Positions 1 through 64,000 of a DNA stretch of 64,000 nt are shown in pieces. Numbering within the stretch: the first letter of the stretch is position 1; every line of letters begins with the position of its first letter. The notes beneath the pieces were generated by a model that saw only the letters and a list, made by a program, of their open reading frames with translations, searched no databases and was not told the origin of the DNA. The DNA is from a virus: the IMG/VR virus record IMGVR_UViG_3300048592_000962, positions 1 to 64,000 of that record. The stretch is one strand, 5' to 3'. The position numbers were made by a program, and so were the translations under genes.

Positions 1-971
1 ACATTGCGCGAGACCTCGATGGGGTTCGCGCTCTCCCCGGCAAACGTCACAACGAACTCCGCCATGTCTCCGAAGAGCACGCGGTTGTCGCAGAATCGAA
101 TCGCCCCCGAGTTCGTCAGCGACACGGCCGCCGCCGAGAGGCAGATGCCGATGCGATCGCCCACGCCGTTGATGATCCCGTTCAGCTCGAACTCGTTCTC
201 CTCGACGGTCAGGTCGAACACCGTGTTGGTGTCCGTGAAGATGGCCGCCAGCGTATTCACCGCGTTCGAGTTGTCGGAGAAGAATCGGCAGCGTCGAATC
301 TCGACCCCTGCGACCGAGCCCACCGGGCCGACGAAGAGAACTCCGCCTTCCGGCCCGTCGCCGGAATTCCCGAAACTGATGCCCTCGATCACGTTGTTGA
401 CGCCACCGATGAGTGACAGCACGCCGCCCGCGTTCACCGACAGGGTGCAATCGTCGCGGTCGGCGCCGATCAGCTTGATGTTCGAATCCATCGTCAGCGG
501 AGCCGCTGGCCCGATGCTGCACGGACGAAGGCGCACGTCCACGCCCGAGCGCGCCCCCACGATCAGCGCCGCCGCCGCCGTCAGCGCCGCCTGGAGCTGA
601 ATGCCGCTGCCGTCGTCCACGAAGTCGGCGTCGATCGCCACCACGTCCGAGTACGGCGCGAGCGTGTCCTGACCGACCACGATCTGATGCGCGTCTCGAA
701 TCGTCTGCACGACCGCGCCGCCCATCGCGAGCATCACCCACGTGGCTGCGGGCGTCGCTGCCGCGCCACCCGGATCCGTACAGACGTACAGACCCTCGTT
801 GCCGGTGTCGTTCGAGTAGGCGATATCACCTTCTTCGAGCTTATCGAACTCGCCGGGCGACGCGAGCGGGTTGGCTGATTGGTTCGGAAGCAACGTGCTC
901 CCGTTCGCGTAGATGCCCCAGTACGAATGATACTGAGAACGAGGTTGAAGTCCGGGTGTACGAGTCGACAT
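1..971 (-). CDS. Spike / receptor-binding protein, beta-helix type (3' end outside window)
   Basis: Open for 323 codons from ATG at 971 to the window edge, with AGGAAAGGA just upstream as ribosome-binding site. The first ~60 residues (MSTRTP..., then DKLEEGDIAYS) match the start of the gene at 1397-2890 (MATRTP..., DKLEEGDTAYV), so the two share an N-terminal domain, probably for particle attachment. The rest has repeated short hydrophobic/Asn/Gly strands and an 'IEGISFGNSGDG...' pattern typical of right-handed parallel beta-helix proteins (pectate-lyase-like folds of phage spikes). Function as a host-recognition spike is inferred from fold and context; no catalytic residues can be assigned. 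Confidence 0.6.
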   Translation of the reverse strand, partial: MSTRTPGLQPRSQYHSYWGIYANGSTLLPNQSANPLASPGEFDKLEEGDIAYSNDTGNEGLYVCTDPGGAAATPAATWVMLAMGGAVVQTIRDAHQIVVGQDTLAPYSDVVAIDADFVDDGSGIQLQAALTAAAALIVGARSGVDVRLRPCSIGPAAPLTMDSNIKLIGADRDDCTLSVNAGGVLSLIGGVNNVIEGISFGNSGDGPEGGVLFVGPVGSVAGVEIRRCRFFSDNSNAVNTLAAIFTDTNTVFDLTVEENEFELNGIINGVGDRIGICLSAAAVSLTNSGAIRFCDNRVLFGDMAEFVVTFAGESANPIEVSRN

Positions 972-989
972 CTTTCAAATCCTTTCCTA

Positions 990-1271
990 TCACAACGGAG
1001 GAGGCACCATAATCGCCGCCCCTGTGACAGAGACTCCATGTCCGCCCAGCAGCTCAGAGACAGCAACACTCACGGGAACATTTCGGTCGTCGGACGCAGC
1101 GTCAAAAAACACCACGCATCCATTCGGAAGCGGAAGCTCCCTGTAGACCAAAATCCACTCCCCAATGCGAGACCTCACGTCGTCCGCGCTGAGATACCCC
1201 AAATCCTGCGGTGGCTGATCCAAGCGAAACAACTTGGTCTGCACATCCTCGATTTTATTGAGCCTTCTCAC
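990..1271 (-). CDS. Hypothetical protein, 93 aa
   Basis: GTG start at 1271 with AGGAG eight bases upstream; the frame ends just before the spike gene's start at 971. The N-terminus (MRRLNKIEDVQTKLFRLDQPP) looks helical and the C-terminus is small-residue rich. Sitting between two spike-like genes, it may be a small accessory structural protein or chaperone, but I recognise no family. Confidence 0.5.
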   Translation of the reverse strand: MRRLNKIEDVQTKLFRLDQPPQDLGYLSADDVRSRIGEWILVYRELPLPNGCVVFFDAASDDRNVPVSVAVSELLGGHGVSVTGAAIMVPPPL

Positions 1272-1297
1272 CAGCGCACTCCTGAGGAAAAAGAGCG

Positions 1298-1387
1298 GGA
1301 CTCACTTGGTACCGGAGTCCCTGGGAGCAGGACTCACTTGGTACTGGAGTCCCTGGGAGCAGGACTCACTTGGTACTGGAGTCCTTG
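1298..1387. repeat. Three tandem 32-bp hairpin repeats
   Basis: Units start at 1298, 1330 and 1362 (the last truncated). Each contains GGACTC, then ACTTGGTAC(C/T)G, then GAGTCC, so every unit can form a 6-bp stem. Units 1 and 2 differ by one base. They lie in the gap between the stop of the 497-aa gene (1397) and the start of the 93-aa gene (1271). There is no T-run, so a simple intrinsic terminator is not supported. Confidence 0.85.
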
Positions 1388-1396
1388 CCGCCCATT

Positions 1397-2890
1397 CTAC
1401 GCTGCCTGGTCGTTGCGCACAAGAAGGGCCCACGGTCTGGCGCGCCGTCGCGAAATCGTTTCGATTCTCGCCTGTGTCAGACAGCTCACGCGATTGGTAA
1501 GTAGGTCTCGGTACTGAAATCGCACGCTTCCCGTGGTGTATCCATGTCGCCCCGGCTGGCCGCCAATCAGCGGGCGTGAAGGTGTGAGCCCAAACGAGTC
1601 CGAGAAATCAGGCACCAAAATGGGGCCTGCGAGCCTCTGGAGCGGATACTGCGCCGGGCTCGGTAGTACGCGTAGACGAGTTCGGTAATTCTCGCGCTGG
1701 ACTCCTACCGCTTCGATCCGGTACCGCGAGTCATCGAACACGTCTACGTAGAACGTGTCCACTCCGATTGGTTTCACGAGCACGGCAAGGTTTTGGCCGG
1801 TCACGCCGTTGTAGAGCGGATAACCCACGATCACAGACGCTCCGTTCGCAAGCTGCGGAGCGATTGTTCGGAAAGCATCGTAGCTGTCGAATGCGAACCC
1901 TCCGGTACCCGAAGCATCCAAAGATCCGTAGGCGACCTGATCGCCCGCGGTACCATTGAAGAAGTGCGTGACCGGAGGTCTTGGGATCGTCAAACCTCCG
2001 TTCCGGACGAAACGGTTGAGGCCTGCGCCGGGATCGATGCGCAAAGCCGACGAATTGAACGCCGGCATATCGTATCGACGAAGCCGATTCCGAGGCACCC
2101 AGAAGCAGCCGAACTCGTTCGGGCCCCAGGTAACGGGGGCAGGCATCGGAAACCCTGGGTAAAGGATCGACCACATCTGATTCAAGATCAGACTTCGCGC
2201 AGCGATGCTCGCCGTGGATGAAAGGTTCGCGTAGAACGCAGATCCTGTCCGATAGCCGTAGTACATACCTCCCTCGAACTGCTTCGACCTGGACACCAGG
2301 CCCGCGAAGAAGCGGTTCTTCCCGTAGATTTTGGGAGGCGGCACGATTGCCGCGTCTTCCACGTCGAAGACTTCGATCTCGACGTGTTGGTCTGCGAATC
2401 CTCCGATCGAAGCGATGTTCGCGTTGATGAATGCAGTGATCGCTGCGCGGTTCGCGAAAACCTGAGTCGTGTCGAGGACGAGAGACCCTCCGGTCGAGTA
2501 GAATCTGAGCCTCACGTAAGATCGGGAGTAGTTCGAATCGAACGTCTCCCAAAAGTCCATGTTGCCGCCTCTGCGAAGGATTGACTCCCTGATGTTGAAG
2601 TCGGTCGCTGGAACGGGAGTGAAGGCAATCAGAGCGGCGGTGCCCGAGCCGTAGCTTCGAATCGCTCCTGCTGCGCCGCCACCTTGAATCCAAACTGCCG
2701 ACCCCACGGTGGGATCGATGCACACGAACCGCGCGAGCGCGCGATCAACGTAAGCCGTGTCTCCCTCTTCCAGCTTGTCGCTCGTGAATGGAGAGCCTGC
2801 CACGTTGGGCAAGAACTCCGGAGAGAGGTAGTTGCCCCAGTCTCGATGGAAAAGGTTTCGGCCTTGGACTGTGGGAGTTCTCGTCGCCAT
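1397..2890 (-). CDS. Spike-like structural protein, 497 aa
   Basis: ATG at 2890. Residues 1-75 share the DKLEEGD(T/I)AY domain with the gene ending at the left window edge. The remainder differs and is rich in aromatic, Gly and Thr residues (FYVDVFDDSRYRIEAVG and similar), as in beta-sandwich or fiber domains. The swap of C-terminal parts behind one conserved N-terminal module is the usual design of interchangeable phage receptor-binding proteins. No catalytic motif is visible. Confidence 0.6.
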   Translation of the reverse strand: MATRTPTVQGRNLFHRDWGNYLSPEFLPNVAGSPFTSDKLEEGDTAYVDRALARFVCIDPTVGSAVWIQGGGAAGAIRSYGSGTAALIAFTPVPATDFNIRESILRRGGNMDFWETFDSNYSRSYVRLRFYSTGGSLVLDTTQVFANRAAITAFINANIASIGGFADQHVEIEVFDVEDAAIVPPPKIYGKNRFFAGLVSRSKQFEGGMYYGYRTGSAFYANLSSTASIAARSLILNQMWSILYPGFPMPAPVTWGPNEFGCFWVPRNRLRRYDMPAFNSSALRIDPGAGLNRFVRNGGLTIPRPPVTHFFNGTAGDQVAYGSLDASGTGGFAFDSYDAFRTIAPQLANGASVIVGYPLYNGVTGQNLAVLVKPIGVDTFYVDVFDDSRYRIEAVGVQRENYRTRLRVLPSPAQYPLQRLAGPILVPDFSDSFGLTPSRPLIGGQPGRHGYTTGSVRFQYRDLLTNRVSCLTQARIETISRRRARPWALLVRNDQAA

Positions 2891-2978
2891 TTGCTAGCCC
2901 ACCAGCGAGGAACAAAGCCTTGCTGCAACTCTGTGAAAACTAGATCGACTCTGTACTCGTGGCGTGCGACCAGCCATA

Positions 2979-4304
2979 TCACACCTGATTATGCGCCACT
3001 TCGTTCGTAGCGGTCGATGTCAGGTGCGCAATCGTGTTGAACCTCATGTTGTTTGAAACAAGCGTTGCGTAATCGGACTGCAAGTCTGCGCCAACGTCCC
3101 AGTTTCTAATCCTAGATCCGGTGATCGTGGCGTTCTCGGAGCCAGGACGAACAAAAACGCCTCTGCTACCAGGAGACCCGAAACCGCCGATCACGCATCC
3201 AGCAAGCGTCACATCGGATGAGTTGTCCACGTCGACGCCGATATCGCTTGCGTCTACAGCAACGTTTGAGAGCTGACTTCCGGTTGCCTGAAGCAATCGG
3301 ACACCCGTTAGCCAGTTGCCTACTCGTGTGTTGCTGATGCTCAGAGGTCCAGAAGATGCCCCCTGATAGTCGATTCCTACCGCAACACCGCCTGAGCTTC
3401 CAAATACCTGGGCGTTGACAATCAGTGCCGGGCCGTTGAAGGGCGCGAGGAACGTGATGCCGCTTGTGTCGGCAGATACCAACAAGTCGGAAATGCGAAC
3501 AGGTCCAGATCCGCCACCCGAAAACACCATCCCTTGATCAAGATCGATGAGCGTGAGATTTTCGAAAGATCCTCCCTCGCTTCGAATCCCTGTATCCAGC
3601 CCTTGAATCTGAACCGCTCCGCACTGAGGGTTGATCGCATCGATCCCGATCAGCGACCCCGTGCGATAGGGTCCCTGTGCAACGATGATCACCTCACGAA
3701 AAGTGATGAAATCCCCGCGGAATATCGCTGTAAGCGACTCGTTGCTTGGATCGTCAGCGGTGACGAAGACGGGCACCTGGTCAATGAACGCAGGCGCTCC
3801 GCTGATCCCTGCGTTCACCATGAAGGACCCCGCTGCGCCGGGCGCTGCATTCGGGATCTCAATACCAAGTTGCCGGACTGCGGCTGTAGAACCGACGGCG
3901 AGCAGCTCTCGTTGGGCTGGACTCAGTCGAAGGAGTGCCCCTGCGCTTGGATTCCCTCCCAGGAGCGCCGGGACGCCTGGTCCGGGTCCACGTAGAGATG
4001 TTCCGATCGGAACAGCCAGGGGTAGAGCGGGGCTGCCAGGCAGTCCGAAATCGTAGATGCCGGGTCGCAGGTAGACGTCGCCCTGCTGACCCGGCGCACT
4101 TGCCTCAGCTAGGGCTTGGGCAACTCCGGCTCCGTTTCCCGTGTCGGGGATATATCGAAACGGGAAGGTCTGCGCGACTGCTGGATCTCCGTTGGGTACG
4201 TTGCCCACGATGATCTTCGGTGCGAAGTGATCCTGAATCTGCGGGGGCGGCCCCCCACCCGTACCAGACGGCCTGGTAACTCTTGGGTTCCAACGGCTTG
4301 CCAC
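2979..4304 (-). CDS. Right-handed beta-helix protein, 441 aa
   Basis: GTG start at 4304, three bases after the stop of 4308-5048, with GGTGGGGTGA upstream. The protein opens with a Pro/Gly-rich segment and then shows many short repeated rungs (ISNTRVGNWLTGVRL, DVTLAGCVIGGFG, NATITGSRIRNWDVG) characteristic of parallel beta-helices. The segment 'GQQGDVYLRPGIYDFG' resembles the start of pectin-lyase-like phage tailspike folds. Probable surface spike; polysaccharide depolymerase activity is possible but not shown. Confidence 0.65.
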   Translation of the reverse strand: MASRWNPRVTRPSGTGGGPPPQIQDHFAPKIIVGNVPNGDPAVAQTFPFRYIPDTGNGAGVAQALAEASAPGQQGDVYLRPGIYDFGLPGSPALPLAVPIGTSLRGPGPGVPALLGGNPSAGALLRLSPAQRELLAVGSTAAVRQLGIEIPNAAPGAAGSFMVNAGISGAPAFIDQVPVFVTADDPSNESLTAIFRGDFITFREVIIVAQGPYRTGSLIGIDAINPQCGAVQIQGLDTGIRSEGGSFENLTLIDLDQGMVFSGGGSGPVRISDLLVSADTSGITFLAPFNGPALIVNAQVFGSSGGVAVGIDYQGASSGPLSISNTRVGNWLTGVRLLQATGSQLSNVAVDASDIGVDVDNSSDVTLAGCVIGGFGSPGSRGVFVRPGSENATITGSRIRNWDVGADLQSDYATLVSNNMRFNTIAHLTSTATNEVAHNQV

Positions 4305-4307
4305 GGG

Positions 4308-5048
4308 TCACCCCACCGATTCCTGATAGTTGCTCCCGCCCAGCGTGCCCGACGCCCACGTGATGCTCACTCGCACAAAAGGCCGAGCCACAGTCGGTCC
4401 GGGAATCCTGTTGTAGACAGCCTCTGCCGTAAATCCGAGGGCATAGCCCATGGCAGGCTGAAAAAGCACGGACCATCGCGATGGCACAAATGGGGGCAAG
4501 AAAGCTCCCTGATACCCAGCCGATGTCGGACTGTCGAGATCCCACGTCCAGCACTCATCCAACATGAGCGAATCGCTGTTGCGAACCGGAGATGGAGGAG
4601 GCGTGGGGCCGGGGTCGAACTGCGTGATGTCGAATCTCTTGGGAGACGGAATCCACACGTAGCGGTTGTTTGTCAGGGTTGCGCCCGCAAAGTTTTGTCG
4701 GTCGATCGGAAACACGGCGTCGCTACCCGGACGACCGCTTCCACCATAAGCCTGTCTCTTCTCGAAGTTCGGTCGCGCCCACCATGGCTTGAGCCGAATC
4801 CGAGTAACCCAGTTCTCCGTCCCTGGGACCGGCTGCAAATTCAAGTCCTGGAGAAAGACTTGAGGATTCTCAAGCCCGATCCAGAACATGATCTGTTGAC
4901 CAAGGCGAAAGCTGTTGTTCGGTGTGACTTGTGTGATCGGATCGTAGTCGATCGATCCATCACCAGAGAACCCGAACGCGAACGCGTTGCGAAGAAGGCC
5001 TTCGGGGGTACGAGGCTGAATCTCGCTGAACTCTGCTCCTCGGGTCAT
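4308..5048 (-). CDS. Probable virion protein, 246 aa
   Basis: ATG at 5048 overlaps the previous stop as ATGA. The sequence is rich in aromatic residues, Pro and Asn, with no membrane segment or known motif. Its place upstream of the beta-helix proteins suggests a structural or spike-base role. Family unknown. Confidence 0.5.
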   Translation of the reverse strand: MTRGAEFSEIQPRTPEGLLRNAFAFGFSGDGSIDYDPITQVTPNNSFRLGQQIMFWIGLENPQVFLQDLNLQPVPGTENWVTRIRLKPWWARPNFEKRQAYGGSGRPGSDAVFPIDRQNFAGATLTNNRYVWIPSPKRFDITQFDPGPTPPPSPVRNSDSLMLDECWTWDLDSPTSAGYQGAFLPPFVPSRWSVLFQPAMGYALGFTAEAVYNRIPGPTVARPFVRVSITWASGTLGGSNYQESVG

Positions 5049-5671
5049 CGCTTCCGCTCTCCCTTGCCGCTCTTTTCGACTTTCGGCGCACGGCGCAGCA
5101 TCCCCCGATAGCAGGGCAAGCAGTACCTCGATCCTGTCGACAGAGTGACCATCGCTACAACATCGGCATCACCGCAGCCTGCGCAGGCCTGCGAAATGCC
5201 TTCCGCCTCGATGATTGCACCAATCCGCGCGGCGGGGAAGACGTCGAGGACCAAGGCCTTGGCCTGCTGTGCCGCCGCCAAGGCCCGCTTTGGATCCGTC
5301 GACGCCAGAAGCACTCGCAGCTCTCGATACGTCCACTGCCCCGACCGGCCAAACTCCACCTCGCCCTTGTCGGTGGAAAATCGATAGCGAAGCCCGAGCA
5401 ACTCTGCGGACAGCAGGTCGAGCCCGCGAAGCAGATCCCCCCGCTGCGCTCGGATCGCTTCGGCACACAACGCCTCCAGCTTGGCGAACAGGGACTCCGT
5501 CTCGCGGGGTCGCAACGCCCGATCGCCCGCCCTACTGAGGATCGCCTCGATGTCGTGAGCCCACATCGAGCTGAAATGCACAGCGTTTTCGCTGAGTTTC
5601 CCCCATGCGAGAAGCTCGTCAGGAATCTGAAGCACGTGCTCCACCAGCGGCTCTGACTTCGACTGGCTCAA
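5045..5671 (-). CDS. Zinc-ribbon protein of unknown function, 208 aa
   Basis: I chose the TTG at 5671 because it overlaps the helicase stop as TTGA and is preceded by AAGGGGG; a longer ATG reading would overlap the helicase by about 200 bases. The N-terminal two thirds look helical. The C-terminus has CAGCG ... YCLPC, a two-CxxC zinc ribbon, then a basic tail. Translational coupling to the helicase suggests a DNA-transaction role (inference). Confidence 0.6.
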   Translation of the reverse strand: MSQSKSEPLVEHVLQIPDELLAWGKLSENAVHFSSMWAHDIEAILSRAGDRALRPRETESLFAKLEALCAEAIRAQRGDLLRGLDLLSAELLGLRYRFSTDKGEVEFGRSGQWTYRELRVLLASTDPKRALAAAQQAKALVLDVFPAARIGAIIEAEGISQACAGCGDADVVAMVTLSTGSRYCLPCYRGMLRRAPKVEKSGKGERKR

Positions 5672-8600
5672 AACGGCACCCCCTTCAGCGGCTCCGGCCG
5701 CGTTGGCACAAAATTCGGTCGCTCCAGATGGCCGTCGCGATGCGGATAGCCGTACTGACTGTTCAAGATACGGAACAAAAGTCGATCGGCGACCGTGACG
5801 CTGCCGTTCGTCAGCGAGGGGTCGAACCACGCGGTCGGCTTCCGTCCGGGTCGACCAGCCATCCACGCCGGCTGCTGAGACGGCGTGAAGGGCTTGAGGC
5901 CAAGACCCTCCAAGTCAGCCGCCGAGAGGTCGCGAACAACGGTCGGCAGGTTCTCAGTTCGGCTCAGGGCCGCCCACCAGGTCGGCGGGTCCCAGACCCG
6001 ATCGACCAGCGAGCGACCGTCCGGAGCCACGCTCGGTGAGCCGTCGGGTCCAATGCGGACCCCCCACGACGGCGCGACGACCGTTGAGGCTCGGGTCTCC
6101 GTCTCCACATCAAAACAGGGCAACGTGCCGAGACCACTACAGAAAACCTGGTTTTGAGGACGACCCGTCGCGGTGCCCGATGGCTGTGCCATGTGTGCCA
6201 CCGACTGTTGGCACAGAAAAACCGAAGGATTTCGTGACATCAGGCTAGACGACCAAAAATCTGTGCCAAAGTGTTCTGATTGCTCCGGTGGTCTATAAGA
6301 GATCCAATTAGACCACCGGAGCAATTCACGACACTGGAATCCGTCCGCCACCACTGAAACACCAGGGGTCTCCTGCGACTTGCTGTCACACACGTGTGCC
6401 ACCGATTCGTCGGGCGAGCAGAGCCGCGGGGCAAGCCCTCGAATCCGCGCCTCCGCGTTCGCGGCGGTCACCAGGGCATGCGCAAAATGGGGGTGCCAGA
6501 CCCCGAACCAGTCCACGACGGACCGGATGGCCATCAGCACCTCGTGCCGCGTCGTGAATGCCGACAACGCGCCCTCGATCGCGATCGTCTTGCTCCCCGC
6601 ACGGGGCTTCTTGCCCTTCCTCCGTGCAGCTGAGACAGCCTCGAATCGTTCGTCCTCTGGAACAAACGTGGTCGTTTGCGCGAGCAGGTCGGGCGATCTT
6701 TCCATCTGGCCGATCGTGTAAATCCGTGCCGGATTGTGCACGGGGCGCACGCGATGGATGGCTTGGGTCAGCTCGGCCACATTCGATCGCTCGTGTTCTT
6801 GGACGAGGCGTGGATGGCTCGATCGCAGCGCTTGGATGAGCCCGTGTTTGGCGCTGGCGAGTCCGATGCGATTGGCATGAGCGAGCTTCTCGTCGTCGTC
6901 TCGGGCGCGTTCGGAGTCGCGGAAAGCGCGGGCGTTGACGACGTGCTTGAGGCCTCCGATCGAGAGAACGGGATCCGAGATGGTGACGACGTGCTCCCAG
7001 CCGCCGTAGATGTCTTTGCCTCGGCCGCCCCACCAGTGCTCGTAGGCCCAAGCCGCGAGCCCGTAGCGCTCGGCCAGAGCCGCGAGGAACTTCTCGACGC
7101 GTGGCCGTAGCTCGTTGTGCCCGTAGACCAGCACGCGATCCCCCGGCTTCACGCTGTCGCGGAGGAAGGCTTCGGTTGCTGCGAGGACGTCCCCGAGGTA
7201 CCCGCGGGTCAGCTGGGAGATGCTCGCATCGTGCAGAACGCGAATCTGCACTGCGTCCGGATGCAAGTACGACACCGCTTCGATGACGTCTGGTTTCCGA
7301 TTGAACAGATACCCGTAGTGCTCACGCTGGGCGTAAGCATCGCCCACCACGAGCGTCGACATGCTGTTGGCGAAGGTGCGCGCTTCACGGAAGACGAAGC
7401 GCCATTCATCTCGGTAGCGCTTTTTGTCGATGGATGCTGGAAGGCATTCAAGTCGGACCTGGTAGGCAAGGTCTCTGACGTCTGCGAGCTGTTCGATCTT
7501 CGACCTGGAAGCCACCTCTCCGGTCATCTTCTTCAAGATGAGGCGTCCAACATCCTCCCTGTGCCGATGCTCTCTCAGAAGCGCGGTGGCGATGGTGAGA
7601 AGGGTGCGCGGAGGAATGTCACGCGCATGGATCTCGCTGACATCGGCCACGCCAGACAGGTCACCAGCGGCCACGTGAAAGCTTCCAGACTCGATCACGT
7701 TGCGAAGAAGAGCGCTGAGCGAAAGCTTCGATCCGCCCGACCTGTGCACGAACTCCAGTAGATCCCACAGGTCACCACTTGCGTACACGGAGTCGTAATG
7801 CGAGTGGATCGGATGAGACCCGCGCTCTTTGCTCCCAGCAGCGCAGAAGCCGGTGGACATCGACTGCGATCTCTGCGTCGACGCCAGCTTCACTGCTTCT
7901 CGGAGAACAGACGCGAACTCGGTGGTGTCGACGTGGTCTCTGCGTGCGCTCTGGAACTGCATCTGCGGTTCAGCGAGCACAGTGTCACTTTCTAGTGCGT
8001 CGGTAGGGTCTTCGTCGAAGAAGATGACGTCACTACCCCAGCACTCGCCGTACATGCCTCCGTCCGAAGCGGTTGCGGACACAAGCGCGGCGTGTGTTGT
8101 GAGAATCAGCGGGTAGTGCTGCATTCGCCCGGCACGCACGCCTTTGCTCATGTTGGCGGCGCGTATTCTTACCTGGTAGTAGCCGCACACTGGAAGTCCA
8201 ACGTGATGCGCATTGCGTGGGTGGTGTTCGCAGTTGACGCACACGCTCTGTCCGGGAAAATACCCGTGCTCCTGAGCGATCTTCACCGTGTCGGCTTGGT
8301 AGCAGTTGGATTCGTCGCGGCCGTAGATGGGGAGCGTATAGTTGCGGGCGACGGGACTCGTGGCGAGGGCGCGCTTCATCAGCTCGGCCTCGGGGCTGTC
8401 GATCATCGCCTTGGTGCGGGCTGCGAAGATCACGCGTCGCTTCTCGCGGAGCTGTAGCTCGGACGCGAGTCGGAGCATCTGGTGGGTCTTCCCGACGCCG
8501 GGAGTCGTGTGGAGGATCACCATCGCGCCGTTGCGCTGAGGGACGTGCTCGTCGAGCCATGTGCGCAGGTCGTGCTGGATGCGGGAGCTGGCGGAGCGAG

Positions 8601-9033
8601 GGTCTTCGAGCTTCGCGATCACCTGAGGGCTGATTGACGGCAGCTGCGGATCCAGCGCCCCGAGATGAGCAGCTATCCGCAAAGCCTCGTCATGAACGGG
8701 GATGGCTTCGTGGAGGAGTCGGATGGCCTCGTGAACCGCTCGATCGTGCTCGCGGGAGGCGGGGTCGGTCGATGCAACCAGGTCGACGCAGCGCCGTGCA
8801 TCTTCCCAGAGCTGAAGCAGCTGCGATTCGTAAACGCCGGTGGCCTTCTCGGCGGAGCGTGCGATCAGCCCTGTCGCGTCGGAGGACGACGCCTGCTTTC
8901 GTGCGCGCAGCGAGCGTAGCTCATCGAGCTTTTCGCGAATCTGCGAGCGAGCCTGAAAGGCGAACGCGGCAGTCGGATCGTAGTCCTCCGCGAAGGGGTC
9001 GTCGTACGGATCCCTGTCGGTCGGATCCGTCAT
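5668..9033 (-). CDS. SF2 helicase, XPD/DinG-like with Cys cluster, 1121 aa
   Basis: Residues 1-165 are helical. Walker A is TPGVGKT (177-183), Walker B is FFDEDP (338-343) and motif VI is QAIHRVRP (757-764). Between Walker A and B lie four cysteines (C244, C265, C268, C283), the position of the 4Fe-4S domain in XPD/DinG helicases. The C-terminal ~340 residues are unassigned; part of them (~902-918) is encoded by a perfect inverted repeat at 6279-6325. The gene lies immediately downstream of the primase gene, so a replicative helicase paired with that primase is likely. Start ATG 9033 follows GTGAGGT. Helicase assignment is strong; the iron-sulfur cluster is inferred from cysteine placement. 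Confidence 0.8.
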   Translation of the reverse strand: MTDPTDRDPYDDPFAEDYDPTAAFAFQARSQIREKLDELRSLRARKQASSSDATGLIARSAEKATGVYESQLLQLWEDARRCVDLVASTDPASREHDRAVHEAIRLLHEAIPVHDEALRIAAHLGALDPQLPSISPQVIAKLEDPRSASSRIQHDLRTWLDEHVPQRNGAMVILHTTPGVGKTHQMLRLASELQLREKRRVIFAARTKAMIDSPEAELMKRALATSPVARNYTLPIYGRDESNCYQADTVKIAQEHGYFPGQSVCVNCEHHPRNAHHVGLPVCGYYQVRIRAANMSKGVRAGRMQHYPLILTTHAALVSATASDGGMYGECWGSDVIFFDEDPTDALESDTVLAEPQMQFQSARRDHVDTTEFASVLREAVKLASTQRSQSMSTGFCAAGSKERGSHPIHSHYDSVYASGDLWDLLEFVHRSGGSKLSLSALLRNVIESGSFHVAAGDLSGVADVSEIHARDIPPRTLLTIATALLREHRHREDVGRLILKKMTGEVASRSKIEQLADVRDLAYQVRLECLPASIDKKRYRDEWRFVFREARTFANSMSTLVVGDAYAQREHYGYLFNRKPDVIEAVSYLHPDAVQIRVLHDASISQLTRGYLGDVLAATEAFLRDSVKPGDRVLVYGHNELRPRVEKFLAALAERYGLAAWAYEHWWGGRGKDIYGGWEHVVTISDPVLSIGGLKHVVNARAFRDSERARDDDEKLAHANRIGLASAKHGLIQALRSSHPRLVQEHERSNVAELTQAIHRVRPVHNPARIYTIGQMERSPDLLAQTTTFVPEDERFEAVSAARRKGKKPRAGSKTIAIEGALSAFTTRHEVLMAIRSVVDWFGVWHPHFAHALVTAANAEARIRGLAPRLCSPDESVAHVCDSKSQETPGVSVVADGFQCRELLRWSNWISYRPPEQSEHFGTDFWSSSLMSRNPSVFLCQQSVAHMAQPSGTATGRPQNQVFCSGLGTLPCFDVETETRASTVVAPSWGVRIGPDGSPSVAPDGRSLVDRVWDPPTWWAALSRTENLPTVVRDLSAADLEGLGLKPFTPSQQPAWMAGRPGRKPTAWFDPSLTNGSVTVADRLLFRILNSQYGYPHRDGHLERPNFVPTRPEPLKGVPF
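6279..6325. repeat. Perfect 17-bp inverted repeat inside the helicase gene
   Basis: Arms 6279-6295 (ATTGCTCCGGTGGTCTA) and 6309-6325 are exact reverse complements around a 13-base loop. The reading frame runs straight through. The surrounding ~300 bases look AT-richer than the rest of the gene. It could be a protein-binding palindrome, an mRNA hairpin or the scar of an insertion. Confidence 0.8.
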
Positions 9034-9044
9034 GCAATGACCTC

Positions 9045-9073
9045 ACAAAAGCGCACTCGCGTGTCGCTTTTGT
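9045..9073. terminator. Leader hairpin before the helicase gene
   Basis: ACAAAAGCG (9045-9053) pairs with CGCTTTTGT (9065-9073). T-runs flank the stem on both strands, as in bidirectional intrinsic terminators. It lies about 12 bases upstream of the helicase start at 9033, so it could terminate or attenuate minus-strand transcription coming from the primase gene. Confidence 0.5.
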
Positions 9074-9170
9074 TGTTGCATTCGGGATCTGTGACTCGTA
9101 CAGTTCTGTCCGACACGGAGGGCCAACTCCTTGTCCCCGGAGCCCATGCAGGTGGTGCTGCAAGTCTCCA

Positions 9171-9202
9171 ACGCCCTTTGGGAAGCCTCGCCCAAAGGGC
9201 GT
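9171..9202 (+). terminator. 12-bp hairpin, possible terminator
   Basis: ACGCCCTTTGGG (9171-9182) pairs perfectly with CCCAAAGGGCGT (9191-9202). The only T-rich tail (TTCATTT) is on the plus strand, although neighbouring genes are on the minus strand. It may therefore be an RNA structure in the primase-helicase spacer rather than a terminator. The rest of the 9034-9292 gap holds no convincing gene. Confidence 0.45.
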
Positions 9203-9292
9203 TTCATTTCGCCACTTTAGCGTCCGATGCAAGCGTCGTAGGGGGAGTCCTACTCGACCACGGGCGCCGGCTCTCGTCAAGCCCTTCCTGGG

Positions 9293-10429
9293 CTACAGCG
9301 GCTCGTATCCGAGGTAGTCAGCGAAGAAGCTCGGACACTTGGCTCCGTTGCACCGAGGCCCCCCCAGATGGGGGCAGACGAACCCCTGGGTGGCGATGGT
9401 GTCGCAGCGAATGGGCGTCATGCCGGAGGTCTGCGACCACTTCCGTTCGGTTTCGTCCGATCGGTAGCGGTGGTCGAAGGAGCTGATCTCGTGGAAGGCT
9501 CGTCGGCCGGCCTCGCCGTACCGCTGGAGCTGCGTCGCGGCGGCGATCCACATGGCGTACGACTGCTCGCCTGGCTGTCGCATGAACCGGAAGAACTCGC
9601 AGTGCGACAGCACGAAGTCCAGCTTCGCGTCGTCGCCCGCAAGCACGGGGAGGGTGTGCCCCCCGAACTGTCTTGGGCCTGCGGCCAGCTCGGCGGGGCG
9701 TTTGTCCCCCACGAGCGCGACCATCGATGCGACGGTGGGCTTGTCGTCGTGGTCGAGCGCCGTCACCACGTGTTCCCAGTGCTTGCCGTCGGGCTCGAAG
9801 TCTCCGGAGGCCACCTCGTACGGATCTAACGGCAGCGACCCACCCCGCCGCTTCGCGTGCCCCTTGTGCAGGGGAGCACCAATCAGGTTTCCGAGTGCGC
9901 GAGGCCCTCGCTTCGGAGCCCGGCTGTCCAAGGTGTCCTGCGGAGGGATCAAACGGTCGAAGCTACTCGCCGTCCCCACGTCCGCCTCGTCAATCCACCA
10001 CGTCATCCAACGCCGTGCAATCCACGCCGGCACCGGCTCATCAAAAAGCACCCGAACATGCGCTCCATCAGCGCTTCTCGATAGGTTCACGAACGGAACG
10101 ACGCCCGAGTCGATCATCCAGGTCACGAGCCGCTGCACGTCGGCTTTCCAGTTGGTGCCTGGGCGCTTGCCATCGAAGTCTGCCGCGATCCATCGAACGA
10201 GAGGAGCATCGCTCGCCGGAATCAATGCGTAGGTACCAACTTCGGTCAATCCAAGCAAATGCCGTCTCGCCGCAGACTCATCGAGCGGCACCCAGACCGG
10301 TCGCCATCGCTCTTGACGATCGCGAGAACCATCGTCGCGAATCTCCACGTCTGCCGAACGCGTAGCAAAAACATCATCCGCACCACGGACAAGCCGAAGG
10401 AACAGAGATGTTTTGTCGCTAGCATTCAT
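9293..10429 (-). CDS. Archaeo-eukaryotic-type primase (AEP), 378 aa
   Basis: ATG 10429 overlaps the previous stop as ATGA. Metal-binding motif I is AADFDGK (around residues 83-88). Motif II is SRSADGAHV (117-125), the sxH signature of AEP primases of the TOTE/viral primase-polymerase type. A PriCT-like helical segment (RRAFHEISSFDHRYRSDET) follows, then a C-terminal Cys cluster (CDTIATQGFVCPH, CNGAKC) that can bind zinc. With the downstream helicase this forms a viral primase-helicase pair for genome replication. Confidence 0.82.
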   Translation of the reverse strand: MNASDKTSLFLRLVRGADDVFATRSADVEIRDDGSRDRQERWRPVWVPLDESAARRHLLGLTEVGTYALIPASDAPLVRWIAADFDGKRPGTNWKADVQRLVTWMIDSGVVPFVNLSRSADGAHVRVLFDEPVPAWIARRWMTWWIDEADVGTASSFDRLIPPQDTLDSRAPKRGPRALGNLIGAPLHKGHAKRRGGSLPLDPYEVASGDFEPDGKHWEHVVTALDHDDKPTVASMVALVGDKRPAELAAGPRQFGGHTLPVLAGDDAKLDFVLSHCEFFRFMRQPGEQSYAMWIAAATQLQRYGEAGRRAFHEISSFDHRYRSDETERKWSQTSGMTPIRCDTIATQGFVCPHLGGPRCNGAKCPSFFADYLGYEPL

Positions 10430-10761
10430 GCGCTCGGATTCCACTTGCCGTCCACCACTGTGTGCTCACAAAAGAAGTCGATCACTGGCATCATGCGGCT
10501 TTGCGGCCATCCCTGTATGTTAGCTGACTCAACATACGACATGTCGCATTCGCCGACAGCGACGATCTCTCTTCCCTTCTTTCGCGCACACGCTTCGCTA
10601 CAGAAGTCTCCGTATGCGAAGAATCCATCGTTCTCGTGGTTGTTGACCAGGTACAGCTGCCACAAGTTGTCGTTCCAGTCGAAGAACTTGCCGCAGTCAG
10701 CGCAAGGCGCAATCTTCGCTCCCAACGCGATCGCGGCATCTATTTTTTCGTCGGCAGACAT
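10426..10761 (-). CDS. Small zinc-binding protein, 111 aa
   Basis: ATG 10761 with GAAGGAAC upstream. It has CADCGKFF near residue 20 and FCSEACARKKG near residue 53, together a Cys4-type treble-clef or ribbon (FCS-CA as in MYND/TRASH-like fingers). It lies between another Cys-rich protein and the primase in one operon. Role unknown; nucleic-acid or protein binding is likely. Confidence 0.6.
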   Translation of the reverse strand: MSADEKIDAAIALGAKIAPCADCGKFFDWNDNLWQLYLVNNHENDGFFAYGDFCSEACARKKGREIVAVGECDMSYVESANIQGWPQSRMMPVIDFFCEHTVVDGKWNPSA

Positions 10762-11189
10762 CTTCCGTTCCTTCTTCGAGGAGACATCTGAGACACCCTG
10801 CGCTCGTGGTACTCGCGAATCATGTCCTCGATTCGTTTTACCTGAAGCAGCGCAGCTCCAGCCTGGACCCGATCTGGGAGCAACCGAAGAGTCTGAAGAG
10901 AAGACCAGCTATACCCAAAGCTTCGCGCAATCTCATGCGCACTCAACGAGTCGACGAACTTCTTGCGTACTTCAAAGCACTCATCACCGCACAGGACGGC
11001 GATAATTCTCGACCTTGCCGACTGGTTGTTCGTCCTGTACTCGAATCGTGCCCGAAGCACTGAGTAGTATAGCGGAAATCGAATCACAATCTTGCGTTGG
11101 CACTGGTGACACTCTGTGATTCCATCTCCCGCGCCAAGTTTCACCATGATCTCTTGAAGCTCTTCGACCTCACTCGTATCGTCGCTCAT
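10740..11189 (-). CDS. Zinc-finger protein with HTH-like segment, 149 aa
   Basis: ATG 11189 overlaps the exonuclease end. CHQCQRK (about residue 27) and CGDEC (about 67) form a Cys4 ribbon. This is followed by 'LSAHEIARSFGYSWSSLQTLRL', which looks like a short helix-turn-helix. It could be a small regulator or replisome accessory protein. No family recognised. Confidence 0.55.
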   Translation of the reverse strand: MSDDTSEVEELQEIMVKLGAGDGITECHQCQRKIVIRFPLYYSVLRARFEYRTNNQSARSRIIAVLCGDECFEVRKKFVDSLSAHEIARSFGYSWSSLQTLRLLPDRVQAGAALLQVKRIEDMIREYHERRVSQMSPRRRNGRCLPTKK

Positions 11190-11871
11190 AGGGGTAGCCC
11201 TTCTTGGCGAACCACTCTGCGCGCTCGTTGTCGTGCACTCGGTCGAGCGCCTCTTGCCTTCGGATCAGCTCGAACATGGTGTACGGAGGGATCTCGTTGT
11301 CCTGAGCCATCGCAAACAACAGCTTCCCCGTCGCCTCCGCGTCGTCGGTGGCTCGGTGGGCCGATTCGATACTGATGTCTTTGCGTTTGCAGGCTTCGAC
11401 GAGTTTGTTGCCGGCCCAGATCCCATGCTTGTGGCGAACCCACACCACAGGGTCGATCCAGCGAAACGCCGAGTTGAACATCGGTACCGTGACGGTCGAT
11501 AGATCGAGCCCAGTCAGCCGACCAAGCTCAGACGTCCAGAATCGTTCGTCGAAGAGCCCGTTGTACGCGCAAGGCCACGCATCCCGAGTCATCCAGAGAA
11601 GCCGCGGCAGAGAGGCTTGAAATCGTGGGGCGGATGCGACATCGGCAGTCGTGATCCCATGGATCTTCGACGCCTCCTCGGGGACGTCTCGCCCTGGGTG
11701 CAGGAGCGTCCCCCACTTCGCAACGAGTCGTCGGTTCTCGAACCGAGCCACGCCCAGCTCGATGATGCGGTCGTTTTCGGGCGATAGCCCGGTGGTCTCG
11801 ACGTCGAATACGACGATCGCGTGTTCGTACCAAGGTCGAAACCAGTTTCCCGTGTTCGCTCCGGGGATCAT
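11170..11871 (-). CDS. DnaQ-like 3'-5' exonuclease, 233 aa
   Basis: ATG 11871 overlaps the helicase stop (ATGA) and has GGAGGAATGG upstream; a longer frame is only overlap with the helicase. DEDD motifs: VFDVETTG (D23, E25), NGLFDERF (D108) and HRATDD (H172, D177), i.e. the DEDDh class. The C-terminal extension (MFELIRRQEALDRVHDNERAEWFAKKGYP) recalls bacterial 3'-5' exonucleases acting near DNA polymerases. Probable proofreading or recombination exonuclease; no polymerase gene is seen in the window. Confidence 0.85.
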   Translation of the reverse strand: MIPGANTGNWFRPWYEHAIVVFDVETTGLSPENDRIIELGVARFENRRLVAKWGTLLHPGRDVPEEASKIHGITTADVASAPRFQASLPRLLWMTRDAWPCAYNGLFDERFWTSELGRLTGLDLSTVTVPMFNSAFRWIDPVVWVRHKHGIWAGNKLVEACKRKDISIESAHRATDDAEATGKLLFAMAQDNEIPPYTMFELIRRQEALDRVHDNERAEWFAKKGYPYERRYE

Positions 11872-14800
11872 CCATTCCTCCGGCGAAAGTCTACGATCAG
11901 TCGAGCGGCCTCGCCCTTCGTCAGCGGATGCTGCGACTCTTTGACTGCGATCCTGTTCACCCTCAGGAAAGCAAGCTGCTTTTCGGTTGCGGGCACGCGC
12001 ATCTTTCTGTCGCGCTCGACCTGAAGAATCAGGATCATGTCCGAAGCTTCGCCCATCGTTTCTGGGAGCGTGGCTTCTTTTGCCCCGAGGTTCAGCAGGT
12101 ATGTCCGCTGTTTCTTCGACATCGGAAGCTTTCGCCATGACGCACTTTCGAGTAGAGCTGCCTCCTCGATTTCCAGGTCGTCTTCTACGCCGTCCGTCAC
12201 GTCGATGAAGCTGAGCGACTCCAGGTGTGCGCCGTCGTCGTCGTCTGCAAACTCGGCGTGGTCTCCGCGCCAGGAATAGAGGTCGCGCTGCCGACGCGCG
12301 TTGAAGAAGCGGTCCATCTCGCCTTCAACCATGCCGTAGGCCAGCTCGAAGTCGATGGGGTCTCGAACCACCTCACGGGCGGGGAGGTGTCGACGCTTGG
12401 GGCGCTGGTCGAAGAACGAGATCACGCACTTGTGGCGAGCGCGGTCGGACCATGAGCACAGGTAGTATCCGATCCGTGGGATCTGAAGCACCCACCCAAT
12501 ATCAGTCTCTCGCCATTGGTAGCGAGTCTTCGAGGGGCGCCGAGAAATCTCGAACGCCTCACCGCGAATCCGTGCCTCCCGGACCTCCGGAAGCTCCTCC
12601 TCGTCTTCCTCGGGCTGTTCACCGTTCGCGCGTCGCTCTGCGCCGTCGGATACCGCGAGGTTCGGATCGAACCCGGCGAGGGACGCAAGCTGCACCGGCT
12701 GGTGCTTCTCCGAGTTGCCGACACAATCGATGACGAGGCATTCTGTTTTGCCAGGCCAAGGACGCAGACCGCGACCCATGCAGTTGCCGACAATTGAGAC
12801 TTTTCCGTTTCTCCGAACGAAGATGGCGCCAGTTTCAGACTCTACACACCACACGCGCTCACTAGCAATAGAATCGACCACGCTCCACGTTGGACGACCA
12901 TCTGATGAGCGCGTAACCATCGACCATTCACGGTCCGGACTCCCGTGCAGCATGCAGATGGTTGAGTCAAACCTTGCATTACACCTGTATCCAGACCTGA
13001 CTAGCAGCGATTGCAGCTGACTCCCGAGGCGGTGGTTAGCGGTAGACACCGAAAAAGAGTGCCTCTCGTAATCTTCCGGCTGAAACTTGGCTCCGTTGCC
13101 ATCGAGTACCGCGGACATGAGAACTCCGACCTGCCTCGAAGAAAGCAGGTCAAACCGCTCCGTCAGCGACTTACCATCGTGCCCGATCCAATCTGACAGC
13201 CTGTCCCAGCCCGTGAGATGTTTGTCTCGTCCACGAGGTTTACCCTTCGAAATCCACCACTTGTTCATTTGGTAGTTTCGCTTGAAGTTCGACGCGCCGC
13301 TCTTCCTGCTGTAGCCAAACTTGAATCCACAGTCGCGGATGCACGACTCTATTCGCCGAACAACTTCTGGGTACTTGTCGGACTGCGATATGGTGATCTG
13401 GTTGTTCTTCCTGTTCAGGTTTCCGTCGGTTAGAAGATACCCAATGAACATGAGTTCACAATCAGCGATAAGAGCGCAGTCAGTGTCATCACGTTTTACG
13501 CACGACACTGGTACCTTTGATTCAGAAGGAATAGAGTCTGCTGAGCGAAACGAGAACGAAGAGCCTTTCCTGGGCTTGACGACCATTTGATGGCCCGCGG
13601 TCACCCTTAGAGACATGTGCGGAGATTCGATTCCGAACATGGGTTCGTCGCCAAGCTCTCTTTCTGTTCGAGAAAGCACCGGAGACCATCGCCAGTCCTC
13701 GTTCTCCACGTCAAAGGCTGCCAGCTGAACGTTTTCTAGGCTATCGCCGATTCCTTTCCACCCGGCACTGGTCAGCACTTCCGTTTTTTCGTCTAGACAC
13801 TGAATGTAAAGACCCTGGCTTTGCGTTGGTCGAGCAAACAGAACGCACTCAATCGAAGGCTCGTCGAATCCTTCGGTGAGGACCTCGCAACTAACAAGTA
13901 GTTTCGTGGCGCCCTCGGAAAATCGAGAATAGATTGCGGTCCGATCCTTGGCCTTCGTCTTCCCATGAACGACTTCGGCCGCGTAGCCTGCATCGTTGAA
14001 GAAGCTAGCGAGCGCGACGGCGTGCTCGACGTCGACAGCAAACACGATGGTCTTTCGGTTGTGGCCGAATTGCATCCAGGAGTGGACGATGGCTTCGTGT
14101 ACCCGAGGCTGGTTCAGTAGCTTGGACAGCTGGCTGGACGAGTAGTCGCCGCCTTCGGTACGAACGCGATCGAGGTCGAGGTCGATGTTGACGCGAAATC
14201 CTTTGGGGGGGACGAGGTATCCGTCGCGGATCAGATCGAACGAGTTTCGTTCGTAGCAGACCGTGTCGAAGACGAGGTCGAGCGCGACGCCGTCGCTCCG
14301 TCCTGGGGTGGCGGTCATCCCCATGACGCGTACGTCAGGGTTGGTGGCGCGAACGGATTGGATGACGCGAAGCCACTGGGGGCTCACGGCGTGGTGAGCT
14401 TCGTCGAGGATGAGGAGGTCGAACCGGCCAGCGTTGAGCACCTGGTCGAGCCGCCGCCCGTCTTTGCCTCCGAGGGTCTGTACGGAGGCGATGGTCACGT
14501 CGATGTGCGGACCGACCTCGTTGCGGGAGGCCTGGACGAGGCCGGTGGTGAGGTCGCCTCCGGCCATGCGGATCTTCTCCTGCGTCTGGACCAGCAGTTC
14601 CTTCCGGTGTGCGAGGAAAAGCGTTCGTGCGCCCCGAGCCTCCTTGAAGGCTCGTGCGAGCGCCGAAGCGATGACCGTTTTTCCGCCGCCTGTCGCGATC
14701 ACGACCAGCGGAGCCCTGTGTCCCGAGTGCCACGAGCGCTGCACCGATTCCACGGCGTCGCGCTGGTAGGGTCGGAGAGGGAGGAGGCTGCTGTCTCGGA

Positions 14801-14993
14801 TCGGAAGAAGGTCGGCCTGCGCCGCTTGCTCGGCGCGCTGTGCCTGTTCGTCGAGAATCCCAGGTCCAAGTGCTCGCACGTGAAGCTGGCCGGGCTCGCC
14901 TGGTTGTCCAGTCCAGTCGAGCCACCACCTTTCGTCCACGTCCGTCACCATCGGCGGCGTGTAGACGCCGAGAGGCATGCGCACGAAGGGCAT
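11868..14993 (-). CDS. SF2 DEAH helicase interrupted by an intein, 1041 aa
   Basis: ATG 14993 shares one base with the previous stop (TGATG) and follows AAGGGCGG. Host motifs: RPYQRDAV Q-region (~74-81), TGGGKT Walker A (101-106), DEAH (197-200), TATP (227-230), and motif VI split as 'SQGLYIQ | CMGRGLRP'. Removing the 339-residue intein leaves a ~702-aa helicase of the SSL2/RecQ-like restriction-helicase type. The C-terminal ~100 residues contain 'KQRTYLLNLGAKEATLPETMGEA', a small helical DNA-binding-like module. It probably remodels replication or recombination intermediates. Self-splicing is needed to restore motif VI. Confidence 0.85.
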   Translation of the reverse strand: MPFVRMPLGVYTPPMVTDVDERWWLDWTGQPGEPGQLHVRALGPGILDEQAQRAEQAAQADLLPIRDSSLLPLRPYQRDAVESVQRSWHSGHRAPLVVIATGGGKTVIASALARAFKEARGARTLFLAHRKELLVQTQEKIRMAGGDLTTGLVQASRNEVGPHIDVTIASVQTLGGKDGRRLDQVLNAGRFDLLILDEAHHAVSPQWLRVIQSVRATNPDVRVMGMTATPGRSDGVALDLVFDTVCYERNSFDLIRDGYLVPPKGFRVNIDLDLDRVRTEGGDYSSSQLSKLLNQPRVHEAIVHSWMQFGHNRKTIVFAVDVEHAVALASFFNDAGYAAEVVHGKTKAKDRTAIYSRFSEGATKLLVSCEVLTEGFDEPSIECVLFARPTQSQGLYIQCLDEKTEVLTSAGWKGIGDSLENVQLAAFDVENEDWRWSPVLSRTERELGDEPMFGIESPHMSLRVTAGHQMVVKPRKGSSFSFRSADSIPSESKVPVSCVKRDDTDCALIADCELMFIGYLLTDGNLNRKNNQITISQSDKYPEVVRRIESCIRDCGFKFGYSRKSGASNFKRNYQMNKWWISKGKPRGRDKHLTGWDRLSDWIGHDGKSLTERFDLLSSRQVGVLMSAVLDGNGAKFQPEDYERHSFSVSTANHRLGSQLQSLLVRSGYRCNARFDSTICMLHGSPDREWSMVTRSSDGRPTWSVVDSIASERVWCVESETGAIFVRRNGKVSIVGNCMGRGLRPWPGKTECLVIDCVGNSEKHQPVQLASLAGFDPNLAVSDGAERRANGEQPEEDEEELPEVREARIRGEAFEISRRPSKTRYQWRETDIGWVLQIPRIGYYLCSWSDRARHKCVISFFDQRPKRRHLPAREVVRDPIDFELAYGMVEGEMDRFFNARRQRDLYSWRGDHAEFADDDDGAHLESLSFIDVTDGVEDDLEIEEAALLESASWRKLPMSKKQRTYLLNLGAKEATLPETMGEASDMILILQVERDRKMRVPATEKQLAFLRVNRIAVKESQHPLTKGEAARLIVDFRRRNG
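12783..13799 (-). other. LAGLIDADG intein, 339 aa
   Basis: Begins at Cys (CLDEKTEVLTSAGWKGI, block A). Block B is RVTAGHQMVV with the TxxH motif. Two LAGLIDADG-like segments follow: 'LMFIGYLLTDGNL' and 'GVLMSAVLDGNG', indicating a homing endonuclease domain. It ends with 'RRNGKVSIVGN' before a Cys +1. The penultimate residue is Gly, not the usual His, although the terminal Asn and Cys +1 are intact. Composition looks AT-richer than the flanks, consistent with horizontal entry. Insertion in helicase motif VI is a typical conserved-site choice. Confidence 0.88.
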
Positions 14994-15538
14994 CAGCCGC
15001 CCTTGGATGAGACGGAGTTGATCAGCGACTCGATCTCGTTGTCCAAGTACCATCGCGCCTTGCGCAGGTCATCGATCGCGGATTCGCCGGACTTCTTTCC
15101 AGCTCGCGCGATGTACTTGATCGCATTCCCGAGAGCGAACCCGAGCTTCCAGGCTCGGATGACCTTGATGGCTTCGTACGGGTTGTCCTTCCCGCCGTAG
15201 TGCGCCGGGTGGTCAACCTTGGGGGACGAGGCGATGTCAGCCGGCCGGTTGGCGAGAAGGCTGAGCAGATTCTCGCGAAACGCCTGGACGTTTGCGATTC
15301 GATACACGGTGCCGTTCGATTCAAAACCATCGGGGCCGTGAAACGAGATATAGCTGTATCGCTTGGTTGATGGCTCCTGCGCCTGGAAAAGCGCGTGCAC
15401 TGAGCGCAGCTCTCCCCAGGGTAGACAGGCAAAGACCACCTTCGTCAGCCCCTGCCCTGGCGAGTAGACTTGAACGGATCTACCACCATCCGTGGTCTCA
15501 ACGAACAGATCGATATCTGAGCGAACGTCAAGTTTCAT
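14993..15538 (-). CDS. DUF3310 family protein, 181 aa
   Basis: ATG 15538. The C-terminal half contains VDHPAHYGGKDNPYEAIKV, then LGNAIKYIARAGKK and 'IDDLRKARWYLDNEI', the signature of the phage DUF3310 family (small helical proteins sometimes linked to nucleotide metabolism). The N-terminal ~110 residues are a separate beta-rich domain. Coupled upstream of the SF2 helicase. Molecular role not established. Confidence 0.75.
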   Translation of the reverse strand: MKLDVRSDIDLFVETTDGGRSVQVYSPGQGLTKVVFACLPWGELRSVHALFQAQEPSTKRYSYISFHGPDGFESNGTVYRIANVQAFRENLLSLLANRPADIASSPKVDHPAHYGGKDNPYEAIKVIRAWKLGFALGNAIKYIARAGKKSGESAIDDLRKARWYLDNEIESLINSVSSKGG

Positions 15539-15731
15539 TGTTTACCACCTGAAGAGCTTTGCGAAAGCGACGCGGAAAGAATCCGCAGTGGTCTTGCTCG
15601 TCTGTTGAACCAAACATCGCGACGCAGCGATTGCGGTGCACGCAGGTGCCACACGACTCGCCTTGCGGTAGCTCCATGCACGTATCTTTCGTGCACGCCT
15701 CGTCAACGCAGCAGCCTGGTTTGTGGGTCAT
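15528..15731 (-). CDS. Cys-rich small protein, 67 aa
   Basis: ATG 15731 overlaps the previous stop and has GGAGG upstream. It has nine cysteines (GCCVDEAC, DTC, SCGTCVHRNRC, HCGFF), matching a common type of short phage zinc-binding proteins ending in a CGFFP-like motif. Function unknown. Confidence 0.6.
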   Translation of the reverse strand: MTHKPGCCVDEACTKDTCMELPQGESCGTCVHRNRCVAMFGSTDEQDHCGFFPRRFRKALQVVNNET

Positions 15732-15913
15732 CAGGCTCCTCCAAGCTTCACAATTTCTCTCGCCACCCGCTGAGAAAGCCCTGCCTGAATCGTACGTTTC
15801 AACGCACTAGAAGACCACTCTGCGCCAAAGTGTTTCTTCCCCGCCGCTCGCAGCTCTCGTACGGTCATCGTTGGTATTTGTCGATACAGCTCACGCGCTT
15901 CTTCGAGTGTCAT
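15731..15913 (-). CDS. Small HTH-like protein, 60 aa
   Basis: I chose ATG 15913 (MTLEEARELYRQIP) because AGGAG lies ten bases upstream; a longer frame would only overlap the preceding gene. Compact helical sequence with 'TVRELRAAGKKHFGAEWSSSALKRTI', which could be a DNA-binding tri-helix. Family unknown. Confidence 0.5.
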   Translation of the reverse strand: MTLEEARELYRQIPTMTVRELRAAGKKHFGAEWSSSALKRTIQAGLSQRVAREIVKLGGA

Positions 15914-16127
15914 GGTCCGCCTCTCCTTCTTCGCGTTGGCGCCGTCTCCAGTCTCGTGCGCGTTCGATGGACGACCATACAGCTCCGTGTTCGTCGACGT
16001 GGAGCCAGTGGAGTCTTCCGCAGGAAGCGCAGCGCACAACGGTCCCGTCGGAGAACTCGCCGAAGTCGGCTCCGGTGAGCGAGCCGCCGCATCCTCTGGC
16101 GAGGCATCTGTCGATACGTTTCGTCAT
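15891..16127 (-). CDS. Zinc-ribbon protein, 78 aa
   Basis: ATG 16127 with GAGG five bases upstream. CLARGCGGSL and VRCASCGRLHWLH give a Cys4/His ribbon, followed by a basic helix (ERARDWRRRQREE). It is preceded by a perfect 16-bp palindrome, so it may be under its own control. Role unknown. Confidence 0.55.
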   Translation of the reverse strand: MTKRIDRCLARGCGGSLTGADFGEFSDGTVVRCASCGRLHWLHVDEHGAVWSSIERARDWRRRQREEGEADHDTRRSA

Positions 16128-16146
16128 GATTACCTCGAACCGAAAT

Positions 16147-16162
16147 CAGAACGCGCGTTCTG
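16147..16162. promoter_or_regulatory. 16-bp perfect palindrome, operator-like
   Basis: CAGAACGCGCGTTCTG is its own reverse complement and ends 20 bases upstream of the start codon at 16127. This fits a dimeric repressor site. The binding protein is unknown; candidates encoded nearby are the HTH proteins at 18092-18391 and 20737-21222. Confidence 0.45.
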
Positions 16163-16175
16163 TGTTCGGTTCGAG

Positions 16176-16276
16176 GCTCGACTTCGAGCGCTGAGCGGAT
16201 TGCAGAATCGGGTTGCAGTAGCCCCGTGTTCTGACACCGCACGACGCTGCAATCCGCTCAGGACTCGAAGTCGAGC
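16176..16276. repeat. Long intergenic stem-loop (30-bp arms)
   Basis: Arms 16176-16205 and 16247-16276 pair at 28 of 30 positions (shared core CTGAGCGGATTGCAG) around a 41-base loop. It fills most of the spacer between 16283-16771 and 15891-16127. No T-run follows. It could be an RNA processing or stability structure, a small-RNA source or a DNA-binding cruciform. Confidence 0.75.
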
Positions 16277-16282
16277 GACGGG

Positions 16283-16771
16283 TCAGATGAGGTCTTCTGC
16301 GTCGGGCTCTTCGGCGCTGTCCACCTTGGTGACGTTGGCGAAAATCGGCGTCGGCTCTTCGGGGCTGCGTGGTTGGCCGCGACGATGGCGCACCATGATC
16401 TTCACGGGTTTGTTCACCAAGTGGTCCGTGTTGAATCCGGCGTCCGTGAAGGGAATCGCGGCGGCGTCGAGGAGCATGCGGAGGTCGTGTCGGCGAAGCG
16501 CCGAGATCTCCAGGTTCGACGGGTCGTGCTCCAGGACGTAATCCTGGAACACGCGTCGACCGCGCAGCGTCTCGTCTTCGGGCGTCTTGACGCCGAACAA
16601 GATCTGGAACTCCACCGAGATCTTCTGCTTCGGCGGGTCCGCCTTGGTCATCCCCACTGCGACCTGCATGATGATGGCTTGGTACTCGCCTTCGGGAATC
16701 AGCTCGCGCTTCGGCGGCACCTTCGCGTCGTCGCTCTTCAGATCTGGATGCGTCACCTTGACTTCAGCCAC
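16283..16771 (-). CDS. DUF669-like ssDNA-associated protein, 162 aa
   Basis: GTG 16771 with AAGGAGG upstream, overlapping the preceding gene by 8 bases. The pattern 'IPEGEYQAIIMQVAVG ... ISVEFQILFG ... LRGRRVFQDYVL' matches the beta-barrel profile of phage DUF669 proteins, which accompany recombination/annealing proteins. The acidic C-terminus (EEPDAEDLI) resembles SSB-like tails. Likely OB-fold-like replication/recombination accessory. Confidence 0.6.
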   Translation of the reverse strand: MAEVKVTHPDLKSDDAKVPPKRELIPEGEYQAIIMQVAVGMTKADPPKQKISVEFQILFGVKTPEDETLRGRRVFQDYVLEHDPSNLEISALRRHDLRMLLDAAAIPFTDAGFNTDHLVNKPVKIMVRHRRGQPRSPEEPTPIFANVTKVDSAEEPDAEDLI

Positions 16772-18095
16772 CCTGCGCCTCCTTCTTCTCCAGCAGCTTC
16801 ATGATCACCTCGTACTGGTTGCCCTTCACGTCCGTGCTCTTCTCGCACCCCGTGTGGTCCCTCAACCACTGACGAGCCTTGTCCCGGTCTCCGGAGGTGT
16901 GCTCCATCAGAGCCGCGGACAGCTTCTTCGCCTGGGTCGTCGTGATGGTCTCCGCCTTCGGGTCGGCCAGCACCATGGTCGGCTTGGCCTCCCACGGAGG
17001 GTCGACGTCGTTGAACTCGGGCCCGTTGCCGGTCAGGTCCAGACCAGGCTTCGCCGTGGAGGCCGCAGGAGCCGAGGCAGGAGCCGGAGAAGTCTTCTTC
17101 GCCTCTTCGCGAAGACCCTCTTCGAGCGCCTTCGTCGTCTCCGCTGCGGCAGCGGCGACCGACTCCGGCGTGATGATCGGCGACTCGACCTCGAACGCAT
17201 CGGTGTTCGCGCTGTCCTGCGCTCGACCCTGCCAGAGAAGGCCGGAAGACCCGAGGGCCTGCGCAGCCTTCACGTCTCCACGACGCGCCCGAGCCCGCTG
17301 CATTCGTGCGTCCAGCGTCGATTGCCGAGGAGCGGGAGCGGCGCCCTTGCCCTGCTCCGAGAATGCACGAGCCCACGTGCTCTGCGCGGCAGTCACCTCA
17401 ACGGAGCCGATTGCGGGAAGCGGGTCGGCCCGACGCTGAGGCGGGTCGGCGACGATGACTCCCTTGGCGTCGTCGACGGGACCAGCGATCACCTCGTCGG
17501 CAGAGACGTCGCCGAAGCCGCTGAGGCGAAGGATCGCACGGTTGTAAGCGCGAGTGTCGGCGGTGGCGATGATGTCGTGGCGAGAAATCTTTCCACCACG
17601 CTCCGTCGTGTCGCACCAACCAATCCCCTGCTCAGTCGTGCCCGACGATCCATGCGTTGCCTCATAGACCACGTACGAGTACGTTGCACCAGCATCCTCG
17701 GGCAACCCACGAGTAAGCGTGCGCTTCGCAGTGATCCCTAGCGCTCTCGCGAGCTTCACGATGCCGCTCTTCTTTGGGGTCGCGATGACTTGCGTACTGT
17801 ACTGCTGAGCGTACTTCTCTGCCGAAGACTTGTTTGGCGACACGTACTGCCTCGTCTGACTTCCCTCTCGGTACGCCACCGTGTAGAGGTAGTCGTTCTC
17901 GTCGAGAATCGCGGCGTACAACCGCTGCTTCTCGGCGAAGGCGGCACGAAGCTCAGCGGGGTCGACCACCGGCAACATGACGCCCAGCTCGGCCAGCCGC
18001 TCCTTCGACAGCGTGACGGGAGCCGCGCGTTCGATCGCGCCCGAATGCGACGCAACCTCCGTGAACTCCGCGTCGATGACTTCGTTGTCCTTCAC
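16764..18095 (-). CDS. Candidate single-strand annealing protein, 443 aa
   Basis: GTG 18095 forms GTGA with the previous stop and follows AAGGAGA. The segment 'KSGIVKLARALGITAKR ... GKISRHDIIATADTRAYNRAILRLSGFG' has the layout seen in phage recombination proteins (conserved Lys/Ala-Leu-Gly helix, then TAxTRAxNRAI). The rest is Ala/Pro-rich linker and a C-terminal helical module. It sits directly before the DUF669-like gene, a common pairing. Assignment is by pattern only; a metal-independent DNA-binding role cannot be excluded. Confidence 0.4.
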   Translation of the reverse strand: MKDNEVIDAEFTEVASHSGAIERAAPVTLSKERLAELGVMLPVVDPAELRAAFAEKQRLYAAILDENDYLYTVAYREGSQTRQYVSPNKSSAEKYAQQYSTQVIATPKKSGIVKLARALGITAKRTLTRGLPEDAGATYSYVVYEATHGSSGTTEQGIGWCDTTERGGKISRHDIIATADTRAYNRAILRLSGFGDVSADEVIAGPVDDAKGVIVADPPQRRADPLPAIGSVEVTAAQSTWARAFSEQGKGAAPAPRQSTLDARMQRARARRGDVKAAQALGSSGLLWQGRAQDSANTDAFEVESPIITPESVAAAAAETTKALEEGLREEAKKTSPAPASAPAASTAKPGLDLTGNGPEFNDVDPPWEAKPTMVLADPKAETITTTQAKKLSAALMEHTSGDRDKARQWLRDHTGCEKSTDVKGNQYEVIMKLLEKKEAQGG

Positions 18096-18391
18096 TTCGA
18101 CTTCTCCTTCCTCTTTCGAGGCTTACCAGGCGCCTGTGACTCATCGCGAGTCGCACGCGCGAGCTTCGCCGTCAACGTGGCGTTCACAACGTGGACCGGA
18201 TACTTGGAGACGAAGGCGTCGAGCTGTTTTCGCGACACCCCGATCCAGTTTGCGGACGGCCCCAGGCGCTCGTGTTGCAAGAGCCCGGACTTGATCCAGA
18301 CCCAAACGGTCGATCGATGGACGTTCAGATGCGCCGCCACCTGTGTGGTGGACAGCAGCCCTGCCTCGGACAGGGCTTTGGGTACGGTCAT
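18092..18391 (-). CDS. HTH DNA-binding protein (excisionase/MerR-like), 99 aa
   Basis: ATG 18391 with GAGGAG upstream. 'LLSTTQVAAHLNVHRSTVWVWIKSGLLQHERLGPSANWIGVSRKQLDAFVS' is a winged helix-turn-helix of the HTH_17/excisionase type. The C-terminal tail is strongly basic. It is the first gene after a promoter at 18435-18463 and starts the operon encoding the recombination proteins, so it may regulate that operon. Confidence 0.7.
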   Translation of the reverse strand: MTVPKALSEAGLLSTTQVAAHLNVHRSTVWVWIKSGLLQHERLGPSANWIGVSRKQLDAFVSKYPVHVVNATLTAKLARATRDESQAPGKPRKRKEKSK

Positions 18392-18434
18392 GGGCTCCTC
18401 GCGTTGTCGCGGATGTCAGACAAGGGGAGCCACG

Positions 18435-18463
18435 AGCCTAGTTGGTCGATCGTTGTGGGTCAA
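18435..18463 (-). promoter_or_regulatory. Sigma70-type promoter for the HTH/recombination operon
   Basis: On the minus strand: -35 TTGACC (18463-18458), 17-base spacer, -10 TAGGCT (18440-18435). Transcription would begin near 18428, about 37 bases before the start codon at 18391. The same -10 hexamer occurs in the promoter at 59962-59991. Confidence 0.6.
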
Positions 18464-18479
18464 CAACAATCGACGGACA

Positions 18480-19349
18480 TCACCGGGGGCTGAGCTGGGC
18501 GTACAGCTCCTTGCGCTCGGCGGGCGGGAGGAGGTGTCCGAACGCCTGAAGGAACGCCAGCGGCGGAATGTTGCGTTCCATGGCTCGGGTGAAGCCGGTG
18601 CGGAAGCTGACGTTGCTCTGCTTGCCGGCGAACGATATCGCAATCGGGGCTCGCACGGCTTCGCCTCCCGACACGTCGTACGCGCTCCACACGGGTGTCC
18701 CGGAGGCGGCGTGCTGAAGGATCAGCGATCCCTTCCGAACGCCAGGCCGGACTGCTTTCCCGTCGTCATGCGCGAGGCGGAGGGAACGGGCTCCGTAGGT
18801 GTCGGGGTACTTACCCTGCGACAGGCCGGGCGCGAGCGAGCCTCCGAGCAGGTCTCCGAACGCCTGCTTGAACTGGCTCGCCTTGAACCAGGGGGCGACA
18901 CGGCGCATGGCGTCGGCGGGTCGGTAGAGCGGCTGGCTCTCCCCGTCGATCTCGATCCAAATCGCTCTCTCGATCCCCCACGACCCCGGAGCCTCGACCG
19001 TCTGCGCCTGGAGCTGCTTGGGCGTACCCTTGAGCGTCTCGGAGGCGAACAGGTATCCGTGGCGAATTTCTCTCTTCTTGCGGGCGTTTCGTGTCAGCCG
19101 GCCGAGATGACCGAAGGCGATGTCGACGTCTTCGCGGGGGATGCCCTCTTCGCGAGCGATCTTGTCGAACTGCTTTCGGTTGGGGAACTCGACGACGCCA
19201 GATCCGCGGTCGACGGCGATGCGTCCTCGAAGGCGCGGATCTGAGTCCTTGTGCTCACGTGCGCTGAAGCCAGGCCCGGTGATCGAGCCTCGGCGAGAGG
19301 TGTATCGCTTGCCCCTGCGACTGGTACGACGGTCCATGAGACCGAGCAT
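18480..19349 (-). CDS. Hypothetical protein, 289 aa
   Basis: Starts at 19349 or 19337 (MDRRTSRRGKRY); neither has a clear Shine-Dalgarno site. Very basic N-terminus (RRTSRRGKRYTSRRGS), then a mixed alpha/beta body with no motif I recognise. The reading frame is followed by the promoter of the next operon. Its upstream side borders the 36-bp repeat array at 19379-19602, which would be its 5' leader. Confidence 0.5.
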   Translation of the reverse strand: MLGLMDRRTSRRGKRYTSRRGSITGPGFSAREHKDSDPRLRGRIAVDRGSGVVEFPNRKQFDKIAREEGIPREDVDIAFGHLGRLTRNARKKREIRHGYLFASETLKGTPKQLQAQTVEAPGSWGIERAIWIEIDGESQPLYRPADAMRRVAPWFKASQFKQAFGDLLGGSLAPGLSQGKYPDTYGARSLRLAHDDGKAVRPGVRKGSLILQHAASGTPVWSAYDVSGGEAVRAPIAISFAGKQSNVSFRTGFTRAMERNIPPLAFLQAFGHLLPPAERKELYAQLSPR

Positions 19350-19378
19350 ACCAGCCGCAGGGATGCACGCGAATCATC

Positions 19379-19602
19379 GGCTCGCGCCCCTGGTTTGGGT
19401 GACGAAGCTACCCCGGCTCGCGCTCGCAGTTCGGTTGAAGACACTACGCAGGCTCGCGCACGTAGAACGGATGTCGAATGCCGCTTGGCTCGCAGATGCG
19501 GTTCGGTTGAAGAACCGTTGACGGCTCGCGTATGTAGAACGGATGTCGGATGCCCTATGGCTCGCGGTCACGCTTTGGGTGGAGTGGCATCGCTGGCTCG
19601 CG
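19379..19602. repeat. TIGR-type array 1: six 36-bp dual-spacer units plus end edge
   Basis: Units start at 19379, 19415, 19451, 19487, 19523 and 19559, each exactly 36 bp, with a final edge at 19595. Read on the plus strand, each unit is edge GGCTCGCG (or GGCTCGCA), a 10-base spacer A, an 8-base loop GGNTGNNG, then a 10-base spacer B. Spacer A/B pairs: CCCCTGGTTT/AAGCTACCCC; CTCGCAGTTC/ACACTACGCA; CACGTAGAAC/AATGCCGCTT; GATGCGGTTC/AACCGTTGAC; TATGTAGAAC/GATGCCCTAT; GTCACGCTTT/TGGCATCGCT. Same format as the array beside the Tas-like gene at 24390-25340. Transcribed strand unknown. Confidence 0.85.
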
Positions 19603-19855
19603 CATCGGGCACAGGCGGGAACATCACGTGTAGCAGACTTGTCACCGCTCGCGCCAGCGCATCGTCGCTCATCCTCTTTCGGTGATCACACATCGTCCTT
19701 CGACGGTAGTCCCATGGCGACCACGCGCCACAGTCGAAGCACCAGCGCGGCCTGTTCTCAGCAAGTCGCCGCGCATCGCGCAGGTGGAATTTTACCTGCC
19801 CCCAGTGCCAGTCCTGCTCAGACGCCGCTGCTTTTTTGGTGAGGCTCACAAACAC
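19568..19855 (-). CDS. Zinc-ribbon protein, 95 aa
   Basis: GTG start near 19855 (GTG at 19849 also possible). The core 'RPRWCFDCGAWSPWDYRRRTMCDHRKRM' holds CxxC plus CxH, a small zinc finger. The last ~12 residues run into the 36-bp repeat array, so either the array grew into the gene's 3' end or the stop codon was captured by it. Confidence 0.5.
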   Translation of the reverse strand: MFVSLTKKAAASEQDWHWGQVKFHLRDARRLAENRPRWCFDCGAWSPWDYRRRTMCDHRKRMSDDALARAVTSLLHVMFPPVPDARASDATPPKA

Positions 19856-19856
19856 C

Positions 19857-20228
19857 TCACGGTTTTCGCTCTGCCGCTGTCCTCACGCGCGAGAACAAGA
19901 GGCTGAGTCTTTCGCGCAGGCCGAGCGGGACGGTCATGCGTTTCACGCCGATGCGCCTCGTCGCCCCAAAGAATGGACCATGCGACATTCCGCGCACGGA
20001 GAAGCTTCCTTCGCGCATCTCGCGCACCGAGCGAGCGTGTTCGCCGGTGTCGTCGGGGATGAAGTGGATCGTCAGGCTGACCAGCTGACTATCGTCGCGC
20101 TCGGTCCACGACACCGCTTCGACGGAGCACAGATTGATTCCCATGTAGTTGGGAATGACTGTCAGAGGCAGCGGGCAATCCGAGTCGTCATCCGCCATTT
20201 CGCTCATGGTTCGCAGGAAAGTCTTCAT
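19857..20228 (-). CDS. Hypothetical protein, 123 aa
   Basis: I start at ATG 20228 (MKTFLRTMSEMADDD) because it overlaps the stop of the 29-codon reading frame upstream as ATGA. Beta-rich middle with 'SLTIHFIPDDTGEHA', then a basic C-terminus. No family recognised. Confidence 0.5.
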   Translation of the reverse strand: MKTFLRTMSEMADDDSDCPLPLTVIPNYMGINLCSVEAVSWTERDDSQLVSLTIHFIPDDTGEHARSVREMREGSFSVRGMSHGPFFGATRRIGVKRMTVPLGLRERLSLLFSRVRTAAERKP

Positions 20229-20314
20229 GGTTTCACTGTTGGATGAGGTTGAAATGCACCGAACGCCGCGCCGCCGAGAGCCTTCCAAAGCTTCTCCGGA
20301 ATCTTCGCCTTCAT
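20225..20314 (-). CDS. Tiny protein, 29 aa
   Basis: MKAKIPEKLWKALGGAAFGA... from ATG 20314, preceded by AGGAGC, ending in ATGA over the start of the next gene. It lies 19 bases after the tmRNA 3' end. The amphipathic N-terminal helix is plausible for a real micro-protein or a translational-coupling leader. Confidence 0.4.
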   Translation of the reverse strand: MKAKIPEKLWKALGGAAFGAFQPHPTVKP

Positions 20315-20333
20315 CTGTCTACTAGCTCCTAAC

Positions 20334-20684
20334 TGGTGGACGAGCGGGGATTCGAACCCCGGTCCGCGAGAGCCTCAACACAGTCGTTTACACGCGTATC
20401 AACGTTTGCTTGCGGGGTACGTTGCCAACCCACGAGAGCGACACTGCCGAGCCGCTCTGCGCCTCCACCATCCTGCGTTTATCGGTGCAGGACCCGGTTT
20501 TCCTCGTGCATGACGCCCCTTGAGATCTACGAGGACTCAACCTCAGGGACGCTCACGCAGCCTTCGCTGCGTGAGAGATCGCGTTGTCGTTCGCGTTTCG
20601 TGCAGTCGATTTTTTGAGAGGCCTACGACCATCCTCTGCGTGCGATCTGTGCGTCAATCTCCCACGTCGAAACCGTTCTCGCCC
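20334..20684 (-). ncRNA. ssrA: tmRNA
   Basis: The 5' end GGGCGAG pairs with CTCGTCC at the 3' end (7-bp acceptor), followed by A and an encoded CCA. The diagnostic 5' motif GGTTTCGACGTGGGAG is present, and the T-arm is CGGGGTTCGAATCCCCG. The tag reading frame (20603-20553) starts at GCA after AAAAAATCGACT and encodes ARNANDNAISHAAKAA then TGA. The size (351 nt) is normal for a one-piece tmRNA. The tag ends AKAA rather than the common ALAA. It would rescue stalled ribosomes and tag nascent proteins. Confidence 0.95.
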
Positions 20685-20736
20685 GTAACTCGTCATGCGA
20701 CGAGTAAACACAACCTGCGCCCGCAAAACCCGAAGG

Positions 20737-21222
20737 TCAACTGAACAGGCTTCCTTGCCGCGACGACATAACCGTCTCGCGGATCTTCTGAAACTTGTCG
20801 AGCGCAACGATCGCGTCTCGAATCGCGGACGCATCGGTGACATCCCCCTTGGATTCGAGGAAGGTCGCCGCCTCGCGAAACTGCTTGCGCATGCGCGACG
20901 TCAGAACGGGCTTTGGGACCTTGTCGACCTTGGACGGCAACTGGTCCGTCACGTCGTACTCGTTGACGACGCGCTTGGTCACCGTGCACTCACGCTCGCG
21001 GAGAACCTCGACGACTCCTCGTTCGAGAAGCTCGTTGAGTCGTGCGTGAACGTTGCCGGCCTCACCTCGTCCTCCGCGCGAGGGTCCGAAGGTCTGCGCA
21101 AGCTCCGCAGCGGTGGCGGGCCCCATGTCGTAGAGCTTGGCGTACACGCGCCAGCGCATCTTCGAGAGAAGGCCCTCGCTCTGAATCTGATTGTACACCG
21201 CGACGCTGGTCTTGCGGCTCAT
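20737..21222 (-). CDS. Winged-helix regulator-like protein, 161 aa
   Basis: 'RWRVYAKLYDMGPATAAELAQTFG ... GNVHARLNELLERGVVEVLRERECTVTKRVVNEY' has the helix-turn-helix plus wing layout of MarR/ArsR-type or phage replication-type winged-helix proteins. The C-terminal half is helical (FREAATFLESKGDVTDASAIRDAI). It lies 52 bases before the tmRNA on the same strand. Confidence 0.6.
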   Translation of the reverse strand: MSRKTSVAVYNQIQSEGLLSKMRWRVYAKLYDMGPATAAELAQTFGPSRGGRGEAGNVHARLNELLERGVVEVLRERECTVTKRVVNEYDVTDQLPSKVDKVPKPVLTSRMRKQFREAATFLESKGDVTDASAIRDAIVALDKFQKIRETVMSSRQGSLFS

Positions 21223-21256
21223 GTATGGCTCCTATCTGATGGTTCTCCGATGGCGC

Positions 21257-21535
21257 TCACTGCGGGTCTTTACCACGAATGTCCGCCAACAACTGCGTGA
21301 CGATCGCCGATGGTTGCTGAGCGCGGACCTTGGCTGCCGCCGCAGCGATGTCCTCAAACAATTCGCGCAGCGCTTCCAGTTGCACTTCCGGCACCGCAAG
21401 CCTCGTGAGCATCGCAGCAAACTCTGTTCGGCGTTCCGATCTGCTCATCTTGGCAATATCGCTGGCACGCGAAATACATTCATCCGAGAAGGCGTCGATC
21501 CCCTCGAACGTCCCTGGACTCTTGGAGCGACTCAT
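21257..21535 (-). CDS. Hypothetical helical protein, 92 aa
   Basis: ATG 21535 overlaps the previous stop. Predicted mostly alpha-helical ('EVQLEALRELFEDIAAAAAKVRAQQ'), no motif. Part of the run ending at 20737. Confidence 0.5.
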   Translation of the reverse strand: MSRSKSPGTFEGIDAFSDECISRASDIAKMSRSERRTEFAAMLTRLAVPEVQLEALRELFEDIAAAAAKVRAQQPSAIVTQLLADIRGKDPQ

Positions 21536-21765
21536 CCTTCATCCTTCTTCAACGCGTCACGCAACCAGGTGCGAACCTCGCTGTACGGCGCGGCAACGAA
21601 GTGCAGCCCCGTGTAGGAGGTACCTTCTTGGCAGCGGACCACTGTGATCTCGGGCCGACTTCGGTGGGCCGTGACCGAAACGATGGTCGCTGGGTCGACG
21701 AGGACGCGCTCGTTGTGTTCGAGCGGAAGCTCGATCATGTGACCGACACGCGCAGGCACGGTCAC
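21532..21765 (-). CDS. Hypothetical protein, 77 aa
   Basis: Overlaps both neighbours by 4 bases. Beta-rich: 'VLVDPATIVSVTAHRSRPEITVVRCQEG', similar in feel to small SH3/LytTR-like barrels common in phage operons. No family assigned. Confidence 0.5.
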   Translation of the reverse strand: MTVPARVGHMIELPLEHNERVLVDPATIVSVTAHRSRPEITVVRCQEGTSYTGLHFVAAPYSEVRTWLRDALKKDEG

Positions 21766-22136
21766 GCGGGGTCTCCCATGGCAGCGTGAAGGAACGTGGC
21801 GAGAAGCTGCTTGTCTGCTCCGATCGTGTGACCGTAGATGCAGTTGAACTTCTCTCCGAGGTAGAGCGCGTGGTGAGGCGCGAGAGCCAGCGATTCGCCG
21901 GAGTGCGTGTTGGCCATCGGGAACTCGATTCCCGCATCCAACGACTCCTGGCAGATGTCGATGAACTTGGCCTGAAGCCCGCAGAACTCGATGAACGCGT
22001 GGCAGCCTGTATGCGTGGCGGCTGCGTAGAAGTCCTTGTTGACGGTCCGCATCTTGCGGATCATCTCGCGCATCTCGCCGAGCGAGTGCGCGTGCCCTGG
22101 CAGCTTGTATTCGTCCGGAAGGTGTCGGGTGTTCAT
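21762..22136 (-). CDS. Hypothetical protein, 124 aa
   Basis: ATG 22136. The sequence 'HSLGEMREMIRKMRTVNKDFYAAATHTGCHAFIEFCGLQAKFIDICQ' is helical with His/Cys residues, like the metal- or DNA-binding small phage proteins grouped near recombination genes. Family not recognised. Confidence 0.5.
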   Translation of the reverse strand: MNTRHLPDEYKLPGHAHSLGEMREMIRKMRTVNKDFYAAATHTGCHAFIEFCGLQAKFIDICQESLDAGIEFPMANTHSGESLALAPHHALYLGEKFNCIYGHTIGADKQLLATFLHAAMGDPA

Positions 22137-22162
22137 GGTCTCGTCCTGGTGATGAGGAATGG

Positions 22163-22207
22163 GCCTCTTGGCGGGAATCGAACCCGCCGGGTGCAGCCAG
22201 CAGAGGC
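22163..22207 (-). ncRNA. tRNA-like element with only acceptor and T arm
   Basis: The minus strand reads GCCTCT (22207-22202), a 13-base linker, GGCGGGTTCGATTCCCGCC (an exact B-box T-arm), then AGAGGC (22168-22163) followed by CCA. The ends pair over 6 bp. There is no D-arm or anticodon arm, so it is not a decoding tRNA. It sits just downstream of the parB stop and may be an RNase P/RNase Z processing signal, a mimic of tRNA ends, or a tRNA remnant. Confidence 0.5.
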
Positions 22208-22217
22208 GATGGAATTC

Positions 22218-23081
22218 CTACTTCAGCAGGGCCGTCAGACCCTTGATCCGCTTCGCGCGACCCTCGTCGCCCAGCACCCAGTGCAGGAGGTTCTGAGCGT
22301 CCTCCGAGAGGTTCGCCATGAACTCCTCGTTTTCGATGATCTTGCGCAACACCGGCGTCCCAGGACGGCGCCCGTGCGTGCCCTCCGCGCTCTTGCCGGA
22401 CTTGCGCGCCTGACGCTGACGCTTCGCCTCGGCGACGCCCGTAGCGCCTGCGGCGAGCATCTCGTCGAGCTTCGCGACCTGGTCTTCGCGCTTGAGGTCG
22501 GTCAGCTGAATCGCTGCGGTGAACGTGATCTTCTCCGCTTCGATCGCCTTCTGTACCTTCGCATCGAGGTCGAGAATGCTGAGCAGGTTCTTGATCTGCT
22601 GCTTCGTCAGGCCGAACACGATCGCGAGATCGTCTTCGCCCATGCCCATCCGCATGAGGCGGGCGGCCTTCTTCGCGCGGGTGACGGGATCGTCGTTGCG
22701 GCGCTGCTCGTTCTCGGAGATCGCGATCGCGAACGCGTGGCGATCGTCGGAACGGAGCACGGTCGTCGGAACGAGGATCTCGGGCATCCCCTTTTCCACG
22801 TTCCGACGACTCGCTTCGCGAGCATGGAGGACGCGACGCCGACCCGCCACGACCTCGGGCACGCCGCCGTTCTTGCGAACGGTCACGTTCTCGATGACGC
22901 CGAGAGCCTGGATGTTGCGGATCAGGTTCTCGTCGAGTGGCAGCTTGATGCGCTCGTCGTAGAGCGGGTGCTCCGGACCATCCTGAGTGTCGTGACCGAT
23001 CACGACCAGTTCGTTCGGGTCCATCGCGAACGCGTTGAGGCGCTTGCCGTCGAGTGCGGCGCGGTTTCGCTTCTCTTCCAT
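22218..23081 (-). CDS. ParB-family protein, 287 aa
   Basis: The ParB N-terminal fold is clear: 'VVAGRRRVLHA' (GRRR box, 80-83) and 'SENEQRRNDDP' (123-128 box II), followed by HTH 'GMGEDDLAIVFGLTKQQIKNLLSILDL'. The C-terminus is basic and helical. The length suits a centromere-binding or CTP-switch ParB. No ParA is found in the window, so segregation may use another partner or the protein may regulate transcription or DNA modification. Confidence 0.8.
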   Translation of the reverse strand: MEEKRNRAALDGKRLNAFAMDPNELVVIGHDTQDGPEHPLYDERIKLPLDENLIRNIQALGVIENVTVRKNGGVPEVVAGRRRVLHAREASRRNVEKGMPEILVPTTVLRSDDRHAFAIAISENEQRRNDDPVTRAKKAARLMRMGMGEDDLAIVFGLTKQQIKNLLSILDLDAKVQKAIEAEKITFTAAIQLTDLKREDQVAKLDEMLAAGATGVAEAKRQRQARKSGKSAEGTHGRRPGTPVLRKIIENEEFMANLSEDAQNLLHWVLGDEGRAKRIKGLTALLK

Positions 23082-23111
23082 GCTGTCTCCTGTCTGCTGA
23101 TGTGTGAGTCG

Positions 23112-23423
23112 TCAGAACTTGACGACGACCTGGGTGCTGAGCTTGATCGGTAGCACCTGCCCCCGAATCACGAGCACGTTCTCGATGCCGTTCGTGGGAT
23201 CGAAACCCTCGTCCGAGAGAAGCTTCCCCACTTCCTTCTTCGTCATGACCTGCCCGAGCAGCTTGTACCCCTCGGGGGCGCGGGCCATGACCGCGTCGTC
23301 GCCCTCACCGACCATCTTGTCGACGTACCCCGTGGGAACGAGGACGTAGAGCGGCTTGCGATTGACGACGCGCTTCGGCTTGTCGCCGCCCTGGTTCTCC
23401 GTATTCTCGGTATTCTTGGCCAT
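23112..23423 (-). CDS. Hypothetical protein, 103 aa
   Basis: ATG 23423 (MAKNTENTENQGG) has GGAGG upstream; an upstream extension lacks a ribosome site. Beta-rich small domain 'KPLYVLVPTGYVDKMVGEG ... GYKLLGQVMTKKEVGKLL'. Lies just before parB. Confidence 0.55.
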   Translation of the reverse strand: MAKNTENTENQGGDKPKRVVNRKPLYVLVPTGYVDKMVGEGDDAVMARAPEGYKLLGQVMTKKEVGKLLSDEGFDPTNGIENVLVIRGQVLPIKLSTQVVVKF

Positions 23424-23474
23424 GAAACCTCCGATGCGGAGAGTACGTCGACCGTTCGTGTCTGACAAGCAGAT

Positions 23475-23750
23475 TTATCGTTTGCGCGACCGTTTGTGCG
23501 ACGTCTTGCTTGGCGACACGCTCCCGACCCAGCTCGGTATTTCGAGCGCGCGTGCGGAGTTGCGCGGAGCAACGTTGACGGCGCGAATGAGTTGTGGATG
23601 CGCCGGGTCATGCGACCATCGCACCCGCACAAACATCTGGTCCACCACCTCGACGATCGTGCCGACGTAGAAACACGCATCCCCCGTTGGCGCTTGGCCG
23701 GTGCTGTAGAGGAAAGCGTTGGTGTACTGAACTTCGGTGTTGATGTTCAT
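23475..23750 (-). CDS. Hypothetical protein, 91 aa
   Basis: Start ATG 23750 (MNINTEVQYTNAF). 'ACFYVGTIVEVVDQMFVRVRWSHD' looks like a small beta-barrel; the C-terminus is basic. It is the first gene downstream of the array at 23794-24377, so its mRNA leader may carry that array. Confidence 0.5.
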   Translation of the reverse strand: MNINTEVQYTNAFLYSTGQAPTGDACFYVGTIVEVVDQMFVRVRWSHDPAHPQLIRAVNVAPRNSARALEIPSWVGSVSPSKTSHKRSRKR

Positions 23751-23793
23751 GTTGCGGTTCGCGGTAGCTGAGCGCGTGTAGGCCGTCTTGTTT

Positions 23794-24377
23794 GGCTCGC
23801 GGGGCTCGCGTGGGTGAAGATCGCCTTTCGGCTCGCGTTTCTTTTCGGTGGTAACGGGCAACGGCTCGCGGTTTGGTTCTGGGTGACGATCGCACTCCGG
23901 CTCGCGCTCCTGTTCCGGTTGGCGGGGCTGGCGCGGCTCGCGCTCGCAGTTCGGGTGATGGGACGATGATGGCTCGCGAGTTGTGCTCGGTGGAGGGTGT
24001 TCTGACGGCTCACGACGAGGTAGCGGGTGTCGTAGGGGGGGGGAATGGTTCGCGTCGCGCTTTTGGGTGGGGACAGATGGCTGGCTCGCGTGGTCGATTC
24101 GGGCGTCATACCGTCTTGGCTCGCGCGCTTAGGTTGGGTGTCGGTCAAGTCACGGCTCGCAGCGCTTGTTCGGTGGTCGTTGGGAGATCGGCTCGCGGGG
24201 TGATCGTGGGTGACGGGGCACTCTCGGCTCGCGGCTGCGCTATGGGTGAGGTTCGCCACATGGCTCGCGTCGCGCGTTCGGTGGTCGTATCGCAGATGGC
24301 TCGCGTCATGCCTTTGGTGGCCGTAGTGTCGTCGGCTCGCGCGATGGTTCTGGTTGCCGAGTTCTTCGTGGCTCGCG
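23794..24377. repeat. TIGR-type array 2: sixteen dual-spacer units plus end edge
   Basis: Units begin at 23794, 23830, 23863, 23899, 23935, 23971, 24007, 24047, 24083, 24118, 24154, 24190, 24226, 24262, 24298 and 24334, with a last edge at 24370-24377. Thirteen are exactly 36 bp; the others are 33, 40 (a G9 run in spacer B) and 35. Each reads edge GGCTCGCG, 10-base spacer A ending in a pyrimidine, 8-base loop GGNKGNNG, 10-base spacer B. Spacers differ from unit to unit while edge and loop are kept. Example pairs: GTTTGGTTCT/ATCGCACTCC, CGCTTAGGTT/GTCAAGTCAC, CGATGGTTCT/AGTTCTTCGT. It ends 12 bases from the Tas-like stop codon. This is the format of tandem interspaced guide RNA arrays, not of CRISPR. 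Confidence 0.9.
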
Positions 24378-24389
24378 CGCCTTGGTGAC

Positions 24390-25340
24390 TCAGGGCTGCC
24401 CGTAGCGCTTGGTTCCTCCGTGGACGTGTCCGAGCTTCTCTTCGTGGTATGACGGCCGGACCGGAAGATCGAGCGATTCGCGCCAGCGCTTGTGCAGCTC
24501 GATGAGGAACATCTTGATCATGTAGCGCCGGCAGTCGGCGTCCCGGTGCGCGTCAGAGCGCCCCCACGGACCGATTCCCTCGCCGTTGCAATTCGAGCAG
24601 ACTTCCGTCTTCTCGCCCTTGGGCATGCCGGCTACCTTTCCGGCTACCTTCCCGAGGTGCCCGTGGCCGTCGCAGAGCATGCACTTGACGCGCTGAGAGC
24701 GACGGTAGTGCTTCCGGTTGTCGTAGTAGCTGCGCCACGGAAACGGTGCACCCTCGTCGGTGGCGCGGAACAAGATCTTGTCCTTCCGCTTCACCACGTA
24801 CTCGCCGTTCTCGTCGAGCGAGTAGGCCTTGATCATGGCGTCCGCCAGAACCTTGACCATCTTGCTCTTCAGCCACGGGTTGAACCCGGCCTTGGCTCCC
24901 TTCACGCGCCGCTGAGCGCGACCATCTGGCGCGACGGCGAGGCCGGCGTAGCTCCACATCTGAGACACGCACTCCTCGATCTCGATGCGGAAGCTGCTGA
25001 GCAACACCGCCGCCATGGTCGGTCCGACGCCGCGCTGATGAGTCAGCCAGTTGTCGAAGATGTCGATCCCCTTCAGCCGCTTGGCGACGTGCAGGAGCGC
25101 TTTGTGCTCCAGCTCTTCGAGTTGTTCTTCCATCGCGCCGAGGAACTCCTGGTCGATCTGGTCGAGCGCGGGGCGGCTCTCCTCGGTGCCTCGAACCGAG
25201 TCGGGGCGGGCTCGGTTGCCCGTCGCGATGCGGAACTTCTGGAGGTCGTAGAGGAACGACGCGGAGTGACGGACCGAGATCAGCTTGGCAAGCCTCGGAT
25301 CGGTGGGCTGAGACGGGGTGACGGTTTCTTCGCTGCTCAT
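24390..25340 (-). CDS. tas: Tas-like Nop-domain protein of a TIGR-Tas system, 316 aa
   Basis: A helical/coiled-coil segment (~60-95) leads into 'HQRGVGPTMAAVLLSSF ... MWSYAGLAV' (101-136), the helix-hairpin-helix core shared by IS110 transposase C-termini (Transposase_20) and Nop-type snoRNP proteins. Two CxxC knuckles (CMLCDGHGH 220-228, CSNCNGEGIG 248-257) form a DnaJ-like zinc insert, and the family C-terminal helix follows (RRYMIKMFLIELHKRWRESL). There is no RuvC/DEDD or HNH nuclease domain, so it resembles nuclease-less Tas proteins. The dual-spacer array lies 13 bp downstream. Likely role: binding ~36-nt guide RNAs for DNA recognition. The main alternative is a domesticated IS110-like protein. 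Confidence 0.75.
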   Translation of the reverse strand: MSSEETVTPSQPTDPRLAKLISVRHSASFLYDLQKFRIATGNRARPDSVRGTEESRPALDQIDQEFLGAMEEQLEELEHKALLHVAKRLKGIDIFDNWLTHQRGVGPTMAAVLLSSFRIEIEECVSQMWSYAGLAVAPDGRAQRRVKGAKAGFNPWLKSKMVKVLADAMIKAYSLDENGEYVVKRKDKILFRATDEGAPFPWRSYYDNRKHYRRSQRVKCMLCDGHGHLGKVAGKVAGMPKGEKTEVCSNCNGEGIGPWGRSDAHRDADCRRYMIKMFLIELHKRWRESLDLPVRPSYHEEKLGHVHGGTKRYGQP

Positions 25341-25346
25341 GACTTC

Positions 25347-25883
25347 TCACTCCTCGGTGTCGCACGCCTCGGGAAACGATTCCGCGAGCGCCGCGAGCCA
25401 CACATGTACGTCTGACTGGGTGTTCTCTTGAGACCGGCGCACGATGCGCCAGGCCTTCTGTCTCTTCTGCTCGTCGTGCGGGTGCAGCGACGTCTGAAAG
25501 AGCGTTGCGCGAACAAGGTTTGCGTAGCACGCGTCGGTGCTCGCGATAGCCCGCTCGCCCATGGTGATGAGCGACTCGGACGCCTTCTTCGGATTCTCTT
25601 TCGAGAGAACCGTCAGCATCGAGACCGCACCCTTCAGCATCTGGCGGGCGTTTTCGAGAGCACGAATCGGGTCTACGGGCGTCGCCTGACCTCGTTCGAG
25701 TCGCTCGATGTTTTCCAGCAGCTCTGCACCGACGCAGTCTCGGGCAGCCCACACAGCGCTCACGACGTGCACTTCGAGATCTTCCTCTGCCGGAGGAAGC
25801 ATTCGGCTGATCCGAGGCGGAGCCTTGGGCTCGCGCGAGGGCTCCTTGGCCACTTGCGGCATTTCTTTGACGACGCGCCTCAT
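25347..25883 (-). CDS. Hypothetical helical protein, 178 aa
   Basis: Ends seven bases before the tas-like start, so the two are probably co-transcribed. Basic Pro-rich start, then long amphipathic helices ('ENIERLERGQATPVDPIRALENARQMLKGAV'). No nuclease motif. Possible partner of the Tas-like protein on position alone; family unknown. Confidence 0.5.
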   Translation of the reverse strand: MRRVVKEMPQVAKEPSREPKAPPRISRMLPPAEEDLEVHVVSAVWAARDCVGAELLENIERLERGQATPVDPIRALENARQMLKGAVSMLTVLSKENPKKASESLITMGERAIASTDACYANLVRATLFQTSLHPHDEQKRQKAWRIVRRSQENTQSDVHVWLAALAESFPEACDTEE

Positions 25884-26644
25884 GTACCGACCTTTGTTTC
25901 GTCGAATCCGAGATTCAGAAGCGCTTCGAGCCGATCTACGGCAGGAATCTCTTCCCTCAGCGCAGGCTCTACGACGTCGAGCACGGCTTGCTTGGCGAGG
26001 TTGGTGGCCAGCAAGTTGATTTCATCCTTGATCAGACCTCGGATCTCGGCATCGGCCTCTTTGATAGCATCTGCGACAGCAGCGGCAATCCATTCTGAAT
26101 CGAACTTCTTCAGCGCCTCATCGCGAAAGAGTTCTAACGTCTTCTCAAGAACGTCCGACAGCATGCCGGAGTCGAGCATCGCTTGGGCTTGCGCGCGAAT
26201 CCTGTTGCCCACCGAGACGCCAACCAGAGTGTCGGTTCTCGCGAAGGAGCCCTCAACCCCGAGTTCTTTCCGGATCACAGTATCGACCACCTGTGACAGC
26301 GCACGCTGAATGGTGGATTCGATGTACGAGTCTTTTGTGATGCCAGCGACCCGTCTGCGCACGGCGGCGACCGTGACATCGTGTAAGGACTTGGCGATGG
26401 GCAGGTCGACCGGTGGTCCAGCGCGAAGGTCATCCAACTCTTTGCGCAACCGATTCACCTCGTGGGATGCGTCCATGTGCCGCAACATCGGGCTCATTTG
26501 CGCCATGCGCCGAAGCGCTTCCATCTCGACCCACATTGCCGCGATTGAGGCGTGAATCTGCTCCATCTCGCCTTCTTTTCGGCGCCGACTGCTCAGGTGA
26601 AGCAGCTTTTCGTCCTCGAACTCGTCCTCGAACTCGTCGCTCAC
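25880..26644 (-). CDS. Coiled-coil protein, 254 aa
   Basis: GTG 26644 overlaps the previous stop (GTGA); the longer upstream frame is out-of-frame overlap. Acidic N-terminus (EFEDEFEDEK), then heptad-like helices through most of the length and an Ala/Glu-rich C-terminus. No catalytic motif; probably oligomeric. Confidence 0.55.
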   Translation of the reverse strand: MSDEFEDEFEDEKLLHLSSRRRKEGEMEQIHASIAAMWVEMEALRRMAQMSPMLRHMDASHEVNRLRKELDDLRAGPPVDLPIAKSLHDVTVAAVRRRVAGITKDSYIESTIQRALSQVVDTVIRKELGVEGSFARTDTLVGVSVGNRIRAQAQAMLDSGMLSDVLEKTLELFRDEALKKFDSEWIAAAVADAIKEADAEIRGLIKDEINLLATNLAKQAVLDVVEPALREEIPAVDRLEALLNLGFDETKVGT

Positions 26645-27279
26645 GGCACGACCTCGATTTCCGGTACGCCCTTCTTTCCCAGCGAGAGGCACACCTTCTC
26701 GTTCGACTCGGTCTTGCCGAGCACCAGGATCCCCCTTGCGTGCAGCTCTTTGCAGCTCGGGTCCTTGAACACTCGCTCCATCCAGTGCTTCTGAAGAGGG
26801 ATCGTCACGAACGACGCGACCGATCCTTCGAGGTGTGGAGCGAGCGGCCCCTCGACGTCCAAGTGGAACTCGATGGAGCTGTTGAAGTCGACTTCGAGTG
26901 TTCCCTTGAAGCACGGGGCGCGGCGCAGGACCTTCGTGGCAGCCTTGCGCGCCTGGTGAGCCGGACTCGATTTGACGATCAACTCCACCTTCTTCTTGAC
27001 GGCGGCAATGTCTTGCCAGCGGACGTACACGTCGAGCCACGGGCCCATGTGGCTGAGGTTCGTGGCGCCACAGGCGACGGTGTCGTCGAGCCCGTAGAGG
27101 ACGAGGGCGGCGAGCGCGATGCAGCTGGAGGGCTTGGTGGAGCCTCCGAGACGGATCATGTTGGCGGTCGCCAGCACGAGGTCGTCGGAGAGGTCGCAGC
27201 CATCGGAGACGGCGCGACCGTCGGTGAAGTGAACGGTGTGCGGACGGTCGCCGTTGCAGCACGAGATACGCGATTTCAT
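26641..27279 (-). CDS. Hypothetical protein in the MoxR/VWA operon, 212 aa
   Basis: ATG 27279 overlaps the VWA gene stop (ATGA). Mixed alpha/beta, with 'GTLEVDFNSSIEFHLDVEGPLAP' and a basic middle. It is the third gene of a tightly coupled set with the MoxR ATPase and VWA protein, so it may be a substrate or adaptor. Family unknown. Confidence 0.5.
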   Translation of the reverse strand: MKSRISCCNGDRPHTVHFTDGRAVSDGCDLSDDLVLATANMIRLGGSTKPSSCIALAALVLYGLDDTVACGATNLSHMGPWLDVYVRWQDIAAVKKKVELIVKSSPAHQARKAATKVLRRAPCFKGTLEVDFNSSIEFHLDVEGPLAPHLEGSVASFVTIPLQKHWMERVFKDPSCKELHARGILVLGKTESNEKVCLSLGKKGVPEIEVVP

Positions 27280-28631
27280 TGCTCTGACTCCTTGCTGATC
27301 TTCACACCGATGTACTCTGCCCAATCCGGCACGAGGTTGGAGCGCTCGCCGGATACATCGCACACGATCAGAGGCACGGGCGTCGGCACCTCCGGCCACG
27401 GCGTGAGGCAATCGGTGATCACTACGATTCCGTCCGGCCTGTGTTCGAGAGCCTCTTCGATTCCAACGCACATGTCCGTGCCGCCGCCTCCGCCGAACTC
27501 GATCTCGGCCCCTCCGGACACCACTTGCTTTCCGTGTACTTGTTCGTCGACAGAGATGAACGTCGGTGTCACGCCGAGTCCTTCGCAGAGGCTTTCGACG
27601 GTCCCGCGCACGACGCCGAGTTCTCGATTGCCCATCGAGCCGCTCGTGTCGCCGACGATAACGATCTCCGGCTTCGGCCTCCGCATGTGCGGGAGCATCA
27701 CGTTGCCCAAGGCAGTCGCACGCCGGGACGGGCGTTGCCACGTGTGGAGCACCATGCCGGACGCCATCGAGATGGTGTTGCGAAGCTTCCCGTCGAGCAG
27801 CTGATCCCAAGGGATCGGCTCCACGACCAGCATCTTCTGAGCCCAGCGCAGCCAGCCTCCGGGTACCCCTTTCCCCTGTGCATTGGCTGACAGAATGGCC
27901 TCCGCGACCTGGCGCTCCACGTCGAGCCAGTCTGCGTCCGACACGCCATCCGCATCCGTGTCGACGCCGGGCTCACCGTGCTCCCACGCGCGCTTCACTC
28001 CATGTGACCCGCTACCACAGTCGTGCGACGAAGAGGCGACGCTGTCACTGTCTCCGTGATCGTCTCCCTTTTCGGAGAGAATCGGAAGCGGAATGCCCTT
28101 CGTATCATTCTTCGAGCGAGGGGAGTCGACGATGTCGAAGTAGTATTGTTCCCACGTCTTGCCCGGCTCCAAGCCGAGCATGTACGGCTGCCAGTACGTG
28201 CCGACTTTGCCGGCGTGCTTGCCTTGCAGGATTGTCCACGATGGGATCTGCGTCAGCCTCCTCATCGGGATCTCTTGCTGCGAGGTAATGATTGCCTCAG
28301 CAATGTCGTCGTTGATCTCCATGTCCTGGCAGACGTTCACCAGAGCCGCGTTGAAGTAGCTCACGCCCAGCTGGGTTGCGCGATCGCAGTGATGCCGCGT
28401 GACGTGGCACAGCTCATGGTAGATGCAGAGCACGAGCTGATCGATGCTCAGTTGAGCAACGAACTTCGGATTGAAGTAGACGCGTCTCCAGCGGTCGACG
28501 GACATCGTTGGCGTTCCGTCGGTTTCGTAGAACACCAGTGCGTAGATGGCGCGCTGCAAGTATGGCATAAGCCAAACAAGTTTTGCCCGCGCATCGCGCA
28601 TGGCGCCTAACTCTTTGCTTTGGCTCTTCAT
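27276..28631 (-). CDS. VWA-like metallopeptidase (DUF2201 type), 451 aa
   Basis: The N-terminal domain has YHELCHVTRHH (H72-E73-x2-H76), a gluzincin zinc site. The middle is acidic and low complexity with a Ca-binding-like run (DTDADGVSDADW). The C-terminal VWA-like domain has DTSGSM (328-333) as MIDAS DxSxS. This matches the DUF2201 putative metallopeptidase family, which pairs with MoxR ATPases. Probably forms a chaperone-like or protease complex with the ATPase encoded just upstream. Confidence 0.82.
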   Translation of the reverse strand: MKSQSKELGAMRDARAKLVWLMPYLQRAIYALVFYETDGTPTMSVDRWRRVYFNPKFVAQLSIDQLVLCIYHELCHVTRHHCDRATQLGVSYFNAALVNVCQDMEINDDIAEAIITSQQEIPMRRLTQIPSWTILQGKHAGKVGTYWQPYMLGLEPGKTWEQYYFDIVDSPRSKNDTKGIPLPILSEKGDDHGDSDSVASSSHDCGSGSHGVKRAWEHGEPGVDTDADGVSDADWLDVERQVAEAILSANAQGKGVPGGWLRWAQKMLVVEPIPWDQLLDGKLRNTISMASGMVLHTWQRPSRRATALGNVMLPHMRRPKPEIVIVGDTSGSMGNRELGVVRGTVESLCEGLGVTPTFISVDEQVHGKQVVSGGAEIEFGGGGGTDMCVGIEEALEHRPDGIVVITDCLTPWPEVPTPVPLIVCDVSGERSNLVPDWAEYIGVKISKESEQ

Positions 28632-29749
28632 TGCGCCTTGTAGTCGAAGTTCGCGCGCTTGAGCGCCGCGCCGATTACCTTCAGCTCGTCCGGAGGACGA
28701 TTCCAGAGGTCGTTGGGCGCGTTTGTGACGAGCGCCCGCGCAGCGGGGACGGTCAGATCGATGGGTACGCGCACGAGCACCTTGAACGCGGCGTACACGC
28801 GCTTGAGGCGCTCTTCCTCATCGAATCGAGGAGAGCGGTCGCTTGCGGCGCTGGCGATGCCATCGAGCGTCGCCATGATCTGGTCCTGCCGGTCTGGAAG
28901 CGGCGTGTTGATCGGATCGGCGAGGTACTCTTCCGGATCGCGCAGGTCGAGGTTGACGACCCACTGAGAGAACTCGCTCTCCGCGCTTCCTCCCACGCAT
29001 CCCGCGAGCATCAGCTTGCCGACGAGGCTGCGTTCGTTGTGCCCGACCGCCGCCGCAGCCGCGAGCATGCGTGCGGCGACGTCCCAGGTGCGCTTCGAGG
29101 GCCACGCTCGGCCCTGTGCGCTGCGCTCTTGGGGCTCGGCGTCGATCAGATCTGGCCGACGCCGCAGAAACGACACGATGAGCGCTCGTTTCGTCTGCAC
29201 GAGGTCGCGCCAGTTCGCAGGCAGCTTCGCGACTTCGGGCTCGGGCCAGCCGCCGAGCATGCCGTCGAAATACTCCTCGGGGTCGCTTCTCCAGTCGAGG
29301 TGCACCCAGCGATTCGCGGTGGCGGCGGTCAGCTGGTAGACACCCGTGGACGTGGACGCCGGATTGCCGGCGGCGATGAAGCTCGTCTCGGCCGGCAGCT
29401 TCACGTCGCCCACGTAGCCGTCTTGGACGACACGTAGCGCGGACGCTTGGACGGTGGCCGGAGCGGTGTTCAGCTCGTCGAAGAACACAGCGCCTCCGCC
29501 CTGTTCGATGCACTCCGCTGCCCAGAGCGGCGGGTGCATGCGAACACCCTTCTCGGTGACGACGGGAAGGCCGGCCTGGTCGGTCGGTTCGCGTGTCGAG
29601 AGCGCGATTGTCCAGATGGGGAGCTTGAGGGCTCGGGCGATGGCTTCGACGCTCCGCGTCTTGCCGGTGCCCGGCGCGCCCCAGAGGAAGATCGGCTGGT
29701 GAGCTTGCATAGCAAGCTGCAATACGAGCAGGTGACTACTGACCTTCAT
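28628..29749 (-). CDS. MoxR-family AAA+ ATPase, 373 aa
   Basis: GAPGTGKT Walker A at 24-31, VFFDEL Walker B at 88-93, sensor-like 'FIAAGNPAS' and Arg-finger region 'TAATANRW', all typical MoxR. It overlaps the VWA gene by 4 bases. MoxR/VWA pairs act as metal-dependent chaperones in complex assembly; the viral target is unknown. Upstream (29816-29811) is a TTGACA that could serve as -35. Confidence 0.88.
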   Translation of the reverse strand: MKVSSHLLVLQLAMQAHQPIFLWGAPGTGKTRSVEAIARALKLPIWTIALSTREPTDQAGLPVVTEKGVRMHPPLWAAECIEQGGGAVFFDELNTAPATVQASALRVVQDGYVGDVKLPAETSFIAAGNPASTSTGVYQLTAATANRWVHLDWRSDPEEYFDGMLGGWPEPEVAKLPANWRDLVQTKRALIVSFLRRRPDLIDAEPQERSAQGRAWPSKRTWDVAARMLAAAAAVGHNERSLVGKLMLAGCVGGSAESEFSQWVVNLDLRDPEEYLADPINTPLPDRQDQIMATLDGIASAASDRSPRFDEEERLKRVYAAFKVLVRVPIDLTVPAARALVTNAPNDLWNRPPDELKVIGAALKRANFDYKAQ

Positions 29750-29812
29750 GTGTCTCCGTGCGCCGCGGTTGTTCGGCGTCTTCGTGAGGTTTGCGCGGTC
29801 TGTCGACCGTTG

Positions 29813-30418
29813 TCAACTATCTTCGGAGCAATCGTCGCAGATGCGTTCTCCATCGTCTCGTTCTTGGGAGCAGGAGCCGCACACGGGTTGGCCGCACTCG
29901 AAACACGAGTAGTCGGCGGCGTCGGTACCTTCGATCACCCGGCCGTTCGAGATCCAGCCTGCGGGAGCTTCGCACCCTCGGTTCGACACGGCGCACGGGT
30001 CTCCGATCGGTTCGGTTTCGCGCGTCTTTCGTTCCTTGCTGGCAATCGGGTCTGCGTCGATCCAAGCGTCGAGCGAATCGTGCACCTTCGACCCGTGCTT
30101 CATCAGCTTGTCCGGGTCGAACGAGCCGAGCCGAAGCGCGATCCTCGTCATCTGGTTCGGACTTTCGAGTTTGAGCGAGTAGATGATCGCTCCGGCGCAG
30201 TAGGAAGCTTTGGGGTCGTGTAGCGGCTCGAAGCTGGCGTCCTCGTCATCTTCGTGTTCTCGCGTCACGGTCTTGTGGCAGGGGAACACTCCCTCGCCGA
30301 GTGGGCTGGTGCCTGTGACGAGACGGTGGATCTCTCGAATGCGTTCGAGCCGCAGCGGCACGCCGCCCTTCTTGAGGAACGGGCAATTCGAGCACGGCTT
30401 GGTCAGGTTGAAGCGCAT
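29813..30418 (-). CDS. Cys-rich CSNCPF family protein, 201 aa
   Basis: Starts 'MRFNLTKPCSNCPFLKKGGVPL', the CxxCPF signature of a phage/bacterial family often annotated DUF6283. 'FPCHK' and 'SYCAGA' add further Cys ligands. A second C-terminal zinc region (CFECGQPVCGSCSQ ... CDDC) looks like a B-box/RING-type ribbon, so this may be a two-domain fusion. Role unknown. Confidence 0.65.
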   Translation of the reverse strand: MRFNLTKPCSNCPFLKKGGVPLRLERIREIHRLVTGTSPLGEGVFPCHKTVTREHEDDEDASFEPLHDPKASYCAGAIIYSLKLESPNQMTRIALRLGSFDPDKLMKHGSKVHDSLDAWIDADPIASKERKTRETEPIGDPCAVSNRGCEAPAGWISNGRVIEGTDAADYSCFECGQPVCGSCSQERDDGERICDDCSEDS

Positions 30419-30446
30419 GTTTGCGTCTTTCGTCTATTCGGTGCGG

Positions 30447-30520
30447 CGGAAAAGGTTGGACTCGAACCAACGACAGCCGACTTAGAAGGTCGGTGCTCTA
30501 TCCAGCTGAGCTACTCTTCC
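30447..30520 (-). tRNA. tRNA-Arg (anticodon TCT)
   Basis: Full cloverleaf: acceptor GGAAGAG/CTTTTCC, D-arm GCTC...GAGC, anticodon arm CCGAC-CTTCTAA-GTCGG with anticodon TCT, T-arm GTTGG-TTCGAGT-CCAAC, discriminator G. CCA is not encoded. It reads AGA codons, which look uncommon in these Arg-rich viral genes (mostly CGT/CGC), so it may offset host tRNA limits. Confidence 0.95.
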
Positions 30521-30550
30521 GAATGGCCCGTGCTCTCACCACGGGCAGAT

Positions 30551-30775
30551 TCACACAGCGTCATCACGGGTCGGGACCGTCTCCGTCATCCAGTTATCCA
30601 ACCAAGCGACCCGGTTCGCGCATGACGCACGCGCGCTGCTGCTGTTCTGGGCGCGCCAGCAGCCTCTGCGCAGACGCGTATACAGAGCGGCGCCACGGCG
30701 CGTGTACCACGCTCCGTTCACCTCGGTCTGTGGCCCGAGGTCGGTGAGGCTGTGGAAGAAGTGATTGGGCTTCAC
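30551..30775 (-). CDS. Hypothetical protein, 74 aa
   Basis: ATG 30775 overlaps the methyltransferase stop (ATGA). Basic, aromatic-rich sequence with no known motif. The coupling is the main evidence that it is real. Confidence 0.4.
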   Translation of the reverse strand: MKPNHFFHSLTDLGPQTEVNGAWYTRRGAALYTRLRRGCWRAQNSSSARASCANRVAWLDNWMTETVPTRDDAV

Positions 30776-31575
30776 AGGCTCACCGTGATGATGACGGTGG
30801 AAACCATGGTCCCCGAGGCCGCAAACGAGCCTTCGGGGAGCGATTCGATGGTTCCGTCGAGGTTGTTGAGCCAGTAGCGGAACTGCTCATGACGCAGGTC
30901 GCGACGCCAGACGATGCTGGCGGGGAGGATGGCGCGAAGGACGGCTCGACCTCCGTGTGGAGGACACGTGAGCATCGTGGCCGCGCGGCGCACGTGGTCG
31001 AGATGATCGCCGAGGCCCACGCGTTTGAATGGTGGGTTCATGATCACCGCGTCGTACGCGCCGTCGAAGCACTCCATGAAGTCGCGAATCGTGCTGCCAT
31101 CGGCGGCGCGACGCTCGCCGAACGTCCCCGGCGCTCCTGCTGCCAGAGCCAGCTTCGCGGCGTCGTTCAAAGCTGCGCGCCGACGGTCGTCGCGCTCGAA
31201 CGCGGTCACGTGTGCGCCGCGGTGGAGCAGGGGGACCACCAGCGCCCCGTCTCCCGCGCTCGGCTCCAAGACGTGGTCTCCGGCGTTGACGAACTTGCCG
31301 ATCAGCTTCTCCGCCACCAACGGAGGCGTTGCGAACCACCCGACGTCGCGCTTCGATTCGACCTCACCAGTCGCGAGAACGTCATCGAGAGCAGCCTGCG
31401 CATCCCCGTCGAAGAGGTGCGCCTGGGCCTTGCGGTTCCACTTGCCGCCGACGGACTCCAGAATCTTGTTGACCGCCATGTACGTCTTGCGGTCCAACTG
31501 TTCGACGATGCGCGCATGGGTGCCGGAGCACTCCACTGCACTGAGAATTTCGAGGGTCTCTTGAGCGATTTTCAC
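30772..31575 (-). CDS. DNA adenine N6-methyltransferase, 267 aa
   Basis: SAM motif I is LEPSAGDG (103-110), preceded by FATP (81-84, motif X) and followed by MNPPF (179-183, catalytic motif IV). This order is that of gamma-type, TaqI-like N6-adenine methyltransferases. The N-terminal 70 residues ('TYMAVNKILESVGGKWNRKAQAHLF') form an extra domain. No cognate endonuclease adjoins, so it is an orphan enzyme, probably protecting viral DNA or regulating expression. Confidence 0.85.
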   Translation of the reverse strand: MKIAQETLEILSAVECSGTHARIVEQLDRKTYMAVNKILESVGGKWNRKAQAHLFDGDAQAALDDVLATGEVESKRDVGWFATPPLVAEKLIGKFVNAGDHVLEPSAGDGALVVPLLHRGAHVTAFERDDRRRAALNDAAKLALAAGAPGTFGERRAADGSTIRDFMECFDGAYDAVIMNPPFKRVGLGDHLDHVRRAATMLTCPPHGGRAVLRAILPASIVWRRDLRHEQFRYWLNNLDGTIESLPEGSFAASGTMVSTVIITVSL

Positions 31576-31877
31576 GTGTTCTCCGTCTTCTTCGCCTGAG
31601 CATCGAGCTTCACGGGCTTGCCCTCGATGTCAGCGTTTCGCGTCCAGCCGATGTGACCACAGTCGAGGCATTGGTACTCGACTCGATGTAGAAGAGCACG
31701 GCTGTGACACCTGCCTTTCTGGGACGACAGCAGTGGCTTGGTGCGCCCGGTACGGACGACGTTGGTTCCGTCGCCCTCGGCACGCCTGTGGCGCATTCGA
31801 GACCGAAACATCACCTTGCAGTGGGTGCAACGAAACACATTCGGGTATCCGGTCCCGAATCCGCCCATGGTCGCCAT
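31572..31877 (-). CDS. Zinc-ribbon protein, 101 aa
   Basis: 'FRCTHCKVMF' and 'YQCLDCGHIGWTRNA' give two CxxC knuckles separated by a basic stretch (RSRMRHRRAEG). It resembles Ogr/Delta-like or transcription-factor ribbons and overlaps the methyltransferase start by 4 bases. Possibly regulatory. Confidence 0.6.
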   Translation of the reverse strand: MATMGGFGTGYPNVFRCTHCKVMFRSRMRHRRAEGDGTNVVRTGRTKPLLSSQKGRCHSRALLHRVEYQCLDCGHIGWTRNADIEGKPVKLDAQAKKTENT

Positions 31878-31889
31878 GATCGATTCTCC

Positions 31890-32453
31890 TCAGTCGCTGA
31901 CTTCCAGCGCGAGCCCGAGCTGCTCATGGAGCCAACGGGCGGTTTCGAGATCCATCCACTCCCACGAAAATGCGGTCCATTCTTTGGACCCGAGGTCGAC
32001 GCGGATTGCCTTCTGCACCCTCTGCACCTGGAGATTGCCACCCTCGTGCGTCGTCGCGACCTTGAAGTGGGCCCGCGGCAACAAGGCACGAAGGCGCTCG
32101 ACCTCTCGCTCAGCCTCTTCGAGTGCGAGTACCGCATCGTTCAGGTGAGTGCCGTTGATTGCGTCCAAGTCGTCGGGATTGATGGTTTTCGCGGCCGACA
32201 CGACCGCATCGCGTGCCACAAGGGCGGCTCGCATGGCGAGCTGAAACGGCGTGGTCGGCCGCTCACGCGGCTCGATCAGCTCGTCGTCGTCATCGACTAC
32301 TTCGGACGCCGGCCGGATCGTCCAATCTGCGACGGGCTCGCGCATCGGCGCCGACGGAACCAGAGGGCGGGTTCCTGCCGACCTGCCGACCGGCTTCTTC
32401 CGCTTCTTCTGCTGTCGCTTCACCACCCAAGCCTTGCCTTTCTCGCGGCCCAC
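31890..32453 (-). CDS. Hypothetical protein, 187 aa
   Basis: Strongly basic N-terminus (KRQQKKRKKP), acidic linker (EVVDDDDELIEP), then a helical region with 'LALEEAEREVERLRALL' and a small C-terminal alpha/beta part. No family recognised. Confidence 0.5.
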   Translation of the reverse strand: MGREKGKAWVVKRQQKKRKKPVGRSAGTRPLVPSAPMREPVADWTIRPASEVVDDDDELIEPRERPTTPFQLAMRAALVARDAVVSAAKTINPDDLDAINGTHLNDAVLALEEAEREVERLRALLPRAHFKVATTHEGGNLQVQRVQKAIRVDLGSKEWTAFSWEWMDLETARWLHEQLGLALEVSD

Positions 32454-32611
32454 TTCGCTTCAATGTACGCCGCACCCGCGAGGCTCGCCGTGAAGTAGTA
32501 CCACGAATCGTCTCCGCCCCATTTGCGCGATGCAAAGTACAGAACGCTGACGAACACCACATCGTAGATTGTCAGCAGAATGATTGCCCATGCCCTGTCT
32601 GACTTGCGCAT
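32420..32611 (-). CDS. Small membrane protein, 63 aa
   Basis: Two hydrophobic spans: 'WAIILLTIYDVVFVSVLYFA' and 'WYYFTASLAGAAYI', with a basic C-terminus. The first span begins nine residues from the start. Could be a membrane anchor, holin-like or superinfection factor; nothing specific shows which. Confidence 0.5.
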   Translation of the reverse strand: MRKSDRAWAIILLTIYDVVFVSVLYFASRKWGGDDSWYYFTASLAGAAYIEAKWAARKARLGW

Positions 32612-32612
32612 T

Positions 32613-33074
32613 TTACTCCAGCAGAGGTTCGAGCCGGTTCATGGTCGCAGCGGCAAGCGCCGTCGCGGCCCATCGCCAGCGCCGCATGTCCGCGCAGTCG
32701 AGACAGTTCGACCGGTATTCGATCCAGTGTTCCCAGCTCGAAAACGGGACACCGCCGAAGGTCACGTCTTCGATGCGAAGGCGCTTGCCAAGGATGGCAG
32801 ACACGAGTCCGGCGGCGTGTTCCTGAATCCACGCTTCGTCGAAGTCGACGACACGCGGCACGTCGTCGTCGCAGAAGGAGCCGAGGCCGAACTCTGGCAG
32901 ATCGAGCTGCTCAGGCCTGGCGACGAGAGCATGAGAGATCTCGTGCAGCACGTCATGGTCGCTCATGCCGCCACAGTAGACGGTATGACCGTCGTAGTAC
33001 GACGTCGTGCGCCATTCTTTTGATAGCTTGACGCCAGCGATTGACGCGAGAGGACGGAACTGCCGGATATTCAT
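32613..33074 (-). CDS. HExxH putative zinc metallopeptidase, 153 aa
   Basis: Starts at ATG 33074 (MNIRQFRPL), overlapping the previous stop as ATGA. 'DHDVLHEISHALVA' carries an HExxH site, and later 'FDEAWIQEHAAG' could give the third ligand. Small, compact, no signal peptide. May cleave a host or virion protein; could instead be an inactive relative. Confidence 0.55.
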   Translation of the reverse strand: MNIRQFRPLASIAGVKLSKEWRTTSYYDGHTVYCGGMSDHDVLHEISHALVARPEQLDLPEFGLGSFCDDDVPRVVDFDEAWIQEHAAGLVSAILGKRLRIEDVTFGGVPFSSWEHWIEYRSNCLDCADMRRWRWAATALAAATMNRLEPLLE

Positions 33075-33415
33075 CGTCGGTTTTCGCCAAGACACAAGCC
33101 GCGAGCCACGCTCCGCCTGGCGCCGCCGAGCAACATCGCTTCGGGAAGCATGGCGCGTCTTTCCGCCAGGACCTTTGTTCGCGTTTGCGAGTGGCACGCG
33201 ACGAGAGTTCGATCGTGCAGAATCTCTGCGAATCGAAACATGTACCCAGCCAGGCGACCGACACGATAGGCTTTCAGGCACTCGCGCCAGAAGTCGCGCT
33301 CTCGCATACGATGGCGCTCACCCCCGATGGACACGAAGAAGGCATCGTACCTGTGCTTGCCAAGGAACATGATGCCGCGGGTGTCCTCATCGAGAAACTC
33401 GTCGACGGTCATCAT
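33071..33415 (-). CDS. Hypothetical protein, 114 aa
   Basis: ATG 33415 overlaps the preceding stop. 'FLDEDTRGIMFLGKHRYDAFFVSIGGERHRMRERDFWRECLKAYRVGRLAGYMF' is helical and basic. No motif recognised. Confidence 0.5.
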   Translation of the reverse strand: MMTVDEFLDEDTRGIMFLGKHRYDAFFVSIGGERHRMRERDFWRECLKAYRVGRLAGYMFRFAEILHDRTLVACHSQTRTKVLAERRAMLPEAMLLGGARRSVARGLCLGENRR

Positions 33416-33729
33416 GGTGTCCATCCGTTCTCGCGCAGCACGTGCGCGGCGCGGTAGAGTTCGAGGGCGTACTCGGCGATACGCGCCTTCGACGCGTCGG
33501 TGGCGTTGGCGTCGTCGAGCGGCGCCTGGATGGCGATCACTCCGAGGATATTGGCGCACAGCAGGCCCCAGCGCAGGTCATCTGAAACGTGGCTCCAGCC
33601 CGGACCGAGCATGCTCTTCGCGCGAGCCAGCTCGCGCTCGACGATGATCTGAGCGTGCGGCTTGTCGCGGGTCTTCTTGGGCATCGGCATGTGACACACG
33701 TCGCAGTGAGCGGTGTTGGAGCGACTCAT
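33412..33729 (-). CDS. CxxC protein, 105 aa
   Basis: Start ATG 33729 (MSRSNTAHCDVCHMPMPKK) overlaps the 33726 stop. A single CDVCHMPMP knuckle, then helices 'ERELARAKSMLGPGWSHVSDDLRWGLLCANILGVIA'. Family unknown. Confidence 0.5.
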   Translation of the reverse strand: MSRSNTAHCDVCHMPMPKKTRDKPHAQIIVERELARAKSMLGPGWSHVSDDLRWGLLCANILGVIAIQAPLDDANATDASKARIAEYALELYRAAHVLRENGWTP

Positions 33730-33956
33730 TGCGCGGCCTGTTCGTCGACGAGCAATTCGAGTTCCGCGTATTCTTCCGAGGTGAGCGACTCGCCGTGTGC
33801 GCGGCGGACGCCACGGTCTGAGTACGAACCGCCACCAAGCCGTCGACAAGCGTCGTGGTCCTTGTCCGCGCACGCGAGGGCGGTGCTGATCGAGCGATGC
33901 CGGTGGCCGCAGCCTCGGCGCACGTCTCCGAAGGCTTCGTAGGTTGGTTTTCCCAT
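33726..33956 (-). CDS. Hypothetical protein, 76 aa
   Basis: ATG 33956. Contains 'RGCGHRHRSISTALACADKDHDACRRLGGGSYSDRGV', a small Cys/His-rich segment as seen in many phage operons. It overlaps its downstream neighbour by 4 bases. Confidence 0.5.
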   Translation of the reverse strand: MGKPTYEAFGDVRRGCGHRHRSISTALACADKDHDACRRLGGGSYSDRGVRRAHGESLTSEEYAELELLVDEQAAQ

Positions 33957-33966
33957 GGTCTTCGTC

Positions 33967-34311
33967 CTATCGGGCTGCTGCGTCTTCGTTGGGGTGCGTC
34001 ACGTGACGCACAAAGCCGACCATGCACTCCAAGTCGATGGCTTTCGGGCTCCACTCTCCCGGTGCGTAGGCGATCACTTCGACTTCTTGCCGTCCGAGAC
34101 GTTGCAGTGCTTGGATCCGCAGGTATCCGCCGAGCAGATACGGAACGTACTGACCTTCGGTGTTTCGTTCGAGACGAACCATCAGCGGCGACATGAGCCC
34201 GTGCTGCTCGATGGACTGCGCGAGGGCGGTCACCTCTTCGTTGGGGTGCGTCCGAAGAACGTGCTCCGGGTCGATGACGATCGAGTTGATCTTGAGGACG
34301 ACGCGGGTCAC
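33967..34311 (-). CDS. ParB/Srx-fold domain protein, 114 aa
   Basis: 'IVIDPEHVLRTHPNEEVTALAQSIEQHGLMSPLMVRLE' followed by 'YLLGGYLRIQALQRLG' is the ParB nuclease-fold core alone, with GGYLRIQAL in place of GxRR. It lacks HTH and C-terminal domains, so it is a stand-alone ParB-like domain, a type found with DNA-modification or ATPase/CTPase functions. Distinct from the full-length ParB at 22218-23081. Confidence 0.7.
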   Translation of the reverse strand: MTRVVLKINSIVIDPEHVLRTHPNEEVTALAQSIEQHGLMSPLMVRLERNTEGQYVPYLLGGYLRIQALQRLGRQEVEVIAYAPGEWSPKAIDLECMVGFVRHVTHPNEDAAAR

Positions 34312-34904
34312 AGGTCCGCTCCCTCACACAGCGTCCAGCGCCGGTCTTCGTGGTAGGGCACCAGGCCGTCCGGCGTCAGGTAGGCGCGCGTGAGGCTGGA
34401 GTGCCCGGTGGAGGCCCACACGAGCCCGCTGGGGGCCGGCGTGTTGTCGTCCCAGACCCAGGGAGCGCCAGCTACGTACCCACGGCGGCGAAGCGACGTG
34501 GTGGGGCTTTGGCTTTCGAGGGAGCCGAGGAAGGATTGAACGAGCCTCTGATCGGTCGAGTCGGACCAGCGAGCCCGCCGTGAGCCCTCGGGACACGGAT
34601 TGCTGCCGTCGCCTCGCGACGGGACCAGAAAGAAACACCGATTCGTGGGCTCGTGGTAGACGCCGGACGGGCAGACTTCCATCGTGCCGGTGTCGGCCAT
34701 CACGTCGGGTCCCGAGTCCTCGGGAGTGAAGGCGTCGGTGCCACCGTCTTCGATTCCGGCGTCGTCGAGCACGGTCGCATCGTCCATCACGAAGGCGTCG
34801 AGGTCGATGGCGGCATCCCCCTCGGGCGCGCCGGCATCGTGATCGACCATCGGGTCGGAGCCGGAACAAGCGACGAGTAGCAGAAGCGAAAGCATGCGGG
34901 TCAT
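34308..34904 (-). CDS. Lipoprotein with C-type-lectin-like domain, 198 aa
   Basis: ATG 34904 has GGAG seven bases upstream. Signal peptide MTRMLSLLLLVAC with lipobox LVAC (C13). Then an Asp/Ala/Gly-rich linker ('DDAGIEDGGTDAF'), followed by a Cys domain 'CPSGVYHEPTNRCFFL ... APWVWDDNTPAPSGLVW ... RRWTLCEG' resembling C-type lectin-like folds. Such DAG-rich linkers are frequent in Myxococcota surface proteins, suggesting capture from a host. It may coat the infected cell and exclude other phages (inference). Confidence 0.65.
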   Translation of the reverse strand: MTRMLSLLLLVACSGSDPMVDHDAGAPEGDAAIDLDAFVMDDATVLDDAGIEDGGTDAFTPEDSGPDVMADTGTMEVCPSGVYHEPTNRCFFLVPSRGDGSNPCPEGSRRARWSDSTDQRLVQSFLGSLESQSPTTSLRRRGYVAGAPWVWDDNTPAPSGLVWASTGHSSLTRAYLTPDGLVPYHEDRRWTLCEGADL

Positions 34905-34918
34905 GACGGTTCTCCAGT

Positions 34919-35104
34919 TCACGGTTTCTTGCTCACGAAAACCATTCGATTGATCCTACGCTTCGCCATCGCGATCAGCCGACGCGGCTTTCGCTTCGAC
35001 CATTTCGTTTTGGGCTTCGCGGGCAGAATGTCGTAATAATGTTCATGTTCGACGGTGATGACCGCGACTATCTTAGGTCTCGACGGCGGAGCGGCGTCGT
35101 TCAT
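34919..35104 (-). CDS. Small basic protein, 61 aa
   Basis: ATG 35104 overlaps the previous stop (ATGA). A beta strand 'KIVAVITVEHEHYYDIL' then a Lys/Arg-rich tail (KWSKRKPRRLIAMAKRRINR). Likely nucleic-acid or membrane-surface binding; unknown family. Confidence 0.45.
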   Translation of the reverse strand: MNDAAPPSRPKIVAVITVEHEHYYDILPAKPKTKWSKRKPRRLIAMAKRRINRMVFVSKKP

Positions 35105-35655
35105 CGGAAAGCCCTTTCGATCGTGTCGAGCACATCGTAGTGAAGGTCGCCGACCGTGGCACCAGTCGCCTCGAACAGAAGGTTCGACGCACACCTCTCA
35201 CGCACGACATCGAGCATCCGAGCCGCGACATCGTCCATACTGTCGGGGGTGGGCGTTTCCACGATCGCTTCCCACGACTCTCGAATGTCTTTCGTCATCG
35301 CGGGCTCGACGCCGCCGCGCCTTCGGTATTCGAGATAGCCCGCGAGACGATCCACGCCGTCGGTGAAGCGGCCGGTGAAGTGCCGGTCGAAGATGCTGTA
35401 GATCGCGGACGACAGTGCCGCCTCGGGGTCCATCTCGTGCGCTCGACGCCAGGGCGCGGGAAGGTGCCGGAGAGCCTCGGCGGCACTCTTGCACCAGGGG
35501 CCCCGCAGCGTGTCGTTCCGGCCGGTGGCCCACTGCTCGGCGCTGTAGAGAAAGGGGGCTTCCGCTCCCGTTCGGACCAGCCGCACGTGCGGGGCCACGT
35601 TCGCGAAGACCTCCCCCGTCCAAGGGTTGCGCTCCCACTTGTAGCTGGCCATCAC
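35101..35655 (-). CDS. Hypothetical protein, 184 aa
   Basis: GTG 35655 or ATG 35652, both overlapping the preceding stop. Starts with 'WERNPWTGEVFANVAPHVRLVRTGAEAPFLYSAEQWATG', similar in style to small phage beta domains, and ends helical. Unknown family. Confidence 0.5.
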   Translation of the reverse strand: MMASYKWERNPWTGEVFANVAPHVRLVRTGAEAPFLYSAEQWATGRNDTLRGPWCKSAAEALRHLPAPWRRAHEMDPEAALSSAIYSIFDRHFTGRFTDGVDRLAGYLEYRRRGGVEPAMTKDIRESWEAIVETPTPDSMDDVAARMLDVVRERCASNLLFEATGATVGDLHYDVLDTIERAFR

Positions 35656-36116
35656 GAGTCCTCATCGGGAACGAAGAAACCTCGGTCGAAGATCTCTCCG
35701 ATTTGATACGGGTCGCTCACCACCTTCCGGACCTTGACCTTGGGCCGCTTCGCCGCCGTGTGACCGCTGACCACGACGGCAGACGGTGCCCACCCGACGC
35801 GCACGAACGACTCCGCCTCCTGGCGGGACGGGAGGCTACGCTGCCACCCTCGTGCGAGCCTGTACTGGTCCGCCGTCGTGCCCTTGGTGCACAGGTGCTC
35901 GATGAGCGCTTCGGCCGTCGGGAACACCGGCGTGATCGGACTCCCGTCCGTAACCGTTTCCCAGACCTGCCAACCCTCGCCAGCGGGCGGCTCGATGCGC
36001 TCGCACTGAGGGCAGTTGCAGCAGTAGTTCGCGCATGCGCGCAAGTAGCCTTCCCAGGTCTTTTCGAGCGGCCAATCGAAATCGAGAGCCACCCGCTTGA
36101 TCTGGCTGCCCATCAC
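35652..36116 (-). CDS. CxxC protein, 154 aa
   Basis: 'YCCNCPQCERIEPPAGEGWQVWETVTDGSPITPVFPTAEALIEHLCTKG' is a recurrent phage small-protein pattern: a CxxC knuckle plus a WQxWETVT/SPxxPVF beta segment. The C-terminus ends 'EIFDRGFFVPDED'. Function unknown. Confidence 0.6.
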   Translation of the reverse strand: MMGSQIKRVALDFDWPLEKTWEGYLRACANYCCNCPQCERIEPPAGEGWQVWETVTDGSPITPVFPTAEALIEHLCTKGTTADQYRLARGWQRSLPSRQEAESFVRVGWAPSAVVVSGHTAAKRPKVKVRKVVSDPYQIGEIFDRGFFVPDEDS

Positions 36117-36310
36117 TCCACCTCGCTTCGGTCGGTCGCGGAAACGATGACCGTGGTCAACTCATCGTCGCTCAGCTCGCCGTCGTTCGCGAAGGCCTGC
36201 TCGGTCTCCCAGCCGAACGCGGTCTGATTCATTCGTTCCCGAAGCTGCGCGTACGCCTCCACGGCGGTCGGCGCCTCGACGTCGATGCTTACGATGAATC
36301 GGAACGTCAC
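36113..36310 (-). CDS. Hypothetical protein, 65 aa
   Basis: Overlaps both neighbours by 4 bases. 'FRFIVSIDVEAPTAVEAYAQLRERM' is an alpha/beta ferredoxin-like start. No specific family. Confidence 0.5.
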   Translation of the reverse strand: MTFRFIVSIDVEAPTAVEAYAQLRERMNQTAFGWETEQAFANDGELSDDELTTVIVSATDRSEVE

Positions 36311-36822
36311 GATGCGCCTCCCTCTTCTTCCGCTTCGTCGTCCGCGCCGAGCATGACGTGTACGTCTCGCACATCCTCACGGGTCACGAGGCCCCGGTCG
36401 AGCAGCGCCGCGAGGAGCTTGCTACAGCTGTAGTCGAGCGACTGGACGAACGCGAGGTTGCTTTCGTCGAGGACCAAGGCCTCGAACAGCGGCCGCCACG
36501 CCATGAAGTTGTCCTCGCCCTTGCCCTGCGGGAAGGTACGTTGAATGACGCCGTGTTCGTCCACGAACACCGTCACGGACTCGTAAGACGGCGAACAGTA
36601 GATCTTCACCTCCCAGCACGTGGCCGCGACGGTCCCGTCGAACGCGGGCGCCTTCGTGGGCGGCGAGATGCGCAACTGGAACCGTGCGGGTTCGATGATT
36701 TGCGCGTGCGTCCACTGGCGCGATCGCCGGTCGGGGGCGGGGCCGTGCAGCGGAACGGGGAGATGCGCGTACAGCAGCGAAAACTCTTCGCAGGCGAGGA
36801 TGGCTTTGACCAAGGGGTTCAT
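36307..36822 (-). CDS. Hypothetical protein, 171 aa
   Basis: ATG 36822 (MNPLVKAILACEEFSLLYAHLPVPL) follows CGGAGA. Alpha/beta with an acidic C-terminus (ADDEAEEEGG). A -35-like TTGACA lies 61-66 bases upstream, but no matching -10 is visible. Confidence 0.5.
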   Translation of the reverse strand: MNPLVKAILACEEFSLLYAHLPVPLHGPAPDRRSRQWTHAQIIEPARFQLRISPPTKAPAFDGTVAATCWEVKIYCSPSYESVTVFVDEHGVIQRTFPQGKGEDNFMAWRPLFEALVLDESNLAFVQSLDYSCSKLLAALLDRGLVTREDVRDVHVMLGADDEAEEEGGAS

Positions 36823-36884
36823 GTCGTCTCCGGTGGGTGTGTGTGCCCGCTCTTCGGGTTGCGTGACGTGCGTCGAACGTTCTG

Positions 36885-37208
36885 TCAAGTAGAAAGCTTG
36901 CGGCGACAGGCGCCGAGGCTGGTCGCGAGGGACTCGTCGTGTCCGGCTCGGATCGCACCGTTGACGAAACGAGTCATCATCTCGACCGAGCTTCGGACCG
37001 TCTCGCCCGAGACGTAGTGCAGCGTGAGGCGAGCCGACTGCGTCTCCCTGAGCCAGTCTCCGACGGGCAGGAATCGCCGGTCGTCGTCGACGGGCACCTG
37101 CTGCCCCACGAAGAGCGCACAGGTGCGCTCGATGACGTGCGAGCGCCAGTGCGTGGAGGTCATGGTGTCGCGCGTGGCGGTGTCACTGTGATGGGGCGGG
37201 ATGTTCAC
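36885..37208 (-). CDS. Hypothetical protein, 107 aa
   Basis: GTG 37208 overlaps the previous stop (GTGA). Beta-rich 'RLTLHYVSGETVRSSVEMMTRF', unknown family. Confidence 0.45.
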   Translation of the reverse strand: MNIPPHHSDTATRDTMTSTHWRSHVIERTCALFVGQQVPVDDDRRFLPVGDWLRETQSARLTLHYVSGETVRSSVEMMTRFVNGAIRAGHDESLATSLGACRRKLST

Positions 37209-37528
37209 GATACCCCCCAGAGGGCGAGCATTTCGCGCGCGTCTCGCTTGGCCTCGCGAACAGCTTCGAGTGCGTCTCGCAGCCGTTGAGCTACGCGGGT
37301 CGATCGGTAGTCGTTCACGGTCGCTCGCGGGCTGCCGGCGCGGCCGTAGCGGTGTTCACGCTGGGCTCGCGCCAGGTCTTTGGCGTCGTCCGCCCGCGCC
37401 CGAGCGAGCGCCTGTTCGCACGCCATGATTCGGCACCGGGCGTCCGTGCAGAGGCGCCGGAGGTTGGAGGGTCGCTCTGCATCCGTCTCGACGGAGAGCA
37501 GGTTGTCAATGGTGCTTGCCATGATCAA
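37205..37528 (-). CDS. Coiled-coil protein, 107 aa
   Basis: ATG 37528 or 37522. Almost entirely helical and Arg/Ala-rich ('ACEQALARARADDAKDLARAQREHRYG'). Follows the repeat at 37552-37612. No family. Confidence 0.45.
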   Translation of the reverse strand: MIMASTIDNLLSVETDAERPSNLRRLCTDARCRIMACEQALARARADDAKDLARAQREHRYGRAGSPRATVNDYRSTRVAQRLRDALEAVREAKRDAREMLALWGVS

Positions 37529-37551
37529 CTCCTGCGCGGACAGTCCGCGCT

Positions 37552-37612
37552 CGCGAGGCTCGACGTCGAGGTCGAGCGCCGCGAGCGAGGGGCGGGCCCC
37601 GGAGAGCCCGCC
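37552..37612. repeat. Intergenic 3' element, copy 1
   Basis: 43 bases (37552-37594) are identical to 39780-39822 and include a GCTCGAC/GTCGAGC hairpin. They are followed by a second hairpin, GGCGGGC/GCCCGCC. It lies just after the DUF932 stop (37619). In copy 2 the second hairpin is GGCGAGC/GCTCGCC, a compensatory change. Confidence 0.8.
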
Positions 37613-37618
37613 AGTCGC

Positions 37619-38791
37619 TCAGGCCGCGCGGCGGACGGTGCGATCGAGGTAGCGGCCGGCGGCCTCTTCCATCTCGACGCGGCGGTCCGTCCCGCGCGTC
37701 TGGGCCACGTGCGTGATCGCGTTGGCCACGTCGTAGGCCGTCAGGTCCCGGACCTCGGCGAAGGCGTCGCCCCAGTCCTTCGTGGAGGCCGGGAGCGCCA
37801 TCGAGCGCTCGGCCATCGCGTCGCGTGCGACGTCCTGCGACTCCGTCGGGGTGAAGCCGAAGGCGCTGAGGTCGAACTCGGCGAGCGCGTCGTCGATCAG
37901 AACCTCCGTCGCCTTCTGCATGAGGTCGCGGAGCCGCTGGCCGCCCGCGATCGCCACAGGCAGAGCGTCGGCGAACGCCTGGTGCAGCCGCTCGGGGTCG
38001 CCGACGTGGTAGAAGCGCGAAACGTCTTGCGTCGACGCGGAGCGCATGCCGTTGAGGCACACGAGACGCCAGGTCAGTGGGTTGACCGAGAGCGAGCGAT
38101 TGCCCACCTCTCCGTTGAGGATGTCGAGCCCGACCTCGACGACGTCTCCGACCTTGCGCGAGTGCTGGATCACCGCGTCGTGCTCGGGGAACGTGAGGCG
38201 AAGGCTCGCCGTGCTGCCCACCGCGAGCGAGCGCACGCGCACCGATCCGAGCTGTCCCGACTCGCGCAGCACGTGACGCACGGTGTCGAGCACGCGTTCG
38301 CCGTCGAGCGGCGCGTAGCGATCGGAGAGGAGCGCACGGGCCTCGCCGCCGACTCCACGCAAGAGCGCGCTCCGATCTTTCCCCTGGAGCTTCCTGAGGT
38401 GGCGATTCACGAGCGAGAGCTGGTACCGAGCCTCCAAGCCCATCAAGTAACTCGGCGGCGCTCCGATCAGTCCGCAGAGTTGCGCGAATGCGCGGCGCCG
38501 AAGCGGCACGATGTATTGCGGTCGACCAGGCGCGGGGATCGGCGCGAGCGCCGCTGCCTGGCCCACCGGGCCGAGCGACCACGAGCTGAGGTCTCCGACC
38601 TGGAGATCCTCAACCTGGCCGTCCTTCGCCCGCTCCGCGTGCCAATCCTCGCACGCGTGGTCGAAGGGAACCCCCGCGTTCCCGTAGTTGATCCAGCGCT
38701 CGGGCTGGTCGGACGCGAGCGTCAGCGGCAGGTCGAGATCCGTCTTGGGGGCGGACGGGGCATCGATCACGGACATGGCGGCGGTGGTCAT
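37619..38791 (-). CDS. DUF932 family phage/plasmid protein, 390 aa
   Basis: Contains the DUF932 pattern: 'YIVPLRRRAFAQLCGLIGAPPSYLMGL', 'RALLSDRYAPLDGERVLD', 'SLSVNPLTWRLVCLNGM'. Length and layout match the phage/plasmid-like TIGR03299 relatives, conserved on mobile DNA but of uncertain role. It has its own promoter at 38845-38873. Confidence 0.8.
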   Translation of the reverse strand: MTTAAMSVIDAPSAPKTDLDLPLTLASDQPERWINYGNAGVPFDHACEDWHAERAKDGQVEDLQVGDLSSWSLGPVGQAAALAPIPAPGRPQYIVPLRRRAFAQLCGLIGAPPSYLMGLEARYQLSLVNRHLRKLQGKDRSALLRGVGGEARALLSDRYAPLDGERVLDTVRHVLRESGQLGSVRVRSLAVGSTASLRLTFPEHDAVIQHSRKVGDVVEVGLDILNGEVGNRSLSVNPLTWRLVCLNGMRSASTQDVSRFYHVGDPERLHQAFADALPVAIAGGQRLRDLMQKATEVLIDDALAEFDLSAFGFTPTESQDVARDAMAERSMALPASTKDWGDAFAEVRDLTAYDVANAITHVAQTRGTDRRVEMEEAAGRYLDRTVRRAA

Positions 38792-38844
38792 GGGCTACTG
38801 TCTCCGATGGATGTGACGGGTTGTGTTCCCGCTCAGGTGTTTAG

Positions 38845-38873
38845 ACGTTAGTACGTTCGACGGACCCCGTCAA
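38845..38873 (-). promoter_or_regulatory. Promoter for the DUF932 gene
   Basis: Minus strand: -35 TTGACG (38873-38868), 17-base spacer containing CGTCGAACGTAC, -10 TAACGT (38850-38845), about 54 bases before the start at 38791. A 23-base version of this region recurs at 42868-42890 with three mismatches. Confidence 0.55.
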
Positions 38874-38892
38874 GCGACGGTGATCAAAAAAA

Positions 38893-39201
38893 TCAGTGAG
38901 AGCGACGCAGGGGCATCGCCGAGCAGATCGAGACGATGGCACCGGAGCGCGTGTCGGCGCCCGTCCAGAGCACGACGTCGACGGTGGCGCGCTGCTCTTC
39001 GCCGTTCGCCTTGACGACGATCACCTCGTCGCCGCTCATCGCGCGCCCGTGGACGTGGAGGCCCCACGCTCCGCTCCGAAGCTTCTTCCAGCGGGCGCGC
39101 AGCTCGGGGGCCGCGGGCGCCTCGGGCGCCATCGTGAGGGCGGGCACGTCGGCCAGCACGTCGTCGGGGAGGGTGTCGAAGGTTCCGGTCCGGAAGGTCA
39201 T
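38893..39201 (-). CDS. Hypothetical protein, 102 aa
   Basis: ATG 39201 with AAGGAC upstream. Ala/Pro-rich start, then a beta-barrel-like stretch 'SGAWGLHVHGRAMSGDEVIVVKANGEEQRATVDVVLWTG', like small phage OB/SH3 domains that bind DNA or RNA. Confidence 0.5.
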   Translation of the reverse strand: MTFRTGTFDTLPDDVLADVPALTMAPEAPAAPELRARWKKLRSGAWGLHVHGRAMSGDEVIVVKANGEEQRATVDVVLWTGADTRSGAIVSICSAMPLRRSH

Positions 39202-39214
39202 GGGGCTGTCCTTT

Positions 39215-39439
39215 CTAGGCTGTCCACCGGTCAACGACCGGGTACTCACTGAGATTGATTGCGGGTTGTTCCCGCGCGAGGTAGCCGAGGGCAGCACAGG
39301 CGGTGTCGTGACTGATATCGCGGTCGAGAAGTCGTTCGGTGATTGAACCGTCGACTTCCACCGTGAAAGCCACGAGCACCCCCTGACAGCCGCACGCGCA
39401 CAGGGGGAGAGCGACTAGGTGTGTGATGGGGTGTTCCAC
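39215..39439 (-). CDS. Hypothetical protein, 74 aa
   Basis: ATG 39439. 'LPLCACGCQGVLVAFTVEVDG' has a CxCxC cluster, then a helical C-terminus. Unknown family. Confidence 0.45.
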   Translation of the reverse strand: MEHPITHLVALPLCACGCQGVLVAFTVEVDGSITERLLDRDISHDTACAALGYLAREQPAINLSEYPVVDRWTA

Positions 39440-39478
39440 GCGAAGGGATCTCCACCGGAGCGAAGAGCCCTTCGCGAA

Positions 39479-39499
39479 GGGCGAGCCGCGAGGGCTCGC
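39479..39499. terminator. 3' hairpin after 39506-39766
   Basis: GGCGAGCC pairs with GGCTCGCC (8 bp, 5-base loop) directly after the stop at 39506. It is the same stem as in the element at 39780-39843. No U-run follows on the minus strand, so it may be an RNA-stabilising 3' hairpin rather than a classical terminator. Confidence 0.5.
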
Positions 39500-39505
39500 C
39501 TCCGC

Positions 39506-39766
39506 TCACTGCACGCGAATCAGTGTGTAGTCGCCGCATTCGCCGCTGAGCCGGAACCGGACGGGGCAGCGCTCGTGAACGTCGAGGTCTTCCGCGCGGC
39601 GGTCTCCGGTGTAGTCCGCATAGGCGGACAGGTACGCGTTCCCCAGAGTGAGCCGTCCGAGCGTGCCCGAGGTCAGATAACCGCCGTCCGCACTACGCGG
39701 CACGTCGCCGTCCTTGGGGTCCCACAGAATGAACAGGGGTTCGGTGCTTTTCGTGGTGTCCGTCAT
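39506..39766 (-). CDS. Hypothetical protein, 86 aa
   Basis: 'PLFILWDPKDGDVPRSADGGYLTSGTLGRLTLGNAYLSAYADYTGDRRAEDL' is a beta-rich single domain between two hairpin elements. No recognised family. Confidence 0.45.
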   Translation of the reverse strand: MTDTTKSTEPLFILWDPKDGDVPRSADGGYLTSGTLGRLTLGNAYLSAYADYTGDRRAEDLDVHERCPVRFRLSGECGDYTLIRVQ

Positions 39767-39779
39767 GTCATGCCTCCGT

Positions 39780-39843
39780 CGCGAGGCTCGACGTCGAGGT
39801 CGAGCGCCGCGAGCGAGGGGCGAGCCCCGCAGGGCTCGCCTTC
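39780..39843. repeat. Intergenic 3' element, copy 2
   Basis: Identical to copy 1 over 39780-39822, followed by hairpin GGCGAGC/GCTCGCC just after the stop of 39847-40698. The stem differs from copy 1 at a paired position, so base pairing is preserved. Confidence 0.8.
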
Positions 39844-39846
39844 GCT

Positions 39847-40698
39847 TCAGCCTTCGCCGATGAACTCGGCGCAGCCGATCACGCGACCCGCCTCGTCGCG
39901 CAGTAGGGCGCCGGGCGAGACGACGTCAGGGCGGCCGGTGAGGGCGGCGCGCACGAGCCCCGAGACTACGAAGGTCACGCCCTCCTGCGCGTCGGGGAGG
40001 CCTTCGACCGCCCCGTGCGTGGTCGTCTTCACGGGCGCCCCGAGTACGGTCCTCTGGAGGTCGCGATGCGTGGTGGAGACCCGCGCGACGTGACCCGATG
40101 CGGGGAGCGTCCGCGTCACGCCATCGCGCGCCACGGTGATCTCGTGCGGGGTCAGGTTGATCACCGTCTGCTCGCCGGGCTCGGGAACGAGCGCGTGTTT
40201 GCACCAGAACTCCACCGACTCGGCGAAGCTCGCGGCGTCGTGCGACGGGTCTCCCGGCTCGCGCGGAGCCGCGTCGCCCCAGTATGCGGTAAACACCGTG
40301 GGGTGTCCCTCGTGAGGGCCGCACACGAGCGTGACGCGCCGCGTGAGCGCAGCCTCGCGACCGAGCACGAGGCGCGAGGCGACCGTGCGCGTGCCGCGTA
40401 CGCCGAGGTAGACCGGAGCCCCTTCGTGCTTGACGAGGTTGGTGCGTCCCATGGCGATGCGCCCCATGCTGGACCGGGCGCCGAACTGCACGACGTGAAC
40501 CCGAGAGGGATCGGCGTCCGGCGGAAGGGCCGAAAGGGCGAGCCGAACAAGCTCCGCGTCCTCGAAGAGCAGGCGGAGGCTGGGGTGGACGTGAGACTCC
40601 GGAGTGACCCGGAGCGCGAAGGGTGCGGTTGCAGCCATGTCCGTGAGACGCTTGCTGTTGTCGGCTTCTGACGGCGGGTCGTTGTTTTTCTGATTCAT
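39847..40698 (-). CDS. NLTPH-domain phage protein, 283 aa
   Basis: The C-terminal domain starts 'VINLTPHEITVARDGVTRTLPASGHVARV' and ends 'FVVSGLVRAALTGRPDVVSPGALLRDEAGRVIGC', a pattern common to small phage proteins (NLTPH...IPPSG...VSALV...P) of unknown role. The N-terminal ~170 residues are a separate domain ('VYLGVRGTRTVASRLVLGRE', 'TVFTAYWGDAAPREPGDP'). A two-domain fusion. Confidence 0.6.
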   Translation of the reverse strand: MNQKNNDPPSEADNSKRLTDMAATAPFALRVTPESHVHPSLRLLFEDAELVRLALSALPPDADPSRVHVVQFGARSSMGRIAMGRTNLVKHEGAPVYLGVRGTRTVASRLVLGREAALTRRVTLVCGPHEGHPTVFTAYWGDAAPREPGDPSHDAASFAESVEFWCKHALVPEPGEQTVINLTPHEITVARDGVTRTLPASGHVARVSTTHRDLQRTVLGAPVKTTTHGAVEGLPDAQEGVTFVVSGLVRAALTGRPDVVSPGALLRDEAGRVIGCAEFIGEG

Positions 40699-41015
40699 CG
40701 GTACACCGCAAGCAGCAGATACACGTATCCGCCGGCCTTGCGCGCGACGAGGTGCGCGCGATCGAGCGGGTACTGATAAACGACCTTCGCCTCGCCCTCG
40801 GGGAGGTCGTAGTACGCGGCCTCGACCCTACGCACCTGGTCGCGTACCTGGAACTCGCGCAGTAGCGCGAGGTCACCCGTCGCATGCATGCGGTCGTGCG
40901 GCAGGTCGAGCGATCCGTCTCGGTCGATGGCGCGGCCTCCCCACAGGGCTACGGCCCCCGCTTCGATGGCGGCGTCGGCGGCACCTTGCGGCGCGTACAT
41001 GGGGCGCGAGATCAC
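40695..41015 (-). CDS. Hypothetical protein, 106 aa
   Basis: GTG 41015 chosen because it overlaps the 41012 stop (GTGA). 'YAPQGAADAAIEAGAVALWGGRAIDRDGSLDLPHDR', C-terminus 'YVYLLLAVYR'. Similar small proteins are common in phage operons; role unknown. Confidence 0.45.
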   Translation of the reverse strand: MISRPMYAPQGAADAAIEAGAVALWGGRAIDRDGSLDLPHDRMHATGDLALLREFQVRDQVRRVEAAYYDLPEGEAKVVYQYPLDRAHLVARKAGGYVYLLLAVYR

Positions 41016-41242
41016 CAGAACCCCCGATCGCAGTCGCGGGACACTTCCGCTCGTTCGGTGTCGGTGAGCCGACGAATGCACGTCAGGGGAAGCTGTACCT
41101 TCGCGCGGTAGGAGCCTGCTCGCTGGACGATGACGAACTCTCCGGACGAATCGCTGCCGTAGCCGACGACCTTCGCGGGCGCGTTGATCGTCAAGTCGAA
41201 AGTGAACTTTCCCGGAATCGGGCGGTACAACGGTTCGGTCAT
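41012..41242 (-). CDS. Hypothetical protein, 76 aa
   Basis: ATG 41242 overlaps the stop of the 59-aa gene. Beta-rich 'KFTFDLTINAPAKVVGYGSDSSGEFVIVQRAGSYRAKVQ'. No family. Confidence 0.45.
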   Translation of the reverse strand: MTEPLYRPIPGKFTFDLTINAPAKVVGYGSDSSGEFVIVQRAGSYRAKVQLPLTCIRRLTDTERAEVSRDCDRGFW

Positions 41243-41418
41243 TGCTCGGGGCCTTTCCGTGCCTTTAGGCACTGGCGTCCGTCGGGGCGGTCGTGGTCTG
41301 TGCGTGGATCGCCGAGGTGGAGACTGAGCGGATTGAACCACCCTTCCGAGCCGCAGTGTGAACAGCGCCACCGCAGTTGACGCTGTTGGTGCGGTTCCAG
41401 TCGCTTCGTTTTGGTCAT
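41239..41418 (-). CDS. Zinc-finger microprotein, 59 aa
   Basis: MTKTKRLEPHQQRQLRWRC..., from ATG 41418 (ATGA with the previous stop) to TGA at 41239 (ATGA with the next start). 'RWRCSHCGSEGWFNP' and a later Cys/His set suggest a zinc knuckle. Tight coupling on both sides supports it as real. Confidence 0.6.
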   Translation of the reverse strand: MTKTKRLEPHQQRQLRWRCSHCGSEGWFNPLSLHLGDPRTDHDRPDGRQCLKARKGPEQ

Positions 41419-42011
41419 GAATCACCTCTTAGTGCGTTGATTTCGGTCAGGTGCGCGATCGCGTCGCGTAACGTTCGGAAGGTGAACCCGGTTGGTTCAT
41501 AGGTCGAATCTGACAGGACGCCGGTGCCCGGAAGCCGGACGGGTTTCATGCGTCGCATGAGGTCGTATCGGCCTCGTTCGTGCCAGATCGCGAGGTCTGG
41601 CCAGCCGAGTCGCGGCAGCACCCAGAATCGACACGTCGGGCGCCCGTCGCGGTCCGTGTGAAGCACGTGCCACGTGGGGCGGAGAGACGGCTTCGCCAGG
41701 TGTGCGAGGCGCGCACGCACGGTGCCGGGGAGCCCATCGCGTTCTGCGGCCCATCGACACGCCGAATAGAGGGCTCCAAGCTCGCCGTCTTCAACGAGGC
41801 AGACTTCGCCGAGGAAGAGCCATCCGGCGCGCAGGTCGCGCCTCGCGGCGGCGGCCGACTTGGGGCGCGATATCGGAACACCGCGCAGGCCGGTCCCGAG
41901 CGCTCCCGTGATGGGTCCGTCGCTCCACAGCTCCACGATCGTCCCGCTCGCGGAGCGACGCGACGCGACGCGGTGCGGGTGGGGCTCGCCGCACGTGCAC
42001 GAGTCAATCAT
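41415..42011 (-). CDS. Hypothetical protein, 198 aa
   Basis: N-terminal 'SCTCGEPHPHRVASRRSASGTIVELWSDG' is Cys/His-rich; the middle is helical with 'DLRAGWLFLGEVCLVEDGELGALYSACRWAAERDG'. The style matches mobile-element hypothetical proteins. No enzymatic motif. Confidence 0.5.
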   Translation of the reverse strand: MIDSCTCGEPHPHRVASRRSASGTIVELWSDGPITGALGTGLRGVPISRPKSAAAARRDLRAGWLFLGEVCLVEDGELGALYSACRWAAERDGLPGTVRARLAHLAKPSLRPTWHVLHTDRDGRPTCRFWVLPRLGWPDLAIWHERGRYDLMRRMKPVRLPGTGVLSDSTYEPTGFTFRTLRDAIAHLTEINALRGDS

Positions 42012-42193
42012 TGGATCGGCTCGCGGACCTTGACGATCTTGAACTCGATGCCCGGCTCGTTCTCGCGGTACTCGCGCAGCCGAGCCCGCGCCTCCGCGCG
42101 CTCGGTTTCGGCCGTGACCGTCTCGAAGCCGTGCCCGTGCCCGTAGTCTCCGCGAACTTCGTAGACGTCGCGGGTCTTTCGCTGATACGCCAT
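42008..42193 (-). CDS. Hypothetical protein, 61 aa
   Basis: 'VYEVRGDYGHGHGFETVTAETERAEARARLREYRENEPGIEFKIVKV' is a beta-alpha-beta mini domain common in phage operons. Overlaps its neighbour by 4 bases. Confidence 0.5.
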   Translation of the reverse strand: MAYQRKTRDVYEVRGDYGHGHGFETVTAETERAEARARLREYRENEPGIEFKIVKVREPIQ

Positions 42194-42209
42194 GGTGAAC
42201 CTCCTACAA

Positions 42210-42428
42210 TCAAGAGCGCGATTGTTTTTTGCTCGGGTCGATGGTGAGCGACGACTTGCGTACGAAAAACGTCTCGACGGTCGCGCGATCCGGGTACCAT
42301 TGCGAATAGACGATCACGCGGCACATACAGCCCTGCACACGGATCACTTGCACAGACATGGATCCACCGCGGCCGTGACGGGCTGTGCGGTAGAGACAGC
42401 GTACACCGGGCTTGATTTCGCTAGTCAT
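42210..42428 (-). CDS. Hypothetical protein, 72 aa
   Basis: ATG 42428 after GGGGAGAG. Beta-barrel-like: 'GVRCLYRTARHGRGGSMSVQVIRVQGCMCRVIVYSQW'. First gene of the long minus-strand run, next to the divergent region. Confidence 0.45.
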   Translation of the reverse strand: MTSEIKPGVRCLYRTARHGRGGSMSVQVIRVQGCMCRVIVYSQWYPDRATVETFFVRKSSLTIDPSKKQSRS

Positions 42429-43657
42429 TCGACTCTCCCCGGCCCTCGCGGGCCTCGCCAAGCTCCGACTCTCGTCGGGGACTCGCGAGGAGCGCGAGAG
42501 GGCTCGTAAGGGCGACAGGTCGTTACACGACCCTACCGCGAAAGCGGAATCGGACGCCCTCGTGAGCTAGACACTGCGGGTGACGCGCGTCGCACACCGG
42601 AGGGATCGATCAGAATCCGGATCGCGCCTAGCCGCTGGTCTAGCTGTCCCGGCTCCCGTACCTCCGAAGAGGCAGGCTCGCGCGTGCGAGGTGGCCACAA
42701 GCCGGGTGGAGCGCCGAAACGCCCCTCTAGACTGCTCGGCCGAGGCCCCGAAGGGCTCGGCTATCGTCCGGGGACCGGTCCGGTGCCCCTATGATGCCCG
42801 GTTGCCGCCGTGTGAGGCGAAACAACCGGTCACCCCCCTTACGTAACGGGTCCGCGCGCGGGCGTCAAGTACATTCGACGCACCCTGTCACTTTTCTGTT
42901 TTCGGCACGCGCCCGACTAGACCTGTTCGGCGCCTTCCTACTGCGCGCACGTGCACGCGTAGCACCTAACGTGCCGGGCTACAGCCCGCTAGATCGCGCC
43001 ATGGTGGCACACGGGCCTAGAACGCAGCACGCGGCCCGCTGAGGCGAGCCCGGCAGAACCCTAGGCGCGGCACCCCCAAGAACTCCCGGCCGCTGTAGCG
43101 GCTTCTGGCGCGCAGAAAGTCGCATTATGTGACCATACAATAGCACAAAAACGCCTATGCAAACCCTAATGTTTTCAGCACGCGTTTTCGTGTCGCCTAG
43201 TGTGTGTTCGTGTGCGTATTCCGGCGACCTTGCGCGCGGTCGGCGTGTCGAGCGGCGGTCACGTGAGCCGATGCGAGCGCGCCTGCGCGCCTGTGCGCGT
43301 GTTGAAGCGGAGCGCCAGAGCGGCGCGAGGCCTTGTGAGGGTCTCGCTCGGCGTTCGGGCGCGTCCGTGCGCCTTCCGCGCCCGCTCGCGCGTGCTCCCT
43401 GCGCTGTCTGCTGCGTCGAGACAGGCATGGGAGGCTCGAAAGCGTCGCCGTCGAGCCTTCAGCGGGGGCATGCGCGCCGCTCGCCACAGGGTGGGGTCCC
43501 ATGATGCAGGCTCCACCACCGGGGGACGGGGCTCAAAAACACCGAAGCCGAACCACTGGCGTTCGTCTGGCGTGCCTCACAAAAAATGGTCGCCGACCTA
43601 GCTCCATAATAACAAGCCGCTTGCTGGCAGGGGGCGCGGCCGCCTACGGTCCATGCG
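42429..43657. other. 1.2-kb divergent gene-free region
   Basis: All genes to the left read minus and all to the right read plus. I find no convincing gene here. It has a candidate minus promoter (-35 TTGACG 42868-42863, 17-base spacer, -10 TACGTA 42845-42840), an AT-richer island at about 43125-43195, and a weak plus -10-like CATAAT near 43605 before the gene at 43658. It is the natural place for divergent promoters and possibly a replication origin, but no iteron set is seen. Confidence 0.5.
42868..42890. promoter_or_regulatory. Copy of the DUF932 promoter motif
   Basis: Matches 38850-38872 at 20 of 23 bases, with shared core TTCGACG and flanks AGTAC and GTCA. At 38845-38873 the motif is the -35/spacer of a promoter. 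Here it would drive minus-strand transcription from the divergent region or bind a shared regulator. Confidence 0.45.
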
Positions 43658-44146
43658 ATGGGCGACGAAACGGAACTCCCGCTTGGCGGGGAGGAAGAGG
43701 TTTCGGTGCGCGAACCGGGCCAGCAGGTGCCCGTGGCCACCGATCGGTCCGACTACTACGAGCCCGGCCGCCTCGCGGTTGCGGTTGGCGCCGACGGGCT
43801 TCCCGTCGTGGCAGGCGAGCCACCCTCGGGCCCAGAGCCAGGTCTCACGGACGACAACCTCGTGTGTTTGGAAGCTCCGGGGCGCCCTGCCTGCGAGCAT
43901 CTCGTGTCGCTACTCCGCCCAGCAGATGGCGTTTCGAGAGGGCACGGGCAGCTCCGGCAGATGCGGCGCTTCTGCACTCGCCTCGCGACGGCCTCGGAGC
44001 TTTTCGAGGTGGACGGCGACATCTTCGCGTGCAGCGCCCGAACTCCGGTCGATGTTCAGTCGAACAAGCTGATTCGCGAGTTCGAGAAGCGCCAAAAAGA
44101 GGTGGCCGCAGAGGCTGCACAAGAACAGGGCGAAGTGGACTTCTGA
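43658..44146 (+). CDS. Hypothetical protein, 162 aa
   Basis: ATG 43658, first plus-strand gene. Acidic N-terminus, a small Cys region (CEHLV, CTRL, FACSA), and a helical charged C-terminus (REFEKRQKEVAAEAAQEQG). Co-directional with the two following genes. Unknown family. Confidence 0.5.
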   Translation: MGDETELPLGGEEEVSVREPGQQVPVATDRSDYYEPGRLAVAVGADGLPVVAGEPPSGPEPGLTDDNLVCLEAPGRPACEHLVSLLRPADGVSRGHGQLRQMRRFCTRLATASELFEVDGDIFACSARTPVDVQSNKLIREFEKRQKEVAAEAAQEQGEVDF

Positions 44147-44160
44147 TGGGAGACGAACGA

Positions 44161-44754
44161 ATGTCGAAGAAGCAGGAACAGCAGGACGTGCCGCAGCTTC
44201 CGCCGCAGTTGCGAGGCAAGCTCGACGAGATGGAGAAGTCTCGCAAGAAGGTCCTCAAGGACCCGAACTTCGCTCGCGCAGATCAGCTGAAGGTGTTCGT
44301 GGGCACCGTGCTCATGCCGCAGGTCTCCGACTTCCTGGAGACGCTGAGCCTGGCGTTCATGGACGCCTACGGCCTCTCGGTCTCGAACGCGAATCAGATG
44401 CGTCGTCTCCACGGCTGGGTGGTCGAGGAAATGAATCGCCTCGGGGCCGATGTCGGAGATCCGGAGCTTCCCGGCGTCAGCAGCGAGGTGATCGACGAGC
44501 TTCAGCAGGCGTTCTTCGCGTTGGGGCAGCTTCTGGAGAAGAAGCTTCCGAACGACGAGGAGACGGAGACCGCGTACAACCGTTGCGCGAAGATGATGAG
44601 CGAACTCGTCGCCGAGCTGATGGGCGACGACTACGGAGACGAGGAAGACGACGAGGATGAGGGCGATGACGAGCCGGATGATGACGGCGAGTCGGGCGAG
44701 GCGACCGAGGGCGAAGCCGGCGACGAAGAGTCCGAGCCGACGGAGAGTGAGTGA
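44161..44754 (+). CDS. Acidic-tailed helical protein, 197 aa
   Basis: ATG 44161 with GGGAGACGA upstream (ATG 44146 also possible). The N-terminal ~140 residues are helical ('FLETLSLAFMDAYGLSVSNANQMRRLHGWVVEEMNRLGADVGDPELPG'). The last ~50 residues are nearly all Asp/Glu/Gly. Acidic tails of this kind can shield basic partners, such as the Arg-rich proteins encoded downstream. Confidence 0.5.
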   Translation: MSKKQEQQDVPQLPPQLRGKLDEMEKSRKKVLKDPNFARADQLKVFVGTVLMPQVSDFLETLSLAFMDAYGLSVSNANQMRRLHGWVVEEMNRLGADVGDPELPGVSSEVIDELQQAFFALGQLLEKKLPNDEETETAYNRCAKMMSELVAELMGDDYGDEEDDEDEGDDEPDDDGESGEATEGEAGDEESEPTESE

Positions 44755-47078
44755 TGGACGACGCGCTCAACGAGGTGGAGCGCCTTGTAAGCGAGAGCGC
44801 GGAGCGACAGCGACCCTCCAAGAACCGGCGGACCGTGAAACCGAAGGAAGAGGCACCGGTGGAAGACGACATCGATCTCGACGAAGAAACCGAAGACGCC
44901 GCTCCGCCCAAGCCTCGCGTGCGCCGTGTTTCTCGAAAGGCTGAAACCGTGAACCTCGACGAGGTGACCCAGGAACAGGTGGACAACCTGTTGCCTCCCG
45001 AAGCGCCGGAGCCGGAAGAGAAGAGCCGCTCCCTCGACGACATGTACGCGAAGTTCGGCATCGGTTCCAGGCCGGAGTTCAAGATCCAGGTGCACCGCAC
45101 GTGGCCCAAGATGGCGCCCGGCGGGGACAAGTTCGACGGGTACTACGACACCTGGGACATGCCGCTCTCGATGGATGAGATCCAGCGGGAGTACGGTGGC
45201 GGCCACTATCTGATCGTGGTCGTGGGTCCGAATCCCAAGTCTCCGAATTTGTCGAGGCGGTACGCCTCGTTCAATTTGGATTTGCCGGGTCGACCGAAGT
45301 ACGAGCGCAGACCCAACGCGGCGAAGCCGAATCCTGCGGAGGTCGAAGCGTCTACGTCCCCGGTGGCGATCCCACCGCCAGTGCATGTCCAAGAGAACGC
45401 GAAGCTGTCGGAGCAAGCGATGAAGCTCGCGTTCGACGTGTCGGAGCGCGAGCGTGACGAGCGCAGGCGAGCCGAGGAGAAGGCAGAGGCCCGTGCGGCT
45501 CAGGCGGAGGGTGCGATGCGACCGTTGCTGGAGGCAGAGCGCCGCGCGGCGAAGGTCGAGGTCGATGCTGTGCGAGAGCGAGCAGAGCTGGAGCGTCGAC
45601 TGATGCAGCAGCAGCTTGATGAGCAACGCCAAAAGCAGGAAGAGTTGAGGCGAGAGATGGAGGAACGAATGCGTAGTCAACCATCGGTCGCCTCTGAGTT
45701 GAAGGCCCTTGCTGAAACGGGTCTGTTCGGCTCGAAAGACGAGGGCGCCACTCAGAAGATGGTCGAGCAGATTCTCGAACGTCACCAGCGCGAGTTGGCG
45801 ATGATTCACGAGACTCACTCCAAGTTCATCGAGGCGTTGCGTTCGGCGCATCAGACCGAGTTGCAGGCCATTCGCGATTCGCAGCGGCGTGAGTTGGAAG
45901 CTGAGCGCGAAGCGGGTAGGAGCCGTGAGCAGCGTATCGAAGACAGGCTTGCGTCGGAGCGTGAGGAGCGTCGTCGGGACCAGGAGCACGAGAAGAAGCG
46001 CCTCGAAGAGCGCGATCTCATGTGGAAGGACCGGATGGAGCAGGCCATTCAGATGAAGGAGCAGAGCTGGGAGTCTCGTCACTCTTCGATGCTGTCCGCG
46101 CACGAGATGCGGATGATGTCGTTGCAGTCGGAGATCGACCGGCTCAAGGCCGAACTCGATGCGACCAAGCACAAGGTGACCGACAGCTCCGATCCCGTCG
46201 CTCAGATGATGAAGTGGCGCGAGATGCAGACCGTCATGAAGGACGTTCTGGACATCAAGGAGTCGGCCCCTGCGACCTCCGGCGGCATCGGCATCGGCGG
46301 TGGCGGAGAGGATTGGAAGCAAGCGCTCGCCGAGGGCGTCATGGAGCGCTTGCCCAGCATCCTCCAATTCCTGGGTGGGCAGGGTGGCCAGGCCCCGGCT
46401 CAGCCGGTGCCGCAGCAGCAGCCACAGGAAGGCGACCTGATCAACACGCCGCAGGGTCCGATGGTCGTGGTTCGAGACCCCGCCACGGGCCAACTCGCGC
46501 TCGCTCCGCAGGCGGCCGTCGAAGCGCATCGCCGTGCTCAGGCGCAGCAACAGCAGCGTGGGATCTTGCCGTCGGGCGGCGGTGGCGCGAATGCGTCCCG
46601 CAAGCGGCGTCCAGCATCTCGCGTCGCTCGGCCGGCCGAGAAGAAGCGGTCGGTGTCGGTCGTGCCGAATCTGGCCGAGGGCTTGCCGAGGCGAGCGGCG
46701 CCGTGGGAGGGCGGCGGGGAGATCGACGCTCCGCCTCCGGCACCGCCGCCCGAGCCGAGGATGCGGAGTCGGCCCGCGATCGAGCCGAGTGGCGAGCCGA
46801 TGGAGCTGTCGGCGGGCGAGCGTCAGGTCCTTCGCATGTTGGCAAAGGAAGTGAACGATCACGTGCTGGGCGGAGACGATCCGGAGGACATGATTCAGAA
46901 GCTGACGGCGAACTACCCGGTGGCGGTGTTGAAGCAGGCGGTGGGGCAGTACACGGTGAGTCAGATCGCACGGGGCATCGTGCAGGTGGAACCGAACGGT
47001 GCCGGCGCGACGCCGGCCGGACAGAAGTTCGTGTTCCAAGCCTTCACCGAATTGCAGAGGCTGCTCGCGGAAGAGTAG
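44754..47078 (+). CDS. Long coiled-coil protein, 774 aa
   Basis: ATG 44754 shares a base with the previous stop (TGATG) after GGAGAG. An acidic/basic disordered start, a globular part (~100-190: 'KIQVHRTWPKMAPGGDKFDGYYDTWDMPLSMDEIQREYGGGHYLIVVV'), a heptad coiled coil (~220-480), a Gly/Pro/Gln linker, and a C-terminal helical domain ('LSAGERQVLRMLAKEVNDHVLGGDDPEDMIQKL'). Probably a scaffold or structural organiser; no nucleotide-binding motif. Confidence 0.5.
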   Translation: MDDALNEVERLVSESAERQRPSKNRRTVKPKEEAPVEDDIDLDEETEDAAPPKPRVRRVSRKAETVNLDEVTQEQVDNLLPPEAPEPEEKSRSLDDMYAKFGIGSRPEFKIQVHRTWPKMAPGGDKFDGYYDTWDMPLSMDEIQREYGGGHYLIVVVGPNPKSPNLSRRYASFNLDLPGRPKYERRPNAAKPNPAEVEASTSPVAIPPPVHVQENAKLSEQAMKLAFDVSERERDERRRAEEKAEARAAQAEGAMRPLLEAERRAAKVEVDAVRERAELERRLMQQQLDEQRQKQEELRREMEERMRSQPSVASELKALAETGLFGSKDEGATQKMVEQILERHQRELAMIHETHSKFIEALRSAHQTELQAIRDSQRRELEAEREAGRSREQRIEDRLASEREERRRDQEHEKKRLEERDLMWKDRMEQAIQMKEQSWESRHSSMLSAHEMRMMSLQSEIDRLKAELDATKHKVTDSSDPVAQMMKWREMQTVMKDVLDIKESAPATSGGIGIGGGGEDWKQALAEGVMERLPSILQFLGGQGGQAPAQPVPQQQPQEGDLINTPQGPMVVVRDPATGQLALAPQAAVEAHRRAQAQQQQRGILPSGGGGANASRKRRPASRVARPAEKKRSVSVVPNLAEGLPRRAAPWEGGGEIDAPPPAPPPEPRMRSRPAIEPSGEPMELSAGERQVLRMLAKEVNDHVLGGDDPEDMIQKLTANYPVAVLKQAVGQYTVSQIARGIVQVEPNGAGATPAGQKFVFQAFTELQRLLAEE

Positions 47079-47082
47079 GCTC

Positions 47083-47394
47083 ATGTCCGTGAAGGGCCTG
47101 GGCAACTATTCGTTTCAGCAGACAGAGCGGCGGCCGGGCACCGTGGTTTCGTACCGCGGTGACCGAGCCGTCGTGCGCTTTCGTGACGGGTCGACCTTCG
47201 GGATGCCCGCACAGGACTTGAAGGCAGCAGAGATAGCCGAGGGCGGCCACTTCGTGATGGTGGTTGTCCGTTCGGGCGCGTCAATCGTCGAGGTCAAGGT
47301 GGAGCCGCCGCCGCCGTCGAGAGAGACGTCGCCGACGTCTGCGCCGGGGAAGGTCTACATGCGCGCAGGCCGTCGCATTCACACCCGAAAGTAG
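47083..47394 (+). CDS. SH3/KOW-like small protein, 103 aa
   Basis: 'RRPGTVVSYRGDRAVVRFRDGSTFGMPAQDLKAAEIAEGGHFVMVVVR' has the KOW-like Gly-Val-Val pattern of an SH3 barrel. It ends with a basic tail (MRAGRRIHTRK). Immediately follows the coiled-coil gene. Confidence 0.5.
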   Translation: MSVKGLGNYSFQQTERRPGTVVSYRGDRAVVRFRDGSTFGMPAQDLKAAEIAEGGHFVMVVVRSGASIVEVKVEPPPPSRETSPTSAPGKVYMRAGRRIHTRK

Positions 47395-47466
47395 CTCCTG
47401 GAGCGGCTTGCGGCGCTCCGGCAAGACGTGCGAGACTCGACGGGCTGATGGTGCTGGGGCCTCGGT

Positions 47467-48066
47467 ATGCCGATGCTCCGTCGATCTCACTACCAACGTC
47501 GCTACAACGCTGCGGTCGGAACGGTCGAGCCCTACCGAGGGACAGACCAGACGGTCGCGGTGATGTCGAGGCTCGTCCGCGACATACGTCCGCGTCAGAT
47601 GATTTCGACGGCGTTGGAGAGCGAACGCAGTCTGAAGGTGAGACGTCACACGGAGCAGATCGTCGGCAACATCCGGCCGAAGGACTACAGCTCCGAGATC
47701 ATCGCCATCTGCAAGTGGTGGGGCAACGCCGGCAGGTACACGAGAGATCCGCTTCACGTCGAGATGCTCCGAACACCAGAGCGTTTGATCGATGATGCGA
47801 TGGCCGGGAAGCTCGCGGCGGATTGCGATGAGTTCGCGACGGCAATCGCGGCCTGTTGCCTCGCGGTTGGGTCCAGGGCTCAGTTCGTCACCGTCGGATT
47901 TCAGCCGAGGCTTCCGGGTCAACCGAAGATTCACACGCACGTGTTCTGCCGGGCTCAGGACCCTCGAACCAAGGTTTGGTGGGTGCTGGATCCTGTCGCA
48001 GGACGCCGGACCGCTCAGATGCTGAAGCGGGTCAAGCAGTACACGATCTTCGAGGTGGATTCATGA
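47467..48066 (+). CDS. Transglutaminase-like cysteine protein, 199 aa
   Basis: Catalytic-triad candidates: C120 in LAADCDEFATA, H156/H158 in KIHTHVFCRAQD, D175 in WVLDPV, in the order of transglutaminase-like peptidases. The N-terminus is basic. Genes of this type in phages often act in virion maturation or cell-wall entry. It precedes the membrane-protein cluster. Confidence 0.65.
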   Translation: MPMLRRSHYQRRYNAAVGTVEPYRGTDQTVAVMSRLVRDIRPRQMISTALESERSLKVRRHTEQIVGNIRPKDYSSEIIAICKWWGNAGRYTRDPLHVEMLRTPERLIDDAMAGKLAADCDEFATAIAACCLAVGSRAQFVTVGFQPRLPGQPKIHTHVFCRAQDPRTKVWWVLDPVAGRRTAQMLKRVKQYTIFEVDS

Positions 48067-48353
48067 GTTACTACCTCCGCAAGGGACCGATAGGGTCTAC
48101 CGAGCCGATGGAGCTGTCGCCTGCGGCAAGGACCGTCTCGGTGGGGTATCGCGTGGGTGCCGCGGTGGCGACGCCCCTGCTCGTGTATCACGGCTACCGA
48201 CGCAACGAGTCGATCGGCTGGGCTGTGGTCTGGGGGCTCATCGGTGGCGGATTCTGGGTGTTCGGGGTGCCACTGGCGCTCGCTCAGGGGTTCGCGAAGC
48301 GAAAGGTGCGATCGAACGCGAGGCGTCGTCGCACGAGCAGGAGAACGCGATGA
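48063..48353 (+). CDS. Membrane protein with Arg tail, 96 aa
   Basis: Starts MSYYLRKG; two hydrophobic stretches around residues 30-43 and 52-75; ends KRKVRSNARRRRTSRRTR. ATGA overlap with the transglutaminase-like gene. One of a series of small TM/Arg-tail proteins. Confidence 0.6.
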   Translation: MSYYLRKGPIGSTEPMELSPAARTVSVGYRVGAAVATPLLVYHGYRRNESIGWAVVWGLIGGGFWVFGVPLALAQGFAKRKVRSNARRRRTSRRTR

Positions 48354-49198
48354 CGTACGGCGTGATGGGTTTGGGTTTGGACGCGGCGTCGATTGGCCGA
48401 GCGGTGGCCAGCGCCTACGGGACGCAGCGGCCCCCGCCGTCCGCGTCTTCGGGTTCTGCGCCACAGCAGTCGAGTTCGATGGCTTCTCAGATCGGCCGAG
48501 CGGTGGCCAGCGCCTACGGGACGCAGAAGGCGCCTCCGACAGCCACGCCCGGCACCTTGTTCACGAGATCACAGCCTGCGCGAGTCGGTCATGCGGCTGC
48601 GCAGGATCCGATTCTGGGGTCCGCGTCCCTGATGGCCGCGTCTCTTCTTCGACAGGTGTCCGGGCTCCCGGAGTCGAAGAGAATCGACGCGGCACGCAGG
48701 AAGCTCAACGAGATCCACCCTGGTCTCGGGAACACAGCCGTGTCTAAGGCGAAGGAGCTTCGCCGCAAAGGGCGTCCGTTCAACCAGGCGTTGTTCGATG
48801 GGATGCGGCTGGCGATCGCCAATCGCGTGGCCGAGTACACCGCGTCTCGCATGGGTGTCTCGGGACTCGGCGCGGTGAAGACCGAGAACTTGCAGGCGGG
48901 GTTCTGCGCGATGATCGGCGCGGGGACGGCGGGCGCGGGCATGGCGGCAGCTTTCAAGAACCCGACGGCCACCGAGGGGATTCTGTCGTCGGGGCAGGCG
49001 GGGGGTCAGATCGCAGGTTGTGGGGCTGGGACGCTGTCTCAGCAGGCAGCGGCGACGCAGGCTCAGCTGGATGCAGCAGCAGCGGCAGCGGCGGCGAGTT
49101 CGAGTTCGGGCGGGGGCACCTCGCCGTGGCTTTGGGCGGGGCTCGGGCTCGTCGCGATTGCGGGCATCGGCCTGGTGGTGGTCAAGGCGAAGTCATGA
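48350..49198 (+). CDS. Membrane protein, paralog of the next gene, 282 aa
   Basis: N-terminus has GRAVASAYGTQ twice (~99 bp apart, DNA nearly identical). Then 'HAAAQDPILGSASLMAASLLRQV', a helical part, two Gly/Ala-rich hydrophobic segments (~200-215 and 258-278) and a short basic end. Residues ~80-225 align with the 235-aa protein that follows (HRDPILAQASLAAAKILRQ), showing tandem duplication. Confidence 0.6.
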   Translation: MTYGVMGLGLDAASIGRAVASAYGTQRPPPSASSGSAPQQSSSMASQIGRAVASAYGTQKAPPTATPGTLFTRSQPARVGHAAAQDPILGSASLMAASLLRQVSGLPESKRIDAARRKLNEIHPGLGNTAVSKAKELRRKGRPFNQALFDGMRLAIANRVAEYTASRMGVSGLGAVKTENLQAGFCAMIGAGTAGAGMAAAFKNPTATEGILSSGQAGGQIAGCGAGTLSQQAAATQAQLDAAAAAAAASSSSGGGTSPWLWAGLGLVAIAGIGLVVVKAKS

Positions 49199-49902
49199 GC
49201 TACGCGCGTCGACAGAACCCGTCGGTGATCAGCGTGGGCCGTGCCGCCCACCGCGATCCCATCCTCGCGCAGGCATCTCTCGCCGCCGCGAAGATTCTTC
49301 GACAGGCCGTCTCCAAGCCTCGGTCGGTCCGGGAAGATTTCGTCCGAAACTCGTTGACGAGCAAGTACGGAACAGAGGCTGCTCGGTCCTACGAACGAGC
49401 GATGCGACGACTGAAGTCGAAGGGGTGGGCGAGGAATCAGTCCATCTACGATGCGATTCGACTCTCGATCGCCGATGCTCTGACACGAGAAGGACTTCTC
49501 GCAATCGACACAGCGATCAAACAGGAGATGGGCGTAGATCACGGTCTCGGGATCTCCGAGAAAGGTCGGCAGGTGGGCTGCGGCATCACGGGCGGAGTCA
49601 CGCTCGTAGGTGGGATCGTCGCGTCGATCTACGGCGGGCAGGCGGGCGGCACGGGGGCGAATGTTGGTGGTCAGCTGATCGGAACAGCGCTCGATTGCAG
49701 CAAGGCCGAGCGTGAGGCGGCTCAACGTCTCGCCGAGCAGCAAGCAGCGGCGGCTCAGGCTGAGCTGGCGCGGACGCAAGCGCTGGCCGAGCAAGAGGCC
49801 GCCCGAGGCAAGGAGACCACGAAGCGAGTTCTCGTGGTTGCGGGCATCGGCGGAGCTGTCGCGTTGGTGGGGCTCATCGGATATGCGATCGTGAAGGTCT
49901 GA
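49195..49902 (+). CDS. Membrane protein, paralog of the previous gene, 235 aa
   Basis: MSYARRQ start, 'HRDPILAQASLAAAKILRQAV', a basic helical middle, Gly-rich hydrophobic 'GITGGVTLVGGIVASIYGG', coiled coil, then C-terminal membrane segment (~214-233). ATGA overlap with its paralog. Confidence 0.6.
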   Translation: MSYARRQNPSVISVGRAAHRDPILAQASLAAAKILRQAVSKPRSVREDFVRNSLTSKYGTEAARSYERAMRRLKSKGWARNQSIYDAIRLSIADALTREGLLAIDTAIKQEMGVDHGLGISEKGRQVGCGITGGVTLVGGIVASIYGGQAGGTGANVGGQLIGTALDCSKAEREAAQRLAEQQAAAAQAELARTQALAEQEAARGKETTKRVLVVAGIGGAVALVGLIGYAIVKV

Positions 49903-49916
49903 GGCTGGAGACGACC

Positions 49917-51326
49917 ATGAAGGATTACGGCGACCTCTTCGACGACGATTACGGCGTGATGCCCCGCCCCACGATGCGCGGGTCTGCGAATCTCGACGTT
50001 CAGGACTACCAGGGGTACGACGGAGATTCGTCGATCCTCGACGACGATCTGCAAGAGGACACGCCCTCGCGCCCTGGCTCGGGCGCCGCGCCGGCACCGG
50101 ACATCGACGGTACCGACGACTACGACTTCCTCGAAGGCGACATGGACGATCCGGGCATGAAGCAGACGACCTACGGCGCGTCGCCGTGGGGCCCCGGTTC
50201 TTCCTCGGGCTACCGCCCGTACAGCCAGCAGCGAACGGACATGGCGCTCCGCGCTCTCGGCGATAGCCACACTCCGGAGACCAAGCCGATGCACGACGAC
50301 GAGATGATGCTGGAACCCGAGGTCATCGACGCGGTGGGCGCGAAGCCGATCGAGCCGTGGTCCAAGGAGTGGCACGGCAACCAGAACCAGATGCCGTCCA
50401 ATGCGGACATCGACCCGCTCACTCTCTACGATCGCTCGTCGTACGAGTACGACGACGACTCGTCTCAGTCGACGATCGGAAGCGGCATCTTCGACGTTGA
50501 AGAGGGCGTCACCTTCCGTCCTCGCGATGGCATCTTCGCCAACCAGTATGCGGTACCCGCGTACCTGGCAGAAGAGGATGAGCTGGGCGTGCAGCAGTCG
50601 GAGATGTGGGATTCGACGGCCGGCGAGTGGCGAGTCACTCAGCCTTCGGCGTCGGGTGTTCCTCTCTCGCGGAAGGTGCGGAAGCTGAAGCCTCCGCCGG
50701 CCGGTCTTCGTCCGGAAAAGACCGGGCCGAGGTCGCACGTCGAGGCCTTCGGTCGAAAGGCGGCGCGTACGCTTCTTCAGGAAGCTCAGGCGCATCAGGG
50801 CGCGAATCGTGAGCGCTTCATGGCGAATGCGATCTCCGCTCTCGGCCCGAACATGACGGTCACGGCGCGAAAGATCGCAGACGAGCTGATTCGTCTGGGG
50901 TATCCGGCCAACGTGGCGTTCGAGGATGCGCTCGCGCACTGCGTGATGCACGCGGCCGTTCGCGATCTGTTCGAGCGCGCCACCGGCAAGACGCGGAGCA
51001 TGCTCCCTCGCCTGGACCGAATGGCGAACACCGTGCAGCGGCGCAGCTCCGAGATGCGTGAGCACGCGAGCAAGCACCTGCTGCCTCTCACGCGCAACAC
51101 CGAGGACCTTCGGCGCGATCTCGGCGCGCTGTACGCGAGCCCGTGCGCCCGTGGTCTTGGGCAGGCGGCGGAAGGCGAAGCGCCGGTTGCGACGGCGCCC
51201 ACTCCGGCGGCGTCGATGATGACGACGCGGAATGTTCTGATCGCAGGCGGCCTCGGTCTCGGCGCGTTCCTGGTCTACAAGAACCGCAAGAAGATCGTCG
51301 CGAACGTCAAGAAGATGGTGAGGTGA
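49917..51326 (+). CDS. Acidic/basic membrane-anchored protein, 469 aa
   Basis: A long acidic, Tyr/Asp-rich disordered N-terminus (1-200), a helical domain ~260-380 with 'TVTARKIADELIRLGYPANVAFEDALAHC', LGQ motif near 418, C-terminal membrane segment (~440-456) and tail YKNRKKIVANVKKMVR. No enzyme motif. Confidence 0.5.
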   Translation: MKDYGDLFDDDYGVMPRPTMRGSANLDVQDYQGYDGDSSILDDDLQEDTPSRPGSGAAPAPDIDGTDDYDFLEGDMDDPGMKQTTYGASPWGPGSSSGYRPYSQQRTDMALRALGDSHTPETKPMHDDEMMLEPEVIDAVGAKPIEPWSKEWHGNQNQMPSNADIDPLTLYDRSSYEYDDDSSQSTIGSGIFDVEEGVTFRPRDGIFANQYAVPAYLAEEDELGVQQSEMWDSTAGEWRVTQPSASGVPLSRKVRKLKPPPAGLRPEKTGPRSHVEAFGRKAARTLLQEAQAHQGANRERFMANAISALGPNMTVTARKIADELIRLGYPANVAFEDALAHCVMHAAVRDLFERATGKTRSMLPRLDRMANTVQRRSSEMREHASKHLLPLTRNTEDLRRDLGALYASPCARGLGQAAEGEAPVATAPTPAASMMTTRNVLIAGGLGLGAFLVYKNRKKIVANVKKMVR

Positions 51327-51330
51327 AGCC

Positions 51331-51624
51331 GTGCGAGCAGACGATTACGTGAGCGACGACGCGAAGTACGCGCAGCAGGTCGAAGACATGAGCGGCGTGC
51401 ACCATCACCAGGCGGGCATGGCGCCCTATCCGCTGTACGGTGTGCCTCCGCTCGGGCAGGAGATGGAGGTCGCGATTCCGTTCTATCGCCGGCCGATCTT
51501 CTGCTACCCGGTCGGCATCGCGATCGGATTCGGCATCGGCTACGCGTTCTTCGAGTGGTTCAAGCCGAAGTACATGAAGTCCAACGGCAAGAAGAAGAAG
51601 TCGAAGGACGAATCGGAGGAGTGA
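51331..51624 (+). CDS. Small membrane protein, 97 aa
   Basis: GTG 51331 after AGGTGAAGCC. Contains LGQ (~42), membrane segment 'IFCYPVGIAIGFGIGYAFF' (~56-76) and tail KSNGKKKKSKDESEE, Lys- rather than Arg-rich. Confidence 0.55.
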   Translation: MRADDYVSDDAKYAQQVEDMSGVHHHQAGMAPYPLYGVPPLGQEMEVAIPFYRRPIFCYPVGIAIGFGIGYAFFEWFKPKYMKSNGKKKKSKDESEE

Positions 51625-51625
51625 C

Positions 51626-51949
51626 GTGAGCTACAAGGTCAACAGGGCGCTCGGGTTTCAGCGCTGGGGCGTGACGAATCCGTTCGTTTTCGCTGACCTC
51701 AGCCAGCCGCAACGGCTCCGTGGCGGTGTCTCTCCAGTGGTGTTTCAGACGCAGCCTCCATCGCTTCGATCGGTTCATCTCGGTCAGCTTTCGCCGGCCG
51801 AAGAGCTGAAGAGAGCGGAGCGCATGGAGACGATTGCGATTGCGGGATTCGCGGTGAGCTTGGCCTCGCTGTATCTCGGCTGGCAGCAGTTCAGCAACAA
51901 GAAGAAGATGGCCTCCAATCGGAGGAAGCGAAGGAAGGCAGCGCGATGA
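51626..51949 (+). CDS. Small membrane protein with basic tail, 107 aa
   Basis: GTG 51626 with GGAGGAG upstream. MSYKVNRALGF start, HLGQL (~53), membrane segment 'TIAIAGFAVSLASLYLGW' (~68-85), tail KKMASNRRKRRKAAR. Confidence 0.6.
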   Translation: MSYKVNRALGFQRWGVTNPFVFADLSQPQRLRGGVSPVVFQTQPPSLRSVHLGQLSPAEELKRAERMETIAIAGFAVSLASLYLGWQQFSNKKKMASNRRKRRKAAR

Positions 51950-52836
51950 CGTACTACGCAACCGCCGGTCTCGGGTACGGCGTGGACATCTCTCACTACG
52001 GTGCCCCCTACCAGGGCATGCTCGGCCTTGGGCAGGCGACGTGGTCGCCGGGTCCGGGGCAGACACCGGCCGATGATCCGCGCATGGTGAAGAAGTTCGC
52101 CGTGGTGCGGTCGGTCTATCGCGTGCGGAACGTTCCGAGCGACAAGGCGGGACGCCTCGCAGATCTTCTTCTGTCCCGCGCGAGAACCCTGTTTCAGGGG
52201 AGCACGGTCCGGAAGATCGGGACGACCGGTTGGATGAACGACGGTCGTGTCGGATTCGAGGTGATTCTCGCCGCCGCGACGCGCGCCGGAGAGATCAAGC
52301 TCCGAAACGCAACGGCGCGTGACGTGGCCGGTCAGCTCGGTGGCGGAGCCGAGTTGTACGATGCGCAGACGATCATCTCGCCAACGGACTACATGCCGCT
52401 CGAAGACACTATGCTCCCGCCCGGCGAGCAGCCGGTGGCGACGATGGACTCGACTGGGACGCGCACGATCGGCGGCCTTCCGATCTGGGCCGCAGCAGGC
52501 ATCGGCGTCGCCGCGCTCGGAGCGCTCGCGTTCGTTATGACGCGGAAGAAGCCAGTAACCTCGAACCGACGTCAGCGAGCGCGACGTCGGATGAGGCCCA
52601 ATGGCCGTCCGGAGTTCGCGACCAAGGCCGAAGCCGAGTCGATGATTCGCGATCTGAACGCCACCTACAAGCGCATGGGATACCCGCCTCCGTCGCCTCC
52701 GATGCGTGCGGTACCAGATGGCAACGGCTGGAAGATCACCAGCGACCTTCTTGACTCGATCTACGGCGATAAACCGAAGAGTCGCAAGCGCAAGGTGTCG
52801 AAGAACATCTTGAGGCGACGCTCTGCCAGGAGGTGA
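51946..52836 (+). CDS. Membrane protein with Arg tail, 296 aa
   Basis: MTYYATAGLGYG start, GLGQ (~27), an alpha/beta domain (~45-150) resembling small peptidoglycan- or nucleic-acid-binding folds, membrane segment ~176-197, then KKPVTSNRRQRARRR and a second basic C-terminal domain ending RRRSARR. Its tail DNA (~52546-52587) is nearly identical to that of 54092-54652. Confidence 0.6.
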   Translation: MTYYATAGLGYGVDISHYGAPYQGMLGLGQATWSPGPGQTPADDPRMVKKFAVVRSVYRVRNVPSDKAGRLADLLLSRARTLFQGSTVRKIGTTGWMNDGRVGFEVILAAATRAGEIKLRNATARDVAGQLGGGAELYDAQTIISPTDYMPLEDTMLPPGEQPVATMDSTGTRTIGGLPIWAAAGIGVAALGALAFVMTRKKPVTSNRRQRARRRMRPNGRPEFATKAEAESMIRDLNATYKRMGYPPPSPPMRAVPDGNGWKITSDLLDSIYGDKPKSRKRKVSKNILRRRSARR

Positions 52837-52839
52837 GTC

Positions 52840-53382
52840 GTGAGCTACTCGCACCTTGGGTCTGCGCTGATCGGCCCGCAGAGAGCCACGAGCAGCGCGA
52901 AGAAGCCGGTTCTTCGCGTGAACCCGAAGCTCAAGCTTTCGCTGTCGCCATCCGCGATCAAGCCGAAGTCGGTGCTCGTGGTCGGCCCGAGCATTTCGTC
53001 TGCGCCGAAAGCTCCGGTGGTCACAGCCAAGCCCCCGCCTCCGGTCTTGTTCTTGCCGGCTCCGAAGCCGCCGGTGATGTCGACTCCTCCGCCCGCCGCG
53101 CCCCCGCCTGCGGATTCGACTCCGAAGCCGCCGGCAGATGTGTGGTCGGATTGGGAGACGGGGTCGCCGGAGATGCCGGCGGCAGCTGAGCAATCTGTCT
53201 ACGAGCCTCCTCCGCCAGAGGTTCAGGAGCCATCGCAGGCCGAACCGCTTGTGCCTGCAAAGTCGCTGCCGTGGGCGTGGATCGCTCTCGGGCTGACGGC
53301 CACTGCGCTCCTCGGGTACGCGGTGTTCAAGCGCAAGCCCGTGTCGCCGAACCGTCGGCGTCGTCGGAGGTCTCGTCGATGA
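52840..53382 (+). CDS. Pro-rich membrane protein with Arg tail, 180 aa
   Basis: GTG 52840 with AGGAGG upstream. MSYSHLGSALIG start, a long Pro/Lys/Ala-rich extended region (~50-140), membrane segment 'WAWIALGLTATALLGYAVF' (~146-165), tail KRKPVSPNRRRRRRSRR. A TonB-like extended Pro/Lys spacer with the opposite topology of the charged end. Confidence 0.6.
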   Translation: MSYSHLGSALIGPQRATSSAKKPVLRVNPKLKLSLSPSAIKPKSVLVVGPSISSAPKAPVVTAKPPPPVLFLPAPKPPVMSTPPPAAPPPADSTPKPPADVWSDWETGSPEMPAAAEQSVYEPPPPEVQEPSQAEPLVPAKSLPWAWIALGLTATALLGYAVFKRKPVSPNRRRRRRSRR

Positions 53383-54095
53383 GTTATGCGCTTGGACAGG
53401 CGGCCGATTCCGCTTTGAAGGAGCAGACGGCCTTTGCGGAACAGACGTCGCTGACGGAGTTCTCCGACGGCTCGATCGAGGTGAGCAGTCCGAAGGTTGT
53501 GGTCTCTGCGCAGTACCGCGGTCAGTTCAGCGTGTACACGCAGCAGGGAACGAACCCGCCGTACATCGTCGTGTCTCGCGCGGATGCGCAGGCGAGAGGA
53601 GTGCCGATTCTGGCCGATCCGTGGGCCGCTTATCAGGCGGGTCAGAAGTTGCCCGCGCCGATGGCGGCTCAGGTGAAGGCGAGCGGCGTGCCGATTCCTC
53701 AGGCGGGCAAGCGGTGGATCCCGTGGGCGCTCGTGGGCGGCGGCTTGGCTGTCGCGCTCGGCCTTGTGCTCATGGTGTCGTTCAAGAGCATGAAGCCGAA
53801 TCGTCGTCGACGTCGTCGGCTAAGAGAGAACATGAGTCGTCGCGTTCCCTACGACAGCAAGCCGGTCACCAAGCATGGCAAACACGGGACCATGTATTTG
53901 TACGAGATCGAGTTCGAGGAGGATGAACGCGACGACGGGAGGCCGGAGTGGATGAGACGCTGGCAGACGTATGCTTACGATCAAGAGCATGCGATCGAAA
54001 GCTTTTACGAGTCATACGACCGCTCAAATCCGGGTGCGTCGTTGGATCTTCCGGTGAAAGTCGTTTCCGCGAAGCGGGTGATGAGGCGTCAATGA
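53379..54095 (+). CDS. Membrane protein with Arg motif, 238 aa
   Basis: MSYALGQAADS start with LGQ. A beta-rich N-terminal domain, membrane segment ~115-137, KPNRRRRRRLRENMSRR, then a separate C-terminal alpha/beta domain (~160-238) acting beyond the basic stretch. Confidence 0.55.
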   Translation: MSYALGQAADSALKEQTAFAEQTSLTEFSDGSIEVSSPKVVVSAQYRGQFSVYTQQGTNPPYIVVSRADAQARGVPILADPWAAYQAGQKLPAPMAAQVKASGVPIPQAGKRWIPWALVGGGLAVALGLVLMVSFKSMKPNRRRRRRLRENMSRRVPYDSKPVTKHGKHGTMYLYEIEFEEDERDDGRPEWMRRWQTYAYDQEHAIESFYESYDRSNPGASLDLPVKVVSAKRVMRRQ

Positions 54096-54652
54096 GCTAC
54101 CTGAGCGGTTACGGCGGAAGGCGCGCGTTCGGTGGGTTTGGGTACGGCTCGCTGGGCTCCGCCTTTCAGATCGGACCTACCAGCGACTCCCTGCGCTCCC
54201 TCCAAAGAGAGCTGGCGCGACTCGGCTACCTTCAGGGCGACAACGGTCCGTTCGGCGCCGATGGGTACTGGGGCCCTCGAACGGCTCTGGCTCTTCGGCA
54301 GGCGGCGACGTACTTGCGCTGGACGGATGCCCCCTACACGCCGACGAATGCGGACTCGTTGCGGTCCGGGTCGGTTGAGGTTCCGGACGATCTGATCGCT
54401 CGAATCCGAGCGGCGTCTCCTGACCCGAACGCAAGCCGCGCCGGGTCCGACCAGCCCGCGTCGATCGTCGACCCTGTCGACCCGGCGCCGTCTACCTCAC
54501 CGGTTCCTTCGACGCGTCTCGCGCGAGCCCCGTGGGTTGTTCCGGTGGCGGTGGGAGGGGTCACGCTGCTGGCGGTGGGTGCGCTCCTGCTGACGCGTGG
54601 GAAGAAGCCGGTGACATCGAACCGACGTCGGCGAGCGCGACGGCGCCGCTGA
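54092..54652 (+). CDS. Peptidoglycan-binding membrane protein with Arg tail, 186 aa
   Basis: 'SLRSLQRELARLGYLQGDNGPFGADGYWGPRTALALRQA' (~32-72) is a PG_binding_1 domain. A Pro/Ser linker, membrane segment (~148-167), then KKPVTSNRRRRARRRR. The layout suggests a periplasm-facing wall-binding head and a cytoplasm- or DNA-facing basic tail. Confidence 0.7.
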   Translation: MSYLSGYGGRRAFGGFGYGSLGSAFQIGPTSDSLRSLQRELARLGYLQGDNGPFGADGYWGPRTALALRQAATYLRWTDAPYTPTNADSLRSGSVEVPDDLIARIRAASPDPNASRAGSDQPASIVDPVDPAPSTSPVPSTRLARAPWVVPVAVGGVTLLAVGALLLTRGKKPVTSNRRRRARRRR

Positions 54653-54685
54653 TTTCGGGTACCGTAGGGCCAAGGCTGGGCTGGT

Positions 54686-55381
54686 ATGATCTACACCGAC
54701 GAAGAACTGAGCGAGATCGAGGGCTACGACGAGGACGACGAGGAGTCCGCCGCTCCGATGGTGGCGGCTCACGGGTCCTCGGGCGCATCCATGCAGGCAC
54801 CCGGAGCGATCCCGCTCTACCCACTTTCCCTGGCTCACCTTGGGCAGCAGCCGTCACCAGCGGCGGGAATGCTGGGCTTCGTGAAGAAGAAGGTCGGTCC
54901 GCTGCCTGTGTGGGCGTGGGCCGCGCTGGGCGTGGGTGTTGCGGGCGGCGGATGGTACTTCCTCAGTCGTCGCAAGAAGTCGGAAGGATCTGGCGAGGAA
55001 GATGCTGGGGGTCTCGCACAGAACGACGGCGGAGGAGATTCCGCACCGGCCGGCTGGTCGCCGAGTCGGTCGAGCTTCGCGGCTCAGTTGCAGCGTTTCT
55101 TCGACAAGAAGGGTCTCACGCAAGCGGTCGTTGTCTGGCATGACGCCGAGGACGCGCAGCGCAAGGGGAAGCTGAAGTTCGTTTCCCCGTTGATCAACGT
55201 GCAGGTCAAGGACAAGTCGGTGAAGGTCGACGCAGCGCTTCAGAAGTTCTGTCGTCGCGAAGGCCTGAACCCGACGCAGCACGACGATGGTTCAATCGGC
55301 CTCTACCCGCACACGGGCAAGAGGGGCAAGGCATGGGAAGACTACGTCGACGCACTGCGTGACGATGGTCAGCAAGTGTGA
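54686..55381 (+). CDS. Membrane protein, 231 aa
   Basis: Acidic start (DEELSEIEGYDEDDEE), HLGQQ (~53), membrane segment 'VWAWAALGVGVAGGGWYFL' (~73-92), Gly/Glu linker, then a C-terminal alpha/beta domain (~125-225). Unknown family. Confidence 0.5.
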   Translation: MIYTDEELSEIEGYDEDDEESAAPMVAAHGSSGASMQAPGAIPLYPLSLAHLGQQPSPAAGMLGFVKKKVGPLPVWAWAALGVGVAGGGWYFLSRRKKSEGSGEEDAGGLAQNDGGGDSAPAGWSPSRSSFAAQLQRFFDKKGLTQAVVVWHDAEDAQRKGKLKFVSPLINVQVKDKSVKVDAALQKFCRREGLNPTQHDDGSIGLYPHTGKRGKAWEDYVDALRDDGQQV

Positions 55382-55388
55382 GGAAACC

Positions 55389-55835
55389 ATGAGCTACCAC
55401 GGACTCGGACAGGCATCGACGACGCTCACCAACACGACCACTGCGACCGTTGCGTCGATTCAGTGTGCCCTCCGTGCTCGTGGGGCGTCTATCTCAGTTG
55501 ATGGGCGGTTCGGTCCGAACACGCGCGCAGCGCTCGTGAGTCAGCAGACAGCGTATCTGCCGTCGGTGATTGGTCTACTCTTCCAGGATGCGTCGACTGG
55601 TGCGTCCTCGATTCAGATCAACAAGACGTTCTACGAGTGGCTCATGGGCAGTAGCTCATGTCGCGGGGCGACGCCGAGCGCGCCGAGCGCGCCGACAGAG
55701 ACGACTGTGCCGGAGTCACCGATCGAGATGCCTGTCGAGAGCGAGGGCACATCGTGGAAGATGTGGGCTCCGATCGGCGGCGCGGTCGCCCTTGTCGGGC
55801 TCGGCGTATACTTCCTGAAGCGCCGGAGGGGATGA
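55389..55835 (+). CDS. Membrane protein with peptidoglycan-binding-like domain, 148 aa
   Basis: MSYHGLGQAST start, 'VASIQCALRARGASISVDGRFGPNTRAALVSQQ' (~20-52) matches a PG_binding_1 repeat, Pro/Thr linker, membrane segment (~124-141) and a short tail FLKRRRG. Confidence 0.65.
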   Translation: MSYHGLGQASTTLTNTTTATVASIQCALRARGASISVDGRFGPNTRAALVSQQTAYLPSVIGLLFQDASTGASSIQINKTFYEWLMGSSSCRGATPSAPSAPTETTVPESPIEMPVESEGTSWKMWAPIGGAVALVGLGVYFLKRRRG

Positions 55836-56671
55836 TGCGATCTCTTGGACAGGTGCCGGCGCCGACTCTTCTCACGGGTTACTCGGCGCTCCAGACAGCG
55901 ATTATCGCCTTCGAGTCGAACGCTCTCACGCGCGCGGTGGTCCGCGCCTCGTCGGGCATTCCGGCGAACGTGATCGTGAAGGCCTTTGAGACGGCGCGGA
56001 CGAAGGCGTCATCGGCTCAGCCGCGAGAGATGTCGGAGACGGACGTCTTCGCGATGCTGCTGGGAACGCTCACCCAGGCTCGCACAGATCTCGTCCGCGC
56101 CAAGCTGTTCATGTACTCGACCGCGTCGGGGAACACAGCGGCGAGAGGAAAGTTCGAGCAGATACTCGCGGCAGATTTGCAGATGCTCCAGCAGGTCAGC
56201 AACATCTTGTCGCGAATGGTCGCCGAGGGCGCGATGCCGACTCTTACGAGACTCGTCGGAGGCACATCGGGGCTCGGGTTCATCACGATCGCGATCTCAG
56301 CCCTGCGGCTGGTGTGGTCGGCGATTCAGGCGTGGCAGGTGATTCAGGTTCGTCGTGAGAGGTATCTGCGTGAGCAGATTGCTCTGTGCGAGGAGCTGAC
56401 GCGTCGCGGGACGCCGTGTACACCGCAGCGGGTGGCGGAACTTCAGGCGGAGCTTCAGCAGCTCACCGATACGCCTGCGGCGAGGTTCTTGGACAGCGTC
56501 GGCGAGGGCATTCGCAACGTGACGAGCCCGTTCGACAACGTGGGCCAGGGGATCGGCAAGGGGCTGAAGATCGGCATTACCACGCTCTCGGTGGGCGTCG
56601 GACTCGTCGCGCTCTGGTGGGCGTGGCCTCTGATCAGCTCGACCAGGCGCAAGCGACGCGAGGCCGAGTGA
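55832..56671 (+). CDS. Membrane protein, 279 aa
   Basis: MMRSLGQVPAP start with LGQ. Helical body, hydrophobic segments ~152-172 and ~249-270, tail STRRKRREAE. No motif beyond the shared series features. Confidence 0.55.
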   Translation: MMRSLGQVPAPTLLTGYSALQTAIIAFESNALTRAVVRASSGIPANVIVKAFETARTKASSAQPREMSETDVFAMLLGTLTQARTDLVRAKLFMYSTASGNTAARGKFEQILAADLQMLQQVSNILSRMVAEGAMPTLTRLVGGTSGLGFITIAISALRLVWSAIQAWQVIQVRRERYLREQIALCEELTRRGTPCTPQRVAELQAELQQLTDTPAARFLDSVGEGIRNVTSPFDNVGQGIGKGLKIGITTLSVGVGLVALWWAWPLISSTRRKRREAE

Positions 56672-57183
56672 TGCTTGCTCAGGTGCAGTTCAGCCCGCAC
56701 CCGCCTCCTCCCAAGGCGCCGAACGTGGGCCTCATGGTCGGCTGGGCAGCCGTGGTCGCCATGGCGGGAGGCATCTTCTACTACACGCTTCGAGGTCCGG
56801 TTCGAGCAAACCGGCCGCGAAGAAATCCGAAGCTCGTCGGCAATCCCGACGTACGTGACGCAGTCAGCGATGCCGTTCGTTTTCGAGGCGTGACACTGCG
56901 GTCGGCGGGAGCGCCATCTGGCGTTGTGAAGGCGTCCAAGGCTCTCCCAGAAGGCGTGTATCGCATCGCGAGCAGCGGCGACGTTACGGTGTATCGTAGC
57001 CAGGATGTTCCCTCTTCGTTGATCACGTCCGTTCGTATCGCGGCTACCAAGTCGAGCGAGTCTCAGGTGTGGCTCGTGAAGGTGGCTCGTTCGCCTGCTG
57101 GTCGACTGAAGCGCGTTCCGATTCGTGGATACAGGAAGCGTCGAGGCCGCGTGGAGACAGTGTTTCGCATCGAGGAAGCATGA
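56671..57183 (+). CDS. N-anchored membrane protein with basic C-terminus, 170 aa
   Basis: ATG 56671 (TGATG with the previous gene). Membrane segment near the start (~19-40), then RANRPRRNPK, a beta-rich domain and a basic C-terminus (GYRKRRGRVET). Reverse order (TM first) relative to most of the series. Confidence 0.5.
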   Translation: MLAQVQFSPHPPPPKAPNVGLMVGWAAVVAMAGGIFYYTLRGPVRANRPRRNPKLVGNPDVRDAVSDAVRFRGVTLRSAGAPSGVVKASKALPEGVYRIASSGDVTVYRSQDVPSSLITSVRIAATKSSESQVWLVKVARSPAGRLKRVPIRGYRKRRGRVETVFRIEEA

Positions 57184-57767
57184 CCTCCAAGCGGACATCC
57201 CGTCGCTTCGTGAAGAGACGAACCTCGCGACTTGCGAGAAACGGCAAATCATCTCGTCGATCTACTCAGAACAAAGACGTTCGTCGACTCATTGATCTTG
57301 CGGAGTCGCAGGGTTGGGCCATCGAGACGACGGGTGGAAATCACTTACGGTTCATTCCTCCGGATCCCACCAAGCCGATGGTGCATACGTCGAGCACGCC
57401 CTCCGACCGCCGGGCGGTGCAAAATCTTGAGGCGCAGCTGAGGAAGTCGGGCTTGATCGTCGCCAAGCAGGACGACAAGAAGTCGCCGAAGAAGAATCCG
57501 TCGAGCGAGCCGTGGCTCATGCGGGATTACCGTGCGGGGATGATGTTGGAGTTCATCCTCGGTGATCGAAACGCGGGGGTGCCTCCCGGCACTGTCGCGG
57601 TTGTCGATGCGGTTCGAGGCGGCGGTCTGGACGTCACCATCATGGACTCGTACGACCCGTCGTTGGTCGGCGAGCGTGTGGCGGTGGAGCTGGTCTACGA
57701 GCGGGATGGGCGGCTGCATCGAACGACGCCAGATCAGCTGGCGCTCTACTGGCGCACGGTGGAGTGA
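57180..57767 (+). CDS. HicA-like domain protein, 195 aa
   Basis: Very basic start (KRTSRRFVKRRTSRLARNGKS), then 'DVRRLIDLAESQGWAIETTGGNHLRFIPPDPTKPMVHTSSTPSD' (~33-75), a HicA/dsRBD-like fold with the GGNHLRF core in place of G(S/D)HH. A C-terminal beta domain follows. No HicB partner adjoins, so a toxin role is doubtful; RNA/DNA binding in the structural operon is more likely. Confidence 0.5.
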   Translation: MTSKRTSRRFVKRRTSRLARNGKSSRRSTQNKDVRRLIDLAESQGWAIETTGGNHLRFIPPDPTKPMVHTSSTPSDRRAVQNLEAQLRKSGLIVAKQDDKKSPKKNPSSEPWLMRDYRAGMMLEFILGDRNAGVPPGTVAVVDAVRGGGLDVTIMDSYDPSLVGERVAVELVYERDGRLHRTTPDQLALYWRTVE

Positions 57768-58138
57768 TGCGGAGCCGAGGTGCAGGTTGTACGATCCGAG
57801 CGGCCAGCACGGGTCGAGTTCTTCTATTGAGGAGAAGCCCCACGTGCCCGCCGGGCGGAGTTTGGTCGATTCCAGCGGGCGGTGTAGATCGCGGCGAAAC
57901 GGCCATCTTTGCGGCCCTTCGTGAGTTGGAGGAGGAGACCGGTTTCTGCGGCGACGTGTCAATACTGTTTCATTCGCAGGACAGTCAGTTTCTCAATCTT
58001 GCTTGCGAGGTGAAGTCTGAATTCCGCGTAAGGCTGAACTGGGAGAACGACGCAGCGGGGTGGTTCGACATCGATGACTTGCCAGATCCGTTGTACCGGG
58101 GACTTCGTCCGTTCCTGAGGCGAGTCGTCTCGTGGTAG
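57764..58138 (+). CDS. Nudix hydrolase, 124 aa
   Basis: 'GGVDRGETAIFAALRELEEETGF' (~39-61) follows the Nudix box GX5EX7REUXEEXGU. GTG 57764 or ATG 57767 overlaps the HicA-like gene. Likely hydrolyses a nucleoside-diphosphate derivative (NTP clean-up, cap or NAD-type substrates); the exact substrate is not predictable. Confidence 0.85.
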   Translation: MMRSRGAGCTIRAASTGRVLLLRRSPTCPPGGVWSIPAGGVDRGETAIFAALRELEEETGFCGDVSILFHSQDSQFLNLACEVKSEFRVRLNWENDAAGWFDIDDLPDPLYRGLRPFLRRVVSW

Positions 58139-58157
58139 AGTCGGTGAGGAGGCTTTC

Positions 58158-58508
58158 GTGGCGCTGTACTCCGTGTGGAACTGGGACCGAAACGCCTGGG
58201 CGATCTATCGCACCAGCGCTCCCGTGAGCGTCGGCGACGATGCCTTGCCGCCGAGACCTCGTGGAGTCGGGCCGATAGGCGCTGACCCGGACACGCAGGT
58301 GAAGCCGTTGCCTCTCGGCGCTCGCTTCGTCGAGTTCAGCCACGTCGCCCGAGGAGAGATTCGGCGCAAGCCGGGGCACATCGCTGACCTCGGTGACGAC
58401 GCTGGTCGTTCGACGGCGACAGGTACGCGCTGGGGAGCCCTCGCGCTCGGTGCCGCTCTGGCATCGGGCGTCTGGTACCTCGCGACGAGGAAGAGGAGGC
58501 AGTCGTGA
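58158..58508 (+). CDS. Membrane protein with basic tail, 116 aa
   Basis: GTG 58158 after GAGGAGG. A beta-rich N-terminus (ALYSVWNWDRNAWAIYR), membrane segment (~93-110), tail ATRKRRQS. Member of the TM/basic-tail series. Confidence 0.5.
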   Translation: MALYSVWNWDRNAWAIYRTSAPVSVGDDALPPRPRGVGPIGADPDTQVKPLPLGARFVEFSHVARGEIRRKPGHIADLGDDAGRSTATGTRWGALALGAALASGVWYLATRKRRQS

Positions 58509-59290
58509 TTCGTCGTCGTATCGCTCGACCGGGCCAAGAGCTTCAGGCGAACGGAGCGTCCCCCTTGCGAGGCCGGGCGGCCATGGACACGCGCTTCGGC
58601 ACTGAGGTCGACCCGGACGAGGTCTCGGGTCGCGCCGGCAAGAGTGTCGAGGGCGCGATGGGCCGGTACGAAGTGTTCCACGCGAAATCGCCGCTTCGCG
58701 TGGTCGACCTCGAACACGATCTTCCGCGCGACTGGGTGTGCGTCGGCGAGTGCCTTGCGGTCATGTACCGCACCGACAAGTGGCACGAGGATGGCGACGA
58801 CGAGGACTACAAGCATCTGCACGATGAGGGGGACGATCGTCCGTACCGAGTCGGACGAGGCGTGAAGTTCTACGAACCGAAGACCGAGTGGGCGCGGTCT
58901 ACGATCGACGGGAAGCCTCGTCCCCGCAAGAACCCGCCCAAGAGTCAGCGCCTGCCCGTGGGCCTTCCCGAGGCGGTGACGCTGCTGGGGTATTGCCTTG
59001 GCTTCTTCGTTCGACTGCATCCCGAACACGCACCTCTTTCGGAGGCGGACTACAACGCCGCGATGGACTTGATGTCCGCTGCGAGCGCTGGAGACGAAGA
59101 CGCTCGGCAGATGCTCGACGAGATGGCTATCTACGAGGTGAACCCGCGTGGCTGCTGGCTGTTCTGTTCGCCCAAGGGAGACATGCTGACGGTCTACTCG
59201 CCGGACGAACAGCCGGACGGGTCGTCCGGGTTCCTCTGCGCGATGGCCGGTGGCAAGTTGCGAGTGCTGAAGGACGGGATCGACGGTTGA
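58505..59290 (+). CDS. Hypothetical protein, 261 aa
   Basis: GTG 58505 overlaps the previous stop. No membrane segment. Basic start, Asp/His-rich middle (WHEDGDDEDYKHLHDEGDD), helical C-terminal half. Unknown family; soluble member of the structural run. Confidence 0.45.
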   Translation: MIRRRIARPGQELQANGASPLRGRAAMDTRFGTEVDPDEVSGRAGKSVEGAMGRYEVFHAKSPLRVVDLEHDLPRDWVCVGECLAVMYRTDKWHEDGDDEDYKHLHDEGDDRPYRVGRGVKFYEPKTEWARSTIDGKPRPRKNPPKSQRLPVGLPEAVTLLGYCLGFFVRLHPEHAPLSEADYNAAMDLMSAASAGDEDARQMLDEMAIYEVNPRGCWLFCSPKGDMLTVYSPDEQPDGSSGFLCAMAGGKLRVLKDGIDG

Positions 59291-59293
59291 GTC

Positions 59294-59722
59294 ATGTGGC
59301 AGGCGTTCAACAACGTTCTTGAGAAGGGCGGCATCGTCGCCGCTCTTTTCTTTGTTGTGATCGCAGCCAGTGGCTTTGCGATCTGGTCCCTCTGGAAAAG
59401 CAGCAGAGAGCAGCAGAAAGAGTTTCTCGATAAAATCGAGAAGCTTACCGCGTCACATGACAAGGCCATCGCCGAACTCACGAAGGCGCATGCCGAGGCG
59501 GTTGAAGCGTTTTCACAAGAGGTTGGCGCTCAGATCGAGGCTGTCGTACTCAAGAACGACGAGCTTCAGAAGAGACTAGACGCCATTCAAGAGCGCCGCG
59601 TGGTGGACACGAAGGACAACGCGGAAAGGCTGATGTCGTACATCAAGCATTTTGACGCGTTCGTGCTGAAACTGGAGAGCGCGATCGACGTGCTTCTTCG
59701 CGCCGGTCGATCAGGAAGGTGA
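59294..59722 (+). CDS. Membrane-anchored coiled-coil protein, 142 aa
   Basis: An N-terminal membrane segment (~14-34) followed by a continuous charged helix ('EFLDKIEKLTASHDKAIAELTKAHAEAVEAF'). Topology resembles i-spanin-like or phage membrane-clamp proteins, but no outer partner is seen. Confidence 0.5.
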   Translation: MWQAFNNVLEKGGIVAALFFVVIAASGFAIWSLWKSSREQQKEFLDKIEKLTASHDKAIAELTKAHAEAVEAFSQEVGAQIEAVVLKNDELQKRLDAIQERRVVDTKDNAERLMSYIKHFDAFVLKLESAIDVLLRAGRSGR

Positions 59723-59725
59723 GCC

Positions 59726-59965
59726 ATGTCCAGCGGATATCGTTTGGGGCGTGACGCGGCGGTAGAGGATCGAGTTGATCTTCGCGCGTCGGAGGGCGAC
59801 GAGACATCGGCGCTGGATGTCGAGCTGGAGCGAGCGCTGAGGCGGTCCAAGGAGAACATGGACCGGGTGGTCGCCAAGGCCGATCGTCTGCGACGCGAGC
59901 TACGAAGGCCGGACAGCTACCCGCAAATTCGCGCCGCTCTCACAAAAGAGAAACTTGGCGCTTGA
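59726..59965 (+). CDS. Hypothetical helical protein, 79 aa
   Basis: 'LDVELERALRRSKENMDRVVAKADRLRRELRRPD' is a charged helix. Ends just before the promoter of the Arg/Ser-rich protein. Confidence 0.45.
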   Translation: MSSGYRLGRDAAVEDRVDLRASEGDETSALDVELERALRRSKENMDRVVAKADRLRRELRRPDSYPQIRAALTKEKLGA

Positions 59966-59991
59966 CTCCCTGGCGCGGGTCGTTCTAGGCT
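59962..59991 (+). promoter_or_regulatory. Promoter for the Arg/Ser-rich protein
   Basis: Plus strand: -35 TTGACT (59962-59967), 18-base spacer, -10 TAGGCT (59986-59991). It starts inside the end of the preceding gene and would begin transcription near 59998, about 60 bases before the GTG at 60057. Its -10 hexamer equals that at 18435-18440. Confidence 0.7.
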
Positions 59992-60056
59992 CTTCCTCGA
60001 AGACCTGGGGCGCTCCTCCCCGCTGCTGATGCAGGTCGATAGGGAGCAGTGCGTCC

Positions 60057-62771
60057 GTGGGTCTGGCTTACAAGCGGAGTACGACCAAAACGGCCCGTGC
60101 CTACGAGCGATCGAGGGGCATGGAACCGAATGGTGGTCTTCGGCCGAATCCCGGCGTGACTGCGCTCATGACAGTCAATCCGCGACGTGGTCGTGGTCGC
60201 GTGCGTGAGAACCCGTTCCAGTGGATCGAGGGTCGAGGGCAGCGACATCGGCACGTTTCGAAGCCCTATGCGTCGCTGGATGCGGCTCGTGGGTGGAAGA
60301 AGCGGAGTCCGGCTACCAAGGCACGTCTTTACCCCGTCGATGAACGTGGGACGATCGTCTCGCGTCCCCTCAGCTCGAAACTCACAGGAAACAGAGGGAG
60401 TAGCAGCATGGCGTACAACATCGGTGCACTCCGAAGGGCGATGCGATCGAACCCCAGGGGTACGGGCTCGTCCATGTCCGAGCACGCCTCGACGGGCGGA
60501 GTGTCGGTGCGCTCGAACGGCCGCAAGCGTCGGAAGGCGTCGCGCAAGGCGAGCCGTCGTCGCGTCAGTCGCAACCCGAAGTACGTGGTGGTGAACCGCA
60601 AGCGACGCTCGCGCAAGGCGAGTCGTCGTCGGGTGACGCGCAACAGCCGTCGTCGCCGCAGCCGCCGGACTTCGGTGCGTCGGAACAGTCGTCGTCGTCG
60701 GAGTCGTCGCACGTCGATGCGTCGCAACAGCCGTCGTCGCCGCAGCCGCCGGACTTCGGTGCGTCGGAACAGCCGTCGTCGTCGGAGTCGTCGTCGGATC
60801 TCGCGCAACCGGTCGAGCCGGTCGAGCGCGTCGACGGCGGCGTACCGCAGCGGCTACGATCGGATCTTCGGCAAGAAGAAGAGGTCGTCCAAGCCCGCGT
60901 CGGCTCGCAAGACGTCGAAGAAGAGCGGACGGAAGTCGTCGCGCCCGATTCGCACGATCGAGATCGAGGAGACGGTCACCGAGATCAAGCCGCGTCGTCG
61001 CAAGTCTTCGCGGAAGTCCTCGCGGAAGTCGTCCGCTCGCAAGTCGAGCCGTCGGTCGTCCGCCAGGGGTCGTCGTTCGTCGAGGAAGAGCGGCCGTCGG
61101 TCGCGTCGTTCCTCGAAGAAGGGCGGCTACTACTTCGGTCGTCGTCGGGTCAGCAAGCGCGGGAAGGAGTACCTCGACAAGTACATCACCCGCGGCTACA
61201 TGCCCTCGGTCGCGCCGGTGTACCGCACGGGCAAGTCTCGTTCGGGTCGCCCCGCCGTCCTCGTGTACCCGCCGGGTACGGGTCACGGTCGTCTCTCCTC
61301 GCGGAAGGGTCGTGGTCACACGTCCAAGGGTCGCGGCAAGCGTCGCGTGAGCGCTCGGGCGTACGGCGCGAGCTTCTTCGGGGCGAGGAAGCGCCGCGTG
61401 ACGGCGAACCGCCGTCGGAGCCGTCGTCGCAGGAGCCGTCCGGGTCTCTACGCGAATCGTCGGCGGAGCCGTCGTCGCCGGAGCCGTCGGTCGAGTCTGC
61501 GTCCCAACCGTCGCAGGAGCCGTCGGAGCCGTCGTCGCCTGACCCGCAACCTGCTCACGACGAGCAAGGCGCGGTTCTCGGGTTCGGGCAAGAGCCGCAA
61601 GGGTCGCCCGACGGGCAAGACGTTCCAGGTGCTGATGTACGGTCCGAAGTCCAAGACCAAGAGCGGTCGGCGGATGTCGGGCTACCCGGTCTACGTTCCG
61701 GGTCACGTCGTGGAGCGTGGTGCGGTGCGTCGCTACCGGAAGCTCGGTGGTGCGGCTCTGGACGCACATCGTCGTGCGACCAGCGCGGGATACCGCGAGA
61801 GGAAGAAGTACCCGAAGCGTCGCGGCGTGACGCGGAACAGCCGCAGGAGCAGGAGGACCAGCATGCGTCGGAACCCCAGGTACGTGGTGGTCAATCGCCG
61901 CCGTCGCAGTCGTCGAAGCAGCCGCAAGGCACGGCTTCGCAGGAACCAGACGGTGTTCGGTGCCGACCTCACGCGCGACGTGCTCAAGCCGGTCGCCGGT
62001 GGCACGGCGGGCTTCGTGGCGGCTCGTCTGCTCTCCAACGGTCTCGCCAACGTCGAGATGCTTCGCGGCATCCTCGACAAGGACAAGAGCGCGGCGGAGG
62101 CGGGCAACACGAAGATCGCGGCGAACCTGCTCGGGATCGTGGCGACGCTCGGCCTGGCCCGGAAGGTCAAGGTCATCGGCGACAACCGCGGTGCCCTCGT
62201 CACGGGCATGGGTCTCGCGCTCGCCGATCGTCTGCTCGCGAAGTTCGCGGGTGACTCGGGCTACCTCTCGGGCTTCGGCGAGTACGTCTCGCAGCCGCTC
62301 GGGGAGTACGTCTCGCAGCCGCTCGGCGCCTACGTCTCGGACCCGTCGATGGGCGAGTACGTCGACCAGCCGCTCGGCGCCTTCGAGGCGGCGGCCGGCA
62401 TGGGCACGCTGTACGCGGCGGCCGGCTACCACGAGGGCATCGATCCCGCCGATCAGGGCTCGGTCGACGGTCTCATGGACGTCATGGAAGCGGCGGCCGG
62501 CATGGGCAGCCCGATGATGTACGCGACCGCGGGCATGGGCACGCTGTACGCAGCGGCCGGCATGGGCGCCGAGGCGGATGCGGAGCTTCAGGCGTACTAC
62601 GCCAGCCAGCAGCCGCCCTTCGTCTCGACGCAGACGCCCACCGATCTCGCGCGTCCCGTCACGCACGTGATGCCCCACGACAAGCGCGTTCCGACGTCGC
62701 TCGTCACGCCCGAGGGCAAGGGCTACGCGGGTGGTCTCTTCGCGCGCAACCTCTTCGCGGGGATGTTCTGA
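60057..62771 (+). CDS. Giant Arg/Ser-rich DNA-binding-like protein with hydrophobic C-terminal domain, 904 aa
   Basis: GTG 60057 follows GGGAGCAG; ATG 60409 (MAYNIGALRRA) after GGAGTAGCAGC is an alternative. Residues ~150-640 are packed with SRRRRSRR/RRTSVRRN-type repeats, protamine- or histone-tail-like. A 42-bp DNA repeat is tandem at 60642, 60684, 60726 and 60768. The C-terminus has 'FGADLTRDVLKPVAGGTAGFVAARLLSNG', repeated EYVSQPLG and AAGMGTLYAAAG motifs, and ends KGYAGGLFARNLFAGMF. That C-terminal domain is shared with the next gene. Likely abundant and DNA-condensing or virion internal. Confidence 0.6.
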   Translation: MGLAYKRSTTKTARAYERSRGMEPNGGLRPNPGVTALMTVNPRRGRGRVRENPFQWIEGRGQRHRHVSKPYASLDAARGWKKRSPATKARLYPVDERGTIVSRPLSSKLTGNRGSSSMAYNIGALRRAMRSNPRGTGSSMSEHASTGGVSVRSNGRKRRKASRKASRRRVSRNPKYVVVNRKRRSRKASRRRVTRNSRRRRSRRTSVRRNSRRRRSRRTSMRRNSRRRRSRRTSVRRNSRRRRSRRRISRNRSSRSSASTAAYRSGYDRIFGKKKRSSKPASARKTSKKSGRKSSRPIRTIEIEETVTEIKPRRRKSSRKSSRKSSARKSSRRSSARGRRSSRKSGRRSRRSSKKGGYYFGRRRVSKRGKEYLDKYITRGYMPSVAPVYRTGKSRSGRPAVLVYPPGTGHGRLSSRKGRGHTSKGRGKRRVSARAYGASFFGARKRRVTANRRRSRRRRSRPGLYANRRRSRRRRSRRSSLRPNRRRSRRSRRRLTRNLLTTSKARFSGSGKSRKGRPTGKTFQVLMYGPKSKTKSGRRMSGYPVYVPGHVVERGAVRRYRKLGGAALDAHRRATSAGYRERKKYPKRRGVTRNSRRSRRTSMRRNPRYVVVNRRRRSRRSSRKARLRRNQTVFGADLTRDVLKPVAGGTAGFVAARLLSNGLANVEMLRGILDKDKSAAEAGNTKIAANLLGIVATLGLARKVKVIGDNRGALVTGMGLALADRLLAKFAGDSGYLSGFGEYVSQPLGEYVSQPLGAYVSDPSMGEYVDQPLGAFEAAAGMGTLYAAAGYHEGIDPADQGSVDGLMDVMEAAAGMGSPMMYATAGMGTLYAAAGMGAEADAELQAYYASQQPPFVSTQTPTDLARPVTHVMPHDKRVPTSLVTPEGKGYAGGLFARNLFAGMF
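60642..60809 (+). repeat. 42-bp tandem repeat (14-residue unit)
   Basis: Units at 60642, 60684, 60726 and 60768 encode NSRRRRSRRTSVRR-type repeats. Units 1 and 3 are identical and unit 2 differs mostly at silent positions, giving an 84-bp higher-order repeat and pointing to recent duplication. Confidence 0.8.
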
Positions 62772-62821
62772 GTCGAGGTCTCTGACCTCTCTCTGAGCAA
62801 ACCAGATTTCGGAGCAAGCAC

Positions 62822-63565
62822 ATGGCACGTCGTCGCAGGACTCGCCGAAGCTCGCGTCACATCCGCATGAACAGCCGTCGTCGGCGTCGTCGGAGCAGCC
62901 GCCTCTCGCTGAAGATGAACCGACTCGTTCGGAACATGTTCGGGGCGGACATCGCCAAGGACGTCGTGATCCCGGTTGCGGGCGGCGTCGTGGGCTTCGT
63001 CGCCGCTCGCTACCTCGGCAACATGCTGGCGGAGAAGGGGCTGATCAGCTCCGACCCTCGTGTCGGCAAGTCGCTCGCGGCGGCGGCAGGCATCCCGGCC
63101 ACCTTCTTCCTCGCGAAGAAGAGCCCGGTGGTGTCGCGCAACAGCAACATGATCGCGCTCGGCATGGGCCTGGCGGCGGCGGAGGGGTGGCTGCGAGACA
63201 TGCCTCTGCTCGGCGGCAGCCCGGCGGCGGCGGCGTTGACCACGCCGGCTCCGGCTCCGGCTCCGACGGGTGATGGCACGTCCGGCATCGGTGCCTACTA
63301 CAGCGCGCCGATGGCTGGTCTCGCCGACTACTACTCGGAGGGGATGCTCGGCGGTCTCGGGGCCGATCCGGGCAACCAGGGCGCGGTCGAGGACGTGATG
63401 GACGCGATGGAGTCCGTTTCGACGGTGACTCCGACGGACCTGGCGATGCCGGCTCCGAATCGTCCGGAGGTGGCTCCGATCGCCGAGCCGTTCGCGGCTG
63501 GCGACAAGGGGTACGCGGGCGGCTTGTTCGCGCGCAACCTCTTCTCGGGGATGTACGGATCCTGA
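62822..63565 (+). CDS. Paralog of the giant protein's C-terminal domain, 247 aa
   Basis: Short Arg-rich N-terminus (MARRRRTRRSSRHIRMNSRRRRRRSS), then 'FGADIAKDVVIPVAGGVVGFVAARYLGNML' matching the C-terminal domain of the 904-aa protein, a hydrophobic middle, and the same ending KGYAGGLFARNLFSGMYGS. The shared end is probably a membrane- or capsid-docking signal. The 50-base gap before it holds a small GAGGTC/GACCTC hairpin (62775-62789). Confidence 0.65.
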   Translation: MARRRRTRRSSRHIRMNSRRRRRRSSRLSLKMNRLVRNMFGADIAKDVVIPVAGGVVGFVAARYLGNMLAEKGLISSDPRVGKSLAAAAGIPATFFLAKKSPVVSRNSNMIALGMGLAAAEGWLRDMPLLGGSPAAAALTTPAPAPAPTGDGTSGIGAYYSAPMAGLADYYSEGMLGGLGADPGNQGAVEDVMDAMESVSTVTPTDLAMPAPNRPEVAPIAEPFAAGDKGYAGGLFARNLFSGMYGS

Positions 63566-63746
63566 ACTTCTCGTACCCCGATAGCCGACGGGTGAAAGCC
63601 TCCTACCGCTGGGAGGTTTCGGGGTGCGGGACGGCCACTCAAGGTGAGTGGATCGTCTAAATCAGCGGGAAAGTCGCAGCGAGCGGATTGCGGCGAGAAC
63701 CCAGGGGAAGAAACCCAAAGGGAGCCCTGGGGGAAGAAGGAAAGCA
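63566..63746 (+). promoter_or_regulatory. 181-base structured leader
   Basis: Can form several stems: CCTCC with GGAGG nested in CCCCGA with TCGGGG (63580-63624), CCACTC-AAGGT-GAGTGG, and CCCAGGG with CCCTGGG just before the ribosome site AAGAAGGAAAG. This density is unusual in a genome with otherwise tight spacers. It may boost or regulate translation of the next gene. No known riboswitch class is recognised. Confidence 0.5.
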
Positions 63747-64000
63747 ATGCCGAAGATCGTGGGTACCAGGGAGCGCGTTCATCAGCCGTTCTACGATTCG
63801 CTCATCCGAGTCGATGGGTCGGGTGACCTTCGCCAGGGCAACGTCGGCGTGTTCGGCGCCGTTCAGAGCCGCAGCCAGCTCTTCGTTCGTCAGGGTGCCG
63901 ACGTCGCCGTCAGCAACCTCACGACCGGTGGCTTCTTCCCGTCGGATCAGACGTTCGTCACGCTCGCGGTTCGCGTGTGGACGTACTTCCGGTTCAACGT
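63747..64000 (+). CDS. Probable major virion protein (3' end outside window)
   Basis: ATG 63747 with AAGGA eight bases upstream. 'MPKIVGTRERVHQPFYDSL ... GVFGAVQSRSQLFVRQGADVAVSNLTTGGFFPSDQTFVTLAVRVWTYFRF' is beta-rich and aromatic. Its strong ribosome site, structured leader and place after the Arg-rich proteins suggest an abundant capsid or virion protein. Family not confirmed. Confidence 0.45.
   Translation, partial: MPKIVGTRERVHQPFYDSLIRVDGSGDLRQGNVGVFGAVQSRSQLFVRQGADVAVSNLTTGGFFPSDQTFVTLAVRVWTYFRFN

What the first reader, a model, noticed from the sequence alone, without database searches (positions are those of the whole stretch)
19379..19602. Second, distant TIGR-type array of the same format
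Six exact 36-bp units with the same edge and loop blocks lie about 4.2 kb from array 2, with no Tas gene beside them. One protein may serve two arrays. Units 2-3 and 4-5 look like a diverged 72-bp duplication: spacers A end CAGTTC/GGTTC and TAGAAC/TAGAAC, and loops alternate GGTTGAAG, GGATGTCG. Spacer A of unit 2 (CTCGCAGTTC) is identical to spacer A of unit 5 in array 2.
Basis: seen in the sequence. Interest (0 to 1): 0.85.

Follow-up and report, generated by a model that had tools for sequence, protein, structure and literature searches.

The report
Distal phage TIGR guide-RNA array
A virus, probably a bacteriophage, carries one RNA-guided DNA-binding protein (TasA) but three separate sets of guide-RNA repeats, and the set examined here lies kilobases from the protein gene and shares a half-guide with the set beside it, a clue to how such guide collections may change.

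Summary
In detail: six exact 36-bp units plus a closing edge (19379-19602), with the alternating edge, spacer, loop, spacer layout of TIGR arrays. On the minus strand, the tas strand, edges read YGCGAGCCR and loops YNNCANCCR, matching the published box D/box C logic, with 9-nt spacers.

The genome, a virus record of 159,872 bases with a 127-bp end repeat, has one Tas, a nuclease-less TasA by sequence and predicted fold (24390-25340). It has three arrays of one format: array 2 beside tasA, this one 4.8 kb away, and a third found here about 54 kb away. In the 32 parsed units of all three arrays the loop box D letter is C and the edge letter nearly always C/T. The phage with the nearest Tas shares this; other phages use A. 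So one TasA probably serves all three.

The 72-bp duplication is supported for units 2/4 and weaker for 3/5; 16 of 18 differences fall in spacers. Arrays 1 and 2 share one exact half-spacer (P about 0.003). Across 23 records half-spacers are shared far more often than chance, and near-identical phages differ by replaced half-spacers.

No targets were found. Verdict: new variant of TIGR-TasA.

The parts
19379..19602 (-). Array 1 (the finding): six 36-nt TIGR units plus terminal edge, read on the minus strand as YGCGAGCCR-9nt-YNNCANCCR-9nt
19459..19566 (-). Units 2, 3 and 4 of array 1 (sense order); units 2 and 4 are diverged copies (identical loop, 12 of 18 spacer bases)
19423..19431 (-). Spacer B of unit 5, AACTGCGAG, identical to a spacer B in array 2
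23943..23951 (-). Same spacer B (AACTGCGAG) in array 2, paired with a different spacer A
23794..24377 (-). Array 2: 16 units of 33-38 nt, starting 12 bp after the tasA stop codon
24390..25340 (-). tasA: 316-aa Nop-domain protein with a CxxC-type insert and no nuclease domain seen
   Evidence: phrog_4285 5.8e-38; profile vs 9mty 3.9e-52; model pLDDT 83.3; Z 18.8 to 9mty
22218..23081 (-). ParB-like gene, co-directional with tasA, beyond array 2 and two small ORFs
   Evidence: PF17762 1.2e-10; phrog_1033 5.6e-33
19568..19855 (-). ORF upstream of array 1 (95 aa) whose stop codon lies in spacer B of unit 1
18480..19349 (-). ORF downstream of array 1 (289 aa), start 30 bp after the array; no family and no viral relative found

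Best explanation
Array 1 is a genuine, probably working TIGR guide array set apart from its tas gene. Its minus-strand transcript, most likely part of the surrounding minus-strand gene run, would be bound by TasA made from 24390-25340 and cut by a host RNase into 36-nt tigRNAs. Each carries two 9-nt guides that pair with opposite strands of a roughly 18-bp DNA target. Because TasA shows no nuclease domain, the complex would bind and bend the target rather than cut it, most likely to block replication or transcription of a competing mobile element. The same TasA would serve array 2 and a third array about 54 kb away. Arrays appear to change by unit duplication, loss and replacement of single half-spacers; arrays 1 and 2 share one such half. 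Shown by computation: anatomy, Tas family and fold, single Tas in the record, three arrays of one format, half-spacer sharing above chance. Inferred: expression, processing, use of one TasA in trans, DNA binding, purpose, and the way half-spacers are exchanged.
For: Unit anatomy and periodicity. Third array and one Tas in the record, which has a 127-bp terminal direct repeat. Tas homology and fold: PDB 9mty 3.9e-52 and TasH 1.2e-36, Foldseek top matches TasR and TasH, Z 18.8, rmsd 1.6 over 191 residues. In the same-repeat scan 25 of 31 stretches hold a Tas ORF and 2 more have one elsewhere on the contig; array strand equals Tas strand except one weak call in L034. Box D letter: loop C in 32 of 32 parsed G000 units and edge C or T in 31 of 32; G001, whose Tas is nearest (42%, by its copy L028), is like this; A/A in 324 of the 344 parsed units of the other records. 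72-bp copies: 16 of 18 differences in spacers, Fisher P 0.00024. Cross-array half-spacer P 0.0034.
Against: No expression data. No promoter-like site in 18400-26000 and no terminator-like site at the end of array 1, although published arrays typically end with one. No relative holding array 1 itself was found. No target found in own or related genomes above shuffled controls; the two exact viral matches had no control and may be chance. The Fisher test on the box D letter ignores relatedness. Chance expectations for half-spacers come from column shuffles, which keep composition but not ancestry.
Confidence: 0.82

Rival explanations
1. Array 1 is a relic: a former TIGR array or a translocated copy that is no longer expressed or used.
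For: It lies 4.8 kb from tasA, without terminator-like or promoter-like site, and is short.
Against: It is the most regular of the three arrays: all six units are 36 nt, one edge change in seven, box C present in 6 of 6, while array 3 has many degenerate edges and loops. Changes in the duplicated units avoid the repeats.
Confidence: 0.12
2. It is a coding minisatellite or ordinary 36-bp tandem repeat with no guide function.
For: 36 bp equals 12 codons and open frames cross the block. In a bacterial genome scan with the same edges 14 of the 117 stretches held a Tas, so the pattern alone is not specific; I assume most others are coding repeats.
Against: Dual conserved blocks of 9 nt with unconstrained 9-nt spacers, the same box letters as two other arrays and as the arrays of the phage with the nearest Tas, and no excess of synonymous change in any frame.
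Confidence: 0.04
3. The guides act on the phage's own genome as regulators (an endogenous switch) instead of against other elements.
For: The system is phage-encoded and TasA shows no nuclease; Faure et al. name gene regulation among possible roles.
Against: None of 35 tigRNAs matches the own record with up to 2 mismatches; 199 matches up to 4 mismatches against 220-281 per shuffled pairing.
Confidence: 0.12

Closest known systems
TIGR-TasA systems with dual-repeat arrays (Faure et al. 2025, PMC12045711; parts 1-4 of the text, several methods sections and figure legends read)
   Same: 36-nt units, two alternating repeats with box D/box C, 9-nt spacers, Nop-domain protein without nuclease, carried by viruses
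   Different: Three dispersed arrays for one Tas, one about 54 kb away; repeats start with C/T where most relatives fetched here have A; zinc-type CxxC insert in the protein; distal array without terminator-like site
TasA with TasParB operon (same paper)
   Same: A ParB-like gene lies co-directional with tasA, with an array between them
   Different: Two other ORFs intervene; whether this ParB is a TasParB was not tested
TasR (PDB 9mty) and TasH (PDB 21kl, 9w04)
   Same: Nop and coiled-coil fold
   Different: No RuvC or HNH domain seen in the 316-aa protein
IS110/IS621 bridge-RNA recombinases
   Same: Related RNA-binding domain
   Different: Sequence match covers only part of the protein; no DEDD nuclease domain seen and no bridge RNA layout

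Membership tests
TIGR-Tas (dual-repeat) | Alternating edge and loop repeats of 8-12 nt with about 9-nt spacers | tested here: met
   Six units 9+9+9+9 nt
TIGR-Tas (dual-repeat) | Nop-domain Tas protein encoded in the same genome | tested here: met
TIGR-Tas (dual-repeat) | Array next to the tas gene | tested here: not met
   Array 1 is 4.8 kb from tasA and array 3 about 54 kb; array 2 of the same format is adjacent, so the system as a whole meets it. Published arrays were sought within 5-kb flanks, so I do not treat adjacency of every array as strictly defining
[quoted passage not shown]
   orientation confirmed by relatives
TIGR-Tas (dual-repeat) | Truncated end edges and a rho-independent terminator (typical, not universal) | tested here: not met
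   No terminator-like site after array 1; its last edge is not visibly truncated
TIGR-Tas (dual-repeat) | Processing into 36-nt RNAs and RNA-guided DNA binding | not testable with these tools
   no expression or binding data
TIGR-Tas (dual-repeat) | Identified natural targets | tested here: inconclusive
CRISPR array | Direct repeats of about 25-36 nt separated by similar-sized spacers | tested here: not met
   Repeats are about 9 nt and of two alternating kinds; Cas genes were not searched for separately
IS110 transposase | N-terminal DEDD nuclease plus C-terminal transposase domain | tested here: inconclusive
   No DEDD domain was seen: the first helix of the model starts at residue 15 and IS621 aligns from chain residue 124 in 8wt6; absence from these lists is not proof

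The most novel reading that the evidence does not exclude
TIGR arrays behave as a combinatorial, fast-changing guide store: single half-spacers, not whole units, are gained, copied and reassorted, even in trans between arrays scattered over one phage genome and served by one TasA.
Probability: 0.35. Interest if true: 0.85.

Novelty: new variant of a known kind. Interest (0 to 1): 0.62.

Why it matters
Faure et al. [quoted passage not shown] A phage with one TasA and three arrays, plus strain pairs whose arrays differ by replaced half-spacers, gives concrete cases in which array growth and spacer gain can be tested. It also warns that searches limited to 5 kb around tas genes can miss arrays.

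Tried and rejected
Own-genome targets: no match above shuffled pairing. Targets in 28 record sequences (both strands, arrays masked, 385 units; 12 of 40 sequences left out as near-duplicates): 1 match at one mismatch and 49 at two, controls 0-2 and 49-56. My early idea that units 2 and 4 target one coding sequence (codon-like differences, note) found no support. Relatives of the gene beside array 1: none. Isolated further units in the record: none within 4 mismatches of 24 specified positions. Four-copy periodic stretches in G001, G003, G007, G009 and G019 do not show the edge and loop layout on inspection. Whether the published 5-kb search would have missed array 1 is borderline (4.8 to 5.0 kb); array 3 would be missed.

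Full report
What is there. The window lies in a virus record of 159,872 bases whose first and last 127 bases are identical, which suggests a complete circular or terminally redundant genome; G+C is 62%. At 19379-19602 six units of exactly 36 bp and a closing edge are found. The longest run of a 9-mer repeated at lag 36 is 7 there and at most 3 in 60 Markov-1 simulations of the window.

Strand and anatomy. On the minus strand each unit reads edge YGCGAGCCR, 9-nt spacer A, loop YNNCANCCR, 9-nt spacer B (one edge ends in T). In the published system the TasR repeats start with UG and end with CCA, spacers are mostly 9 nt and the guide RNA is 36 nt (PMC12045711). In relatives the same kind of repeats (AGCGAGCCA and AGACAACCA-like) lie on the strand of the Tas gene in all calls but one weak call in L034. 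So the guides are read on the minus strand, the strand of tasA and of the genes around the array.

The protein. The ORF 24390-25340 (-) matches phrog_4285, labelled transposase (5.8e-38). A 40-sequence profile finds TasR (9mty, 3.9e-52), TasH (1.2e-36) and, weakly, IS621 (6.2e-6) in the PDB. The AlphaFold2 model (mean pLDDT 83.3) matches TasR with Z 18.8, rmsd 1.6 over 191 residues, then TasH, then IS110-type recombinases (Foldseek). No nuclease domain is seen, so it is TasA-like. It has a CxxC...CxxC insert with low model confidence (residues 226-248 under 50). The family search finds only this one Tas in the record.

Three arrays. Array 2 (16 units, 33-38 nt) begins 12 bp after the tasA stop. 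A third array of 13 parsed units lies at 79841-80351 of the record on the plus strand, in the direction of neighbouring ORFs. No further unit was found within 4 mismatches of 24 specified positions. Among 24 records read whole or nearly whole, plus 16 shorter loci, arrays more than 3 kb from Tas occur in G000 and in G001/G018, which are two contigs of one system (100% identical over 5,142 bp); in G001 an array lies about 5 kb upstream of Tas. Many of these records are fragments.

One Tas for all. In 32 of 32 parsed G000 units the loop starts with C and in 31 of 32 the edge starts with C or T, in all three arrays; G001, whose Tas is the nearest (42% identity for its copy L028), is alike apart from 3 of its 30 units; of the other 344 units 324 have A in both. 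Faure et al. explain such agreement by binding to a symmetric dimer. That arrays 1 and 3 follow the same rule as array 2 is the main evidence that TasA reads them. Relatedness was not corrected for.

Is it coding? The two 72-bp copies (19415-19486 and 19487-19558) agree at 54 of 72 bases; 16 of 18 differences are in spacers and 2 in edges (Fisher P 0.00024). In the six frames 10-11 codons change and 0-4 of these are synonymous. This speaks against a protein repeat. The upstream ORF (95 aa) ends inside unit 1.

How arrays change. Arrays 1 and 2 share spacer B AACTGCGAG with different spacers A; a column shuffle gives P 0.0034 for any such share between arrays of this record. In 23 records with 488 parsed units, pairs sharing only A number 6 and only B 4 (one A case, in G021, looks like a parsing error), against shuffled means of 0.125 and 0.055; whole-unit repeats number 2. 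Twelve near-identical or duplicate sequences were left out before this count. Among unit pairs in one array, 29 share 12 or more of 18 spacer bases against about 5.5 expected. Between near-identical phages: L227 and L230 (99.92% over 5,875 bp) differ in one unit that keeps spacer A and has a largely different spacer B, 6 of 9 bases changed; L240/L242 (94.8%) share 4 units of 22 and 29, L249/L251 (94.4%) 4 of 15 and 17, L234/L235 (95.8%) 5 of 13 and 16. Some of the remaining differences in these pairs are point changes, not replacements: 3 unit pairs each in L249/L251 and L234/L235 differ by one or two bases. Several other pairs above 99% identity have unchanged arrays, and x020/x037 differ by one unit. 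So half-spacers seem to be a unit of change; recombination at repeats, target-driven replacement and assembly artefact remain open.

Targets. Not found; the two exact matches in the viral collection are not above what chance may give.

What is in print. I searched a library of open papers with 'TIGR-Tas' or 'tandem interspaced guide RNA' (19 papers listed), 'tigRNA' (5 papers), 'TIGR array' with spacer, recombination and Nop domain (2 papers) and TasH terms (2 papers). I read parts 1-4, chosen sections and figure legends of PMC12045711 and passages of the review PMC12385481. In these I saw no report of half-spacer exchange or of arrays tens of kilobases from tas; the paper does describe a stem-loop type system in three subarrays separated by about 450 nt. 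Preprints and most subscription papers were not searchable, and supplements could not be read.

Verdict. A true TIGR-TasA system with dispersed arrays: a new variant of a known kind. Trans use and mechanism are inferences awaiting RNA data.

Noticed in passing
L030:1468-1763 (IMGVR_UViG_3300043256_000147): A TIGR array of 9 edges lies inside the tas reading frame (884-1981), in frame, between the two CxxC halves of the zinc-type insert.
   Followed up: partly
G000:79841-80351 (L013:15841-16351): Third array of the same format, with more degenerate edges and loops, between plus-strand ORFs and far from tas.
   Followed up: yes
window 20334-20684: A tmRNA gene (tag ANDNAISHAAKAA) lies between arrays 1 and 2 in the virus record.
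   Followed up: no
L017:8448-8523 (G000:152448-152523): ARAGORN reports a tRNA with a four-base anticodon (tcta).
   Followed up: no
window 11868-15053: Helicase ORF of 1061 aa, matched by helicase families only at residues 92-419; the rest may hold an insertion such as an intein (not tested).
   Followed up: no
Genome-contig loci L110-L226: 14 of 117 stretches with the triple-edge pattern carry a Tas ORF, in MAGs labelled among others Altiarchaeales, Patescibacteria, Sphaerochaeta and Hydrogenophaga; some may be prophages.
   Followed up: partly

What the first reader, a model, noticed from the sequence alone, without database searches (positions are those of the whole stretch)
23794..25340. 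TIGR-Tas-like RNA-guided locus: Nop-domain protein with an adjacent 16-unit dual-spacer array
The protein at 24390-25340 carries the IS110-C-terminal/Nop-type core. Thirteen bp past its stop lies an array with a 36-bp period in which two conserved blocks (GGCTCGCG and GGNKGNNG) alternate with two variable 10-base segments. Conserved edge plus loop with two changing short spacers, next to a Nop-family protein, is the architecture described for TIGR-Tas systems, whose guide RNAs are about 36 nt. It is unlike CRISPR (no 30-bp spacers, no cas genes) and unlike ordinary tandem repeats (spacers differ almost completely while blocks are kept). Here it sits in a probable virus genome, so targets could be host or rival DNA.
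Basis: partly seen in the sequence, partly recalled or inferred. Interest (0 to 1): 0.97.

Follow-up and report, generated by a model that had tools for sequence, protein, structure and literature searches.

The report
Phage TIGR-TasA locus, three guide arrays
This large phage carries a TIGR-Tas system, a recently described RNA-guided DNA-binding machinery; it is a genuine but already known kind of system, and its close relatives contain one conserved guide that matches bacterial tRNA genes, a first concrete clue to what such phage systems aim at.

Summary
The protein at 24390-25340 (-) is a Tas protein: its closest solved structures, by sequence and by fold, are TIGR-TasR (9mty) and TasH, then IS110-family recombinases. 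It has no HNH or RuvC match, so it is of the TasA type. The adjacent array (sense strand '-') is edge CGCGAGCC(R), 9-nt spacer, loop CGNCANCC(R), 9-nt spacer, 36-nt period. Each of the 11 IMG/VR relatives first fetched has a 36-nt array directly beside its tas gene. This is a new member of a known kind (Faure et al. 2025, PMC12045711), with a DnaJ-type zinc-motif insertion. Targets of this phage's guides were not found; its own genome is not among them. In a related phage group, units turn over almost completely, yet one unit is kept; in the published dual-strand geometry its two spacers spell the tRNA D-arm ATAGCTCAG-TTGGTTAG. All 24 matching genomic sites examined lie in tRNA genes. Within-array spacer similarity suggests arrays grow by unit duplication and divergence. 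Function here is inferred, not shown.

The parts
24390..25340 (-). tasA: nuclease-less Nop-domain Tas protein, 316 aa
   Evidence: phmmer and hmmsearch to TasR 9mty and TasH 21kl; Foldseek top hits TasR and TasH; PHROG phrog_4285 E 5.8e-38; no HNH or RuvC Pfam match
24564..24698 (-). insertion in TasA (residues 215-259) with two CxxCxGxG motifs, DnaJ-type zinc-binding pattern
   Evidence: weak Pfam DnaJ_CXXCXGXG match (E 0.011, below cutoff); alignment A1 shows it as an insertion; among 104 family ORFs only L009 has a CxxCxGxG pair, at a different site; low model confidence there
23794..24377 (-). TIGR array 1, about 15 complete units: edge CGCGAGCC(R) - spacer A - loop CGNCANCC(R) - spacer B
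19379..19602 (-). TIGR array 2, 6 units, same repeats; units 2/4 and 3/5 are partly similar (72-bp sub-period)
22218..23081 (-). ParB-like gene on the same strand, two small ORFs away from array 1
   Evidence: HTH_ParB E 1.2e-10; phrog_1033 ParB-like E 5.6e-33. Functional link not shown
27276..28631 (-). VWA (DUF2201) gene upstream of tasA; similar genes near tas in 10 relative loci
28628..29749 (-). MoxR-like AAA ATPase upstream of tasA; similar genes near tas in 13 relative loci

Best explanation
This is a phage-borne TIGR-TasA system. The '-' strand arrays are transcribed and cut inside the edge repeats into about 36-nt guide RNAs, each with two 9-nt spacers. A dimer of the Nop protein TasA holds one guide through the matching box C/D-like ends of edge and loop. 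The guide opens a DNA site of about 18 bp, spacer A pairing with one strand and spacer B with the adjacent stretch of the other. With no nuclease domain the complex most likely binds and bends the site and blocks transcription or replication rather than cutting. Targets are most likely non-self: host genes or rival elements. SHOWN here: homology and fold, array anatomy, three arrays and one tasA, family-wide association of array and protein, no self-target. INFERRED from the published relatives: transcription, processing, dimer and dual-strand binding. GUESSED: the biological role; the best clue is that a related phage group keeps one guide matching tRNA genes.
For: Homology. Arrays: (edge and loop columns mostly 1-2 bits, spacer columns near 0). 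Association: each of the 11 relatives first fetched has a period-36 array beside the gene, and 90 of the 102 sequences in a larger set are called as carrying one (that set holds some repeated fetches). Edge and loop share the same first and last bases in relatives (AG...CCA in both) and in this phage (CG...CCR in both), as expected for a symmetric dimer (PMC12045711). No self-target: 32 verified units give 0 sites with 2 or fewer mismatches in the phage's own genome against 1.1 in shuffles. tRNA guide in relatives.
Against: No small-RNA data. No terminator or sigma-70 promoter clearly placed at array ends. No target found for any guide of this phage. The Nop coiled-coil region is shortened by about 45 alignment columns and the zinc-type insertion is unusual, so activity is not assured. 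AlphaFold2 confidence is moderate (pLDDT 68).
Confidence: 0.85

Rival explanations
1. The repeats are ParB binding sites: a parS-like iteron cluster for the ParB-like protein at 22218-23081, used for segregation, and TasA is incidental.
For: A ParB-like gene lies beside array 1; clustered 8-bp repeats at a fixed period near parB is a classic look; Faure et al. report ParB genes in operon with some tasA.
Against: The same repeats with a second alternating block sit beside tas in relatives, while ParB was found in only one relative locus. Iterons would not need two alternating blocks with matched ends and near-random 9-nt segments at fixed length.
Confidence: 0.05
2. A protein-coding tandem repeat (36 bp = 12 codons), with variable and constant residues.
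For: Period is a multiple of three and array 1 is open in one '-' frame.
Against: Array 3, with the same repeats, has stops in all six frames. Unit lengths of 35 and 40 break frame. 64 of 86 arrays of 6 or more units in relatives have no open frame.
Confidence: 0.02
3. A degenerate IS110-type transposase and its bridge-RNA remnants rather than a TIGR system.
For: Pfam Transposase_20 weak hit; PHROG annotation 'transposase'; IS621 and ISCro4 in Foldseek list.
Against: TasR and TasH score far better; no RuvC/DEDD domain match; long arrays of dual-spacer units are not an IS110 feature.
Confidence: 0.03
4. A TIGR locus that is decaying and no longer active in this phage.
For: Irregular and truncated units, a poly-C expansion in one unit, shortened coiled coil.
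Against: Gene intact with strong coding signature (codon-position GC 0.63/0.43/0.85); family-invariant residues kept; three arrays keep edge and loop blocks.
Confidence: 0.08

Closest known systems
TIGR-TasA systems with dual-repeat arrays (Faure et al. 2025, PMC12045711)
   Same: Nop-domain protein without nuclease; adjacent array of alternating edge and loop repeats with 9-nt spacers and 36-nt period; shared ends of edge and loop; carried by a phage; sometimes a neighbouring ParB gene.
   Different: CxxCxGxG pair inserted in the C-terminal part; shortened coiled coil; box ends CG...CCR instead of AG...CCA of the relatives fetched; three arrays, one about 55 kb from the gene.
TIGR-TasR (PDB 9mty) and TasH (PDB 21kl, 9w04)
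   Same: Best sequence and fold matches; Nop core.
   Different: This protein has no RuvC or HNH nuclease domain match.
IS110-family bridge-RNA recombinases (IS621 8wt6/8wt9, ISCro4 9t56)
   Same: Related Nop-like RNA-binding core; two-part guide pairing with both DNA strands.
   Different: No catalytic N-terminal domain match here, no element ends; arrays instead of one bridge RNA.
Acidianus tailed spindle virus gp16 and its repeat region (NC_029316)
   Same: Tas homologue directly followed by an interspaced array.
   Different: 38-bp period, different repeats, archaeal virus; annotated only as repeat or possible CRISPR.
CRISPR arrays
   Same: Repeats interspersed with variable spacers.
   Different: 8-9 nt repeats of two kinds, 9-nt spacers, beside a Tas protein.

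Membership tests
TIGR-Tas | Protein with a Tas-type Nop domain | tested here: met
   TasR E 2.6e-10 (single sequence), 3e-24 (profile), Foldseek rank 1
TIGR-Tas | Adjacent array of two alternating 8-12 nt repeats with about 9-nt spacers | tested here: met
   36-nt period, conserved edge and loop, spacer columns near 0 bits
TIGR-Tas | Box C/D-like ends that match between edge and loop repeats | tested here: met
   C/G start and CC-purine end in both; relatives AG...CCA in both
TIGR-Tas | Array truncated at the ends and followed by an intrinsic terminator | tested here: inconclusive
   Truncated units at the far end of array 1; terminator-like sites no more than chance (7 vs 6.5)
TIGR-Tas | Processing into 36-nt tigRNAs bound by the protein | not testable with these tools
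   No RNA data
TIGR-Tas | Dual-strand DNA targeting by the two spacers | not testable with these tools
   Needs binding assays; indirect support from the conserved tRNA-matching unit of relatives
TasA subtype | Nop domain without HNH or RuvC nuclease | tested here: met
   Pfam scan shows neither; the model starts with the coiled-coil helices
TasA-TasParB operon variety | parB-like gene in operon with tasA, conserved across loci | tested here: inconclusive
   ParB-like gene same strand, two small ORFs between; ParB found in only 1 relative locus
IS110 transposase | N-terminal RuvC/DEDD domain plus serine catalytic C-terminal domain in an element | tested here: not met
   No such Pfam match above cutoff
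CRISPR-Cas | Repeats of about 25-36 nt with similar-sized spacers and cas genes | tested here: not met
   Repeats are 8-9 nt of two kinds, spacers 9 nt; no Cas-type domain in the neighbouring genes that were scanned with Pfam; the whole record was not scanned for cas genes

The most novel reading that the evidence does not exclude
Phage TIGR-TasA arrays combine fast-changing guides with a dedicated, conserved guide against host tRNA genes. In a related phage group, TasA proteins 87-90% identical sit beside arrays of 22-30 units that share only one unit, whose spacers in the published geometry read ATAGCTCAG-TTGGTTAG (or CTGGTTAG), the tRNA D-arm, ending exactly at the spacer boundaries. The phage would use an RNA-guided DNA binder to occupy host tRNA genes, for host takeover or as an integration or regulatory site.
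Probability: 0.5. Interest if true: 0.85.

Novelty: new member of a known kind. Interest (0 to 1): 0.6.

Why it matters
Faure et al. state that genuine spacer targets and the way arrays grow are open questions. This locus by itself adds a clear TasA member with three dispersed arrays and a zinc-motif insertion. The comparison it led to gives two testable leads: a conserved guide matching tRNA genes, and a signature of unit duplication followed by spacer divergence. It also points to a phage with a named host, Microcystis phage Mvi-JY20, with an unannotated array beside its tas gene, which could make small-RNA sequencing possible in a laboratory host.

Tried and rejected
Targets of 897 unit pairs in all fetched phage and MAG stretches: no excess over shuffled pairings or wrong geometries. 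Targets in rRNA and tRNA: a first small library suggested 23S hits (L084 17 of 18, L094 15 of 18), but with a larger library shuffles and wrong geometries also give 1-mismatch hits, so these are treated as chance; only the tRNA unit stays at zero mismatches. Note that the three tRNA-matching variants were added to that list by hand, because the automatic parser missed these irregular units. Recurrent spacers between unrelated arrays: none beyond chance. The ATAACTCAG variant of L036/L039 was not found in 236 genomes. One search used a pattern with one N too many; its zero is no evidence. The ParB gene as a conserved partner was not supported in relatives. Host of this phage: not identified; the helicase matches phages of many hosts. 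Searches failed for technical reasons.

Full report
WHAT IS THERE. The window is the first 64 kb of a 159,872-base IMG/VR virus record, GC 62%. On the '-' strand lie, in order, a MoxR-like ATPase (28628-29749), a VWA/DUF2201 protein (27276-28631), further ORFs, the Tas protein (24390-25340), array 1 (24377 down to 23794), two small ORFs and a ParB-like gene (22218-23081). Array 2 lies at 19379-19602 on the same strand. Array 3 lies outside the window at record 79808-80350 on the '+' strand (L012:15808-16350). A profile search of ORFs from the whole record finds only one Tas protein.

THE PROTEIN. Pfam gives only weak matches (Transposase_20 E 0.22; DnaJ_CXXCXGXG E 0.011), and PHROGs places it in phrog_4285, labelled transposase (E 5.8e-38). 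The solved-structure search is decisive: TasR 9mty E 2.6e-10 and TasH 21kl E 1.4e-7 from the single sequence, 3e-24 and 6e-17 from a nine-member profile. The AlphaFold2 model (pLDDT 68, pTM 0.68) matches TasR and TasH first, then IS621 and ISCro4. No nuclease domain was found, so by the published scheme it is a TasA. Against its relatives it lacks part of the coiled-coil region and carries an insertion with two CxxCxGxG motifs at residues 215-259. Of 104 family ORFs only L009 has a CxxCxGxG pair, at another site. Zinc binding is a guess from the motif.

THE ARRAYS. Read on the sense strand the unit is edge CGCGAGCC, ten bases of which the first is nearly always a purine, loop CGNCANCC, and again ten bases starting with a purine. 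In relatives the units are edge AGCGAGCCA and loop AGAAACCCA or similar, with 9-nt spacers. Per-column information over the verified full-length units is 1.3-2 bits in the edge and near zero in most spacer columns. Each of the 11 relatives found with the single-protein search has a period-36 array beside the tas gene. Coding is excluded as a general explanation: array 3 has stops in all six frames, and most relatives' arrays have no open frame.

TARGETS OF THIS PHAGE. From the published 8-nt 3' overhang and the C-5 rule (PMC12045711) I derived the target order on one strand as spacer B followed by the reverse complement of spacer A. The paper's two wordings of the cut position differ; this order fits the overhang length. 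With 32 verified units there is no site with two or fewer mismatches in the phage's own genome outside the arrays, against a mean of 1.1 in shuffles. No target was found elsewhere among the sequences on hand.

A CANDIDATE TARGET IN RELATIVES. In a group of related phages (L004, L005, L007, L008) arrays of 22-30 units share very little: L004 and L005 (TasA 99.7% identical) share 5 units, while pairs at 87-90% TasA identity share exactly one. That unit is irregular in its edge and loop and has spacers CTAACCAA (or CTAACCAG) and ATAGCTCAG; L036 and L039 carry a variant with ATAACTCAG. In the geometry above it reads ATAGCTCAG-TTGGTTAG or ATAGCTCAG-CTGGTTAG, the tRNA D-arm. I noticed this by eye and then tested it. 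It is a 17 of 17 match to a tRNA-Met gene of a Flavobacteriales MAG. The pattern occurs in 52 of 118 genomes of one phylum and 15 of 118 of another, with no match to the reversed control pattern. All 24 sites examined lie in tRNA genes. The match ends exactly at the spacer boundaries. The phage contigs searched do not hold this sequence outside the arrays. The host of these phages is unknown, so I call this a strong lead and not a demonstrated target.

ARRAY GROWTH. In 8438 within-array unit pairs, spacer A pairs with two or fewer mismatches number 103 and spacer B pairs 85; comparing A with B in the same arrays gives 52 of 16,876, and unrelated contigs give about 0.2% per spacer. Sixteen pairs are similar in both spacers. 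Similar pairs are most frequent at distances of one or two units. This fits duplication of units followed by divergence; spacers against related targets would look similar, and the test does not separate the two. In this phage, array 2 shows partly similar alternating units, and arrays 1 and 2 share one spacer B (AACTGCGAG).

FUNCTION. RNA-guided DNA binding without cutting is the most likely activity (0.85 for the system and mechanism taken together). Its biological role is open; blocking host or rival genes is my first guess, at perhaps 0.4.

NOVELTY. A new member of a known kind, with variant features (zinc-type insertion, shortened coiled coil, remote arrays). The interest score rests mainly on the leads from relatives.

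Noticed in passing
window 20334-20684 (-): A tmRNA gene (Rfam RF00023, 122.7 bits; tag ANDNAISHAAKAA) is carried by this phage record, between array 2 and the ParB gene.
   Followed up: no
record 127265-130486 (L015:3265-6486, -): A SNF2-type helicase seems to hold an intein-like insertion (CILEGEKVLTRSG... to ...VHN before CHRIGQ); read by eye from the translation.
   Followed up: no
window 27276-29749 and relatives L034, L036, L050, L059, L089, L105 and others: A MoxR ATPase and a VWA/DUF2201 gene lie near tas in many related loci (13 and 10 loci by phmmer); MoxR is not mentioned in the main text of Faure et al..
   Followed up: partly
L148:9470-9800 (PP438412.1, Microcystis phage Mvi-JY20): A phage with a named host, Microcystis viridis, has a tas homologue annotated as hypothetical, followed by an unannotated 36-bp array ending in a stem and T run.
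   Followed up: partly
L084, L094: Units nearly matching adjacent 23S rRNA sites (17 of 18 and 15 of 18); not above chance with a larger library.
   Followed up: yes
L053, L040, L042: Another unit shared, with small changes, between otherwise different arrays (AATAATCA/ACATTTCG); target unknown.
   Followed up: no
phrog_4285: The PHROG that holds this Tas protein is labelled transposase, integration and excision, which is probably misleading.
   Followed up: no
window 60057-62771 (+): A long ORF with repeated arginine/serine-rich segments (SRRRRSRRTSVRRN-like), tandem repeats at 60639-60793.
   Followed up: no
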